A stretch of DNA of 64,000 nt from Capsaspora owczarzaki ATCC 30864 (taxonomy: Eukaryota > Opisthokonta > Filasterea): positions 309,417 to 373,416 of the forward strand of contig NW_011887298.1 of NCBI RefSeq assembly GCF_000151315.2, in the 5' to 3' direction. Positions 1-64,000 of the stretch are shown one piece after another. The notes beneath the pieces are model-generated. The model was given only the letters and a program-made list of their open reading frames with translations, did no database searches and was not told the origin of the DNA. A program made the translations under genes and the position numbers. Position 1 is the first letter of the stretch. The number at the start of each line of letters is the position of its first letter.

Positions 1-174
1 GCTGCTGTGTCCCAAAGTGCTGTTTTTGAAGGTGGGGAATCTGGTAGCCTGCTTGATTTGATTGATTGTTCCTTGAATCTATGGCCGAAACATTGAAAAT
101 CAGAATCCAAAATCAAAAAAAAAAAAAAAAAAAAAAAACCAGTCTGCTTTTTCAATCGCTCTTCCAGCCAAAGT

Positions 175-1200
175 ATGGTTCGCATCACTTCGTACGGACG
201 AAGCGCGCGGCGTCGGACCATCCTGAACCTGGCGCGAGGCTTCTATGGTCGCGCCAAGAACTGCTACTCGATTGCCATCCAGCGCGTGCACAAGGGTCTC
301 CAGCACGCATACAAGGGCAGGAAGCTCAAGAAACGGACCATGCGTCAGGTTTGTTTTATTTTTTTCGGGGCCGCCTATGTTTTCCTTGCTTTGTCGCTTT
401 CGGATTGTTTAGTGGGCCGTAGGAATATTGTTTTGTTAAAAACCGCTCTATTATACGAGCATGGTTTTTCTTTCATTTTTTTTTTTTTCGTTTTTGGATT
501 TGTTTCTGCTGCACTTTGCCCCCTCTTCCGCCTCGGTCCACCGGCGCACCCTTCATTCTTGGTTGCTCATTCACATCATGAAGCGCTGGGGTGGCGCGTT
601 GAACCTCGGCGTGGAGGACTGCTTCAGACCGCATGCTTTACTCTCTCTTTCTCTCTCTCTCTCATCATGGATTGCTCTCGTCCTGGCGCCAACCACTCAC
701 ACTTGTCCATTTGCTTTGGTCTTGACTGCCTTTGTGGCCACGCGGAGTAGAATTGGGTCGCGCGTATAGGCGCCGCAGTACGGGAATATGGCCTGTCGTA
801 CTCGCGCTTCATGCATGGCCTGGTCCTCATGAACTGCCAGATTGATCGCAAGGTGCTGTCCCAGCTGGCCATCTATGAGCCAATGTCCTTCCGCTCGCTC
901 GTCGACATGGCGGCGCAGCTCTCCGTCCAGTCACATCCGTCCGTCCACCGTACAACCAACCTGCACCAGCTTGGCAACGTCCGGAACTTGCTCGGTCTTG
1001 ACAATAGCACCGCTATCGTCAGTCCTGCTCGTCTGATGCGCAAAAGCTCGTCGTTCCTGCATGCTGCGACGGCCGAGTTTGTGAAGCAGGAGGCAGGCGC
1101 CAGTGCTGCCACAGCCACCGTCTCCAAGCCATCAACGTCTCCTGCGTCGCCTCGAAGCAAACCCACATCATCAAAAACCTCTGCTGCACCACCATCATGA
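175..1200 (+). CDS. MRPL20: Mitochondrial large-subunit ribosomal protein bL20m
   Basis: Two exons (175-348 and 751-1200) joined by a 402 bp GT-AG intron encode about 207 residues. The first 58 residues give the bL20 helix (RRRTILNLARGFYGRAKN, then LKKRTMR); exon 2 continues with the family block around YGLSYSRFMHGL and DRKVLSQLAIYEP. bL20 binds 23S-type rRNA and is needed for assembly of the large subunit. Because the gene is spliced and nuclear, the product is presumed mitochondrial, although no strong targeting peptide precedes the bL20 core. The C-terminal 90 or so residues are Ser/Ala/Thr-rich and longer than in bacterial L20 (about 118 residues). A 24-base A-run lies about 37 bases before the start. 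The intron is T-rich. The start is the only ATG that keeps the full conserved N-terminus. Confidence 0.93.
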
Positions 1201-1339
1201 TGTCGGAATTGTGCTAGAAACGCAGTAGTAGACAACAAAAGAAAAATACATTTGTACAAGAATCAACGAGCATCAGCGCAAAAACCAACCAGACCAAAAA
1301 AAACACACACACAATGGGTTTGTTGCAGGTGAATTTCTT

Positions 1340-4300
1340 TTACTTCAGATCGATCCGATTGTGCCCAGGTTTTCGGCGATTGTTGGACTGAGCGGCGTTT
1401 CGGCAAAGCGGACAGCACATGTCATTCTCTTCGTGAGCAGGCTTGGACGGCGCGCTCTTGCCCTTCGCCTGAGCCTCAGCCACACGCGGTCGCTTCAAGC
1501 AGTGCTCGTGGTAGACGTGTCGGCAGAAGAAGGCAATGACGAGATCCTTTTCGCCCATCGCGGACACTGGTGTTGTTGGAAAATGCAGTCAAGTGAGTGA
1601 GAATAAACCAACGAATGGACAGCGCACACAAAATTCGCAAAATTCAAGGCGAAAAAATTGATACATATACGTACGATTGTTAATCACATAGCTGCCACAG
1701 ATGCTGCACGTGGACGAATCATCCACAGGCAGGGCACGGCGCTGGGCCTTGTTCAAGCGGCTACCAAGCACGACGCAATCGCTGACAAGGATTTTCTTGC
1801 ATCCCTCGCGCAAAGAGATCTAACTCGTGCAAATTTCAGTGAAAGTGAGTGCAAAGGGGTGCTGCTCAACGGATGCTGCCGTCCACCAAAGCACACCTGA
1901 AGGTTGTAGTCTTGCAAAATCTTGACCAGAGCATCACGCAATCCAGTGACGGGCAGGCCCAAAGGAATGCGCTTGATCAGGCGAATCGGATCGACATGGG
2001 TTCCAATATTGTTGAGCAAGCCCTTGATGAAAACTGTCACACGACGAGCAATCCGAACAAAAATAAATAAAAAAACAAAAATAAATAAATAAACCAACGT
2101 GCGCCCGTCATCAACCAACACCTAACAAAAAGAACAAACAAGTACGTACCTGGCTTGTTCATCGAATAGGTAATCAAGTCCTCCCACAACTCTTCGTCGT
2201 TCTGCTCTTTGGCAAACTCGATAGCTTGTTGGACATCGCCGAGCTTTTCGATGATGAGAGTGAGGGCTTGCTTGTTGTTGCCAATGCGACCGAGAAGGAA
2301 GACTTGCTCCGGCACGAGATCACGCTCCCGGCAAGTGGACAGGGCCTTCTCGAGAGGGTAAAAGCTGGATGTCCGAAGGAAGGGGAGCAGCTTCTTGTAG
2401 TCGTACTCGGCGTAGAGGCCGACTTGCAGCTCGTGGAACTCGGCGCCAAGCTTGGGATCTTTGGAGAAGAGTGCATCGAGATACTGGTGCAGGAAGAACG
2501 GGGTGTCACGCAGTTGGCTGACAACTTTGGTCACCTCAATCTTGTCGGAATTCTTGACGAGCATGACAACGGCCTGGGGAGCATCAAACTCCATCAACAG
2601 CACAATCTTGTCCACGACAAAGCTGAACAAGTTGTGGCGCTCAATCAAGGGGAAGGCGTCGCCACGACGCAGGCGCAGGTAGATGAAGAGCGCCTTCTGG
2701 TACTGGCCGTCTTTCTTGTACAGCTCAGCAAGCGTGTCCATCAGCTCGGGCGAATTCGGGTCACGCTTGAGACGCTCCAGAACGACATTGATAATGTTGT
2801 CCACCTTGTACAGCGTCGAAGGCCACTGTGCAATCGTCTTCTGGAAGGCCTCGAGATCGCGCAGGAGGTAGTAGTTGAGCACCATCTCATACACGGTCGG
2901 TGACAGCACCGGGTTGGAGGTGGGAATGTAGGGGCTGATGGCTTCGAGTTGCTTGTCCTTGCCAAACAGGTAAATCCAGCTCTCCCAAAGGGTGCCGTTG
3001 TCGCCGAGCACGCGAGGGCAGAGTGCGCCTGCCTGCGCGTACTGGTTGATGTCAAGCAAGTGCTTGAGGAACTGCTGGCCAATATCGAGGCGGACCTTCT
3101 TGCGGTTTTCGACCTCCGTGGAGGAGGCAGACGAGGTCGACTCGGCCGACTTGAGGGCGCTTTCGGCGGCCTCCAGTGCCTCGGGATAGCGCTTCTTTTC
3201 AAACAACCAGGCAATGTGGTCCTCAATGTCGCGCGGGCGGGCAACGACAATGTCCTTCGGGCAGACAATGTAAAAGAGCATTTCAGAGGACAGATGCTCG
3301 AGCCTGTAATGCCCACACAGGTAGTTCTGGAATCCATTGATGGAGAGTGAGTCGGTGGAGATTTCTTCGTTCGTGTAGGACACAATTTGCAGCTCGGGGC
3401 GCTGCGGGACGCTCTTTTTGCCGTCCGCCGATTCTTCAACCGTGTACGCCAGCAGGGCAATGTCGTTGTTGTACGGCGCAATACCGGCAATAAAGTAATC
3501 GGTCGTGAACATGGCAACAATCTCCACGAATCGAGATGGGAGGCCTGCCTGGATGTCCTTTGCCGAGCGTGCCTTTTCCTGCGTCCGAAATAAAAAAAAA
3601 ATGACGGAGTGGCAGGGAGTAAGCAAGCAGCCACTCGAACAAGGAAACAAATATGTAGAACGTACCTTGACAACACCAACGCGAACGCTGTCAGCCCAGC
3701 CAATCAGCAGCGTAGTGTCATTTTTCCAGCACAGATTGCAGCGGTAGAGATCGCCACGCGTGGCCGACTTGGGCTTTTCAATGTAGGTGATTCGTTGATT
3801 GGAGCTGCAGTCGTACACCTTGACACTCTGTTCAAGTGGAGAGGGGGGGGGGAGGAAACACAGAAGGAGAAGCTGAGAACACTCATCCAAAAAAAAAAAA
3901 AGAAAAAAAAAAGTCAAGTTGCTTACCACTTCGTTTGCCCATGCAATATAGGGGCCTCGCCATTTGATGGTAAAAATGGGGCCTTCGCCAGCATGAATCA
4001 CAGTGTTCTTGTTGGAAAACCAAGACTGAATTGTTTCAATCAAAGCAAAGGGGAGGGTTAGCCGCCAGAAAAAAAAAATGCAGGCATGTCCTGTGATTAT
4101 CAAACGCAACAACAAAAGCATCCCCCACCCCCGCCTCGCTGACCGCACCTTCTCGCAGAGGACTAGTTGACCGGCAAGACCACCAGCAACCACTTCCTTC
4201 TTTTTGCGGCGTGCAAACTCTGGATCGATGGCGACTGCCTTGACCGGTCGCTGCTGGTTCATGCTCATGTTGTGTTCCGAGCTCAGCAACCCATTGATGA

Positions 4301-5056
4301 CAACCTGTTGAGGTTGTTAGGAAAGCAACGAGGGGGCGAGGTGCAAGGCGTGAAATGAGTGTTTCATCCGACAATCACAACAATTCTCACCAACCCCATT
4401 ATTTACCTTGCCATCGGTCGAGCACGATGCAAAGTACTCGCCGTGCGCATCGATGGAAATGTCGTTGACGGCCTCCGTGTGAGGGGCAAACCGGCTAATC
4501 TCGTTGCCGTAAAAGTCCAAAATGTGAATGGCGCCCCAGTGCGTGCCCAGCGCAAGGAACTTTTCGTGCACGGCGAGGCAACTCGCTGCGTCGTTCTCGA
4601 GCACTTTGAGGACGGACATGCCCAGACGCTGATACTTGAGTTTTGGCTGTCCAACGCGGTACAAAAGTGCAGTTGTTGATGTTGAGATCGCGCAAATTTT
4701 CCAATACAAAATCCAATGGAAATTTCAATCCAATCGGTTACCTCTTCCTCTTCTTCTTCATCTTCCTCTTCGTCGTCTTCGTCGTCGTCTTCATCGTCGT
4801 CTTCATCAGCAGCAGCCCCGGCAGCGGCAGTAGCAGCAGCAGCAGTGGAAGGGGCAGCGGCGTTCGTCGTCGCAGTCAAAGCAGCTGACTGCACTTCGTC
4901 TCCCTCGTCTTCTTCCTCTTCTTCTTCCTCGTCGTCATCGTCTTCTTCATCGTCGTCGTCGTCGTCTTCATCTTCATCTTCATCTTCCGCTGGGTTTTGC
5001 GGAAGTGGATCGCGCGATGGTTGAACGCCAGCGTTCGATGTTGGCTGAACGTTCAT
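1340..5056 (-). CDS. VPS41: Vacuolar sorting protein VPS41 (HOPS subunit)
   Basis: Nine exons, read from high to low coordinate: 4742-5056, 4407-4646, 4149-4304, 3927-4025, 3666-3827, 2150-3578, 1897-2033, 1675-1819, 1340-1566. The joined frame is open for 969 codons (human is about 854). VPS41 is a subunit of the HOPS tether, which binds Rab7/Arl8-type GTPases for late endosome-lysosome fusion. Visible parts: an acidic Ser-free stretch (residues about 25-105, long Glu/Asp runs) directly before PKLKYQRL, where the animal protein also has a shorter acidic stretch; a WD/beta-propeller region (ALGTHWGAIHILDFYGN, SCSTDGKV); a clathrin-heavy-chain-like helical repeat (AIEFAKEQNDEELWEDLI); and a C-terminal RING-like domain (CSICGSYV, then CRHVYHEHCL and CCPLCRNA). 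Divergent with the helicase gene; convergent with MRPL20. Confidence 0.95.
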
Positions 5057-5339
5057 GTTAGTGAGTTCGTTGTAGTAAAAAGCAACAAAAATTGAACAAT
5101 GGTCGATTGTCCTGCTTTGGGAAGCAGAGTGATTTGAGAATGCAAATCAAACGAGTACGATCAACATTTTGGAGCAGAGGGCGGAAGGACGAGAGAGAGA
5201 GACTTACACACACACACTCACTCACACTGAACGCATCGGCATTGAAAAAGTCTCTTTTGTGCTCGCCATCCAAAGCTCTGAAAAATCAGTCTTTTACTTT
5301 GTTGTGTGCTTGGTCGTTGATTTGCAATCAATCATCAGT
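5057..5339. promoter_or_regulatory. Shared divergent promoter region, VPS41 / SKI2 helicase
   Basis: Only 283 bp separate the VPS41 start codon (minus strand) from the helicase start codon (plus strand), so both promoters and both 5' UTRs must lie here. It contains a GA/CA microsatellite near 5190-5225. No TATA box or other core element could be identified with confidence. Confidence 0.6.
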
Positions 5340-8300
5340 ATGGAGGCCAATGCAACTGCAACTGCAACGGCTTGGCTGGCTGAGCTCGCTGCTGCAGAGC
5401 AGCTCGATCCAGCCCCTGCTACTGCGACCCACCCCAACGCCACTTCAATCGCCACCAATGGTAACCCACTCGACACGTTCCAGATTGTCGAGTACGGGAC
5501 TGCAGGCCGCCTTGGAGTCGCCTTCCCTCCAAGCACTTCTACTGCTGCTGCTGCTCAGCAGCTGCCACTCTCGACGCTGCCGTTCGGCTTGGTCCCATCG
5601 CAGTGGTCCGTGGATGGACTTCGGTAATGCCTGACAAAGCAGAGAGCAAAAAAAAGTGCTTTGGTGTCGATGGCTGCAGCACAAGTGGGTCTCACGCATT
5701 GGCATTGTTGCTTGACTAGGTTGGAACTCGAGAGTCGCTTCCTGAGCGCGCCACCAGAGCCGCCAGTGGAACTTGCTCAGCGTGTGTGGGACAAGCCTGT
5801 CAACCCGTGTTCGCTGTGGGATGTCGCGCTGAGCGCCCCGTCGCGCGATTTGCAGCTCGATCGCGACCCTGCCACAGGCGAGGCGATTGGGTTTCGCGAG
5901 GTCCCGACGCAGGCTGGATCGTCCTCAGACAAGTCTCAGAATGCTCGAAACTCGACATCCCTGCTGCGGGCACCTGCAAAGCAGAGCGAGGCTCATCGCG
6001 GAACGACGTCCAGCTTCCCGTTCACCCCCGGCGGTTTCGTCCCGTCTTTCACCGCAGGCGCCGATAGGCACGCCATAATGGCTGAGGCGTTGGTCGGACT
6101 TGGTATGTTTCGTGTTTGGAGCGAGGGGTGGTTGTCACCAGAGTGCTGGATGCAAATCTCTGACCATGACAATGTTTGATTTTGGTTTTTGTTTTTTTGC
6201 TTGTTTGCTTGTTTTGTTTGTGCAGACCTGTCCAATCCTCTCGCCATGCCCGCAGGAGGCTATCGCGAGCTCCCACCAGGATTCCATTCTCGAGTGGTGA
6301 TCGCGGCAGATGGGACTGCATCCATGCAGCGTGCGGCTGGCGAAGGCAGCTCCCATGCGGTGATTGCGGCAGCCAAACTGCTGCGTGCAGTTGAAGACGA
6401 CGACAGCGATGATGATGTGGCAGCTTCTGCGACTGTGCCGAACGAGTCCGATGCAACCACTGCTGTCGGGTCAGACGCGGCCACTCAACCGGTCCATGGT
6501 AAGAGCTTTATAGCTCCTCCGGTTTGGAGCGAAAGCTGTGCTCAGACATCTGACTCTCTCCCTCTCTGTTTTGGACCTTTTTTGTTTTGATTGCAGATCC
6601 AGCGTCGCTCGAGGCGGTGCTCCAGTTGGTAGGCATTCAATTGTTGTTTTTTCTTTTTTTTCTTTTTTTGTTTATTGCTGATTCAAAACTCAACCTCACT
6701 TTGTTTTGTTTGTGCTGTTCTTTTTTTCTTTTGCTGCCAATCCGCGCAATGCAGAACACACCTGTGGTCAGTTCCGCCACAAAGACGCGCGAAGCAGCGG
6801 TGGAGAACTTCGCAGTTGCTGTCGATATCAATTCTGCAATTGACAATTTCCACGAGCTTGTGCCAGACATGGCCTATCGTGTACGTCCTCCCTGTGTATG
6901 TGCAACTTGAGCCCCTCTTCCCATTTGTCTGACAAAAGCTTTCTCCTTCGCTCTTTTGTTCGAAACAGTGGCCGTTCAAACTCGATACGTTCCAACAACA
7001 AGCCATTCTCTTGCTGGAGAAGCACGAAAGTGTGTTTATTGCGGCCCATACCTCGGCTGGCAAGACGGTGATTGCCGAGTATGCCATCGCGTTGGCTGCC
7101 AAGCATCTCACCAAGTAAGCAGTGTATACAACAACAGGGGAATGCAGTTCGAATCTGTGCGTCTAAATCGCTTGCGTTTTATTCTGTTCTCTTGTGTTGC
7201 TGCAGAGCAATTTACACTTCTCCCATCAAGGCCCTGTCGAATCAAAAGTTCCGCGATTTCCGAAACACATTCCATGACGTTGGCTTGCTCACGGGCGATG
7301 TGCAAATCCGGCCTGAGGCGTCGTGCGTGGTAATGACGACCGAAATTCTTCGATCCATGCTGTACCGCGGCGCCGACATGATTCGCGACGTGGAGTGGGT
7401 GATTTTTGACGAAGTGCACTACGTGAACGATGTGGATCGTGGCGTCGTGTGGGAAGAGGTCATCATTATGCTTCCTCCACACGTCAACATTATCATGCTC
7501 TCTGCTACCGTGCCAAACACGATGGAGTTTGCGGGCTGGGTTGGTCGAACCAAGAGAAAGCGCATTCACGTTATTAGCACCCTCAAGCGGCCCGTGCCAC
7601 TCGAGCATTTCTTGTACACTGGCAACAGCACCAAGACCAGCAACGAGCTTTTCAAGATTGTCGACGCAAACAAGAACTTTTTGCAAGCTGGCTACAAACA
7701 AGCTGTCGAAACTATTGCGCAGCGCAAAGCCCAGGCCCAAGACAACCAGCAGGGAGGCGGCAGTGGCGGTCGCGGCGGTGGCGCGCGTGGCGGAGCTGCG
7801 CATCGTGGCGGCGGCGGCGGTCGTGGTGGTGGTGGGGGCCACTTTGGTGGCAACAGCTACCGCGGCAACCCCCAGCAAGATCGCAACATTTGGATGTCCT
7901 TGATCGAAATGCTGCAGAAAAAGTCGCTGCTGCCGATGGTTGCATTCACTTTTTCCAAGAAGCGGTGCGAGAGCAATGCGGATGGCATTTTGACACTCGA
8001 CCTCACGACGGGTGACGAAAAGAGCGCCATTCACGTGTTTATCGAGAATTCCGTGTCTCGGCTGCGCGGCAACGACCGAAACCTCCCGCAAGTGCTGCGC
8101 ATGCGTGACATGCTGCGTCGCGGTGTTGCCGTGCACCACGGTGGCCTGTTGCCAATCATCAAGGAAATGGTCGAGCTCTTGTTTCAGCGAGGTCTCGTCA
8201 AGGTGCTCTACGCGACGGAAACGTTCGCGATGGGCGTGAACATGCCTACGCGCACGGTTGTGTTTGATAGCACCCGCAAGCCCGACGGACAAGCTGGATT

Positions 8301-10798
8301 CCGTGATCTTCTGCCAGGCGAGTATGTCCAAATGGCTGGTCGCGCTGGTCGACGAGGCCTCGATGACACGGGTACAGTCATCCTGCTTGTCAAAGGCGAC
8401 GAGGTCCCGGATGCTGGCGGCTTGATCAACATGCTGTTGGGCAAAGCCACGACGCTCGAGTCTCGATTCCGCTTGACCTACAACATGATTTTGAATTTGT
8501 TGCGCGTGGAGGAGATTCGCGTTGAAGACATGATCAAGCGCAGCTTTTCCGAGTTCCATGTTCAGCGCGACACGACGGAGCAGAAGAAACGCCTTGCAGA
8601 AGGGGAAAAAACGCTCAAGCAACTGCCCTCGCTGGACAACTGCACCTTCTGCCTTGCCGACATTGAACCATTCTACAAGGCCTCGGCCGAGTTTCTTCAA
8701 TACGCTCGAGAATTCTCCATTTCAGTTGCGTCCTTGCTTGGTCACAAAATCCTTGGTCCTGGCCGCGTTGTGGTGGTCAACAATGCTGTAAGTGATGTTG
8801 GAATGGGGGGGGGTGTTTGTTGGTGTGTGTGTGTGTGTGTGTGTGGGGGGGTTATGATGTGGCTTTGACAACACATGTTTTGATGAGTTCTTTTCGGTGT
8901 TTTGTTTTGTTTTTCTTTTTGTCCTGCCAGACTCACCGAAACGCGCTGGGAGTCGTTCTTAAATTCAACTCCACCACGTCCACGTCCAGCTCTTTGGGAG
9001 CGCGCGCCCAGAAGGCCCTCACAGTGCTGGTCATGAGCAATCCTCCAGGATTCATTGCTTCGGATGGTAGGGCCTTTGACTGTGATTTGGCGCGTCTTGC
9101 CGACAACTCACACTCTTGACTTTTCTGGCACATGTCAGCTCTCTTGAACGCTCCGCTGCCAGTGCTGAGCTTGTTCACGCCGGACGGTGCCTTGGATCAC
9201 GACATTGTACAAATTGATGCCGGTGATATCATCACGATCACGACGACGCGTCTGAAGGTGAGTTGAGTTGTTTCGTTTTAGAGACGTTCATCTCGAAAGA
9301 GTCGAGAGAGAACAGCTCACCTCGTCTCCTGAACACACCCCCCACCTCCCTCTCCCGCGCCCTCCCCGATCATTTTTGTAACGTGCTTTAGGTTGAGTCC
9401 ATTTCGCATTTGGAAAAGCGCGATGTCCGTGCCACGGCTCCGACGCTTGAGGAGCTTGCGCGACTGGCCAAGGCGCAACCTGCCACGCTCACAACCATGC
9501 ATCCCGTCAAGGACATGAAATTGCAAGATTTGGACGTGGTTGACAAATTCGCGCGTCGTCAAAATCTCGATGCCACTTTCCAGCAGTACAAGTGCATTCA
9601 CTGTCCACAGCTGCGCCAACATGTAACCGTCTTTCGGCTTTTTTTTTTCGATGTGTTTGTGATTGTGGTGTGGCTTGATTTTTGTATTTTTTTTTTTGCT
9701 CTGACTGCGTGCGTTTGACATGCTTTAGTATGCCATCATCCATGAGCGACAACGGCTCCACGACCAAGTGCAGTCCTTGAAGCACCTGCTTTCGGATGAC
9801 TCACTCGCTCTGTTGCCAGAATACCAACAGCGTCTCGATGTTTTGCAGCGCATGGGCTACATTGATGAAAACAAGCTTGTTCAGATGAAAGGCCGCGTTG
9901 CTTGCGAGGTATGTAAACCCAAAGGTGCCCGATGTGCTAAGCCGCCGGCTTCATACTCACCCACCATCCATTTGGCATGCGTTCAAAAAGATCAATACGG
10001 TTGATGACGGAGGCGCCTTGATTGTGACTGAGCTGATTTTCGAGAACGTGCTGGCCTCGTTGAGCCCTGCAGAGATTGTGGCTCTCTTGTCCAGTTTGGT
10101 GTTCCAGGAAAAGTCTCAGAGTGAGCCCAAACTGACAGAGCCCATGGAAAAGGTACGTGTGATGCTGTTGCGGTTGGCTGCCGCGCGGATTCTTGGCTCG
10201 CTCACCGTTTGTCTTGATGCGCCGCAGGCGAAAGCGGAACTCGAACGAGTGGCGACAAAGGTTGCCGAGATGCAGAACGCATGTGGCTTTAGCACCTCCG
10301 TCCCTGATTTCCTGCGATCAACCTTCCACTTTGGACTGATTGAAGTTGTGTTGGAGTGGGCGCGTGGCATGGTAAGTGAACAAAATCTGATGATTCGCCG
10401 ACGAGCTACCGCAAGAAGAATTGGACACTGCTTCGGACTTTAACTGTTTTGCTTGCTTTCGTCGTTGTCATGTTGTATCCTCCAGCCGTTCCAACAAATC
10501 ACCGATCTGACTGATATTCTTGAAGGTATGGTGGATTGTCCTGGCCTTTTCTGCGTGATACGGGAGCTTTTTGGTCATCGCCGCGCGCGTTGCTCACTTG
10601 CGAACTGTGTTTTGTGTACTTTGTTCTTTTGACGCAGGATCCATTGTGCGATGCATCACGAGACTCGAGGAAACGTGTCGCGATGTCCGAAACGCTGCGC
10701 GCACGATTGGAGACCCTCTCCTCATGGCCAAGATGGATGAAGCTGCAGGTTTAATCAAGCGCGATATCGTTTTTGCTGCCAGCTTGTACACTCAGTAA
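5340..10798 (+). CDS. SKIV2L: SKI2-type DExH RNA helicase (Ski complex / exosome cofactor)
   Basis: Fifteen exons: 5340-5623, 5720-6102, 6226-6498, 6597-6628, 6755-6880, 6969-7114, 7206-8787, 8931-9066, 9139-9257, 9392-9622, 9729-9908, 9991-10152, 10228-10371, 10486-10525, 10638-10798. Together they give an open frame of 1332 codons, close to human SKIV2L (about 1246). Ski2 feeds mRNA into the cytoplasmic exosome. Motifs: Walker [10 protein letters not shown] (residue about 392), DEVH (about 483), SATVPN, and motif [12 protein letters not shown] (about 790). The N-terminus carries the Ski2 signature RDPATG...REV. The C-terminus has the rRNA-processing arch and the helical DSHCT-type domain, ending at LYTQ. 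A Gly/Arg-rich insert (about residues 593-645) lies between the two RecA domains. MTR4 is the nearest alternative, but the long N-terminus with the RDPATG box favours SKI2. Confidence 0.94.
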
Positions 10799-11196
10799 AC
10801 TCGCTCGGCAACCCCCGAGCTATGGACTGCTGTTTCTAATCCAATCCACCACCAATCCACCATCAAAACACTGCAAAATGCTTTTTGTGACTTGAGCTAT
10901 TTTCGATTTGACTTTGGGGGGGGGGGGAATTGTTGTTGTTGTTGTTGTTGTTTTTCCCTTTCGCATTCCAAACCTGGCATATTAATGCAATGCAATGCAG
11001 TCCCAACTTTAACCTTTGTCGGTCATGTTCCATCGCGGTGCGTCAGGTGTGTTGAAGATTCAAGATTGAGATGGAAGCAAACACAAAGCCTTGTCTCCGC
11101 GGTTCATGCGCGGTTCATGTGTTTTGTCTCGATTCTCAATCTGTCTGTACTCATCGCCGTGTTGCACTTTGTAATGTGTGTCGCTTGACTGCAGCG
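10799..11196. other. Intergenic region, SKI2 to ACOT9
   Basis: 398 bp between the helicase stop and the chosen thioesterase start. It holds an 11-base G-run followed by a (TTG)n tract near 10917-10950, and the upstream in-frame ATG at 11071 that is an alternative start for the next gene. Nothing else recognisable. Confidence 0.5.
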
Positions 11197-13272
11197 ATGC
11201 GCGCGCTGTCGCCTGGACTGGCTTTCCTCCGCTCGCCGTTGGCGCTTCGAGTCGCTGGCCTCTCGTCCACTCCCGCGACCTCGTCATCATCGTCGTCATC
11301 GTCGTCGTCATCATCGACGTCGTCAGCGTCGTCATCATCGAATCTGGATTGCGCGACTGTGGCGTCGTCAAGTGCTGCAGACGCTTCCCATCACGCATTC
11401 AAAGGTTGGCCAATGCAATAGGCAATGCGCCTCGCAACCAACCCGAAAAGAAAAAAAATCAGGCAGACGTGAGGCTGGATACAGTTGTTTGGCGACTTAT
11501 TGTCTCTTATTGTTGTTGGATTGCTTTGGATAGGGAGCTCGCTGGTCAAGATTCCGCACGTCCACAACCGGTCGAACACGCACCGGTCGCGATCGGTGGT
11601 CACCCAGCTGCTGTGGATGGAGCGCCTGGCCAAGGAAAAGCAAGATTTGTTGCGCCCGGCGATCGCATCGGGTGACGCTGCAAGCATCATCAACCAGGGT
11701 GCGCTCACCAAGCGCATGCGTGATTCGTACTCTGAAATCCATCTGCCGTTTGGCAGTCTGGAGTCCCTCCGCGACGACTACACCAACGTCTATGGCACCA
11801 TTCGCTTTGGCAAGCTGCTGGAAGACATTGATGCGTTTGCCGCCAACGTTGCGTACAAGCACTGCGATGACAGCAACCCACTGACCCCGCCACTGACAAT
11901 CGTCACTGCGTCGGTCGATCGTATCGACATTCTCAATCCTCTCACAATGCGCGATCTTGCGCTCATGGGCTTTGTCTCGTGGGTGGGAACTTCGTCGATG
12001 GAGGTCTCCATCTGGCTCGTCGACGCTCATGAACTGCACGCTGCGCGTGCCGAAAAGCTGCAGGCGCAAGGCAAGCCGGCTCTGTTCGTTACGTCGCCTG
12101 TGACAGCCGATGGCGAGTTGGGCATCCTGGACATTGGATCACCCGAACTCTACCTCACACCCAGCGAAGTGCCCTGTCGAAACATTCTCCTCACGGCGTC
12201 AGTCACAATGGTCGCACGTGATCCCGTCACCCAGAAGGCCACCAACGTCAACCGCTTGGAACCCGAGTCGCCTGAAGAGCGTGTTATTTTTGCCATGGGT
12301 GCAGGTAATGAACGACGAGCTCATTGCAGCATGGCTTTGAATCACGAGCTCTCTCATTGTACACCTCCTGTTATTGACTGCCGTTGTCGTGTTGTTGTGA
12401 TAGCAAACAAACTCCGGCGCAAGGAACGCGCGGCTCGCTCGCTTTCAAAGATGCCTCCCACGGCGGAGGAGAGTGCGCTCGTTCACGATCTGTTTCTCAA
12501 ACGCGCTGCAGTTCAACAGCGTCATCTCGATGCCGCCAACTTTGTCATGATGCGCGACACCATCATGAGCTCGACCACTGTTTGCCAGCCTCAGGTTTGA
12601 GAATAGCCATTGAAGCTCTTTTTTTTTTTTTCCTTTTTTTTGTTTTGTTTATCGTTTGTATAGCCTTGCTCACACCTATGAACCCTCTGTCTTGCTGGAA
12701 CACTTTGCAGGACCGCAACATTCACCATCGCATCTTTGGCGGATGGCTGATGCGCAACGCGTATGAACTGGCCTGGGCGGCAAGCCACTTTTATGCTCGT
12801 GCCCCGCCGGTATTTGTGGCTCTCGATGACATTTCCTTCCAGAAGCCCGTTGAGATTGGCTCCATCTTGTCCTACACTTCCCAAGTGACATTTGCGCGCG
12901 GGTTCCCCCACAAGTCGTTCCATGTCTCGGTACGATTGTCGGTGGATGGCGACAAGGGCTTTTTGAGGTGGTGCGGTGCTGCTTTCTTTGGTTCCTCAAT
13001 TCCCCCTCTCCTGCTTTTGTTGCTTCGATCTTTCTCATTGATTACAGGTTCGTGCCGACATCATTGATCCAGTCACCGGTCGCCAGGAAACAACGAACGT
13101 TTTCCATTTTGTGTTTGTGTGCGAAAAGCCAATCAAGCCGCTGCTTCCAGAGACTTACGAAGAATCGATGAAATATCTCGAGTCGATGCGTCGCTACATT
13201 GACGGCAAACTGTTGACCAAGCGTGAAGCTGAGGCTCGAGAAGAGCAGAGAAGGCTCTCTGCCAAGCTTTGA
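11197..13272 (+). CDS. ACOT9: ACOT9-like mitochondrial acyl-CoA thioesterase (double hotdog)
   Basis: Exons 11197-11404, 11534-12304, 12404-12594, 12711-12929 and 13048-13272 give 537 codons. The protein hydrolyses acyl-CoA to free acid and CoA. The start was chosen because MRALSPGLAFLRSPLALRVAG looks like a mitochondrial targeting peptide; an in-frame ATG at 11071 would add 42 residues. A Ser-rich linker follows. The first hotdog domain spans roughly residues 150-310 (YGTIRFGKLLEDIDAFAANVAY). The second is in exons 4-5 (DRNIHHRIFGGWLMRNAYELAW, FQKPVEIGSIL), separated by KMPPTAEE and an ANFVMM helix typical of ACOT9/10. Human ACOT9 is about 440 residues; the excess is mainly N-terminal. Directly downstream lies a fragment resembling an LRR-gene 3' end. 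Confidence 0.9.
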
Positions 13273-13324
13273 CCGATTCCAAAGTTTTTGTCACTTGAAG
13301 CTCATGTGTAGATGGTGTATCTGC

Positions 13325-13450
13325 TGTTGTGCATCCATTCAGCCGGGATTTGGCTACTGTCGACCAACTGCGCAAAATGAAGGACGACGGCGGTGTCGTC
13401 GTTGCTTTCGTGGTTTTGATTGGCAGACTCGTGTTCAAATTGTTCATTGT
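13325..13450 (+). repeat. Fragment of LRR-gene terminal exon and 3' UTR (copy C)
   Basis: On the plus strand this segment closely matches the last intron end, last exon and start of the 3' UTR of the LRR gene that lies on the minus strand at about 27005-26880. Shared features are the acceptor context CATTCAG, a coding-like DL...D.LRKM, then a GACGACGGCGG block and a TTTTGATTGGCAGACTC block. The similarity stops within the UTR at about 13450. No LRR exons precede it; ACOT9 ends 52 bases upstream. It is therefore a detached fragment, not a gene. The exact limits were set by eye. Confidence 0.75.
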
Positions 13451-13518
13451 TGATACCTCAAAAGACCCGAAAACAGCTATATTGGAAGATCAGTCGATCA
13501 TAGAGTGTCGCGTTAGAA

Positions 13519-13625
13519 ACTCCTATCAGGCCCATTTTACTAGTTTTCTTGATTTTGGTTTCAACCTGCACTGGTATTTCCCTTTCAATGAACAAACAAT
13601 TTGAATACGAGTCTGCCAATCAAAA
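13519..13625 (-). repeat. Fragment of LRR-gene 3' UTR (copy B, opposite orientation to copy C)
   Basis: 107 bp with about six differences from 26805-26911, the segment that forms the 3' UTR of the LRR gene and also begins three bases after the ITFG1 stop. In gene sense it reads on the minus strand, so copies B and C face each other across about 70 bp and share roughly 45 bp as an inverted repeat (the GATTGGCAGACTCGTNTTCAA block). Confidence 0.8.
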
Positions 13626-14006
13626 AGCTGCAAGCATTGAGCGGTTTGTGGTCAGCAGTGCGCACAGCGATCTCCGTGATGAGCTTTATGGCGGACACCA
13701 ACCACGATATCAGGCCGCTCCTAGACGGCGTGTTTGGTGTGCAAGACACTATTGGTAGGCACGACCAGCTCAAGTCAGCTGTGCCCGCGATTGTTGATGC
13801 GACAGAGTGATTGATTGCTGAATGTCGGTTGACAGAGGATTTGCAACATACGAAAGCAGTGCCTCAAGCAAATATATCTGTATACAGCGATTTTTGTTTT
13901 AAACAAAAGCGCGATGTCAATTTGAGAAGTTCTGAAAGTCCATCAAACAAACTGAAACAAAGCAATTGGATCTACTGCTGCTTTTTTCTGAGCTCACAAG
14001 CTCATC
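13626..14006. other. Intergenic region, no supported gene
   Basis: Holds a short plus-strand open frame that runs out of repeat copy B (13601-13810) with no recognisable similarity. No splice-supported gene was found. The stretch is between the two LRR-derived fragments and the small ORF at 14007. Confidence 0.4.
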
Positions 14007-14237
14007 ATGGAGCGCATCCCTCAGGGCTTCTGCGGCATCACCTCCAACCAGTATGAGCTGAGCACCTCCGCGCGGAGCAGAAAGCAGACGACGACCGCTC
14101 AGCTCAGGGGGCGCAAGCGAGGTCAACCAAGCTCTTCTTCGCATTGGAGCGAGACAACCGGAAGCCCAAGCCATCGACCGGCTCGTATACAACGGCCAAG
14201 AGGCGACAGAACCAGCGTGAAGAGAGCACGATTGTAG
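14007..14237 (+). CDS. Small hypothetical ORF, basic and Ser/Arg-rich
   Basis: A 76-codon frame beginning MERIPQGFCGITSNQYELS and ending in a basic tail (PRGDRTSVKRARL). GC-rich third positions resemble the neighbouring genes, which is the only support for coding. No family is recognised. It is convergent with PSMD3, whose stop lies 114 bases away, and it may instead be part of an untranslated region or a chance frame. Confidence 0.3.
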   Translation: MERIPQGFCGITSNQYELSTSARSRKQTTTAQLRGRKRGQPSSSSHWSETTGSPSHRPARIQRPRGDRTSVKRARL

Positions 14238-14350
14238 TTCATTGTTGGTCTTTCACAAAATCGCCTTCTCAAAGGGCAACACAACGAAACAAAATCAACA
14301 CCAAGCATCTACAGAGATCCCACAGCAGAGAGAACTCGAGCCGTATCATT

Positions 14351-16599
14351 TTAGTCTTCCTCGGCAGCCATCTCTTCAGCAAATTCCTTCTCTTGCTGTT
14401 CTCGGTCACGTCGCTCCTCGGCCGTCTCGAGCGCCTTTCGGTGGGCATTTGGCGGGAAACGGAGCGCCTTGACGCATTCGTTGTGAATGTTCAGGCAGAA
14501 TCCGATGCGTTGGTTGAATGCCTCGAGTGGCTCACTTGTGTTATAGACGTCCAGGAGTTCGCTCGACTGCATGACGCCGTTCGTGCGGTCAATGCTCGCT
14601 TCAATCACACCGTCGCGAATCGCCTGCGGGAGAGAGAGAGAGCAAGCAAGAGGTCATATGTTAGAATTTTCAACTCAATAGCAGCTCAGTGTATATATAT
14701 ATAGAGAGAGAAAGCCCAAAACAAACCTTGGCCACAATGAACTCGGCGTCCAGAGCGCTCGGCAATTGCAATTTTTCTGCGATATCGGCCGTGGAAATGC
14801 GCGAGTAGGACAGGTTGATCATGCGAACACCAGTCTTAATGACGCTGTGGCGAAGACTGTCAAGTCGAACAACAACCCCCCAAAAATACCAAAATCACGA
14901 GCAAACGAGGTCAACACAATTTCGAGAATCGAGCAATCGTCCAGCCCTTCAGCGCAACAACACAGCCTACACACCGAAGAATCAACATGTAATTGCCGTC
15001 AGCCTTAAACTTGTCGGCATGCGTGTCGACGACGGAGCCGAATTCGGTGAGGTTGCCATCTCGCACGGCCTTGGAGAGCAGCAGGTATGGCTCCAGAGAG
15101 CGTCGCAGAATGGGTTGGCGGAAGAGCGCGCGCTCTGGAATCTCGCCGAGCAAGAGCTGCACAATGACGGCCAGCTTGTTGACTGTTTGCAAAAAGCCGG
15201 GGGCGGACGTCTGAGGTGCCTTGCGCAGAGCCTGCTGGAGGTGCTGGAAAGCCTCGCTGTACTCGAGCTGCGTTGCGCGGATTCGGCCAAGGTAATAAAA
15301 GTAACGCGCCCACTCGTTGTTGGAGGCATGGTCGGGGAAGGTCGACTTGACAATCAGCTTGTCGGCCTGCTCGTACAAGCCGTGCTCAAGGTAGTTGCGC
15401 ACAAGCAAGTTGATGAGCGTTGCCTGACCCTCGTCGTCGCGGTGGAGTGTAGCCGTGCGCAATGCGGCGTGCAGCATAGGGCGGACGTCCGTCTCGTTGC
15501 CCGAGAGATCATGTGCGCGCATAAAGTAAAAGTACGCCTTGGCCTCGATCTGGTCGAGCGAGCGACGGCTGTGCTGCTGCAGCTTGGCGAGCAAGGCGGC
15601 AGCGAGCTCGCGGGCAGGGCCGTAGACCTTCGAGTCGAGCAAAAAGATGACGACGAGCAGCTGCAAGTATGCGTCGACCTCCGGATTGACGGACGCCGGC
15701 GGACCAGCGGGCTTCTTTGCCTTGGTCGCAGGCGCTGTGGTCGTGGTCGTGGCCGACGTAGTGGTGGTGCTGGTGCTTGCCGGAGCGGCGGCAGTGGTGT
15801 CCATTGGCGTCGCGGTCGACGAAGCAGCAGTAGCAGCAACAGCAGCAGCAGCGCTCTCTTCGGCAGCCACCGTCACCGCGCCAGAGTCGAGATCCATGGG
15901 CTCTGCATCGCCGGGCACCAACGCAAGCGCCTCCAGCAGCAGCGCCTTGGTCTCCGATGCAGTCGGAAGGAAGTGGTTGAGCGCCGTCACCAAAATCTTC
16001 TTGTTCAGAGTGTGCCTCAGTCGCGAGATTGCGCGCAGCACCCGCGTTGCGTAGCGCGTTTCCTGATTCGGTCGAGCGAATGGCAGAACGCACGGCAACG
16101 CACACACACACACACACACACACAACGTTAGTCACAAACAAAACAACAAAACCCCAACTCAAAAAAAAAAAAAAAAAAAAAAAAAAAAGCCAGAGATCGC
16201 GAAACGCAGCATTTTTTTTTTTGTTTTTTTTTTTTTTTTTTGGAGCAGCGTTTTCGAGTTTGGAGCACAGTTTGACAGACAAGAACGATGTGGCTCTGGC
16301 AACTTTGAAACGCAAGTAGGAGGAAGAAGAAGAAGAAGAGAGAGGGACGAAGAGGAGGGGCGAATGAGGACGAAACTTGCCTTGGCAGTAACGCCGCGGT
16401 CGAGAAGGGCAATCTGGTAGCGAATGTCAGCGACGGCAGCCTGCTCGGGGGTCGCAGCTGGTGCTGATGTTGGTGCTGATGATGACGATGATGACGACGA
16501 GGCGTTGTTGGTGCCGTCGGAGCCAGAGCCAGAGCCCGAGCCCGCTGGGGTTGCAATCGCGTTCGCTGCGTCGTCCTTCTTCTCTGCTGCAGGCGGCAT
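14351..16599 (-). CDS. PSMD3: 26S proteasome regulatory subunit Rpn3 / PSMD3
   Basis: Four exons, in transcript order 16381-16599, 14975-16062, 14727-14856 and 14351-14623, encode 569 codons (human 534). Rpn3 is a PCI-domain lid subunit of the 19S regulatory particle. The N-terminus is Ser/Ala-rich. The core matches the family closely: [48 protein letters not shown] and [14 protein letters not shown]. Exon 3 carries the winged-helix part ([18 protein letters not shown]) and exon 4 the [12 protein letters not shown]...[10 protein letters not shown] tail. Intron 1 (16063-16380) begins GCAAGT rather than GT: the only donor that joins the two conserved blocks in frame follows the codon for Lys73. 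That intron also contains A28 and T11-G-T18 tracts. Confidence 0.95.
16161..16241. repeat. Facing A28 and T29 homopolymer tracts in PSMD3 intron 1
   Basis: A run of 28 A (16161-16188) is followed after 23 bases by T11-G-T18 (16212-16241). In the transcript these two tracts could pair into a hairpin stem of up to about 28 A:U pairs inside the GC-AG intron. Run lengths in such tracts are prone to sequencing error. An AC microsatellite (about 16107-16132) lies beside it. Confidence 0.7.
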
Positions 16600-16722
16600 A
16601 AGAACTGTGTGACGAAAAAAAAAAAGAGGAATGGGGTGAGAGATCTGAGATTCGCTCAGAGCATGAAAATGATTGGATGCTGGACAACTACAGGCCGATA
16701 CAGAACAAAACAAACGAAGTCC

Positions 16723-16861
16723 TGTTATGGATTGATGTGTATCTGTATTTGGAGTGTGTTCACTCGTCGCTTTGTATAAGTGAAGTCTCTTGTTTCCCTA
16801 TCATCACTCTCATCATCAACCCATTACTCGTATCTTCGTGGAAGGATCTCTGATCATAACA
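16723..16861 (+). repeat. 5' LTR
   Basis: 139 bp, starting TGTTATGG and ending CATAACA. It contains a TATA-like TTGTATAAG that could serve the element's promoter. No convincing tRNA primer-binding site (TGG...) follows it. Confidence 0.92.
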
Positions 16862-16888
16862 CTGCGACGAGTCTCGAGGGTCGAGTAA

Positions 16889-17959
16889 TTGATGTCTAAG
16901 GTGACGACTAGAGTAGGAACCAGGAAATTGAATCAGAATCAAGCAATGCCCAATAACGAGCAGGGCGTCGATACGACGGCGCCCACTGCGGGCACGTCGA
17001 GCGCAACAAGCGCACCAGCTGAACCAATGAGCGCGCAAGAGATGATGCGAATGATGACTCAAGCGATGGTTTCCTCAATGCAGGAGGTCGTCAAGGAGGC
17101 GATGCGCAAGGGAACCGCTGAGATCGCTGTATCAAGCCATGCGGCCTCCACCACCACGGCAAGCCCCACCACCAGCACTGAACTGTGGAGACATGGCATG
17201 CAGGTGACACCCTTCGATGGGACGCTGTTGGATCTGGAACGTTTTGTCACGGACATCCGACGCAAGCTTGAGTCAGTGACGGCACCCGAGAAGGACAAGG
17301 TCGACTTTGTGCTTGGTCATCTGGGTGTCGCAGCGAGGCGTTACTGTAGCCATGTCAAGTTCGAGACTGCGGAAGCTCTGCTGGAGTACATTATGAATGT
17401 GTATGGCGTCAAGAACAGCAAGAATAACGCACTCAGGGAAATCATCCAAGCGGTGGCGGATCCAAAGATTTCTGCGAGGCACTTCAAGAAGGTCATGCTG
17501 TTGAATGTGCCCAAAGCGGAACTTACGGATGATTTGGTGAGGCGCTTCATTGTGCTGCAAGCGGAAGACAAAGGCGTGCGCGATGTGGCGAAGGAGCTGT
17601 GCAAGGACACCACCGAGATGACGTGGATTGATGCATTGAACGAGTTGGTCGAAAGCATGCCGAGCAAGGTACGAGCGGAGACCAGCACCAGTAGTCAAGC
17701 TCCCAGGCACGTCCAAAAGCCGAATCGAGACAAGAACGGTCATCACGCAGGCAAGAGCAAGGACAAGGACGTCAAGAGCTGCAAGCACTGTGGCAGGACG
17801 AACCACAAGTCGGAGGCATGCTATTCCAAAGGCGGCACTGCGGCTGCGGCTGCGGGCAGTTCCGAGGAGGAGTCTGATGACTCGGACGATGCTCCTGCTC
17901 CCAAGAAGGCTCCCAAGAAGGCTCCCAAGAATGGCCAGGACGGCCAGGGAAAAGCCTGA
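16889..17959 (+). CDS. Gag-like protein of the LTR element
   Basis: A 356-codon frame. The N-terminal 75 residues are Thr/Ala-rich, the middle is a helical capsid-like region (LDLERFVTDIRRKLESV onward), and near residue 295 there is one CCHC zinc knuckle, CKHCGRTNHKS.AC (C-x2-C-x4-H-x4-C), typical of retroelement nucleocapsid. The tail is rich in acidic residues, then Lys/Pro. It is part of the element at 16718-19549. Confidence 0.85.
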   Translation: MMSKVTTRVGTRKLNQNQAMPNNEQGVDTTAPTAGTSSATSAPAEPMSAQEMMRMMTQAMVSSMQEVVKEAMRKGTAEIAVSSHAASTTTASPTTSTELWRHGMQVTPFDGTLLDLERFVTDIRRKLESVTAPEKDKVDFVLGHLGVAARRYCSHVKFETAEALLEYIMNVYGVKNSKNNALREIIQAVADPKISARHFKKVMLLNVPKAELTDDLVRRFIVLQAEDKGVRDVAKELCKDTTEMTWIDALNELVESMPSKVRAETSTSSQAPRHVQKPNRDKNGHHAGKSKDKDVKSCKHCGRTNHKSEACYSKGGTAAAAAGSSEEESDDSDDAPAPKKAPKKAPKNGQDGQGKA

Positions 17960-17973
17960 GGGTAGACACGAAT

Positions 17974-18948
17974 TTGCATCCTTCGCGTGTACTACTCAAT
18001 AAAATTCTTTCAAAGAAGAATGCAGTGCAATCTACGGTGTGCATAGGCCGCAAGTTTAGCAAGACCACACCGACCCGAGCGCTTTTCGACTCGGGGTCGA
18101 CGCGCACGCTGGCAGCCAGTGCCTCGGTTGAGGCGTGGGGCTTGGAGCCGCATGTGCTGGAGCGGCCGATGACGGTACGCATGGTCGATACGACGACGCG
18201 CGACATTACGCACGCGGCCTGGGCCAAGCTGACGATCGGCAAGTGGCGTGGCAAGGTGCTGGTCTACATCCTGCCGCAATGCATCATGCCCCTGATCATA
18301 GGCATGGATGTGTTGCAGCGGATTACGGACAGCGGCCCGATTCGTGTCAAAGCTCAAGAGGCGGAGAGCGCAGCGTTGCTCGTTGGGGAAAAGGCATCGC
18401 CACAGCAGCCGTTCGATCCGAAGGCCATTCCGGAAGCGTTTCGGGAGTTCGCAGCCTTGTTTGATCCAGCGGCAGCGGACAAATACCCTCCCAAACGCGG
18501 TCCGCTGGACGTGAAGCTGCGGTTCGCGAGCGGTGACGTCGAGACGCCATATCGGCGCACCAAGTACAACGAGGAGGAGCGAGCGGCACTCGATGAGATC
18601 ATTGACAATGGTCTTCGCACGGGTAAAATAGTGCCGGCGCCTGGAGCAACGAACCCATCGTCGGTGCTGTTTGTGAAAGAAGAACCGGAGAAGAAAATCA
18701 TCAACCGGGTGGTATTCGATCTCCGGGGCCCCAACGCGAAGATTCTGTCTGAGGTCCACGATCTGCCAACAGTTGAGGATATCATGGAATCGATGGCGGG
18801 CATGACGATCTTTTGCAAGCTCGACGTTTCTAAAGCCTTTAACTGTATTCGGCTTGCAGACGAGGACTCCATTAACGCGACGGCGTTCAGGACGCACCGT
18901 GGCGTGTTCAAGTGGACGGTGCTACCCTTCGGCATCAAAGTCGGAAGC
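17974..18948 (+). CDS. Pol-like region of the LTR element (protease and start of RT), cut by the gap
   Basis: The region has an aspartic protease active-site motif (FDSGST) followed by the family's IIGMDVL segment. It continues into the reverse transcriptase palm with NRVVFDLRGPNA, LPTVEDIMESMAG and FCKLDVSKAFNCIRL, the Ty3/gypsy-type spacing. The reading frame enters the N-run, so the YxDD box, RNase H and integrase cannot be seen. The relation of this frame to gag was not worked out further. Confidence 0.85.
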
Positions 18949-19391
18949 NNNNNNNNNNNNNNNNNNNNNNNNNNNNNNNNNNNNNNNNNNNNNNNNNNNN
19001 NNNNNNNNNNNNNNNNNNNNNNNNNNNNNNNNNNNNNNNNNNNNNNNNNNNNNNNNNNNNNNNNNNNNNNNNNNNNNNNNNNNNNNNNNNNNNNNNNNNN
19101 NNNNNNNNNNNNNNNNNNNNNNNNNNNNNNNNNNNNNNNNNNNNNNNNNNNNNNNNNNNNNNNNNNNNNNNNNNNNNNNNNNNNNNNNNNNNNNNNNNNN
19201 NNNNNNNNNNNNNNNNNNNNNNNNNNNNNNNNNNNNNNNNNNNNNNNNNNNNNNNNNNNNNNNNNNNNNNNNNNNNNNNNNNNNNNNNNNNNNNNNNNNN
19301 NNNNNNNNNNNNNNNNNNNNNNNNNNNNNNNNNNNNNNNNNNNNNNNNNNNNNNNNNNNNNNNNNNNNNNNNNNNNNNNNNNNNNNNNNNN
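18949..19391. other. Assembly gap (N-run)
   Basis: About 443 unresolved bases inside the retroelement. The length is probably a scaffold estimate; the missing RT end, RNase H and integrase of a typical gypsy element would need considerably more. Confidence 0.97.
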
Positions 19392-19405
19392 CGAAGAAGG
19401 CGGAG

Positions 19406-19544
19406 TGTTATGGATTGATGTGTATCTGTATTTGGAGTGTGTTCACTCGTCGCTTTGTATAAGTGAAGTCTCTTGTTTCCCTATCATCACTCTCATCATC
19501 AACCCATTACTCGTATCTTCGTGGAAGGATCTCTGATCATAACA
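19406..19544 (+). repeat. 3' LTR
   Basis: 139 bp, by eye identical to the 5' LTR, preceded by a purine-rich tract (cgaagaaggcggag) suited to plus-strand priming and followed by the AGTCC target duplication. Confidence 0.92.
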
Positions 19545-19549
19545 AGTCC

Positions 19550-19934
19550 AGCAGATTTACAGTGGACGCGCTGAAGGACAAGCGTAACAAAGTTGATTGT
19601 CAACGAGGCCGATGCCAATGCATCTCGGAACAAGGAATTCACCCCCCCCCCCTTCCTGTTGTCGGACAAAGCAATGGACGTCGGGATCAATGCATATTCA
19701 AAGAGATTTCTAGCCCGACTTGCTCTGCTTGACTGATCAACAAGCTTCAAACAAATTCAAAGAGCTTTTTGTCAGAGGGGGTCTCAGTGAAAAGATGGTC
19801 CGCGCACACACAAGCGGCTGTGCAGTCCACGTCGGGGTAGAAGATTCGTGCGCGTGCGTCTCGATTGCTCAGAAATCGGGCGTCACTTCACTCCCTCTAA
19901 AAGTTAGTTTTTTCTTACTTGTACCCGCGCTTCG
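19550..19934. other. Intergenic region upstream of RAB3GAP1
   Basis: 385 bp between the element's target duplication and the RAB3GAP1 start. It has a C-run near 19640. It must hold the RAB3GAP1 promoter; no core element was recognised. Confidence 0.45.
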
Positions 19935-21539
19935 ATGGAGGACGAGGCGAACAGTGCTGCCGAGTCACCAGCATCCACCGGCAATGTTCATGTCATAGGA
20001 GGTGCTGCTGCTGCTGCTGTTGAGGCTGCTGAGGCCGATGCAGCTGCCGTCTACGCGTCGCTGCACTCGGACGACGCAGCAGCAGCCGAGGCCGCGTTGG
20101 CTTCGCTGGCCGACCAACCCGCGACCGAGTCCAGCACGAGCCCCAACATTGCTGCAGCAAGTGCACAGTCCCGCCACGACACGTTGTCTGGCTCAGACGC
20201 GAGTCTGGCAGGCCTCATTGAGCTGTCTCCGTCGCCGTTGAGCGATGACGCGGGTGTTGAGGCTGAGGCCACCGACGGCCCATCTCCAAGTGCGTCTGCG
20301 AGCCCCGACGACGACGAGAGGAATGCCGTGTTTGAAATCTCAGACTTTACGACGGCGTCGCACTGGGAGCGGTAAAGGCGTGCTTTGACAGAATTCTTGC
20401 TCGGACTTGCTCGATCGCCGCTCAGTCACTCACGGATCATCACGGATCGTCTTGTTTGACGCAGATTCACTTCAAGTCTAGAGCAGCTCTTCCGAAAGTG
20501 GGGCGTTGACCAGCAGCAGTGTCCGACACTCGCGACACTCCCAACGGCACTTGCTGGACTGCCGGGTTCCTCGGAGCGCTATTGCAGCCAGGTGCTCAAC
20601 TTGTCAGAGACCCTGGTGCGCGTCACGCTGTTCTTTGATGCTCGCCTTCAAGACACGACGGCTACAGCGCACATTCGCGGCATGACGACCTCCGTCGCGG
20701 CGAATCTTCGCAATAACTGTATGTACTCCAACCCACTTTGCTTCAACTTGGCCAGGTTTCTCGCTAATTTGAAACTGTTTGACTTTCATCCAGTGGTCCA
20801 CACGCACGCGACCGCACAAATGATGCAGACTTCTGGTGATTTTGTTTTTGACACGCACGATCTCGGCAACTGGTAGGCGCACTTGTTTGATTGCTTGAAA
20901 TGTTCGGGGTCTGAACTGTGCTGTATCGTGCGTATTCCAACCCCTCATTGATCGTGCCAACCCTCATCGACCAAACCTCTCGTTACTGTCAGGTTTGGGC
21001 TCAACCAATACATTGCAGTCACTTCGGCGAACGGCGGATCCATCTCTCCTTCAGACGCCAAGCTGATTTTCAGTTCTCTGAATTTGGCGGCAGTACAATC
21101 GCGATGGTACGTGCACCCAACAAACAAAGGCTTTGAACTTGTAGCTGATACCCGCCGTTACGACTTTATCCAACCTAACAAACCGTGTGGACTGCTCTGA
21201 ACCAAAACTGCGCAGCGTCATCCCACTTTTCGTTCAAGTGTACGAGCCATGGCGCAAAATGTATCTCGGAAGCAGCTGCGATGCGGAAGCACACACCAAA
21301 TTCGACACGCTCACCCTGCAGAGCGGTCCAGTACACTACCGCCATTTGACCGGGCTCGTTGATTTGTTCAACTCGAAACTTGCGCTTCCTCCCGCCCTGG
21401 CTGCCACCGTCTTGACGACTGTTGCCGTGCGCTTTACCTATGTCTTGTCATGGTGGTTTTCAACAGGCAGTGTCGGAGGTGTTTCACCCAGCTCATCGAC
21501 CGACACCAGCGCGCTCGGTCCGGCGACATACTCGCAGGA

Positions 21540-21571
<32 letters not shown>

Positions 21572-23754
21572 AACCTGTTCCCGCGACGACTGGGGATCGC
21601 ACATGGCTCGAATGGGGCTGCACCGTCGACCCCGTGTCTTCGTTGCAGGTAGCAGCTGGCTGGCCGGCATGTCCGGCAGACCATCTTGTCGATAACAGTG
21701 TCCATTCCGACTTGAATTGGTCTGTCGCCCCTGAGCTCCGGGCGCGCATTGTCTCGCTGGCTCACCAAAAGCTGACCGTGAACACGTTTGATCTGCTGTT
21801 GCTTACTTCCAATGTGAGGCAGTTTACCTTGGGCTGCCACTCGCGCGAATCGCTCCAGCAGTTGCTTTCCAGGTTTGCCGCGCAGTCAGCTCCTCCACCG
21901 TCCTTCCCTGGCAGTGCTCCCAATTCTGATCTCGTAAAGCAGCGCGCAGCCATGTCGATGCGCATCACTGCAATTTTGGAAGACTTGCTCGCACCGTCCG
22001 ACCGCACCGCCACAACACTACTCCCCGTTCCCGCTCGCTTGACCAAAGCCGCTCCACGCAACAGCCTTTGTTACGCACTGTCATTGTACTTTTGCTTTTT
22101 GAACAAATCCGTGGGTCTGCCATCTGTTGCCGCTCTTTGGCGAGAGTTTCTTCATGCCATCCGTCGACACTGGGAGAAGCTGCAAGTCCTACCACGCGTC
22201 TTCACAGAGCCAACTGCTGATTCTCATACTACATCACACGCCGAGCCCGACATGTCCGCATGTCTGTTGTACCAAAAGCTTCAAATGCTCAACCTGTGCA
22301 TCACGAGCAAGCTGCGCATGGACCGACTTCGGCACCAGGCATCCGCTTCCTCATCCGTCACCCCGCTTCCCGTTGGCTCATCCAGCAAAAGCCATGCCAA
22401 TGGCGAGGATGACGACGGAGATGATGAAGACGAGTTCTTCCTTGCACCCGAAACAGAGGACGATCGTGCAGCTGCGTCGTCCGCCCAACAACAACAACGA
22501 CTGGGTGTTCTTCGCGAGACGCCCTTATTGATGATGGACACGCACCAGCCAATCTGTGTGCCTCTTACACAGGAGCCCGCACCAATGACGGAGGACATGG
22601 TGTACGAGCAGCAGCAGATTTTGATCAAGTTGGGCGAGAGCGAAGAAGGCGCTCGCATTCGAGTTCGCATGCAGGCATCCTCGTTGCTGTCTGACATGGA
22701 AGCGTTCAAAGCTGCCAATCCCGGGTGCCGTCTTGAGGACTTTGTGCGCTGGCATTCGCCGCGGGACTGGATTTTGCCAGACGCGCCCACCAGCAATCCA
22801 AGTCCAGTTGAAGAAGATGTCAACGGTTCTCTGGGCCACCTGAGTCAGCGCTTTCAGCAACCAGGGAACACTTGGGTGGAAGTGTGGGAGGGAGCGCGGT
22901 CTGTGCCCGTCGCCAAGCAGCGGTCACTGTTTGATTTCACCAAGGAGGCGGAAAAGGTGCTGCACTTCCTCGAAAACCTTCCTCCGGCGACCCTGTTGAC
23001 ACAACTTCTTCCCTGCGTGCTCGATGCGGCATTGGCCACGTTTGACGAGTCGTCGCCGGTTTCGAAATGGCCCTCCTGCGCCCCTGTCATCCGCGACCTG
23101 GAGTTTGCCAGCAGCATTCTTTCCAAAGATCTTGCAGCTGCATTTGCCGCTGCCATGTCCGGACAAACGGCAAATTCGGCCCCGACAGGCCTGATCTCTG
23201 CAGCCGTTGAATCGTTGACGAACTTGACTCCAACCACCTCGCTTTACGGTTCCAACCTGTCTGGCGGGAGTGGGGGTATGCTTCACATGCTTGCCTTTTC
23301 CGCGCATCCAACGCTCGACACCAAGCTACATCAGGTTCTTGGTGCGATGGCGCGAGTGGAGCTGACTGTTGCGACCGCCATGTCCTTGCAGCAAAAGCTC
23401 TCGGCAGCTCCGGACTTGGCCAACGCCCTGACCAGCGGACACGAGCTTGTCTTGAACGACGCGCACCGAGCGCTTGTCATGCAGCTTCTCGCCTCAAAGA
23501 ATCTTGGCTGGGATGTTCCCGCGGCCGCGGCCAACAAGAGCACGGCAAAGCCCGCGCACCACTCTGAAGCCTCCTCTACACCCGGCGAACCTCGCGGTCT
23601 GCGACCCACCACGCGCGAGTTTATTTTGCGAGCGTTTGCGCCACGACCTGGAACGCCAGGAGCGCGTTTTGCCGCACACCGGATGTACTGTCTGCAGGGA
23701 GAAGGCGAATTCCGCATTGCCGGAGCCTTCACCACCGACACTGTCTACCACTAA
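19935..23754 (+). CDS. RAB3GAP1: Rab3 GTPase-activating protein catalytic subunit
   Basis: Exons 19935-20371, 20465-20718, 20794-20872, 20993-21106 and 21216-23754 give 1140 codons (human 981). With RAB3GAP2 this protein acts on Rab3 and as an exchange factor for Rab18. After a low-complexity N-terminal 130 residues the family start appears as VFEISDFTTASHWER. Other conserved blocks are VIPLFVQVYEPWRKMYLG, RFTYVLSWW, LLYQKLQMLN, VPLTQEPAPMTEDMVYEQQ, DMEAFKAANPGCRLEDFVRWHSP (split in the exon), LFDFTKEAEKVLHFL, and the C-terminus FRIAGAFTTDT, which is near-identical to the animal end. A GCT repeat near 21540 encodes an Ala tract inside the N-terminal domain. The partner RAB3GAP2 is not in this window. 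Confidence 0.95.
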
Positions 23755-24018
23755 ACTGCGTTTGAAATGCGCGATGCGGCTGACTGACATTCACGCATGC
23801 AGACATTTACGGTGTGCCCTTTAGTGGTTGCTTTGCTTCACTTTGGCCTGCATTGTACCGTACCTCTTTGAACCTGCACAGTATTTTTTGTACATGCACA
23901 TGAAAGCTGGGTTTTCCCCTCCTTGCTTGTTGACCTCCATCCCCTTTCCCCACCTATTTTTGTAGTCTGCCATTGTGTCGCCAGTCCCGGTACGACTGCC
24001 TTTTTCATTCTAACTCTG
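23755..24018. other. Intergenic region, RAB3GAP1 to ITFG1
   Basis: 264 bp with pyrimidine-rich stretches near 23910-23960 close to the ITFG1 start. No recognisable elements. Confidence 0.4.
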
Positions 24019-26801
24019 ATGAGGTGGCTCTTCGCAGCGTTGGTCGCGTTTGTGGCGTTGCAGCTACTGTTGCCGTTGATTCAGCCGATGCATCCGCGTG
24101 CGTTTGCAGGTGGCATCATTGCAGCGCACGCAGCCAGCAACGACAATCACATCGATGAGACTGACGCGGCAATGGTGGCGGCGGGTACGACTGGCGGTGG
24201 TCTGGCTGGTGACGCACTGCTCGTGGCGCAAGGCGACGTGGACGGCGACCTCTCGTCCGACGCCTGGTACTTGACGCCGTCGACTGGCGGGAACCTGTCG
24301 ATCGCCATGTGGAATGCCAAGACGGGCGCGTTTGGCGCTCCGACAGTCAGCTGGGCCAACATTGACGTCTGGCAGGCAGTCAACCGAGCGCTGGCGACCA
24401 GACTGCTGCTGCCAGTCAAGGACCAAGCACCGACGACGGATGGCACTGCTGACACTGACCAGCAGCCAACTGGCAATGGCACAGACCCCCGACGGAGGCG
24501 CGATGATGACGGATCCACGGATCCACCGTTGCCGTACACGAGCGCGGCGATGACGGGCGTCGTTCCTGCTGACGTCAATTTCGATGGTAGGCCAGCAACC
24601 TTTGAAGCAGCGTTTTGCGATATATATGTGTGTGTGTGTTTGCGTGTGTCATCGGCACTTTGTTGAACTCGAGCCGAGGTGCGCTTTTTGGGCTGATTTC
24701 TGATTTCACCTTTGATTTGGAATCCGCTGCCAACAACTTGCCATTAGGAATCACCGATGCTGCAATCACCTTCACCTTCACGGGTAGCGACAATGTCGAG
24801 TACCATTCTGTCGTTGTGATGAGGGGCAATGGCCGCTCGCTCGAGATGCCAGCTTCGGCGCCAGCAGCATATGCCAACAACTCGCTCATTTTGTCTCTGG
24901 TGGCTCCGAGCATCTTTGATTGCTCTGGCGATATGGTGCCAGATGTCTTTGGCGTGTCAGCAACGACTCTGCGCTATACGTGCTGGGCCAACGCACGAAC
25001 TGGCCAGTTTGAGCACGCCACAGGCTCGGACTTTCACGGGATGGGTTTGAACACAACCGTGCCACTCGTGATTCAACGAAATCAAGAGGAAGACCCTTCT
25101 GCATGGACTCTTTTGCCTCCGACGTTTGCCGTTGCCGATGTCAGCGGCGATCTCATGGCTGACATTTTGATTGCCGAGGCCATGTTCCGCACAAGCGACC
25201 AAGCCTGGCGTGGGCGACTGCTAGTCGCGCAAAATGTTGGCCGTGGAGCGTATCGTGTGCACCAGTTGTTGGATTTGCCAGTCGGAACTGGTCACATAAC
25301 GTTTGTGGACGTCGATACGGATGGGCGCATTGACATGCTCTTCCCGAAGTGCAACCCGCCCGAATCGTGTGCCAGCTCAAGTGAGATTGTTGTTGCTCGA
25401 AACGCCAATCTGCCCAAGACGGGCCAGTTGTATGGCTTTGATTTGAGCTCGGACAATGTGGCTGGCCATACTTGGACCACAGCGGCGTTTGCGGCAACGT
25501 CAGGCATTTGTCCTTCATGTACCTTTCTACCGTATGCTGTCGTCCATTCACACAACGTCCGTTTGGACGTTCAGCCCAGGCTTCGCGTCGGCGATCTGAA
25601 CTTGGACGGGTTTGTCGATGTGCTCGTAGCCGTGCGGAATCCTACACAAAACCGGGATTCAGCTGTTCTCTTGGTCAATTCCTACATGCACACTTTCTCC
25701 CCATCCTCTTTGGTTGCGGCCTCAAGCCTCTCAGCGGACGACCGTATTCTTGCATGTGCTTTTATGGACCTTGGCTCCAATGCTAACCTAGACATGGTGG
25801 TCTCCAGTGTCTCTCTGACTTCTCAAAACCATCGTATCACGCCCGTTGTGTCTGGGCGCCCCGACGATGTCTATCTGCTGTCAGTGTATATTTCGAACGG
25901 CGTGTGTCCTGATAGCTCGTGTGACGGCAAACTCATTCCTGATGCCAAGGTAGGAGGCAAACTTGTCTCGCATGCCGGTTACTTTGCTTTCTGTGTGTTG
26001 CTCACATTTCTTTGTGGCGTTTTGCCGCCATTGCACCACCAGCCGTACGGAATTTCCACTTATGGCCCATCTGTTTTGTGTACGTTTGCCGATGAGTCGG
26101 GCGACGCTCGAAGTCTGCATAGCGTCCAGCTTTCGCAAAACGGGTTTCAGGCGCTCGACTTGCCGTTTGTCCTGATTGGACTTGGCCGCACTACCAGCTA
26201 TGTTGACACGCTTGATGTCGGTGTCGCATACACTATTGGCGGGGTAAGCGTTCATCCATCCAATATTGTCAAGGACTGCTATATTGTAGTCTTTGGGTAT
26301 CTCGTTTTGCTCATCATCGTGTCTCGTTTTGCTCATCGCGTCTCGCTTATGATATGCAGGCCGCTCCAACTCGTCAGTGGCCTTCCTTGATACCCAATTC
26401 ACAAGTGGTGATTTTCCCATCACCTTTGGACAGTCCAGACAGGTAAAGGAAAAAAAAAGCTCGCTCAGAAGCTTTTGCTTGTGTGTTGGTTGGCGCTCAT
26501 TTCAGTGCCGGAGTGCGTCTGCAGTTGGATCATGGAGCTGTATCTATCTCCCGGAGAAACAATGCTATGGACTGGTGTATCCCTCATCTGCACTTGTGTC
26601 GCATTGGCGGTCGTCATTTGGGGGTTGCGGTACCGTGAAAAGGTGAGGCCAACTGACAGATTGTGGGGGTTTTTTTTTGCTTTTTTGAGTCGACTATTCT
26701 TGCTTGAATGTTCACTGACCAATGTTGGATGCGGGCTACAGCGTCAAGATGAGGTCGAAAAACGACGAACCGCCCATTTATTCCATTTTGGCGATTCTTA
26801 A
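24019..26801 (+). CDS. ITFG1: ITFG1/TIP-like FG-GAP repeat type I membrane protein
   Basis: Exons 24019-24586, 24748-25949, 26043-26243, 26360-26442, 26525-26642 and 26742-26801 give 743 codons (human 612). The N-terminus MRWLFAALVAFVALQLLLPLI is a signal peptide or anchor. FG-GAP/calcium-binding loops recur: DVDGDLSSD, DCSGDMVPD, DVSGDLMAD, DVDTDGRID, DLNLDGFVD. The C-terminal part matches the family: IPNSQVVIFPSP, then a membrane segment (GVSLICTCVALAVVIWGL), a basic stop-transfer (RYREK) and the short cytoplasmic tail ending HLFHFGDS (animal HRFHFDAM). The acceptor of exon 5 was chosen at 26525 because it alone restores the membrane segment. Human TIP is described as a secreted or surface T-cell modulator; the role in a unicell is unknown. 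Confidence 0.92.
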
Positions 26802-26804
26802 CCA

Positions 26805-27010
26805 ACTCCTATCAGGCCCATTTTACTAGTTTTCTCGATTTTGGTTTCTATCTGCACTTGTATTTTCCTTTCAATGAACAAACAATTTGAACACGAGTCT
26901 GCCAATCAAAACCACGAAAGCAACGACGACACCGCCGTCGTCCTACATTTTGCGCAGTTCGTCGGCAGGAATCAAATCCCAGCTGAATGGATGCACAGCA
27001 ACAGAATCCC
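26805..27010 (-). repeat. LRR-gene terminal exon and 3' UTR segment (copy A, resident copy)
   Basis: This segment contains the last exon (26943-26982) and the 3' UTR sequence of the LRR gene, and is repeated in two pieces at 13325-13450 and 13519-13625. On the plus strand it begins only three bases after the ITFG1 stop, so it also serves as the ITFG1 3' UTR. No AATAAA is present on the plus strand between 26802 and 26942. Confidence 0.8.
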
Positions 27011-30000
27011 ATCAGCTTCAAAGGAGAATGCCAACCACAACAACCATAACATCAACAAATCCGACAGTGTCTCACTTACTCGCTTGATTCAAGTCGCAGG
27101 CGACCACCGCTGGCAAGCTCAGCCTGTCGCAGTGCCGTCCAGCCTTGAACCCGAATCCAGGAGGGGTCACAAATGTTGCTCAAGCTAGCAAACCATAACC
27201 TCCAGAGTTAGCAATTGCCGGAATCGGTCGCACGTTCCCTTGCACAGAGCAGCTCGCACTTACATCAGCACACGCAAGGACTTGTTGCAACGGATGGCCG
27301 CTGCAATAGCGATCGCACCTGCATCTTCCACGCGGTTGTCGCCCATGCTGTCATGCAAGATCATTCTTGTGGGGTGAGGACCAAGGAATCAACGGACTGC
27401 ACGCTTTCCTCAACCTCAGTATCGCTTCGCATACAACAACTTGACCAGACCAGTGTTCACCCTGAGCGCTTCTGCAATCGCGATCGCGCCTTCATCGTCA
27501 ATGTTGTTGTCGGAAAGCCTGTCGCCCAACCAAAATCAATCGTCAGTAAAACCTGCACATTGTTCAGTTAACTCTACCAAAAAGCAGAAAGCCTTGCCAC
27601 AGCTCTCCCAGCGTGTTGTTCACTTTGAGCGCCTCAGCAAGGGCCTTGGCTCCCTCCGCTTCGATACCGTTTTGGTACAAACTGTGTCCTTAAAATGAGT
27701 CAAAACTGAAACGCGCTCTTCCAGTCCACACGCCACAAAGCACACTCACTCGAGCTTCGTCACGTTCTTGTTCACTTTGAGCGCAGCCGCAACGGTCAGC
27801 GCACCTTCATTGCCAATGCGCATCTGACTCAGTCTGTATGTCGGTGTTCAAAGCAAACAAAAAAACCGACGACTCGCAGTACTGAGGAAGACTTTCGTGA
27901 CATGCGTCACCAGCAGAAGTTTTCATCTTACGAAACACAGCCAGGTTGGCCAGTGCCAGGGTTGTCTCCATTCTTAATCAGGTCGTAAATGAACTGCTGC
28001 TCAGGAGTCAAGGCTTCATAGAAAGCACCTGCCCCGAAATCGGAGCGTCGGAAGGTAAGCCAATCGTGCATCGCGCTTGGTTGATGACATGGTGGCACTT
28101 ACGTTGATCATCGGAGCGCCAGACAAACGAAAAGACGTAGTTGCCGAGCGAGCGTGCCGTCCGCCGGAATCGCGTCAGTGCCTCAGCAAACACCGAGCCG
28201 AGTGGCTCGTGAGTTGGAGGTGCAGTAGCAGCAAGGGAGGTGTGTTCGGGGTTCCTCAGCATCTTGTGGTCAGAGCTGCCAAAAGAAGCAAGTCGATTGC
28301 CGATTGGAAGCGCCGGCGGTGAGGTAAGTGCTTGGGGTTGAGCAGCAAAATTCCAATGTCGGACAAGACTTTTCCACCTGTTGGAGCCACTAGAAGCGCA
28401 AGAAGGAGACGTGTGAGGACAACCACTCCTCGCAACAACCGGCACCGACATGGGTCTGAGTATAATACCGATCAGGCACAAACCACAACCGCTTGTCTCC
28501 AATCGGCCGGGCAATAAACGCCTTCAGCACCTCCTCGCTGAGCGGGTTTTCCTCCAGGCTGCAATAATTTCAAAAGATGAGTGTTGGCTTATTGGGATCA
28601 AACAGCAGTGAAACTTGATCCACACTCACTTCAAACACCACAGCTTTTGGTGAACTCTCAGAGCGTCCAACAGGCCGGAGACACCCTCTTCCGTGATGTG
28701 GTTCTGGTCCAAGCTGCGATTCAATCACACGATGGGATCCAATGTCGCACGAGGAATGTCATCCAGTCAGAACAGAAACAAACGGAAAATAGGACAGGAT
28801 TATCAACAAGAGCCAAAGCATACCTCATGATGGACAGCGTCGTGAGGTTGATTTTCAGAGCCTCCGCAAGAGCAATTGCGCCCGAATCACCAATCTCGGC
28901 ATCATTCAGTCTATACGTGTAGTTTGTGTAAGTGGCGATCTCGCCCACATCAACCTACAAACGGTGAACGATATCGTACTCGATGCGCCAAAGAGCCGTG
29001 TTTTCTTTCAGACCCTCAGCAATGGCGGCAGCGCCCAAGTCGCCAAGCGGGTTTCCCGACAAACTAAGTGATGATGAGTTGAAAATCAGCGTCGCAGGCC
29101 TAGCTCCAGCTGCAATCTGCGCACTATCCCTTAGCTTACTTCAGGAGGTGGGGCACTTTCAAATGACGCAGAGCTTGTCCAATCGCTTGCGCACCTACAT
29201 GCCCAATCTGGTTGTCGATCAAACTATCAGAGGAAGGATGGCGTGAGCAAACAATTGAGAACAGCAAGAATTCACAGATACTCGAATCAACAACAGCACG
29301 AAACTTGCCGGATTTCAGTCAGAGAAGTGGTCGTCTGAAGGATTGTGGCGACCGAGAGTGCAAGCGTGTCGTCAATGTTCATGTTGGTCATGCTGGTTCG
29401 TGTACAATACAGCACATGTTTTGAGTATCGTCAGTGAAGGACGAAGAATGACAATGCAAGCGAAAATCCAAAATCTCAACGATATCCGCTCCATAATTTT
29501 CATGCTGTACTCCAATTCGGTGAGAGTCTTGTTCACTCCAATGGCCTCAGCCAGGCTGGCCAGGCCAGTGGCAGTGAAGCGAGTGCCCATGAGACTGAAA
29601 CGACAAACAAAGCACAAAAAGTCGTGAGAACAACACAGCGCGATAATATCGACGCGCACAACAACCACAGTCACGCAGTAGGACACGAACTCGAGCTTGG
29701 TTCGGGTCGTGTTGACTTTGAGACCTTCGGCAAACACACGAGCAGTGGCGTCGTCAAACACTCTCAGTCGGGGTCTGAGACACCATTCACATAGTTTGCA
29801 GCTCGTTGAGTGCCAGCCATCAACAACAGTTGCACTTTCCCAACGACCATGAGCACCAAAACGAGGTCGTACGCAAATGTATCGCCTGCTTCCATGAGGC
29901 TCTCAAGCAGCTTGCGTTGCACCGGCGTCAGGTTCTGTCGCACATCTACATGTTTGGAGATCACAAAAAGTAAGTCGACGGCGTGCAATACGAGAATCGA

Positions 30001-32085
30001 GCCCCTTGGTGTCTGTGTGCTCGCACCTTCAGGAATCAGGGGCGACAACTCGGGGCGAAGAGGCGGGTAAATGGTCGCAGGATCTCGTTGCACGTCAATG
30101 AAGAAGCTGATGTCTCCGGCGTTCGGTGAGTGAAAGTGAGATTTCAATATTCGCTTCTGCGCAAAAGGCTGGCCTCACCGATGACCGAATTTTGTTTTCG
30201 CCTCTTGTTCGGAAATGCCAATGATATTGTATGACAGCCTAGAACAGTGTCAGCGCAGCGAAACAAGACGTCCAAAGAGAGCGATGGTCAAGAACAAGGA
30301 GCAAGCACTTGCTTACTCAATATACTTGAGTTCGTTGGATGGAACATTCTCCAGAGCCTTTGAGAAGGCGCGCGCCCCGACTTCAGTGATCTTGTTCTTG
30401 TTCAATCTACAATTGTCACGCGTTAGGGAAGTTTCAACGGTAGGTACCACAGCAAAACCGTCGAACCACTCACTTCAGGCTTGTGAGTGACTTGTTGTGT
30501 TTGAACATATCAGCCAAGGCGATCGCTCCTGCGTCACCAATCTCGTTTTCAGACAAACTGCCGCGATTGTTAGCTCAAAACTAAAAGTCGAGAAACAGCA
30601 AGCCGAGATGTCCAAAAACACCCACACCAGCTCCTTAAGTGCCTTGTTTTGTTTGAGTAAATCAGCCAGGACGATCACTCCTGCGTCACTAATCTCGTTT
30701 TGAAGCAAACTGCCACAATTGTCAGCCCACATCGATTGATAGAAATACAACCAAACATTGCTTGGAAACATGTCACTGCCAAACACTCACATCAAAGATT
30801 TAAGCGTTGGGTGACCACGCAACGCATGGACGAGCGAGATTGTACCGTCGTCCCCAATAGCATTGCAACCAAGGCTGCACAAGAGAGCGATATATTGATT
30901 ATTGATGAGTAATTGGCCTTCGATTACAACGTGTCGTGTCTACTTGCGAAACCTTACTCCAAAAAAGTCAACGTCTTGTTCAGTTTGAGGGCTTCGGCGA
31001 TGGCTTGCACGCCTGCTACACCAAATTCATTGCGTGGCAAACTATCCGTTTTGGTTGCTCTTGATGAGTTTCTGTGTTGCAACCGCCTTCTCGGCCATCC
31101 GGAGGTTTCTTACAAGAGTTGAACGTAGCTGGTCCTGACTTTCAGCATGTCGGCAATCGCACGAGCACTATCGACATCCAGGGCGTTGTCGTTTAGACTA
31201 TCGATACATGCAAGGGGAATGAGTGTATGCTTGGTTTTGGCAAGTGCAACGATCAAGCGAATCGATGAAACTCACCTAAGATCAGTCACGGCTTCAAGGT
31301 CCTTGAGCACCTCCATAAGCTGGACCACTCCAGCGGTTCCCAAATTGTTGTCACCCAGACTGTCGGGTATTGTATGAGTTTGTGTGAGTGATGCGGCACA
31401 ACGTGCAGTTCGCTAGTACGACTCACTGGACACTCGTGATCTCTGGGTTGTGCCACAGCGCTTGGATGATGACGGGCATGTCCTCATCAACAATGTGGCG
31501 TCTAGGAAGACTGTTTCAATGATCAGTGAGCAGAACTGAGTGCTTCCGGCGTGTCGGTCGGTTGATGCTGACAGTGAGTGAATTGGTTACGAGAGCTGGG
31601 TTTCGTCGTTTTTGACTTTCTCGAGCCACTTGAGGTGCCTCTTGTTCATTCTGTTGCGAGCATGACAATCGTCACAAGGAGTTGGCGACGAGTGAGTGAA
31701 GTGTGAGCAAGCGGTCTCGAGACAACAGCGCATTTCATGTTGCGCTCCTCACTTCAAGCAACCAGTGCTTCCGTGGACTTGGGGCCTCTCGACAGGCTCC
31801 TGTGACATGGCTTGATTGATCTGCATCGAGAGAGGAGACAAGGGTGTTTGGGAGGGAAGGGCCCCAAGCACAAGAAGTCAGAACAAAAGTCAAACGACTG
31901 AGAAGCAGGCCAAAGGCGTAGCATCGCTCTGCAACTGCAACAACGATACGACCAAGCTTGCTCATCATCTTTTAATCCGCACTCACAGCCGCGGCTGCTG
32001 CTGCTGAAGGAGCAGAGACGACTTGTAGGTGCATTCCAGCTGCGGCTGCCGCTTGCTGAGCTGCTTCGAATACGCTCAGACTCAT
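26943..32085 (-). CDS. Ribonuclease-inhibitor-type LRR protein, one repeat per exon
   Basis: Thirty exons give an 884-codon frame. In transcript order: 31987-32085, 31753-31820, 31591-31650, 31427-31501, 31276-31359, 31114-31197, 30958-31041, 30791-30874, 30626-30709, 30474-30557, 30317-30406, 30186-30238, 30027-30113, 29873-29945, 29691-29774, 29511-29594, 29309-29392, 29140-29223, 28980-29063, 28824-28910, 28630-28713, 28469-28558, 28103-28389, 27932-28028, 27750-27833, 27598-27681, 27435-27518, 27264-27347, 27080-27184, 26943-26982. Sixteen are exactly 84 nt. Each encodes one 28-residue repeat of the type LxxNxIGDEGAxAIAEALKxNxTLxxL, and all LRR exons split codons at phase 2. Two non-LRR spacers (exons 12-14 and 22-24) end in LTPxQ...GD. 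There is no NACHT, kinase or membrane domain, so a scaffold role is inferred only from the fold. Donors at 29308 and 27597 are GC. Exon 12-13 junctions are the least certain; two separate genes remain possible. Confidence 0.8.
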
Positions 32086-32787
32086 TGGGTCGACCTTTGT
32101 ACTTCAACCAACAGCTCAACTGATCGGGGCTTCGGCAGGCAGATCTAGTTACTGCCGTTTGGCTTTGCGAGGTTTCTGTTTGTTGTTGTTTTCTCAGACA
32201 CTTTACCAAAAAAAACAAAGAGTGGCGGCGTCCTTTCCAAAACGAGGATTACAGTAGGACGATCTCTTTTTTGTCGTGTTTCTGTACTCTTTGCTCATTC
32301 TGTCTGTCTGGAAGACTGGTTGCTTGTGGTTGGTCTTGCTTTGTTTCGCAGTTCTCCTTCTGTTTTTGCTTTGCCAGTCTGTCTGTCTGTCTGCCTTCGT
32401 TTGTTGTCTGAATGTTCGCGTGTCTCTGTCGTCTGACCTTCAATTAACGTTTTTTAGTTTGGAACTCGAGCGTGCATCCATTCAACACGACAAAAGACAA
32501 TCATGACACAAACACATCAGCTACACTGAAAGAAATTGAAGGAAGTCCCGCAGCGTGTTGGCAATTTGGTCTGTTGCGAGAGGTGGACAACGACGCGAGT
32601 TTGTACTGGGTTGGTGAACAGGTGAGGTTGGATGGAGTTGCGCTGAATTTCGACACGAAATGCTCGGGACACAAAATGAAGAAAATGACACAGACAAGGA
32701 ACGAGAAAGTGCAATCCAGCCGAATAAAGTCAAATTCACGTCAAGGGAGTTCATCAAACGAAAAAGAGAAGAGCATTTGCTGCCTGA
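32086..32787. other. Intergenic region between the LRR gene and the BAR-SH3 gene
   Basis: 702 bp, transcribed neighbours both on the minus strand. It must include the LRR promoter and the BAR-SH3 terminator region. On the plus strand it is T/C-rich with a (TCTG)n tract near 32380-32395. No gene is supported. Confidence 0.45.
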
Positions 32788-35214
32788 TCAAAGCATGTAG
32801 GCCTTGCTGGTACGCTCGAGGCGTTCCTAAACGATCACGAAACCAAAGAAAAAATTTGAGAATCTTCCAACCAAACCTGAAGTACAGACAGAGTCCGAAA
32901 CCACCAAGCCCTACCGTAAAGTTGACAGGAAGAACACCCTTCTTTCCATCTTGCCGGACACCGTACGCCCAGCCTTCATCGAGCTCGAGTTCTGGAGGCG
33001 TGTCGACAATCATGATGATGTCACCCTTGCCGAATGTGAGTTCGTCATCCTCCATGCCATCGTAGTGGTGAGTGGCGCGGACCTAGCGTGTTGACAAACA
33101 GTGAATGAGTTCCAACAAAATACCGAGCCAACTGGAAGAAGAAGAAGGGAAAAAAAAAAACACTTAAACACCTTCAAACCCCCCCCCCTCCTCCGCTTAC
33201 CGTGTACAAAACCTTGGGTCCTTGCTTCTTTTTGGCAGTGGCTGGTGAGCTGGCGGCCGGAGCTGCGACGGACGCGGCGGTAGGGGGAAGGACGGGAGCA
33301 GGCTCGGAAGAAGGCTCAGAATCGCCGCTAAACTCAACCGCAAGGTCTTCGAGGCGCTTGGTAATTTCTGCGTCGTCGTCGTTGGCAGCAGACAGCTTGC
33401 GGTTGCCAGCGTTTGCAGTGGCGGCGGCGGCTGCTGCTGCAGTGCCGGACGCAGTGCTTCCGCGACCACTCGAAGGGCTGTTGCCTGACACGTCCCCCAT
33501 GCTGGAGGACGAGTGCAGATTGCTGGTGCTCGGAGCCTTGCCGGCAGGACTCAAAACCGGCGCTGGGGCAGCGTTTGCCGAGCCCGTGGAAGCGCTCTGC
33601 GACACGGCCGAGCTCGATGTCGTGGTGTGGCTGGGAGAGGTTGAGCTGGCAGTGCCGAGGAAGCCTGTGGATCCTGAAAGGCCGGCAACATTGGGGATTG
33701 ACGATGGGAGGTTTTCGATGGCAGCCGCGGCGGGGCTAATGTCCGAGCGCTCGGCGGAAATCTGGTGCAGCTTGCACGACGTGACAGTGCTGGTCTCGTG
33801 GAAGCTAAACATGGCAGAGTACAACTCGTGGCAGACACCCTTGTAGAAGGGGATGCGGGCCTCGTAAAACACGGGCAGATCGTTGTTGAGTTGGGCATTC
33901 AATTCCTCGTAAATTTCCTTGGCCTGAGCGTGCTCCTCCTCGGCCTGCGTGAGCTTGGAATCCGATGCCTTGGACTTGGCCTTGATGCCCTGGAGCGCAT
34001 GACGATAGCGATCGTAGTCAATCAGCTTGCGGTCGCGCTTGGCAATGCGGTTCTTGAGGTCGGGGAACTGGCCGTTCACGTAACCGTTCATCGACTGCGA
34101 AAGCAGCTCGCCTGCGTGCTGCTGGAATTGATGGCACGATCGGACCATGATTGCCGCTTGCTCCTGTGTGTCAGTTGGGTGAATCACACAACAACGTGAG
34201 TTGAGGAAGTTGACGCGAAAAAAAACAAAAAAAAAAACCAGAACAAAAAAGAAAAAAAAAGCGCCAAACCTGGAACTCAGTGGCTCCCGACCAGCCGTCG
34301 TCGAACGCCTCAACCATGGAATCCGCCAGCGATTTGGTTGCGTTCGACATTGCTGTTTTCATCGTGACGATCGTGACGATCCGGCATTGCAGAACAACAA
34401 CAACCAAAAAAAAAAAAAAAAAGAAAGTCAGCGCCAAAGTCAAAAAAAAAAAAAAAAACAAAAAAAAAAAACGAATGATTTTTTTCATATCGTCAGAAAG
34501 AAAGGCATGCGGCGCCGTGGGGAGTCAGCTGGCCGACCGACAAAACTCACCTTGGATGGCCTGCATGAGGGATCGTGCATCCTTCTGCAGCCGCGTGGCG
34601 ACCGCGAGCTGCTTGGTAAAGTTCTTGACGTGTGTCTGGAAGACTTCGTCCACAGTTTCGTCCGCCTTGCCCAGCTTTTGCATGACCTGGTCGACGGGCA
34701 CCCGCCGTGCAACAGCAATGAAAAGCAAGCGCATAAAACAAAGGTGTTCAACAGGTGAGCACTTTGAAAACGCAGTCTGGTCAAAAAGGTCGGTCATCGA
34801 ACGCAATGCAAAGGCAAAGAAAACGAGTTTTCTTTTTTTTTTTTTCTTTTTCGTTTTTTTTTTGTCTGGGTTCCATTGCTTCCGGCTTAGAGCTCAACCC
34901 CTCACAAGCCCCCGAAAAGCACGATATTCCATGTCAATGCATGTCAGTGCACGTCATCCACGTAGTCACAAAGCAACAGCAACGCCATCGCGCAGTGGCA
35001 ACAATGGCACAGCTCAGTAGGACAATGTCACACTGTGTCCGCACATTGATTCTCTCTCTCTCTCTCTCCGTCTTCCCCCCAGAGCCCAGGTCAGGCGGAG
35101 GGAGTGTGCTCGTGGCATGGTCCATCGTGAAGAAGGAAGCAGCAGACAACGTACGCGCTCTTGGGCTCGGCCGGCATTCTTGGCAAGCGTCGACAAGAAA
35201 TCCTTGCCAGACAT
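32788..35214 (-). CDS. Amphiphysin/BIN1-like BAR and SH3 domain protein
   Basis: Exons in transcript order 35155-35214, 34551-34686, 34270-34352, 33201-34163, 32915-33082 and 32788-32826 give 482 codons. BAR domains bend membrane in endocytosis; the SH3 recruits Pro-rich partners such as dynamin. The N-terminus MSGKDFLSTLAKNAGRAQER is the amphipathic helix region of N-BAR proteins. The BAR signature VMQKLGKADETVDE follows, then TRLQKDARSLMQAIQAM and FPDLKNRIAKRDRKLIDYD. A Ser/Ala/Thr-rich linker of about 150 residues leads to a C-terminal SH3 (YDGMEDDELTFGKGDIIMIV, then GVLPVNFTERL) split over three exons. The layout is that of fungal Rvs167/Hob1 and animal BIN1/amphiphysin; orthology within that group cannot be fixed by eye. 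Introns contain long T-runs in sense. Confidence 0.92.
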
Positions 35215-36021
35215 GATTGGTGAGAAGGTAAAGAAGGAAAAAAAAAAAAAAAAAGGAATGGTGGGAAAACTGCACAAAAATGTTTGGCAGAGTGCGCACT
35301 TTGCTTGGTGTTGTAGGGACGAAGACAGTGTCGATCGGCGGACTGCTTGGCTTGGATCGCAGGAAAATATGGTTGTCTATTGCTTTCTAGCTGAAAAAGA
35401 ACGCAATGGCGCCGCGGTATTGGGAACCAGTTCGGCGGCGAATTCGCGGATTTGGACTGCTGGAAGTGCTGCTTCCAGTCCACCCAGATTCTGCGCGTTC
35501 ACGTCAAAATATTCGGCATGAATGGTGGCAGCATTCAACGATGGGTGGTGTCACCTGGCTCGAGTTCTCGGTCATCGATCTGACAATAATGCTCAAGATG
35601 CTAAAATTTTTGTTCAGCAACCGAAAAAACTGAAACTTTCGGCTGCTGACCATCGACCTGGCCACAAATCAAACAGCCAAAGAAGTACTACGTAAAACAG
35701 ACACCACACATTCAATTTTTGATATTACGACAAACAGAGAACGCGATGGTTACACAAGGGGACCAAACCGACATTGGCGTTCGCGCGAAATCTGACGCCA
35801 CCCCCCCCAAATTCAAATCTCGCGCCCGCCTCTCGACACCCATGTGGCTGAATGCACTTTGTCTTCCTGGCGGACGTTGCTCCTAACCCCACCGTTCCAT
35901 CTCAGCACAACAGCTCAGAGTGATCCCCATTTTTGTGCCTCATCACCAGTCACCTTTTTTTTTTTTTTTTTTTTTTGAAACCCCGACGCATTGTGCGCGA
36001 CCTTCCGTTCGTTCTGTGGCG
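35215..36021. promoter_or_regulatory. Divergent intergenic region, BAR-SH3 gene / PX gene
   Basis: 807 bp between two divergently transcribed start codons, so promoters of both genes should lie here. It contains an A15 run near 35240 and a T20 run near 35956-35975. A 75-codon plus-strand frame at 35406-35633 shows no family resemblance and was not called. Confidence 0.5.
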
Positions 36022-36341
36022 ATGCCGTCGATGAGCACGCAGCACAAAGTTGGCTCCATCGGGCTCACCTCCAATGCAGCACCTCCCCCTGCACAGCCAT
36101 CATCACGGTGCGATCCCCCACGTAGCCACACACACAGCAACCCCATCGCACGATTATCTCCGTTTGGTCTTTGAATGGGGGTTGCTTTGTTCGTGTCCTA
36201 CCTCGCGCTTCCCAAACTCCCCCCCCCTCCCGCATCTGTCTGCCTGTGCCCTGCAAATTCATTCATTCAATCACCCGCTTCCCATTTGACGATGCGACCC
36301 GCTGCGCGTCAGAGTGATGAGCCAACAAAGCTGGAAAAGTC

Positions 36342-36380
<39 letters not shown>

Positions 36381-37275
36381 CCTCCTCCTCGCTTTTCCCC
36401 GCTTTTTGTTCTCCCTTCTCGCCGCGCTTTGTTCTATTCCTCCATCAGTACCGTCCCGTCTCACTCTATGCAACCACGTCCAAGTGTCGATTCGAACGAA
36501 TCCACCGACCTTGCTTCTCCACGTCATTTTGTCACACTCAACAGAATAGGGTTTGATATTGGTTTTTTTTTTTTTTTGTTATTGTGTGGTTTGCCGCTCA
36601 ATGTTTTGCATTGCAGCCATTCGATGACAGCCACTTGGTCGTCTACCTGTGCGTAATGCGTGTGTGTGCATCCGTTCTTCTTACTCGATGTGCTTGTTTT
36701 TTTGATTGGGCGGCTGCTGTGCAAACCAGGTCTGAAATTCAAGCACATGTTACAGGCGTCCGACTTGTCAGTGGCAAGAACCCGCATGTCGTCTTTGTAC
36801 TGGTAAGAGATCGTGCCCGAGCCAAAAACTCGAGAGTGTGCAAAGATGCGTGCGTGCGAGTGGAGATTGGTCGGCGCGACGCAACACGAATTTCTGCGCT
36901 CAAAACATGGACAACTCAACAAAACCTGTGCTTGCTGTGATCGTTTCGCAGGAGGTGACTTGTGGCAATCGCGCCTGGACCGCGCTAAGACGTTATAGTG
37001 ATTTCGATGACCTCTACCAGGAACTGTGCAGCACATTTCCTGCTCGTGTACGACTCTGTGACCTGCGTGATTGGTTTGTGTGCGGGAATTTGTCTTCTTA
37101 CTTTTTGTTGCTGTTGTTGTTGTCGTTGAACACAGTTCATCGATGACGTGCGAATGCCGTCCAAACGCTTGATTAAGATGCACAAATTCGAACCCGCGTT
37201 TATTGCATCAAGACAGCAAGGCCTGGACCGATTTGTACAAGTAGGTTGAGTCTTCCCCCCTTCTTCTTTTGTTGA

Positions 37276-37312
<37 letters not shown>

Positions 37313-38610
37313 TTTTTTCCCCACTTGGTTTTGCTCATCCACTTTGTTCGAGTTTGCAGGACCTCCTGGCCAATAGTGTTACTTCCAAGTCTATTGCCGT
37401 GCGCAAATTCTTTTCTGAGGATTGGATGGCTGCGCACGGACTGTTGCCGGAACAGGCAAATCCGTTGGTCGACTATGAAGCTGCAAAAGCAGCCAAAGAA
37501 CGCTCGTCTGCGCCACCCCCGAAGGACAGTACTGCAGCCCGCGACGAACTAGAGCGACAGCAAATGAAACAAGCATGGTTGAGTCTCCAGCAAGACCAAC
37601 AGCGCGTTCTGCTCACAGCCGACAACTTTCGTCAGTTGCAGGACGAGGAGCGGCAGCAGCACCAACAATCGCATTCAACCCTACAACAGCAACCGCACCA
37701 GCAGCCACAATCACCACCACAGCAGCAACAGCAGCAGCAACAACCGCAACAACAACAGCAACACCACCACCAACAACAACACTCGTCATTGCAACACCCC
37801 CAGCCATCCACTGCCAACGGGGGCTCGAGTATGTCTTCCCCTCCGTCGCCTGTGCACCGGTCCAACTCGAACGGCTCCATCTTCAACACATCCCGCACGC
37901 CCCCCGCCCGACTAACTCCCTTCTACCCTTCTCAACAACCACCACCTAGCCAAAGCATTTTCAAGTCACTCATTTCAGGGTGGCTGGGCGAGAGCTCAAA
38001 GCGGTCGCTCTTGCCGCCGCGATGCAGGATTGTCGGGTCTCGGCCAGTGCACAACCGCGTCGATGTTTTGCGATCGGATTTTGATTATGAGCGGGCGTTT
38101 GACGGCAACGGCACACCTGCCAAGCCTGACGCCTGGTTTCGCCGCGCCGCATGGAAGAAGGACATGCCGTCCATCCTCGAGGCCATTTATCCATCGCGGC
38201 GTCAAGTCATTCAGCGTCGCCAGTTCCTTCAGGACTACCAACGAACTCGGTTTGGTCGCTCGGCCTCTGCTCCACCCGAACCACTCGAGTCGTTGACTGG
38301 AAATCCTGCCACCCCGCCGCCATCATCGCCCCTATCGCGCTCGTTCGAAGAGAACGAAGGCCTGCGAGTCCGGCACTCGTATTCTGAGGCGAGCAGTGTT
38401 GAAACAATTATTTCGCCGGAACAACAGGCATTGATATTGCTCATGCAGCAGCAAGCGGAGCGAGCTCGTCAGGAAGAGGTGCTTGACGCGGTATTACACG
38501 AGAAGCAGTTGCATCAGCAGCAGCAGCAGCAACAACAGCAACAGCAACCACACCATCACGCACAGGAGGCGTCGCCCACACCCACACAAATTGCAGATGC
38601 AAGCAGTTGA
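36022..38610 (+). CDS. PX-domain, Gln-rich protein
   Basis: Exons 36022-36107, 36617-36652, 36730-36802, 36952-37047, 37136-37240 and 37360-38610 give 548 codons. The PX domain (residues about 40-145) has RRYSDFDDLYQEL with the phosphoinositide-binding RRYSDF element, then MPSKRLIKMHKFEPAFIASRQ (Pro-x-x-x-Arg region) and RFVQDLLANS...FFSED. It should bind PI3P-type lipids on endosomes, a family inference. The rest is low complexity: a Gln/His tract (about residues 230-270), a Pro/Ser-rich stretch, a more ordered block (about residues 340-420, with KPDAWFRRAAWKKD) and a final Gln tract. Intron 1 contains a run of about 32 T. A TG microsatellite lies in intron 5. It could be a sorting-nexin-like protein, but no BAR or other known domain follows. 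Confidence 0.85.
37276..37311 (+). repeat. TG dinucleotide microsatellite in a PX-gene intron
   Basis: About 17 TG units between exon 5 and exon 6 of the PX gene. It ends in T-rich sequence near the acceptor side. Useful as a length marker only. Confidence 0.9.
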
Positions 38611-38901
38611 GCTGGATTTGTGTGTGTGTTTTGTTTTGTTTTGTTGGATTGAATTTAGAGAGTTTCCCCGTTTGAATGTGTTCCAATTTGGTTTGTGACA
38701 TTGCAAAAAAACAAAAACAAAAAAACAAAAAAAGGAGCTTTTCAGCGAGGTCTTGTTGAATTGGGTTCACAAAGTCCTCTGAACCATTTTGCTCTTGTTG
38801 CGATAATTCCACCTGGTGATTTTTTCCTTTTCATTCATTCTAATTTTCGCCTCTTCATTCTCCATTTTTTTTTCCCCCCCTTGTACTTTTCTTGTCTTGT
38901 C

Positions 38902-40057
38902 ATGTCGAAGCAGCATCGCGAGCAGTTTGTCGCTGCAGCCGAAGAAGCGAGTTTCGACGCTGTGCACAACTGGGTCGTCAAGCATGTGAGTCTTTTCCTT
39001 CCCCCCGCGCACCTCGCATCCTTAGCTACACCTCTACTTTGTCAAATCTATGCTTGTGCTCGACTGACTCGCTTCACGAACCACGGTCGGGGCAAACAAC
39101 AAGAAAAGTGTCGGCTTTTTTTTTTTTTCTATTTTTTTTTTTTTATTGTTTGATTTTTCAAAAGCGCGCCAAAATTTCACTCGCATTCGTTTTGGAAGGG
39201 GGCGTTGCGTCGTGATGCTGCCTTGGACCCTGCACTTCACATGACTGAGCGAGACTGATGTTTGTGTAGGACGTCACCAGCGCTAGTCTTCAGTCGCATT
39301 GGATGCAAAACAAAATCAAAGACGAGAAAAGGCGCGCAAAAAAATGTTTCAAAACCGAAAAAAACTGTTTGAAACCGGAAAAAAAAAATCAAAAAAAAAT
39401 CAACAAAGAGACGGTTTGAAACAGAGAGCGACGCGAAGGGGGCGACAACACAGAAGTCGACTACTTGGAGGCGGGGGGGGGGGACCAATGGATGGGGTTC
39501 AATGGGTCAATGGATGAATTCAAATCTCACTTTTTTTTGACCGCCGTTGGACAGAAATCCAAAGCCGACGCCTTCGACCTGGTCGAACTCTTCCAAGCAC
39601 TGCCGAAAAACCACGCCGTGCGCCTGTGGACTGGTCTGCGAGGTCATGCCACGAAAGCCATTGCGGCCATTCAAGCCCCGCAGGCGGACGAGCAGTCGGC
39701 GGTCGTCGTCGTTGTTGTAAGCTCCAAAGCCCAAACAAGCGCAATCCAACCTCCTTCTCCTCCCATTCACTCAATCGAGACATCCTCATCAATCTCACTG
39801 TGTTTGGGACAATTCTCTTGTACTCTTTGATTGGTTTGTGATCAGCCGGCCGAGTGCGCTCGGATCATCGAGGACATTTCGCGCATCGTTGTTTGCAGTC
39901 TCAAAGTGGAGGCCCCCACCGTCTATCCCGAGCTGCGCGAAACTCTCCAAGTGTTGCATGGTAAGCAAATATGAGAATTCGTTTGATAAGACGCCTCTTC
40001 TCCATCGTGGTCGCTGTGATTACCAAACCCACACATACTAACTCACCCGACACTCTG

Positions 40058-40095
<38 letters not shown>

Positions 40096-43000
40096 ACAGA
40101 CTCGCTCCTAACTATCGCCTCACATAAGGTCGCAGAAGCCGTGTCAAAGGCATGCGAGCGCTACTTTTTGCTGGACTTGCCCCAGCGGAATGGCATCTTC
40201 CCGCAAACCATCTCGTATCTTCTGCTCCGCTCGCTCGAGGTCTCGGCTGAGGGCGTCGACGACGACGACGACGACGACACTGAAAACAACGCAGACGCCG
40301 ATTCCAACAAGCCGTCCAAGTCACGAGCTGCCAAGCGCAAAACAAAGTACACTGAAGTGGACAACGAAGACGACGCCACCAAAGGCTCGACTTCTTCTGC
40401 CAAAGGGTTTGTGCGGCGCGTCCAGCAGCTCAAAGAAGGATTGACCTTGATCGACTTTGACGACATTGAATCGTCGCAATCCATCCGCACATTGCTGCTG
40501 CGATGCTACTTGGCTCCGGTCTACCTCGGCAGCAACGACGGTTGCAAGCTTCTCGCCTACGCATTCACGCTTTCATTGCCGTTTGTGGCGGACATTCACT
40601 CCACCATCAAAAACCAACTGCCAGTGTGCTCGGCCGAGCACGTCACTGCCTACGGCAACCTCTATTTCGCTGCGTGGCAGATCAGCACCGGGCCGTTCCT
40701 GACGCGCATCGAGCAAACGTGCCTGCAAGACCTCATGTCGTGCGCCGTACATGCTTCGCGCAAGGGCCTCTCTTCGCTCTCGTCGGTGCTCCGCCGGGTG
40801 CTGAGCTGCTGGCACAGCCAAAAGAAGGTTGCCGGCGTGGACGAGATGCTCGTACGACTGTACGATCCTATTATCTGGCGCAGCCTCTCTGTGGCCAACC
40901 CAGCCGTCCGTTGCAATGCTGCCGCCATCCTCATTGACGCATTCCCATTGCGCAACCCGGAGGCTACCGCGAGCGAAAGCGATGCCCTGCTACAAAAGCA
41001 AATCGAAGCGCTGGGCATGCTGCTCTCGAACGAGCCTTCGCCTGCGGTGCGCTGCATTGCCGTCCAGGGATCCTGCCGCATTTTGAGCATGTACTGGGAC
41101 TTGCTCCCGGAAGGGGTTATTCGCGCCCTTCTCGACCAACTCACGCTCGAGCTGGCATTCGACTCAAATTCGAGCGGAGTGCGCACGGCCGTAGTTCAGG
41201 GTCTGGGCTTTTTGCTCAACAACCACCTTGCTCAAGCAACCGTCAAGCAGCTGCTCCCGCGGATTCGCAACTTGATTCACGATACGGCCGAGCAAACACG
41301 CGTTGCCATGCTCGACTTGCTCCTGCTGATCAAGAAGATTCGTACGATTCGTTTCTGGGATGTCGTCCCCGTCAACCATTTGCTTGCTCGTCTTGAGTCC
41401 GAGGCGTCCGTTCTTTCTGCCGCTCCAGCAGCTACGACAGCGTCCCGCCGAATTGTCGAGCTTTTGTCCAACTCGTACTTTCCCGAAGACAAGGAGCCGG
41501 AAGCCCGCCTCACCCGCTGCATTGCCCTTGTCACCAGCAATCGTGCTGCCTCGCGCCAGTTTTACCGATTTTTGCATGCGTATGTGCCGCTGCCACTGCT
41601 GACCACATTCATCATGCACTTGTGCCGCTACGTGCATCATGCCGCGACGGGCGCGTCGGCAAGCGCTGCCCCGAAAGAGTCACAGCAGCCCTTCAAGGAC
41701 ATTTCCAACAGTAGCAAGAAGACGTGGCGTCGTGGTGATGCAGCTTCGGCAACCAACGACCAAGACTGGCTCACCGAGTCGGGTGGTGTGGATGACCCCA
41801 GCGCGACTACTGTGTCCGATGAAAGCATGCTCAACATTTCAGCCACGACCGATCCACTGTGCGAGGAGACTGGCGATGCACCGGCAGCTAAAAACAAGAC
41901 TGGCAAGGCGGGCAAAGGCAAAGCACGCGCCAAGGCAGCAGCGAAATCGGCTGGCAAGGCAGCCACCGAGGAGACCACTGCCTCAAGTGCCGACACTACC
42001 GCCGATGCCGTTGTTGAAAATCCAGAGCTGATTCAAGGGCTGCTGGAGGTGGTCGTCATTTGCTGGAGGTCCATCCGCTCCACCTTGGCCAAGCCTCGCC
42101 ATGCCAAGCTCCAGCAGGCCTTGGTGGTCAACTTGAAGGAATGCCTCCCTGCATTTATGAAGGCATTCAGCGATGGTCCCTGTAGCGAGGCGCTCATTCA
42201 CATTGCAGCCCAGCTCCCGCGAGAGCACGTCCCGACCCTGTGCAACGAGATCATTCTTCCACAGCTCGAGGCTATCGCAGCTGCAACGGCCGTTGGTGCT
42301 AATGTGCATCACCCCAGCGCCTCTGATTTAGCGTCGTCGGGCATGCAGGCAGCATCGTTGCTCAGCCCCTTGGCCTCGGTCATTAACTCGGTGGTGCCAA
42401 TCGCGCTGTCTTCCAGCGCCTACTCTCAAATGGCCCCTCTCATTGACGCCCTTTGCGCGTGGGACCAAGTGTCGGTGATTGTCGACACAATCTCCAACTT
42501 GCTCACTCCGGGCGATGCCGTTCGCGCTGCCCCGAAATCGGCGCGCTCGAGCTCAAAGTCGGCTCCCAGCGGCAAGAAAGCACAAGCAGCAGCAGCAGCA
42601 TCCACAGCATCCACAGCATCCGCAGCACCCTCTGCGTCATCGAACAGCCGCGTGTTCAATCCTGTCTGCGCACTTTCAATGCTCCACTATATTCTGGTAC
42701 GTGACGAACAAAAAGCATACTTCAAAAAAGCTTGTGTGTTGCGAAGAGTTTCTGTGGGTTGTAAAGAGTTTCTGTGTGTTGCTCACTTGGATTGTTTGTT
42801 TTTCGGGTTTGAAAATGCGTCTGCTAGACTGCTCCGAATGCCCGCGAGGCTCTGTCGCAAAACCCCAGCGATCTTTTGCGCCTTCTCGCCTCGTTGGACG
42901 CCTGTGCCGAGATTGAGTCCGTCATGGTTCTCGGCGCTCTTCCGGCTCGTTTGTCCGCGCTGCAACCGACAACTGCACTGTCTGTGCTCTTGCAAATGCT

Positions 43001-44482
43001 GATTGGATCGATGCGCTGTGCCATTCACTTGCGTCGCGCTCAGCTTGAGGATGTTGCTGCCCCCACTGTTGACGAAGACGTGGTGACTTTGCTGAACTGG
43101 GCGCGGCAGAAGGCCCTGCCCATGCTGGTTGCCCTCAAGTAAGATTTGGTGTTGTGCCTGCCGAGTGTGCGGCTACTTTGCGATCATGGCATTTCACGGG
43201 TTGACTGATTTCGACGCTTGTTTTTGATTTTGAATCAAATTTTGCTTGTCAACGACAGAGTGGATGCTGCCAAGCCGCGCGCCGCGCGTCAGACAAACAA
43301 ACGCAAGGCAGAGACGGATGCCGAGACAAACACCGAGATTCAGGGGGACATTGCGCTTCACGTGCGCATTGGTTTTGGCGCCGACTGCTTGAATGCAATT
43401 CTGAGCTTTGTCCTGGATCTGGTGACTGTTGGCATTGTTGATGGCGAGCTCATTCGGCGTGTCTGCCGCTTGACCTGCGAGATGGCGACTGCTGGCATCT
43501 TGCCTGCAGCTCTTGGTGGTCGCCTTTTGCTGGAGATGACCACCGTTGCTCTGGCCACCGACCGCATCCCTGATTGTGATCTCGAGCGCATCCGCTTGTC
43601 CATTGGCACTGTGCTCGACACTGTGCTCAACGAGACCGGCAAGCGTTATCGCGACGACGACGTGCTGTGCCAGCAGGTGCGACTTTGTTGTTGTGGATGT
43701 GATGTGTTTGGGGGCTTGCTCGAAAGCTGTGTTTACCAACTTACTTATCACGGTTACGATCTGCTGCCATTTCGACACTCCAGGAGTTGAGCGCGCTTCG
43801 CCCATTCGTTGTCGAGGCGTTTAACGTTTGCCAGCAACGAGACGAAAATCCGCGCATTCTGCTCTGGCCCATGATGAACATTGCGCTTCGCGAGCTGCAC
43901 GAGTATAACGCAGACGCAGTTGCGTCCGGTAATGTGAACGCGAGCGGCTGGAGCCCACTTGCAGCGTTCTTTGCGTCGTCCACGGTCAAGTGTGGTGCCG
44001 CAGCCGTAGAAAGCGCCTCGCAAGAGCTTCTTGGAGCGGTATCGAACGCCGACCAATTCAAGTGTGCCGCATTGGCAATGGGTGGTATCTTGCAAGGTAA
44101 AAGCGATGCACAATAGGCCTCTTGGGCCTCTTTTTTTTTAATTCTATCTTTTTAATTATTTTGTATTTTTTGATTGTTCTTGGTTTTCCGTCACTCACCC
44201 GTGTGTTCTTCAATCGTGATAGCTTCCAAGAACTTGTCAGCGGCAGCACAAGCAACGATGGAGGAGGCGATGAATAAAACCAAAATCAAGCATCGATTCG
44301 AGTCTGCAGTCGCCGCATTGAGTCGGGATGGCGACCAGTCAATGTAAGATATCCTAGGTTGTTCTTTCTTTCTGCCAACAGCAATCACGCAAAGATGTCT
44401 CCTCGTCACTCATTGAACTGTTTCTTGCAGCCTGAACCAATCGTCATTAGGCAACTTTGTTGATCAAGTTATTGTGGTTTGA
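38902..44482 (+). CDS. NCAPG2: Condensin-II subunit CAP-G2 (HEAT repeat protein)
   Basis: Nine exons: 38902-38985, 39555-39716, 39846-39960, 40100-42696, 42828-43138, 43259-43676, 43784-44096, 44223-44343, 44431-44482. They give 1390 codons (human 1143). CAP-G2 is the HEAT-repeat subunit that with SMC2/SMC4, CAP-H2 and CAP-D3 compacts mitotic chromosomes. The start MSKQHREQFVAA aligns with the animal N-terminus. Strong blocks in exon 4 are HSTIKNQLPV, VDEMLVRLYDPIIWRSL, VRCNAAAILIDAFPLRNPEA, LELAFDSNSSGVRTAVVQG, RTIRFWDVVPVNHLLARLE and SNRAASRQFYRFLHAYV. Acidic (around 40260) and Ala/Lys-rich (around 41880-41990, 42530-42640) inserts account for the extra length. Intron 1 (569 bp) is full of homopolymers; a CT microsatellite precedes exon 4. 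Confidence 0.94.
40060..40091 (+). repeat. CT microsatellite forming the polypyrimidine tract before NCAPG2 exon 4
   Basis: About 15 CT units end a few bases before the acceptor CATCACAG, so the microsatellite itself is the polypyrimidine tract of that intron. Confidence 0.85.
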
Positions 44483-44676
44483 GCATGATGCATAAAAGCA
44501 AAAAAGTTTCTTTTCTTTCAAAGAAGCGGTGTTAACAATATTACAAAACTTTACAGAATCTAAAGCTCAACCCATCATACAAGATATCGTACAAAAGCAG
44601 AAAAAAAACCCGAAAGGGAAGGGGGGGGGGGAAAACCAAAACAAGAAAAGCGAACAAAAGCCAAACTCTCCAGGAT
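44483..44676. other. Convergent 3' region, NCAPG2 / RBR ligase
   Basis: 194 bp between two stop codons, A-rich on the plus strand with a G8-10 run near 44622-44631. Both 3' UTRs must lie here or overlap. No clear AATAAA was seen. Confidence 0.4.
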
Positions 44677-46947
44677 TTAACGAAGAGCCCGCACAAGCTT
44701 TCGGACTCCCTTGACTGGCAGGACGAGTGTCGCGTACAGCGTCAGTCCGACGGCTACTGTTGGGACACCGACAACAAGCGCGGTCGCTCGTGTGGCCATC
44801 CGCAATGGCGGCATGTTTTTGAAGAGCAGATTGTTGCAGCCGACAATGGAGAAGGCAGAGTGATGGTTGCCAATCGGGCCAAGTGAAATGTAGCGGCAGC
44901 CGCAGCCATAGCACCACTCGTCGCTTTGGTGGAAGACGCTGCTGAGCAGCCGCTTCTTGCGCTGGTGCTGGTTCATGGAGCAAACGGTGCAATGCATATG
45001 ATCGCAGCCGGAATCACGCGCAATGCGAGTTTTGCAGCGAGGGCAGCGCCGAGCACCCACCTGGCGCGACCAGTCCTCCACGCCAATGTCGCCCATGGAA
45101 AAGTCTTTGCAGGACATGCCAGTGTGGTAGGGCGCCTGGCACGAAAAGCAGAATTCCTGCGTGCACGAGCAGCATTGGACCTTCTGGTCGCGTTCGTCAA
45201 CCACGACACGCTTCTCGCGCAGACGAGCCAGCAGCGACCGCTTCTCCGCCTTGGTGGCCTCGACAGCGGCGGGAGGTGTCACTGTCACGACGGCATCGCC
45301 AGTCGTCTCGGTCTCCACTCCTGCTGCTTGCTCGTCGGCTGGAAGGGGCTCAGCGCCAGTGGCAACCTCGTCCTTGTCGCCCTCCTCGTCCTTGTCGCCG
45401 TCTTGACCGTCTTCGGCGGGGCTCAAGTACGGCACAGTGGCCTGGCCTTTGGCAGAGCGGTAGTTGAGTGTAAAGCAGAATGGGCAGCTTCGCACACAAG
45501 GGTTGTCGCTCGAGGTGATGCGGAATCGCTCGAGCATCGAGAACTTGTCCTTGGACACAATCTCCTTCAGTGCCGCGTCGCTCTCGGGAAGCTTGCAAGT
45601 CGGCTCGGGGCAGCAGGGCTTGACCATACCGACCGAAATGCGCTCCTCAAAGTAGGTCTTGAGGCAGGTCTTGCAGACATCGCAGCTGCACGCGGACAAG
45701 CTCGTCTTGCGGTCGCTTTCGATGGGGAGCTCGTCAAAGCAAATGATGCAAGAGAACATGAAAATCTTCTTGGCCGTCAACGCTGCGGATGCAGCGCTTG
45801 TGGACGACGCAGCAGTGCTGCTGCTGCTGCTGCTGCTGCTGGTGGATGCGCCGTTGCCTCGGTTGGCCGGGGGAGGCGCAGTGTGCTCTGTGTCGAGAGC
45901 GCGCGTTGCCACCAGTCGCATCCAGTTGGACGAAGTCGAGCGCAACCAGTCTTGGTAGGCGGGCTTGGGCCAGCGGGTAGCATTTGGCCACTTGTCGCCA
46001 TCGCTGCGACGCGGCAGAGGGCCAAACATTGGTGGGAGCGGCGGGGGCGCGGGGATGGCATTGTGCAGAGATTGAAGGCTAGCGTCGACATGTCCCGTCT
46101 CCAACTCGTGCTGGTTGCGCTCGGCAGGCGAGGCAAACCCGAGGCCGCAGTACTGGTTTCGGCACTGGCGCACGGTGCTCGCGTTCAAGTCGGCCAAGTC
46201 GACTGAATCCGAGTCGGAAGAAGAGTAGGTCGACCAGCCCGAGTCGTCATCCTCGCCACCATCACTGTCGTCTTCGGAGGAGCTCGAGCACGACGACATG
46301 GTGCTGTGGGCGTCAGTAGCATCCTGTTCGTCATTTTCGTCCAGTTCGTGAACGGCAACAACGCGCGGGTTGGACTTAGGGTTAGACTTGCTGGGAAAGA
46401 CAAACCCGACCAGCTTCTTGGCCAGCGAGCGGGAAGCGGGCTGCACATCCTCCTCATCCGAGGCAGCAGCGGTAGTAGTAGTAGAAGTAGCGACTGGGCC
46501 AGAGTGCATGCCGACGCTGTCGGGCGTGTCGGAGTTGGTGACGGAAATGGTATTCGCGTCCTCCCGAATCAGCTCGTCGGCATGGCTGTGCTCGTCACGC
46601 TCCCGGTCGTCGTCGACTTCGAGGATGGACGGGCGCGAGGACGTGTCCGTCTCACGCGCAGCCGTGTCCATGGACATGTCTGAGCGCAGCGAGGCAGAGT
46701 CTGCGAGCGCGTCGCACAAAACCGCCAGTGCGGAAGGGCAAACAGCGGCCGAGTCCGAGCACGAGCGCACCCGCCCGCAGCCGTCCAGCGCAGCCGCCGG
46801 CTTTGACAGCGTGTGGGCGCCAGTCACTGCCGCGTCGCAGCAGCAGTGCGCAGTGGCACAGGCGGGTGAAGCCGCGAAATTGGCAGCGTTGGTCACTTGC
46901 GTGTGCGTTGATGACGGATTGCTGACCTCAACGACGTCCACGTCCAC

Positions 46948-46981
<34 letters not shown>

Positions 46982-47148
46982 GCGTCGTCGGAAGCCGCAA
47001 TCTCAAGCACGCCACTCATGTCTGTGCCGTTGTGGGAATTCTCGAGCATGGTTGCGACGGCAGCGAGAATGTGCTGCGTGGTGAGCGAGCTCCGACGCAT
47101 TGCCGGCTGCTGCTGATGCTCGATTTCAATGTCGCCTTGAACCAGCAT
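44677..47148 (-). CDS. RBR (RING-IBR-RING) E3 ubiquitin ligase, intronless
   Basis: A single uninterrupted exon of 823 codons from the ATG at 47148; an in-frame ATG at 47226 would add 26 hydrophobic residues and lies beside an AAAG repeat, so it was not preferred. Residues 1-290 are Ser/Asp-rich. A C2H2-like finger (CRNQYCGLGFASPAERNQH) follows near residue 300. RING1 is near residue 475 (CIICFDELPIES...CSCDVCKTC). The IBR is split by an insert of about 75 acidic residues between CPFCF and CCSCTQEFCFSC. RING2 has CPRCKTRIARDSGCDHMHC, whose last Cys corresponds to the family's thioester cysteine, then an 18-residue basic insert before WCYGCGCRYI. A C-terminal membrane-like segment (ALVVGVPTVAVGLTLYATLVL) suggests membrane anchoring, as in RNF19/RNF144-type ligases. 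The subfamily is uncertain. Confidence 0.88.
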
Positions 47149-47877
47149 TGTGTTTGAGTGTGTTTGCGTTTCTGAATCGTTGTGAAGTGTGGTCGAACAA
47201 AAGAAAGAAAGAAAGAAAAATAACAAGAAAGGCTGGTTGTGTTTGCTGTCAATGGAAGGCCAAAGGAAAAAGGAGAACGAACGAAAAGTTGAAAAAACCT
47301 AAGAAAGCTGAAGAAGAATACTAAAACGAAAAGAGTGAACTCAAGCAAAAATAGGACCAAAACGAGTTATAAACGGAATGGTGACGTCGACATCAACAAA
47401 GAACTCTTACAAACAAGATTGTCGCTTCTGATTCATTCACTCTGCAAACTCGCCTTTTTGCTGCTGTCGGATGGCCCATGAAATCAGGAAATCAGAGTGA
47501 TACATGCAACTCAAGCAAATGGTGGAAAATTGCGAACAGGTGCGATCGAGTGAAAAGGAAAAGGGAGAGAACGGGGATGGATAACGTCATTCTACTGCGC
47601 CAGAAATACTCGTCACCAACCCCAAATCAAGAAAGCCGACCGGAATGCAGATTAACAACCAGTATTCAAAAGAGAAGATATTTGGGTTTTATGTTGTATT
47701 TGGACCACTGGGTGCACAGCGGAAATCAGGAAAGCAGGAGAGGGTGGAAAAAAAAGGGAACGAACAGGCCACCTCACCCCCAGCTTCGAGCAAGTAGGCC
47801 ATCTCCAAATGCAAAAACAGCAAAAATACACCAACAAAGTCCCCCGTGCCGAAATCGCTCAAAAAGAGTCAGCAGCA
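47149..47877. other. Intergenic region upstream of the RBR ligase
   Basis: 729 bp with both neighbours on the minus strand. It includes an (AAAG)n tract at about 47200-47220 close to the RBR start and is otherwise A/G-rich on the plus strand. Short plus-strand frames here have no recognisable content. Confidence 0.45.
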
Positions 47878-49526
47878 TCATGGCTGGGGCAACAGCAAAC
47901 TGCGGAACAAGGCGAGAAGATCGGCATGCGAGCACCAGACTTGAACCTCGGCGTCCACGTCAAACTTGTCGGCGTTCAGTCGCTGACCTCGGAGGCCTTC
48001 CGGATGGCTGGTGTGCTTGGCGCGACGACGGCGATGGAGGTGGGCACCATGCGTGCTCACTGCTTTCTGCCGTTCTGCGGCAATGTACTTGCGCAGCAAC
48101 CGGACGAGGTGGAAACCATCTCGCGCCATGACAACATCCGAGCTGGCATGCATTCCAAACACGGACAGACAAGCGAGCAAGAATATCCAAGCATCTGAAA
48201 AGTGAGAAACAAACGCATGGCGATCTGAAAGCAGCACAACAGCATAAAAGAGACACACAAACTCACCTGCACAATCTGGTAGAAGGGCAAAAGTCGTTTC
48301 CACCATCTCCAATGTAGACCACGCGATGGTACTCTGTCTTGTCCAGGATGTAGTCAAGCACAGTTCCTGTTTCGAGAACAAACAGCCAAAGCACAATTAG
48401 AAAAACCAATCAATCAATCAATCAATCAAGGGACGTGCTCAAGCCTTGAATGAAAAATACCTTTGCACATGTTGTCATTGCAAAGGGTGCAAATGTGGTC
48501 ACTGTGACGCGTGGGACTGAACGGCAGAATGGTAAAGCGCGGGTCGTGGAGGAAAGGGTTGGAGATGATCAACGAGACGTGCTCGAGCAGGTTGTAATGC
48601 TGTGCAGTTGTGTTTTGCGCAAGCAATAGGGCCCCCGATTTGTCGCAGATGAGCCAACCAAGCGCCCTTCACAAAATTACAGTTCATTTGCAAAAAAGCT
48701 ACCGCCAATGAAACAAACCTGCAATGTTTCGCGAATGAAAAATTCGTTCGCGTCGGACAGCACAACGACGTCCACCTTTCCGGACGCGGTCAGAGTTCGC
48801 AGCACCTCTTGCATTTCCAGAGACTAAACGAGCGATAGCAGATGAGGTGAGGTGTTAAGTTTTGAGACAGTGCTGGAGTGAAAATCAGACGAAACAAGAT
48901 CGCAATGGCTGATTTTCGGAGTTCTTACGAGCGGAGTCGCCTTGAGCGATCTCGAAATGTCAGCGGCAGAGAATCCGAGCTCATGCAACTGGCCCATGAG
49001 GTAATTCTATGAGGTGGAAAACAAAACAAAAACAAAGTTAAGTGTTGTTGTGAGGGATCCGAAATCAATCCATCCCTATAAAAAAGCAACATCTACCTCC
49101 AAGCCACCGAAACAAAAAACAGAAAAAACTTCCTGCCTACCATGTACGCGAGCCAGCTCTGCCGGAACAATGGCGTCGACAGCCGCGTCTCTTCAAAGCG
49201 AGAGTGCAGATCGGGCGCGAGTTGCTCAATGACGTACTCGTCCGAATTGGTATCAACGATCGTCCTGCCAACAACAAAAGCAACGATATGAGCTTGTAAA
49301 AAATTACATGACGCTTCAGTCATAGATGACTGGTCGAAGCCAACGTGGCCTGTGCGCTGTCATCAGCGATTTTGACCACAGTTCGTTACCAGTCAAAGTC
49401 AAACACGCAGAGTACGCGGTCGGTCGTGCCACGGTCGGCAAGGTGCTGCACTGCTTTGGCCAGATCGACAGAGAGGAAGGTCTCTCGTGTGCTGCTGTTG
49501 CCCGCTGCAGAGTTTGGCGCTGACAT
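47878..49526 (-). CDS. PHOSPHO2: PHOSPHO-type HAD phosphatase
   Basis: Seven exons in transcript order 49390-49526, 49141-49264, 48929-49006, 48719-48823, 48461-48599, 48267-48366 and 47878-48142 give 315 codons (animal PHOSPHO1/2 about 241-267). Animal relatives hydrolyse phosphoethanolamine/phosphocholine (PHOSPHO1) or pyridoxal phosphate (PHOSPHO2). HAD motif I is FDFDWTIVDTNSD, split across exons 1-2; motif II is VVLSDANEFFI; motif IV is YIGDGGNDFCPS. The family's Cys-rich CTLCNDNMCKG segment (animal CNRCPKNLCK) is present, and the C-terminus has the VWCSHADLL block. Extra length is an N-terminal 40 residues and a basic insert in the last exon. The acceptor at 48142 was chosen because it alone joins motif IV to SSDVVMARDGFHLVRLL. 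PHOSPHO1 versus PHOSPHO2 cannot be settled. Confidence 0.9.
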
Positions 49527-49995
49527 GGGTGACTGTGGAAGCTCAGAATTTGGCTGACGAAGGATGAAGACTGGATAGAAAACACTCTTCGTATTCGCTT
49601 TCGATGGGTTCTTTATTCTATGGGTTCCCATTGAAGGCCGAAAAGGGGTCATGGACGTCCATCAAACTCATTCAACAAGTCCCAGACGTGCGAATGGGGT
49701 CGAAGCTGATGGCAACACAATGGTGGGATAAAACCTCACTTCAATCGGTACTGCAAAATCTGAGCTCTTTTCATCCACTCCACTGTGCAGTTTGTCGTTG
49801 CAAATCCAATCCAGACATCTCATTCATACGGAGCCAGTGTAGGTCCTGTTTGATCTCACTCCCCTCTCTTTTGCTTCTTCTATGGTTTGGCATTGAGCAA
49901 ATTTTGTTTTGTTGTTTGCAGTGACTTTGCATTATGGCTGACTTACTCGTTCCCCCTTTCAATCCGTCCTTCATTGGTGGGTCTCTGTGTTTTTC
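49527..49995. promoter_or_regulatory. Divergent intergenic region, PHOSPHO phosphatase / PH protein
   Basis: 469 bp between divergent starts. An ATG at 49934 opens a short frame (MADLLVPPFNPSF) that may be a first exon of the PH gene, but no donor-acceptor pair found joins it in frame to the PH domain. No core promoter motif was recognised. Confidence 0.45.
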
Positions 49996-51064
49996 ATGCT
50001 GCGGGTCTTGGCGGGGTCTCAGTCGACGGCGCGCAAGAAGGCCGGCTGGCTCACCAAGCAGGGCGGCAGCAACAAGGGCTGGAAGCGCCGCTGGTGCGTC
50101 TTTGAGAACAACTGCCTCGCCTACTTCAAGTCAGAGCAGGTAATCACGTCCAGCGAGAGTGAACTTGTCGTACCTTTGTGGCTCTGGACGGCAGGGGTCC
50201 CGCCCCGCGCGCGCGCGCGAGAGAGAGAGCAGCAGACTATCGGCCAAATCCTAATCTTAATCTTAGAATCTGAGCAGAACAGAGGTTGCTGAAACAAAAA
50301 AAAGAAAGCATCGATTTCTAACTGCATGATTTTGTCGCAGGATCGCGAATACGCAGGAATTGTGTATGTGGAGGATATGCGCTCGATTACCATCGATCAG
50401 GAAGAGTCGCGCAAGGACAATCGCTACCCGTACTGCTTCCGAGTGGATACGCCCGATCGCGCGTACATGTTTTGTGCCGAGTCTGCAGCCGACATGGACG
50501 ACTGGATTAGCATGTTCAAGTCTGTCTGGCAAGAGGAGCCGCGCTATCTCACGGTATGGACTGTTTTGCGCTCAAGCCCAACCTTTGTACATTTTCTGGT
50601 TGGTTGAACAAACTAATACTTCTGTCTCTTGTGCTGGTTGTTGGGCCTTTTCCCACAATGCAACAGGGAACACTGCAGTTTGCCACGGCGGAGTGCTTTG
50701 TCGACAGCGGCTTGCGAATCAACGGCGCCGTCGAGGCGTCCGTCCTGTCCGTGTTCAGCGAGGGCATTACTCCCAAGCAAAAGCGCAAAGACGAGCGTGG
50801 ATGGTATGAGCGTGTCCAGCCATTGTGCTTGTCCGATGTCGATCTCGCGCTCAGTCATGGCTGTGTTTTTTTAACCGTTCATTGTTGGCTGCAATCGCCA
50901 GGTTTATCGACAAGCAAGTGTCAGTGACTACCGTCCTCGCTACCATGTCTCAGTTTGGTTGGACGCTCTCCAACTCGCTCAAGACACAGGCCGTGCTGGA
51001 CAACAAAAACCATCCCGTCAACATGCTGGTGTTTACTCGACCATTCCGGGCGCCCGAAGCGTAA
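49996..51064 (+). CDS. Pleckstrin-homology domain protein
   Basis: Exons 49996-50139, 50341-50553, 50667-50803 and 50902-51064 give 218 codons. The PH domain fills residues about 10-118: KKAGWLTKQGGSNKGWKRRW (the basic beta1-beta2 loop that binds phosphoinositides), FENNCLAYFKS, YPYCFRVDTPDRAYMFCAES, and the final Trp helix MDDWISMFKSVWQ. The remaining 100 residues (GTLQFATAECFVDSGLRIN onward, ending FTRPFRAPEA) are not recognised. The start is uncertain: ATG 49996 is the first in-frame ATG; a spliced upstream exon cannot be excluded. PEX12 begins 239 bp downstream on the same strand. A membrane-recruitment role is inferred from the fold only. Confidence 0.8.
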
Positions 51065-51303
51065 AAACAAGAAAAAACAAACAAAAAAAAATTGTTGCTG
51101 GTGTGTGGATGTGTGTATTGTCGTTGTTGATTCTTGTGGTGTATATGAGGACAGCCATCATCATTCTTTCTGTTGTTTGCTTGCTGGCCTGGCAAGGTCG
51201 TTCCACAAACATAAGCACAGCCAAGACAATGCGGATGCCGTGAGTTTTCCGCTATCGAAATGGTGCAGACGATTCCATTTTCTGCAGTCTTTATTTTTGA
51301 GCA

Positions 51304-53438
51304 ATGGCAGAATTTGCTGCGCATCTCAATCTCAATCTCGAGCACAACCGACCGTCGTTCTTTGAGCTTGTCGCTCAAGACAGCATGATGTCGATGCTCA
51401 AGCCAGCACTCAAGTTCCTTCTCATGGTACCGCATTTTGAACGAGAGTTCAAGAGTTTGTTGATCAATTTCTCAGATCGTCTCAGAATTTGAGCCCCTCC
51501 AATGCTTTTGAGCCACCCGTCCCTCATTGGGCATCGCATCGCATCGAGCAAAGCATTATCGAGTTGTAGTTGTTTGCCATTAGCATCAAAGAGAGAGAAC
51601 GAGAGTGAGAGCGAGAGTGAAGTGAATGGTCGGAACAGCGCGTCCACTCCGCTCGACAGTGACTTCCGATTGTGATCGTCCCCTTTCGCTTGGTCTTGAC
51701 ATGTCTGAGCTCAGCCAGTCGACTGGCTTTGAGGCGGCGTTGGTGTGCGTGTGTGTGGCTTGCACTCATCGTGAGTGTTCCACTCAACACTATCACGCTC
51801 TGTTCTTGTAGGTCGTCACGCAGCGGCACCCTGGTCCACTCGCCTGGGCAATCAAGCATCACGAAGAGTGCTACTCGCTCATCACGCTGCTCGTCCAGAA
51901 GCACTACTTGCAGGTCTATGGTAAGGCGTTGGAAGACGGAAGCTCAATGCAAATTTCAATCTCAGCCAAAGAGATATCAACCGTTGCTTGCCGGGTCCTG
52001 ATTGCATGTTTGCAAAAGGGCAAAGACCGTTTGGATGTATTCGAACAAACCACTCTTACAATGCCATCTTGCACAGACGCCTCGTTTGCAGAGAATTTTT
52101 ACGGATTGAAGCGCGTCCAATCGCACGAAACCGATTCGCAGTCGGTCGAGCAGCTCAAGCATCGCCCAATGTCGCTCTCGTCCAGCGATCGTCGCAAGTC
52201 TCTATTCTTCTTGGTAATGATTTTTCGCGTGGTGCGGGTGGCAGTGGTGGCGGTGGTGGTGGTTGCAATCGGGACCTTCTGACTTGATACGCTTTTTGGT
52301 TTTTAGGCGGTGCTGCCATACCTCAAAACAAAGCTAGATGCTCTCTTCTTGAAACATAATGCCGCGGTTCGGCAACATGCCGCATCTGCGACCGCTGCAG
52401 CAGCTTCATTATCGGTTGGTCCCCGCCACGTTTCGTTCCAAACGCACAACTTTTGTGTAAACCACGCTCACATGCTCGTTTGTATCTTTTTTTTACCTTT
52501 TTTGCTCATTAGCCATCAATAAGCGTTCACCAAGACGGCAATCAACCGCAACCTTTCGCGCAGTCGCAGTCACCATCGTCACTAGTCCGGGTCTTTACGT
52601 TCATTTACCCTTTCGTCCATTTAACGTGGGAGGCGTCGCACTTTGTTTGCCAAATGTTGTATCTCTTTGACGAAACCGCGTATTATTCCCCCGAGCTGTT
52701 CCTGGCTGGATTACGGCTCCGGAGACTGACAGCCATGGATGTTGTAAGTCCCGCGTCGCCCTTCCAGCGGAGTTCTGGGTATCTCAACCAGCGCACTCAT
52801 TGACCCTATTCATGATTGATGCTCGTCCTTGCAGATCAATCAACAAAATAGCCTGATTCTCGGGGAAATGGAGCGTGCCAAGCGGCTCGTTGGTCCCGGC
52901 TTCATTCGCGGCTTTCTTCGGTTTCTCAGCAATACGGTCAACTCGGCCATCGACTATTCCAAGTTTGTTGTGCCCATCACCATTTTCTTTTTCAAGTTTC
53001 TCGAGTGGTGGTACGATTCCGAGCACTACACGATTGCCGTTTCGCTCCCTGTTCCGCCCGCGCCCCCAATGCCAAAGGTACTTATGATTTTGCGATTCAT
53101 TGGCTGGTTTTACACACGATCATGCCTTGGCAACAATGCGACCAGACAGGGCGCTCACCGTCACTCGTTTTCGTTTGTGTGTCTCCGTCTCCTTGTCTCC
53201 CTCACCCACTGAAATTCAGATTCCCGAGCAGGGCTTGGCTCTACCTCAAGACGCCAGCATTTGCCCGCTGTGCTTGAAACAGCGAACAAATCCGGCAGTA
53301 GTGGCAGTGTCCGGATTGGTATTCTGCTACCCATGTATTCATCCATACCTCGAGCAACACCGCTGCTGTCCCGTTACGCTACTGCCCGCTTCAACCAGCA
53401 GTCTTATCAAAATTTTTGCGGGTTCTGGGGGCTTGTAG
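51304..53438 (+). CDS. PEX12: Peroxin-12, peroxisomal RING ubiquitin ligase subunit
   Basis: Exons 51304-51426, 51812-51920, 52077-52213, 52307-52414, 52513-52743, 52835-53077 and 53220-53438 give 389 codons (human 359). PEX2-PEX10-PEX12 form the membrane ligase that ubiquitinates the PEX5 receptor for recycling. The N-terminus RPSFFELVAQDSMMSMLKPAL matches animal PEX12. Exon 3 has the signature DASFAENFYGLKR; membrane helices follow (LFFLAVLPYLK, VFTFIYPFVHLTWEA, VVPITIFFFKFLEWWY). The C-terminal zinc domain CPLCLKQRTNP...SGLVFCYPCI...CCPVT is the reduced five-cysteine RING typical of PEX12, without a full second zinc site, which is normal for the family. A Pro-rich linker precedes it. An AATAAA 33 bases after the stop may be the poly(A) signal. 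Confidence 0.95.
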
Positions 53439-53470
53439 CCACTATCGCGGTTTCGAGTACACACACAAAC

Positions 53471-53476
53471 AATAAA
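53471..53476 (+). terminator. Possible PEX12 poly(A) signal
   Basis: AATAAA within 33 bases of the PEX12 stop, in the 162 bp convergent gap between PEX12 and the myosin gene. Confidence 0.5.
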
Positions 53477-53600
53477 AATCAAATCATGCATTTTCAATGT
53501 AGTACAGGGCTTTGTTCAATGCACGTACACACACACACATTCACAAAACAATGACAGCCATCACAAGCAAAACAAGCAACAAACACATCTTTCAAATCAA

Positions 53601-56600
53601 TTAAGCAGCAGGTTGAGCACGGGGAATGGAGGCATTGAATTGATTCTTGGTCTTCTTGAACTGAATTTCGGTCAGTTCAGGAGCCGCAGAGTACGCAAAG
53701 CTGATCGAGTGGGGTCGGCCTCCGAAGGTAGTGTTGATTCTGAGGTCGAGCCAAACATTGAATCACAAACATCAGTACAAAGCGAAGCGTCAACAACAAC
53801 AGCAACAGCAACAACAACAACAACAACAACAACCAAAAAACCACATCGCATTCAACTCGCTTTTTGCGTCGGCAACTTACGGTTCGGAAATGCTCACTTG
53901 GAGAGCTTGGTTTTGCGCCTTGAAGGCAAAGAACAGACGAGCAATCGTCTCGATGGCATTGTTGACAACGAGAACAATGTCGCCCTTCTTGCGATTCTTG
54001 TCGGCCTTGTCTTCCGCAATGTGAAGGATGACAGTGTTGTCGCCAAGCTTGGACGTCGACACGCCCTTGATGTCAGCGAAAAGAACGTGGTAGCGCGAGT
54101 CGAATGCCTTGTCACCAATCACATAAATGCTCGACGTGGTGATGAGGAAGATCACTGGACGGGCAACACCGTTCGCGCGGTCGACCTTGAAGCCGGACGA
54201 GGCATACACCACGGCAGGGTTGTTGTTGGCGCCGGCAAACTTGGTCCACTTGCGAGAATATGCCTCTTGCTGGAGGCCCACCGTGTCCTCAAGGAACTTG
54301 GTGGGGACGCTCTGCGGGTACGATTCCTTCCGGCCCTTGAACGTCTCAGACGCCCAGAGCTTCTCCTGAAGAATGACCTTTCGCGCGCTCGGCAGCTTTT
54401 TGCGGTACTGCCTGCAGCGCCAGGTGTGGTACATGGTCTTGAGCAGGAGGTTGGTGGGCCGGAGCGTTTTGGGCGAGTCGGGCCACGCGGTCGCGATCGG
54501 CGAGGCGCTCGGCAACGACTTGGCCAAGCGCATCAGGAAGCGGTAGCGGAAGGCGCGCTTGATAAAGTTGATGACCTTGGGTCCGGCGACGCGCATAAAC
54601 TTTTTACGGTGTTCGCGACGGGCCTTCCAGCCCTTGACAAAGGCAGCGATGCGGATGGCAGCCCAGCGCATGCGCTTGTACTCCTTCTTGGCCTGGAAGC
54701 CTCGGACACGCGCCGAGATCTTGACTTGAGACGCCTTCATCTTGAGGAAGATGCGGAGCTGGACCCAGCCGCGGTAGCGAGCCTGGATCTTGGCCGCAAT
54801 CAGATGCTGCGCGTCCCGACGCTTGTCCTCGAGCATGAAGAGCGTGCTCGGAAGGCGAATAAAGATCTTGCTGTTGCCGTACGCACAGTTGTCGCCCGTG
54901 ACGCCAAGATGGTTGAGGATGAGGCGAACGCCTTCCTTCTCCTGGCCCTTCCAAACCGGCCAGGTCTGCGGACAAAGCATCTTGTAGCGCTGCAAGAAGC
55001 GAGGGTAGTCTTGACGGAAGGCAAAGCCGGCGCGGCGCACACGCAGGTTCTCGAGGAGACCGAGGTAGCGAATCTGGTGACGCACCAGGTTCTCGTCAAA
55101 GACGCGCGAGCGCTTCTCCTCGTTGGGCTTGATGCAACGAATGTAGTGCGGGCTCTTGCTGGTGAGGTTGGTCGTGAGCTCGGCAACAGAGCGCTTGAAC
55201 TGGGTACCAGCGGTGGGAGGGCGCTGCAAGACACCCTTCTTGGCCTCGCCTTCGGGGAAGAGCGACTTGAGCAGGGCGTTCTTGCTGGCAAAGAGAACGC
55301 GAGGAACGTCCTTGAACAGGAGATCTTGGTTCTTGTCCATAAAGCCGGCCACGTTGTAATCGACGTCGCCTGCGTAGTGCTTGAGGCGGAATGCCTTGTC
55401 GTCGATCGTGCGGTTCTTGGACTTGGTGCGGCTGTCGTAGTGGTCGTGGCGGACGATCTGCTTGTCCAACAGCTGCAGGAACGAGTCATCGGACGTGTTT
55501 CCTGGCTTGAGGCACTCTTCGTCGAGGAGCGAGAGGATGCCGGTGCGAGGCTGTGGTTGATTGATTGTTTTGAACAAACAAATAGGCAACAGTACTCGAA
55601 AAGTTAGAAGAGGGGACCAACCAACCAGCAGCATTACCAAGAAAAAAAAAAAGAACCCACACAAAGAAAAAATTCAGGCAAAAGTACGCGCAATCAGCCA
55701 GACTCACCGCTTCAATCAGGTCGCAAATGATGGCATTGTTAAAGTAGGTGACAGGCGTCCACTTGATGCCCTCACGAACGTACTCTTCCTGCTCGGCCTT
55801 GAGAGTCAGCTCGATAAAGATTTGCTGGAGCTTCTCGTTGCAGTGGTTGATGATGAACTGCTCAAAGCTGTTGTGCTTGAAAATCTCAAAACCGTAAATG
55901 TCCAACACACCAATGACAGTGGTGCGCTCGCGAGAGGTCACGCGAATGCTGTCGTTGATGCGGCTGACCACCCACGAGAAGACGCGGCTGTACACGGCCT
56001 TGCAGAACGCATCTCGAGCGTATTCGGCCTGTTTCGCGCATAAAAAGAGAGTGACGGCGTGAGCAACAGTTGCACGCTTCTCAATCCACGAGCTGACATG
56101 TATCCACAAACCTTGGCCACATTCAGCGGGCTCTTGACAGAGTCGCCCTGGGTCTCGACCGTACGGAAGGTGATGGCAGCCGAGAGGCTGGCAACGTCCG
56201 TGCCAAACATGTCGGCGGCCTTCTGGGCAATGTCCTTGGTGCTGACGCTGCTGTTCTCGCCAGAGCCAGTGATGCCAATGTTGCCCATGTGCAAGATGCC
56301 GGCGAGAATGCGCCAGATGCTCTGGATTTCGTCCTTTGTGAAGCCGCAAACTTCCAAGCCAGCCTGCATTGGAAGGAATGTGATCAGCAAATCAGACGGA
56401 GTTGTATGGGTGAGTGAGCATGCAGACACAGCGATTTAAAAAAAAAAAACAGGGAAGGAAAAACAGAAGGGGCTCGTACGCGAGTTGCTGCAAACTCCTT
56501 GTCATCCTTGATGGTAGGCACCACAAGGCACTTGCTGGAGCTGAGGTACTTGTACGCATTGGCATCACGCTCGAGCGCAAGTTCGTCTGTGAGCAGGTCG

Positions 56601-57954
56601 CCGGTGAGCACGATGGCAGACAAAAAACAAAACAAAACAAAAAAAAAAAAAAAAAACAAACCCCCCACACACACATCACAGGAACAATGCTGTGACAATC
56701 CAACAACATACTCAAAACGGCTTGATCAGCGCCAGAAAGAAGCTGGTAGAAGATGTGGAAGGAGCGCTCGCCTTCCGTGCGTGTGACAACACGAGACTTT
56801 TCCAGGAGGTAGTTGGTGATGATGCCACCAACAGGATCGCCCTTAAAGTCGAACTGAATGTCCATGTACTTGCCCTGTATGTGTGTGAGTCATTCGGGCG
56901 CCAGGTGAGCGGGGTTGTTCGGACCAGCAATCATTCAAAGTCTTTGACGCTTACAAAACGCGACGAATTGTCATTGCGCAAAGTCTTGGCATTTCCGAAA
57001 GCTGCACCGGCAAAGGTACACATGAAGATGTGAGGGACACGTTCATCTGAAACAACGACAAATCAACAAACCGCATGTGCTCCGTACCTTCAAGAATCGG
57101 GTTGGACTGCAGAAGTTGCTTCTTGACACGGTGGACCTCCGCACCATCACCCGAAACGGCGGCGATGAACTGCATGATGAGCTTGGATGCCTCTGTTATC
57201 GGTAGCAAGACAGAATTCGATGAAATGATGAGACAATGTGACGACCGGATGCGACGGTGCAGATTGGAGAAGGCATTACCAGTCTTGCCAGCGCCAGACT
57301 CGCCAGTGATGATGATGCACTGATCGGCGTTGCGCTCCTTCATTGCCCGGTGCGTCTCATCGGCGATCGCATAGCTGCATTCCATTCGAAGGTTAGTTAC
57401 AAGGACGAAGCAGCAGCGCTGAGGATTGGCAGGTTCGCAGGATTCACACAAGCGCAACACAACTCACACGTGAGGAGGCAGCTCGTAGAGGTTTCGGCCA
57501 CGGTACTCGTTGATGAACTCTGGCGTGTAAATGTTCATCGAGTGGTACGGATTGATGGACACGAGCACATCGCCAATGTAGGTCTGTGCAACACATGTCA
57601 AAAACGAAACATTGTTGTGAGCTACAATCGCGCATCAGTGACATTTTCGGCCCTTTTTTGTTGGTGTGATTGGGTGCAAAAGTGCTACTTGCGATGCAGC
57701 ACAGCACTGATCACGCCTCACGAATCATCATCGTAGTGTTGGCAAAAAAAAGCTGTCAAAAATGAACAAAGACGAAGAAGAATGCAACGAGTCTGGTTTT
57801 TCGACTCGACCAACTCTACATCAAGTCGGGGGTCGTATTTTTTGTCATGCTCTCGAACGAAATGACGTCTTATTCAACAGACTCAAAAGGTCGACTTCGG
57901 ACGACTCGAGTCATCGTTTGAGCAGAAAACAACCAACAATCAAAATAGCCAAAA

Positions 57955-57990
<36 letters not shown>

Positions 57991-58698
57991 AAAATAAAAA
58001 AAAAATAACAACAACAAATAGATCTTTTGCTGCTGCATTGACAGTGAGGCTCAAATAGCAGAGAGAACGCGAGGCGAAACCCATCGAGGAAAGCCCAAAG
58101 CCAAGGAGCAGAGTCGTCGAGCGAGAGGGGGAGGACAGCTTTGGCTGGTGGCACTGATGGTGGTGGTTATGAGGCAAACCACAACAAGGAAAAAAAAAAA
58201 AAAAAAAAAAAAAGCAAGTTTCACAGTCGTGGAGACGGTCTCGCCAAAGACTGCGAGGAGAGGAGAGGAGATCGCGAGCACCCCAGCACACCAGCACTCT
58301 GTACGAGATGCCGCCACTCCAGCACGCTCAGCAATACACGAGCACGAGCAGAGAGAGAGAGAGTATTGCAAACGGACGGAAGAAAAAAAAAACCAACAAA
58401 AATAATAAAACACAAAAACAGACTCAAACAAAAACAACAACCCAAAAAAAAAAAAAAAAAAAAAAATCAATCACCCAAAACAAACTTCTTGTTCTTTTGC
58501 TTTGTTGGCTGCTGTTGCCGTTGCGGAGGGGTGGAAGCAGGAAGCAAAGGGAGGGGGGGGGAGAAAACAGAAAGCAAGCCGTACATAGATCTGATCCTCC
58601 TTGAAGCGGGCGTGGTAGTTCTGGAGCATGGCGTCCTCATTGACTTCCTCGAGCAGCACTGCGTCTGCAACGCCAATCCGATTCTCCAGCAAGCTCAT
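53601..58698 (-). CDS. MYO1: Class I unconventional myosin (MYO1D/G-like short-tail type)
   Basis: Eleven exons in transcript order: 58585-58698, 57468-57583, 57280-57374, 57088-57192, 56955-57001, 56712-56874, 56480-56586, 56112-56363, 55708-56028, 53881-55550, 53601-53739. They give 1042 codons, the usual class I length. It is an actin-based motor linking membrane to the cortex. Motor (residues 1 to about 680): P-loop GESGAGKT near 103, switch I NDNSSRF, switch [12 protein letters not shown], and the actin-binding [14 protein letters not shown]. The neck has IQ-like helices at about 690-765 ([14 protein letters not shown] and two weaker repeats). The TH1 lipid-binding tail is about 850-1042, ending IPRAQPAA with no SH3, so it is a short-tail type. 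The SPKTLRPTN linker recalls MYO1D/G. Intron 1 is 1001 bp and rich in U-tracts. Confidence 0.95.
57584..58584 (-). other. Large homopolymer-rich first intron of the myosin gene
   Basis: 1001 bp, by far the longest intron in this gene. On the plus strand it carries A-runs at about 57957-57988, 58189-58212 and 58445-58466, which are U-tracts in the pre-mRNA. Short frames inside it are repeat-derived and not called. Confidence 0.7.
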
Positions 58699-59297
58699 GG
58701 TTGTATGGAGTTTGACAGAAAAAAAAAAAAAAAAAAGAACGAGTGAACAACATGCAAATCAGAAACAAGCGAATACACGGAATGGAGAGAATGCAGCAGC
58801 AGTATGCTCGGATCTCTGCTTTGGTTGATGATTGGAAAAAAGCCATCCACCAACCTCAACGCGCCCCCGGGCATCACTTGCAAGTGCGGAACTTTAAGTT
58901 ATTAAGGCTTTAATTTCGGAATCACAGACGTCCAACAAGGCAGCATACAAAGTGAAACGAAGATGCAAAACGCACAACACCAAGAAACAGAAACAACAAG
59001 CAATCAAACAAACGTGTTTGGGTTGGCTTCACTACAACCACGAAAATGCGCGGCTCAAGAGAAGGATAGAAAAAGAAGGGACATGCAAAAGAGAAAAGCA
59101 AAAGCGGCTCCTCCATATGGCAGTCACAAAGTACAGCAGATTTTTGATTTTTTTTTTTTTTGAGATGTTCGCCTCCTTGTTGGTCGTTTCGTGCTTTCCA
59201 ATCAGCCACAGCCCGCTGCGCACCAATTCAAGCAGCAAAGAGAACTTCCAAAAACAAAGAGAAAGAGAGAGAGAGAGACCAAAGACAAACTGCTCGA
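58699..59297. other. Intergenic region, kinase 3' end to myosin start
   Basis: 599 bp with both neighbours on the minus strand; it holds the myosin promoter and the kinase 3' UTR. It has an A18 run near 58718 and a GA-rich tract near 59262-59280 beside the kinase stop. No gene is supported. Confidence 0.45.

Positions 59298-64000
<4,703 letters not shown>

Follow-up and report, generated by a model that had tools for sequence, protein, structure and literature searches.

An LRR gene of Capsaspora owczarzaki with repeat-sized 84-nt phase-2 exons, and the same exon module elsewhere in the genome

Results

Gene structure in the window

The window, a 64,000-nt stretch of Capsaspora owczarzaki DNA, includes an LRR gene on the reverse strand, with an ATG at 32085, a TAG ending at 26943, and 2664 coding nt distributed over 30 exons without internal stops. 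The features are listed below. The exons come from the gene model, supplemented by exon comparison (exons 9 and 10) and by two further copies of the gene (exons 15, 17 and 26); the whole gene rests on the model and both copies, and the flanking repeat on genome matches.

26943..32085 (-) LRR gene, 30 exons, 887-aa product
31987..32085 (-) exon 1, 99 nt, start codon, Ala-rich
31753..31820 (-) exon 2, 68 nt
31591..31650 (-) exon 3, 60 nt, runs into first LRR
31427..31510 (-) exon 4, LRR module, 84 nt, phase 2
31276..31359 (-) exon 5, LRR module, 84 nt
31114..31197 (-) exon 6, LRR module, 84 nt
30958..31041 (-) exon 7, LRR module, 84 nt
30791..30874 (-) exon 8, LRR module, 84 nt
30626..30709 (-) exon 9, LRR module, 84 nt, most like exon 10
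30474..30557 (-) exon 10, LRR module, 84 nt
30317..30406 (-) exon 11, LRR module, 90 nt
30179..30238 (-) exon 12, partial LRR, 60 nt
30027..30106 (-) exon 13, linker, 80 nt, phase 2 to 1
29873..29945 (-) exon 14, linker, LTPxQ motif, 73 nt, phase 1 to 2
29691..29774 (-) exon 15, degenerate LRR, 84 nt, weak donor GTTCGT
29511..29594 (-) exon 16, LRR module, 84 nt
29309..29392 (-) exon 17, LRR module, 84 nt, then GC-AG intron
29140..29223 (-) exon 18, LRR module, 84 nt
28980..29063 (-) exon 19, LRR module, 84 nt
28824..28910 (-) exon 20, LRR module, 87 nt
28630..28713 (-) exon 21, LRR module, 84 nt
28469..28558 (-) exon 22, final LRR of block 2, 90 nt
28103..28389 (-) exon 23, non-LRR linker, 287 nt, phase 2 to 1
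27932..28028 (-) exon 24, linker, LTPxQ motif, 97 nt, phase 1 to 2
27750..27833 (-) exon 25, LRR module, 84 nt
27598..27681 (-) exon 26, LRR module, 84 nt, then GC-AG intron
27435..27518 (-) exon 27, LRR module, 84 nt
27264..27347 (-) exon 28, LRR module, 84 nt
27080..27184 (-) exon 29, C-terminal, 105 nt
26943..26982 (-) exon 30, C-terminal, stop codon
32395..32518 (-) 5' flanking repeat (C7:341811-341934)

The LRRs form three blocks separated by linkers, with a single 28-residue repeat per exon. The regular 84-nt exons described in the first-pass annotation are there, with the count revised from 16/30 to 17/30; the off-length LRR exons are one of 87 nt and two of 90 nt, the latter length being found only in exons 11 and 22. 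Its statement that LRR exon borders split a codon after the second base holds for every intron between two LRR exons (phase 2 in 20/20), and phase 2 is found in 26/29 of all introns. The introns are short, as it had said, but the range of about 70-120 bp needs widening: 28/29 measure 60-120 nt and the remaining one 166 nt. The model requires GC-AG introns after exons 17 and 26, and the donor of exon 15 is weak. An Rfam scan of positions 26000-33000 gives 0 matches. At the level of sequence, the predicted gene structure with repeat-sized phase-2 exons is confirmed, and its introns are presumably excised in the cell.

Protein family and domain content

Above the Pfam cut-off, the window protein matches LRR families only (LRR_6, 3.3e-42), and the repeats meet the 28-residue RI-class consensus. 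The PDB list for the protein includes a ribonuclease-inhibitor-like protein, RI chains and NLRP chains. No ROC-COR is found in the window protein by Pfam above cut-off. We rejected an NLR identity for the gene, as Pfam finds no NACHT in its product. Genome-wide there are 13 NACHT matches, four of them over the cut-off, and none of the 13 overlaps any of the LRR matches listed. Among those same listed matches, the nearest over-cut-off NACHT lies about 10.8 kb from an LRR (C13), and the closest of all is a weak match about 1.8 kb from an LRR on the other strand (C9). Depending on the locus, LRR arrays in the genome precede a kinase, a ROC-COR-kinase-RING or an unnamed C-terminal domain, and locus L037 has an LRR-ROC-COR arrangement. 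T-box domains occur at 4 places in the genome, which points to a holozoan.

Copies of the window gene

The window gene (copy A) has two near-full-length copies elsewhere in the genome, B and C, with nucleotide identities of 95-96%. Both retain its splice-site dinucleotides, and also the two GC-AG introns and the weak exon 15 donor. The 2664 coding nt of A and B align without a single indel, while 14/29 introns vary in length between them; dN is 0.021 and dS 0.038, a ratio of 0.56. In copy C the frame is broken in exon 23, and the end of exon 9 resembles exon 10 (a conversion-like patch). We see no exon gain or loss among the three copies, each of which has the same 30 exons. The 5' flanking repeat has five genome matches, each adjoining a copy or a fragment of the window gene.

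The 84-nt module rule across the genome

We located LRR repeats elsewhere without using splice sites, and then asked whether AG and GT stand exactly where the borders of an 84-nt phase-2 exon would fall. Both dinucleotides are present for 225/256 repeats in 25 sampled loci, repeats that are not independent, as some of the loci are close copies of one another; 24 shifted offsets, used as a control on the same loci, give only 0-4. Because this splice-blind test was made outside the window gene, it excludes a chance origin of the 84-nt phase-2 pattern. For contigs C17-C19 we went through each of the 9 clusters listed, and there 88/99 LRR matches fit the rule. In LRR genes without such introns (L039, L041, L042), a border at the same point is found in 0/9 matches. 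A search with the family PF13516 gives no match at the default cut-off; at E<=10 it gives at least 150 weak matches, one of them over cut-off, and the 150 matches listed fall into 103 dispersed clusters. As a check that the introns are non-coding, we took their lengths modulo 3 (0/1/2), which are 88/43/63 of 194, a skew to 0 that we ascribe to read-through ascertainment. An in-frame stop is present in 158/194 introns.

Module differences and likeness between exons

Near-identical arrays in the genome differ by whole modules. The L054 and L038 arrays differ by 169 nt, which is one exon+intron module, and the L050 and L051 arrays by 819 nt, which is five; outside these differences the pairs are 98% and 100% identical, respectively. 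Misassembly of the repeats could account for both. As they stand, they uphold the proposal that modules can be gained or lost in frame. The accompanying proposal, growth by exon duplication, is supported by these arrays and has weaker support in the window gene itself, whose copies keep the same 30 exons and whose exons are mostly dissimilar. Aligning the 84-nt exons to each other, as the first-pass annotation had suggested, yields one close pair, exons 9 and 10 (76%, with a 92-nt match reaching past the exon), against a mean identity of 45%; adjacent exons are not significantly more alike than other pairs (p=0.125), and window-gene exons are no more alike within LRR blocks (0.450 vs 0.455). 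On average, exons are not more alike inside one gene either (0.621 within, 0.623 between), and the nearest neighbour of 125 exons lies in the same gene for 24 and in another gene for 101. Intron interiors between modules have near-random identity, 0.29-0.31 within genes.

Variation on the concave face

The window gene and one subfamily have their variation focused on concave residues; the giant-array subfamily does not. Concave sites are 105/591 of the total and receive 10/18 of the A-B replacement changes (Fisher p=2.6e-4) and 11/17 of the A-C changes (p=1.5e-5); for B-C the share is not significant (4/11, p=0.11). When all three copies are taken together, setting replacement against synonymous-only codons gives a borderline p=0.051. 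In the common subfamily, with 121 distinct exons, pN is 0.63-0.69 at positions 2, 3 and 26 and 0.17 off the concave set, and paralogue pairs show the concave focus with p=5e-4. The giant-array subfamily has no concave replacement excess (39 replacement vs 28 synonymous at concave codons; elsewhere 111 vs 79; p=0.57). A positive-selection test gives 29/34, p=0.09 with an assumed neutral share of 0.74. Positive selection is thus not secured, and therefore relaxed constraint may explain part of the concave variation.

Discussion

The explanation that we consider probable is that the window holds a module-built RI-type LRR gene belonging to a germline recognition-scaffold set. The gene would encode an RI-type LRR protein in which each 28-residue repeat corresponds to one module, an 84-nt exon with its short phase-2 intron. 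Every repeat is cut by the junction at the same codon, so that whole repeats can be gained, lost or shuffled in frame through gene conversion or unequal crossing-over. Modules of the same type recur in the genome before a kinase, a ROC-COR-kinase-RING or the unnamed C-terminal domain. The scaffold is conserved, and in the most common of the subfamilies sampled, variation centres on the concave recognition face. The likely job of such a set is germline-encoded recognition of microbes, prey or self, and the window gene would be an older, LRR-only member with three copies. We infer a cytosolic location, ligand recognition, and an immune or prey-sensing role.

The arrays could also descend from an ancient duplication of one intron-bounded LRR and now be frozen, serving as structural or housekeeping scaffolds with no recognition role; phase and length would then persist because LRR geometry is constrained. 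The low average identity of the window exons, with one closely similar pair, fits such a relic, as do the constant exon set of the three copies, the A-B dN and dS values, and the lack of concave excess in the giant-array subfamily. We regard it as unlikely, given whole-module differences between near-identical arrays, the concave-face focus of divergence that the window gene and the common subfamily display, and the dispersal of the LRR clusters. Alternative splicing of in-phase modules might instead yield a repertoire from each gene, by analogy with brown-algal ROCO genes and human NLRP3, for which PMC11378527 and PMC6642158 provide precedents. Every 84-nt module is skippable in frame, but the sequence carries no sign of regulated skipping, which leaves this quite unlikely.

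That phase 2 recurs across separate LRR gene families, and that intron interiors are near-random between modules, would suit introns that were inserted repeatedly, each time at a preferred position of the repeat, rather than module duplication. Exon and intron nevertheless differ together in the 169-nt and 819-nt cases, the likeness of exons 9 and 10 extends past the exon, and LRR genes lacking these introns have no such borders, so that insertion is very improbable. As for a wrong gene model, with a pseudogene or chance splice signals, the two GC donors, the weak donor and the broken frame of copy C speak for it; the 887-codon frame open across 30 exons, the lack of A-B coding indels and the kept splice sites make it extremely unlikely. 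Under the explanation that we prefer, a recognition scaffold set, one compact protist genome brings together the elements of a recognition repertoire built from modules: the exon module is fixed, near-identical arrays differ by modules, several output domains share the module and, in part of the set, variation is focused on the binding face.

Repeat-sized LRR exons have precedents in ciliates, in brown algae and among the immune genes of animals, and the regularity of the layout in a unicell, which had been singled out as notable, is not new. According to PMC6564038, Tetrahymena has thousands of LRR genes with tandem 90-bp exons and overwhelmingly phase-2 introns, the exons are often closest to those of other genes, and unequal crossing-over was proposed. 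The likeness includes a unicell, one exact exon length, phase-2 introns and exons often nearest those of other genes; the difference is 90 bp there versus 84 bp and 28-residue RI-type repeats here, and, set against that source, the kinase, ROC-COR and RING outputs are features of the genome studied here. Brown-algal ROCO genes, as described in PMC11378527, have one LRR per 72-bp phase-2 exon with 23-residue repeats; exon shuffling and alternative splicing of LRR exons are reported for them, as is positive selection at concave sites. They share one LRR per phase-2 exon with our genes, and LRR-ROC-COR with L037, but differ in size (72 bp and 23 residues versus 84 nt and 28), and the window gene has no ROC-COR. 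Most human NOD and NLRC genes have one 28-residue LRR per exon with a fixed border in the beta-sheet, and alternative splicing of LRR exons is reported for NLRP3 (PMC6642158). The likeness is one 28-residue LRR per exon, with borders at a constant point; the difference is the NACHT of NLRs, which the window protein lacks. A literature search that did not extend to most subscription journals found no 84-nt LRR exon arrays of any holozoan protist in print.

A holozoan protist case makes it testable whether the one-repeat-per-exon layout of animals is inherited or convergent, and also whether phase 2 is a general preference of LRR genes. More boldly, this unicellular, T-box-bearing relative of animals may draw on a common stock of interchangeable 84-nt LRR modules, perhaps a thousand in all, for its LRRK-like ROC-COR-kinase-RING, receptor-kinase-like and LRR-only proteins. 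Their recognition faces would be diversified as modules are gained, lost or converted in frame, and the one-repeat-per-exon layout would share its origin with that of NOD/NLRC genes in animals. We hold this full picture to be doubtful; if the layout were shared with NOD/NLRC by descent, this immune-receptor gene design would predate animals.

RNH1 has two-repeat exons that alternate between 28 and 29 residues. The window protein resembles it in being LRR-only with RI-type repeats, and the window gene differs in its single 28-residue exons and in its three LRR blocks with linkers.

Exon-intron structure of the window gene

The window gene is an LRR gene on the minus strand, running from 32085 to 26943 in 30 exons with a single open frame of 887 codons; the first automatic chain had 27 exons, already with the run of 84-nt phase-2 exons, and we completed it by hand. 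In the completed model, an exact length of 84 nt is shared by 17 exons (4-10, 15-19, 21 and 25-28, counted from the 5' end), one more than the first-pass annotation had reported, and three more LRR exons measure 87 or 90 nt. As that annotation claimed, the LRR exon borders split a codon after its second base: all 20 introns separating two LRR exons are in phase 2, as are 26 of the 29 introns over the whole gene. It put intron size at about 70-120 bp; the measured range is 67-166 nt (median 79). GC donors occur in two introns, those following exons 17 and 26, and the donor of exon 15 is weak. In the exon translations, the split codon specifies the residue that separates the final leucine of an exon from the initial leucine of the following exon, at the centre of the LxL beta-strand segment. 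The LRR beta-sheet is established to line the concave face, as PMC11378527 also states.

In the window protein, only LRR families exceed the Pfam cut-offs. Its top matches in the PDB comprise a ribonuclease-inhibitor-like protein, 5irm/5irl, RI, LRRC34 and NLRPs; 5irm/5irl are entered in the match list as an uncharacterized protein, which we take to be NOD2. The protein has three LRR blocks with two linkers between them (exons 13-14 and exons 23-24). Because both linkers run phases 2-1-2 and bear an LTPxQ motif, a likeness seen by eye, they suggest an old multi-exon duplication. Elsewhere in the window, an open frame at 16889-17959 resembles by eye the gag part of a retroelement.

The 84-nt module across the genome

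A module is one 84-nt exon (one 28-residue LRR) with its short phase-2 intron. In the 27.46-Mb assembly of 29 contigs, a consensus LRR query gives at least 211 matches, 150 candidates out of 1173 having been scored; the 150 matches listed form 103 clusters, with over 6 kb between clusters. A repeat profile that ignores splice sites, built from 15 repeats of the window gene, was applied to 17 loci and then to 8 more. These 25 loci are a non-random sample, and they include relatives found by the window protein (L033-L042), the remaining listed clusters on contigs C17-C19 (L043-L049) and loci picked as close copies (L050-L057). The profile finds 256 repeats, 230 with the acceptor AG at the exact position, 242 with the donor GT and 225 with both; at 24 shifted offsets, AG and GT occur jointly in 0-4. 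Single-site peaks at shifted offsets (AG 144 at +16, GT 108 at +4) are ascribed to conserved codons and the donor motif. Over 194 introns that separate modules, the median length is 82 nt. Three loci (L039, L041 and L042) have LRR repeats without module introns, and none of their 9 profile matches has exact sites. For all 9 clusters on C17-C19 among the matches listed, both sites are present in 88/99 repeats, at 8 of the 9 loci. Since a sampled array locus holds about ten modules and there are at least 103 clusters, the genome would by extrapolation contain about a thousand modules.

Copies of the window gene and turnover of modules

Besides the window gene (copy A), the genome contains two near-full-length copies, B at L031 on contig C6 and C at L032 on contig C15, with 95-96% nucleotide identity to A, and a 3' fragment, copy D, within L033. 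When the exons of A are projected on B and C, the sole exon whose length differs is exon 23 in copy C; it is a net 5 nt shorter and breaks the frame. Splice sites at the 29 introns (acceptor AG, donor GT or GC) are kept in all three copies. Because exon lengths and splice sites are kept, this comparison of sequences supports the gene model and indicates that exon number is unchanged since the duplications that gave A, B and C. Between A and B there are 0 coding indels in 2664 nt and length differs in 14 of the 29 introns; substitutions per site are alike in exons (66/2664) and introns (69/2442), with dS = 0.038 and dN = 0.021.

For this gene, support for the proposed growth by exon duplication is weaker: exon number is the same in A, B and C, and exons 9 and 10 are the sole closely similar pair in the gene (76%; the next best pair has 60%). 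In copy C, exon 9 ends in 18 bases unlike those of A and B; 17 of these 18 agree with exon 10 of copy A, the pattern that gene conversion between adjacent modules would leave, in either direction.

The copies are bordered by a repeat about 150 nt long, and each of its five genome matches adjoins a copy or fragment of the gene.

Flanking repeat found by genome search
Window 32395-32518; also beside the copies in L031, L032 and L033: flanking repeat, about 150 nt

The repeat stands on both sides of copy C, and the flanking repeats are perhaps remains of a tandem array. In L033, the 3' fragment (about 4420-5241), which spans the end of exon 27 through exon 30 together with the flanking repeat, sits downstream of a giant LRR array from another subfamily, a possible chimera or remnant.

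In-frame gain and loss of exons, also considered possible at first, is absent among the window-gene copies; other arrays differ by lengths that match whole modules. L054 and L038 (contig C13, 25 kb apart) are equal at 1796/1831 aligned positions, with a single internal gap; its 169 nt correspond to an exon together with its intron. L050 and L051 (contig C8, 21 kb apart, opposite strands) are equal at 1606/1606 aligned positions, with one gap of 819 nt, or five modules, whose two flanks proved exactly identical on checking; one of the five extra L051 modules is frame-disturbed. An assembly error might account for either difference. Mean exon similarity is 0.621 within the same gene versus 0.623 between different genes, and among 12 representative genes, for 101 of 125 exons the nearest relative belongs to a different gene. 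Tetrahymena LRR exons are likewise often nearest to exons of other genes, according to PMC6564038.

L056 and L057, two near-identical arrays (97.8%), face opposite ways and lie close to either end of contig C3, at distances of about 10 and 17 kb; some further arrays also lie near contig starts. A very-large-array subfamily (L040, L044, L046 and L033) has 23-25 repeats detected, or 19 in L033, whose start is cut off, and 90-92% identity where aligned.

Variation on the concave face

For the window-gene copies, the concave set is five positions (25, 26, the split residue, 2 and 3; 105/591 sites). LRR replacements fall in this set in 10/18 cases for A-B (p=2.6e-4), 11/17 for A-C over exons up to 22 (p=1.5e-5) and 4/11 for B-C (p=0.11), three comparisons that share lineage and are non-independent; a union test on A, B and C against synonymous-only codons gives p=0.051. 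For the common subfamily, 121 distinct exons give a pN of 0.63-0.69 at positions 2, 3 and 26, 0.43 at position 25 and 0.17 at positions other than these four. The split residue is variable too (entropy 2.99 bits, 124 junctions). For paralogue pairs, with positions 2, 3, 25 and 26 as the concave set, all nine pairs pooled give p=0.036. Under a subfamily split decided after the totals were seen, replacement/synonymous counts are 29/5 at concave codons versus 43/40 elsewhere for common-subfamily pairs (p=5e-4); giant-array subfamily pairs have 39/28 versus 111/79, no concave excess (p=0.57). Positive selection as such is not established: with a neutral share assumed for the test, p=0.09.

Known systems and output domains

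One-repeat LRR exons are already known in kind, and the 84-nt form is a variant, because precedents exist in Tetrahymena (arrays of 90-bp phase-2 exons; PMC6564038), brown algae (72-bp phase-2 exons with alternative splicing; PMC11378527) and human NOD/NLRC genes (a single 28-residue repeat per exon, the same repeat size as here; PMC6642158). The ciliate and algal cases weaken the initial view, which cited animal precedents only, that this degree of regularity stands out in a unicell. PMC9621439 and PMC6040629, in their available portions, treat TLRs and NLRs of Capsaspora and choanoflagellates and not exon arrays. T-box domains occur at four places in the genome studied here and suggest a holozoan. 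Most likely, window-type arrays are germline-encoded recognition scaffolds that may gain or lose repeats as whole units, and the window gene is an older, LRR-only member of the set; for these arrays we infer the recognition role, as well as splicing and any use of exon skipping.

Several arrays are followed by open frames with candidate output domains. Among the LRR matches listed, none overlaps any of the 13 NACHT matches in the genome.

Open frames downstream of arrays, with their domains
L036, L048: protein kinase domain
L043: kinase and RING
L037 (contig C19): ROC, COR-A, COR-B, kinase, two RING fingers

The predicted L037 product would be LRRK-like with an unusual tail. A recurrent C-terminal domain, with the motif NPLAFxLxPRLATAEDL as judged by eye, comes after L034, L045 and L050 and has no Pfam match in these three copies tested; by eye, the same domain also follows L035 and L051-L053.
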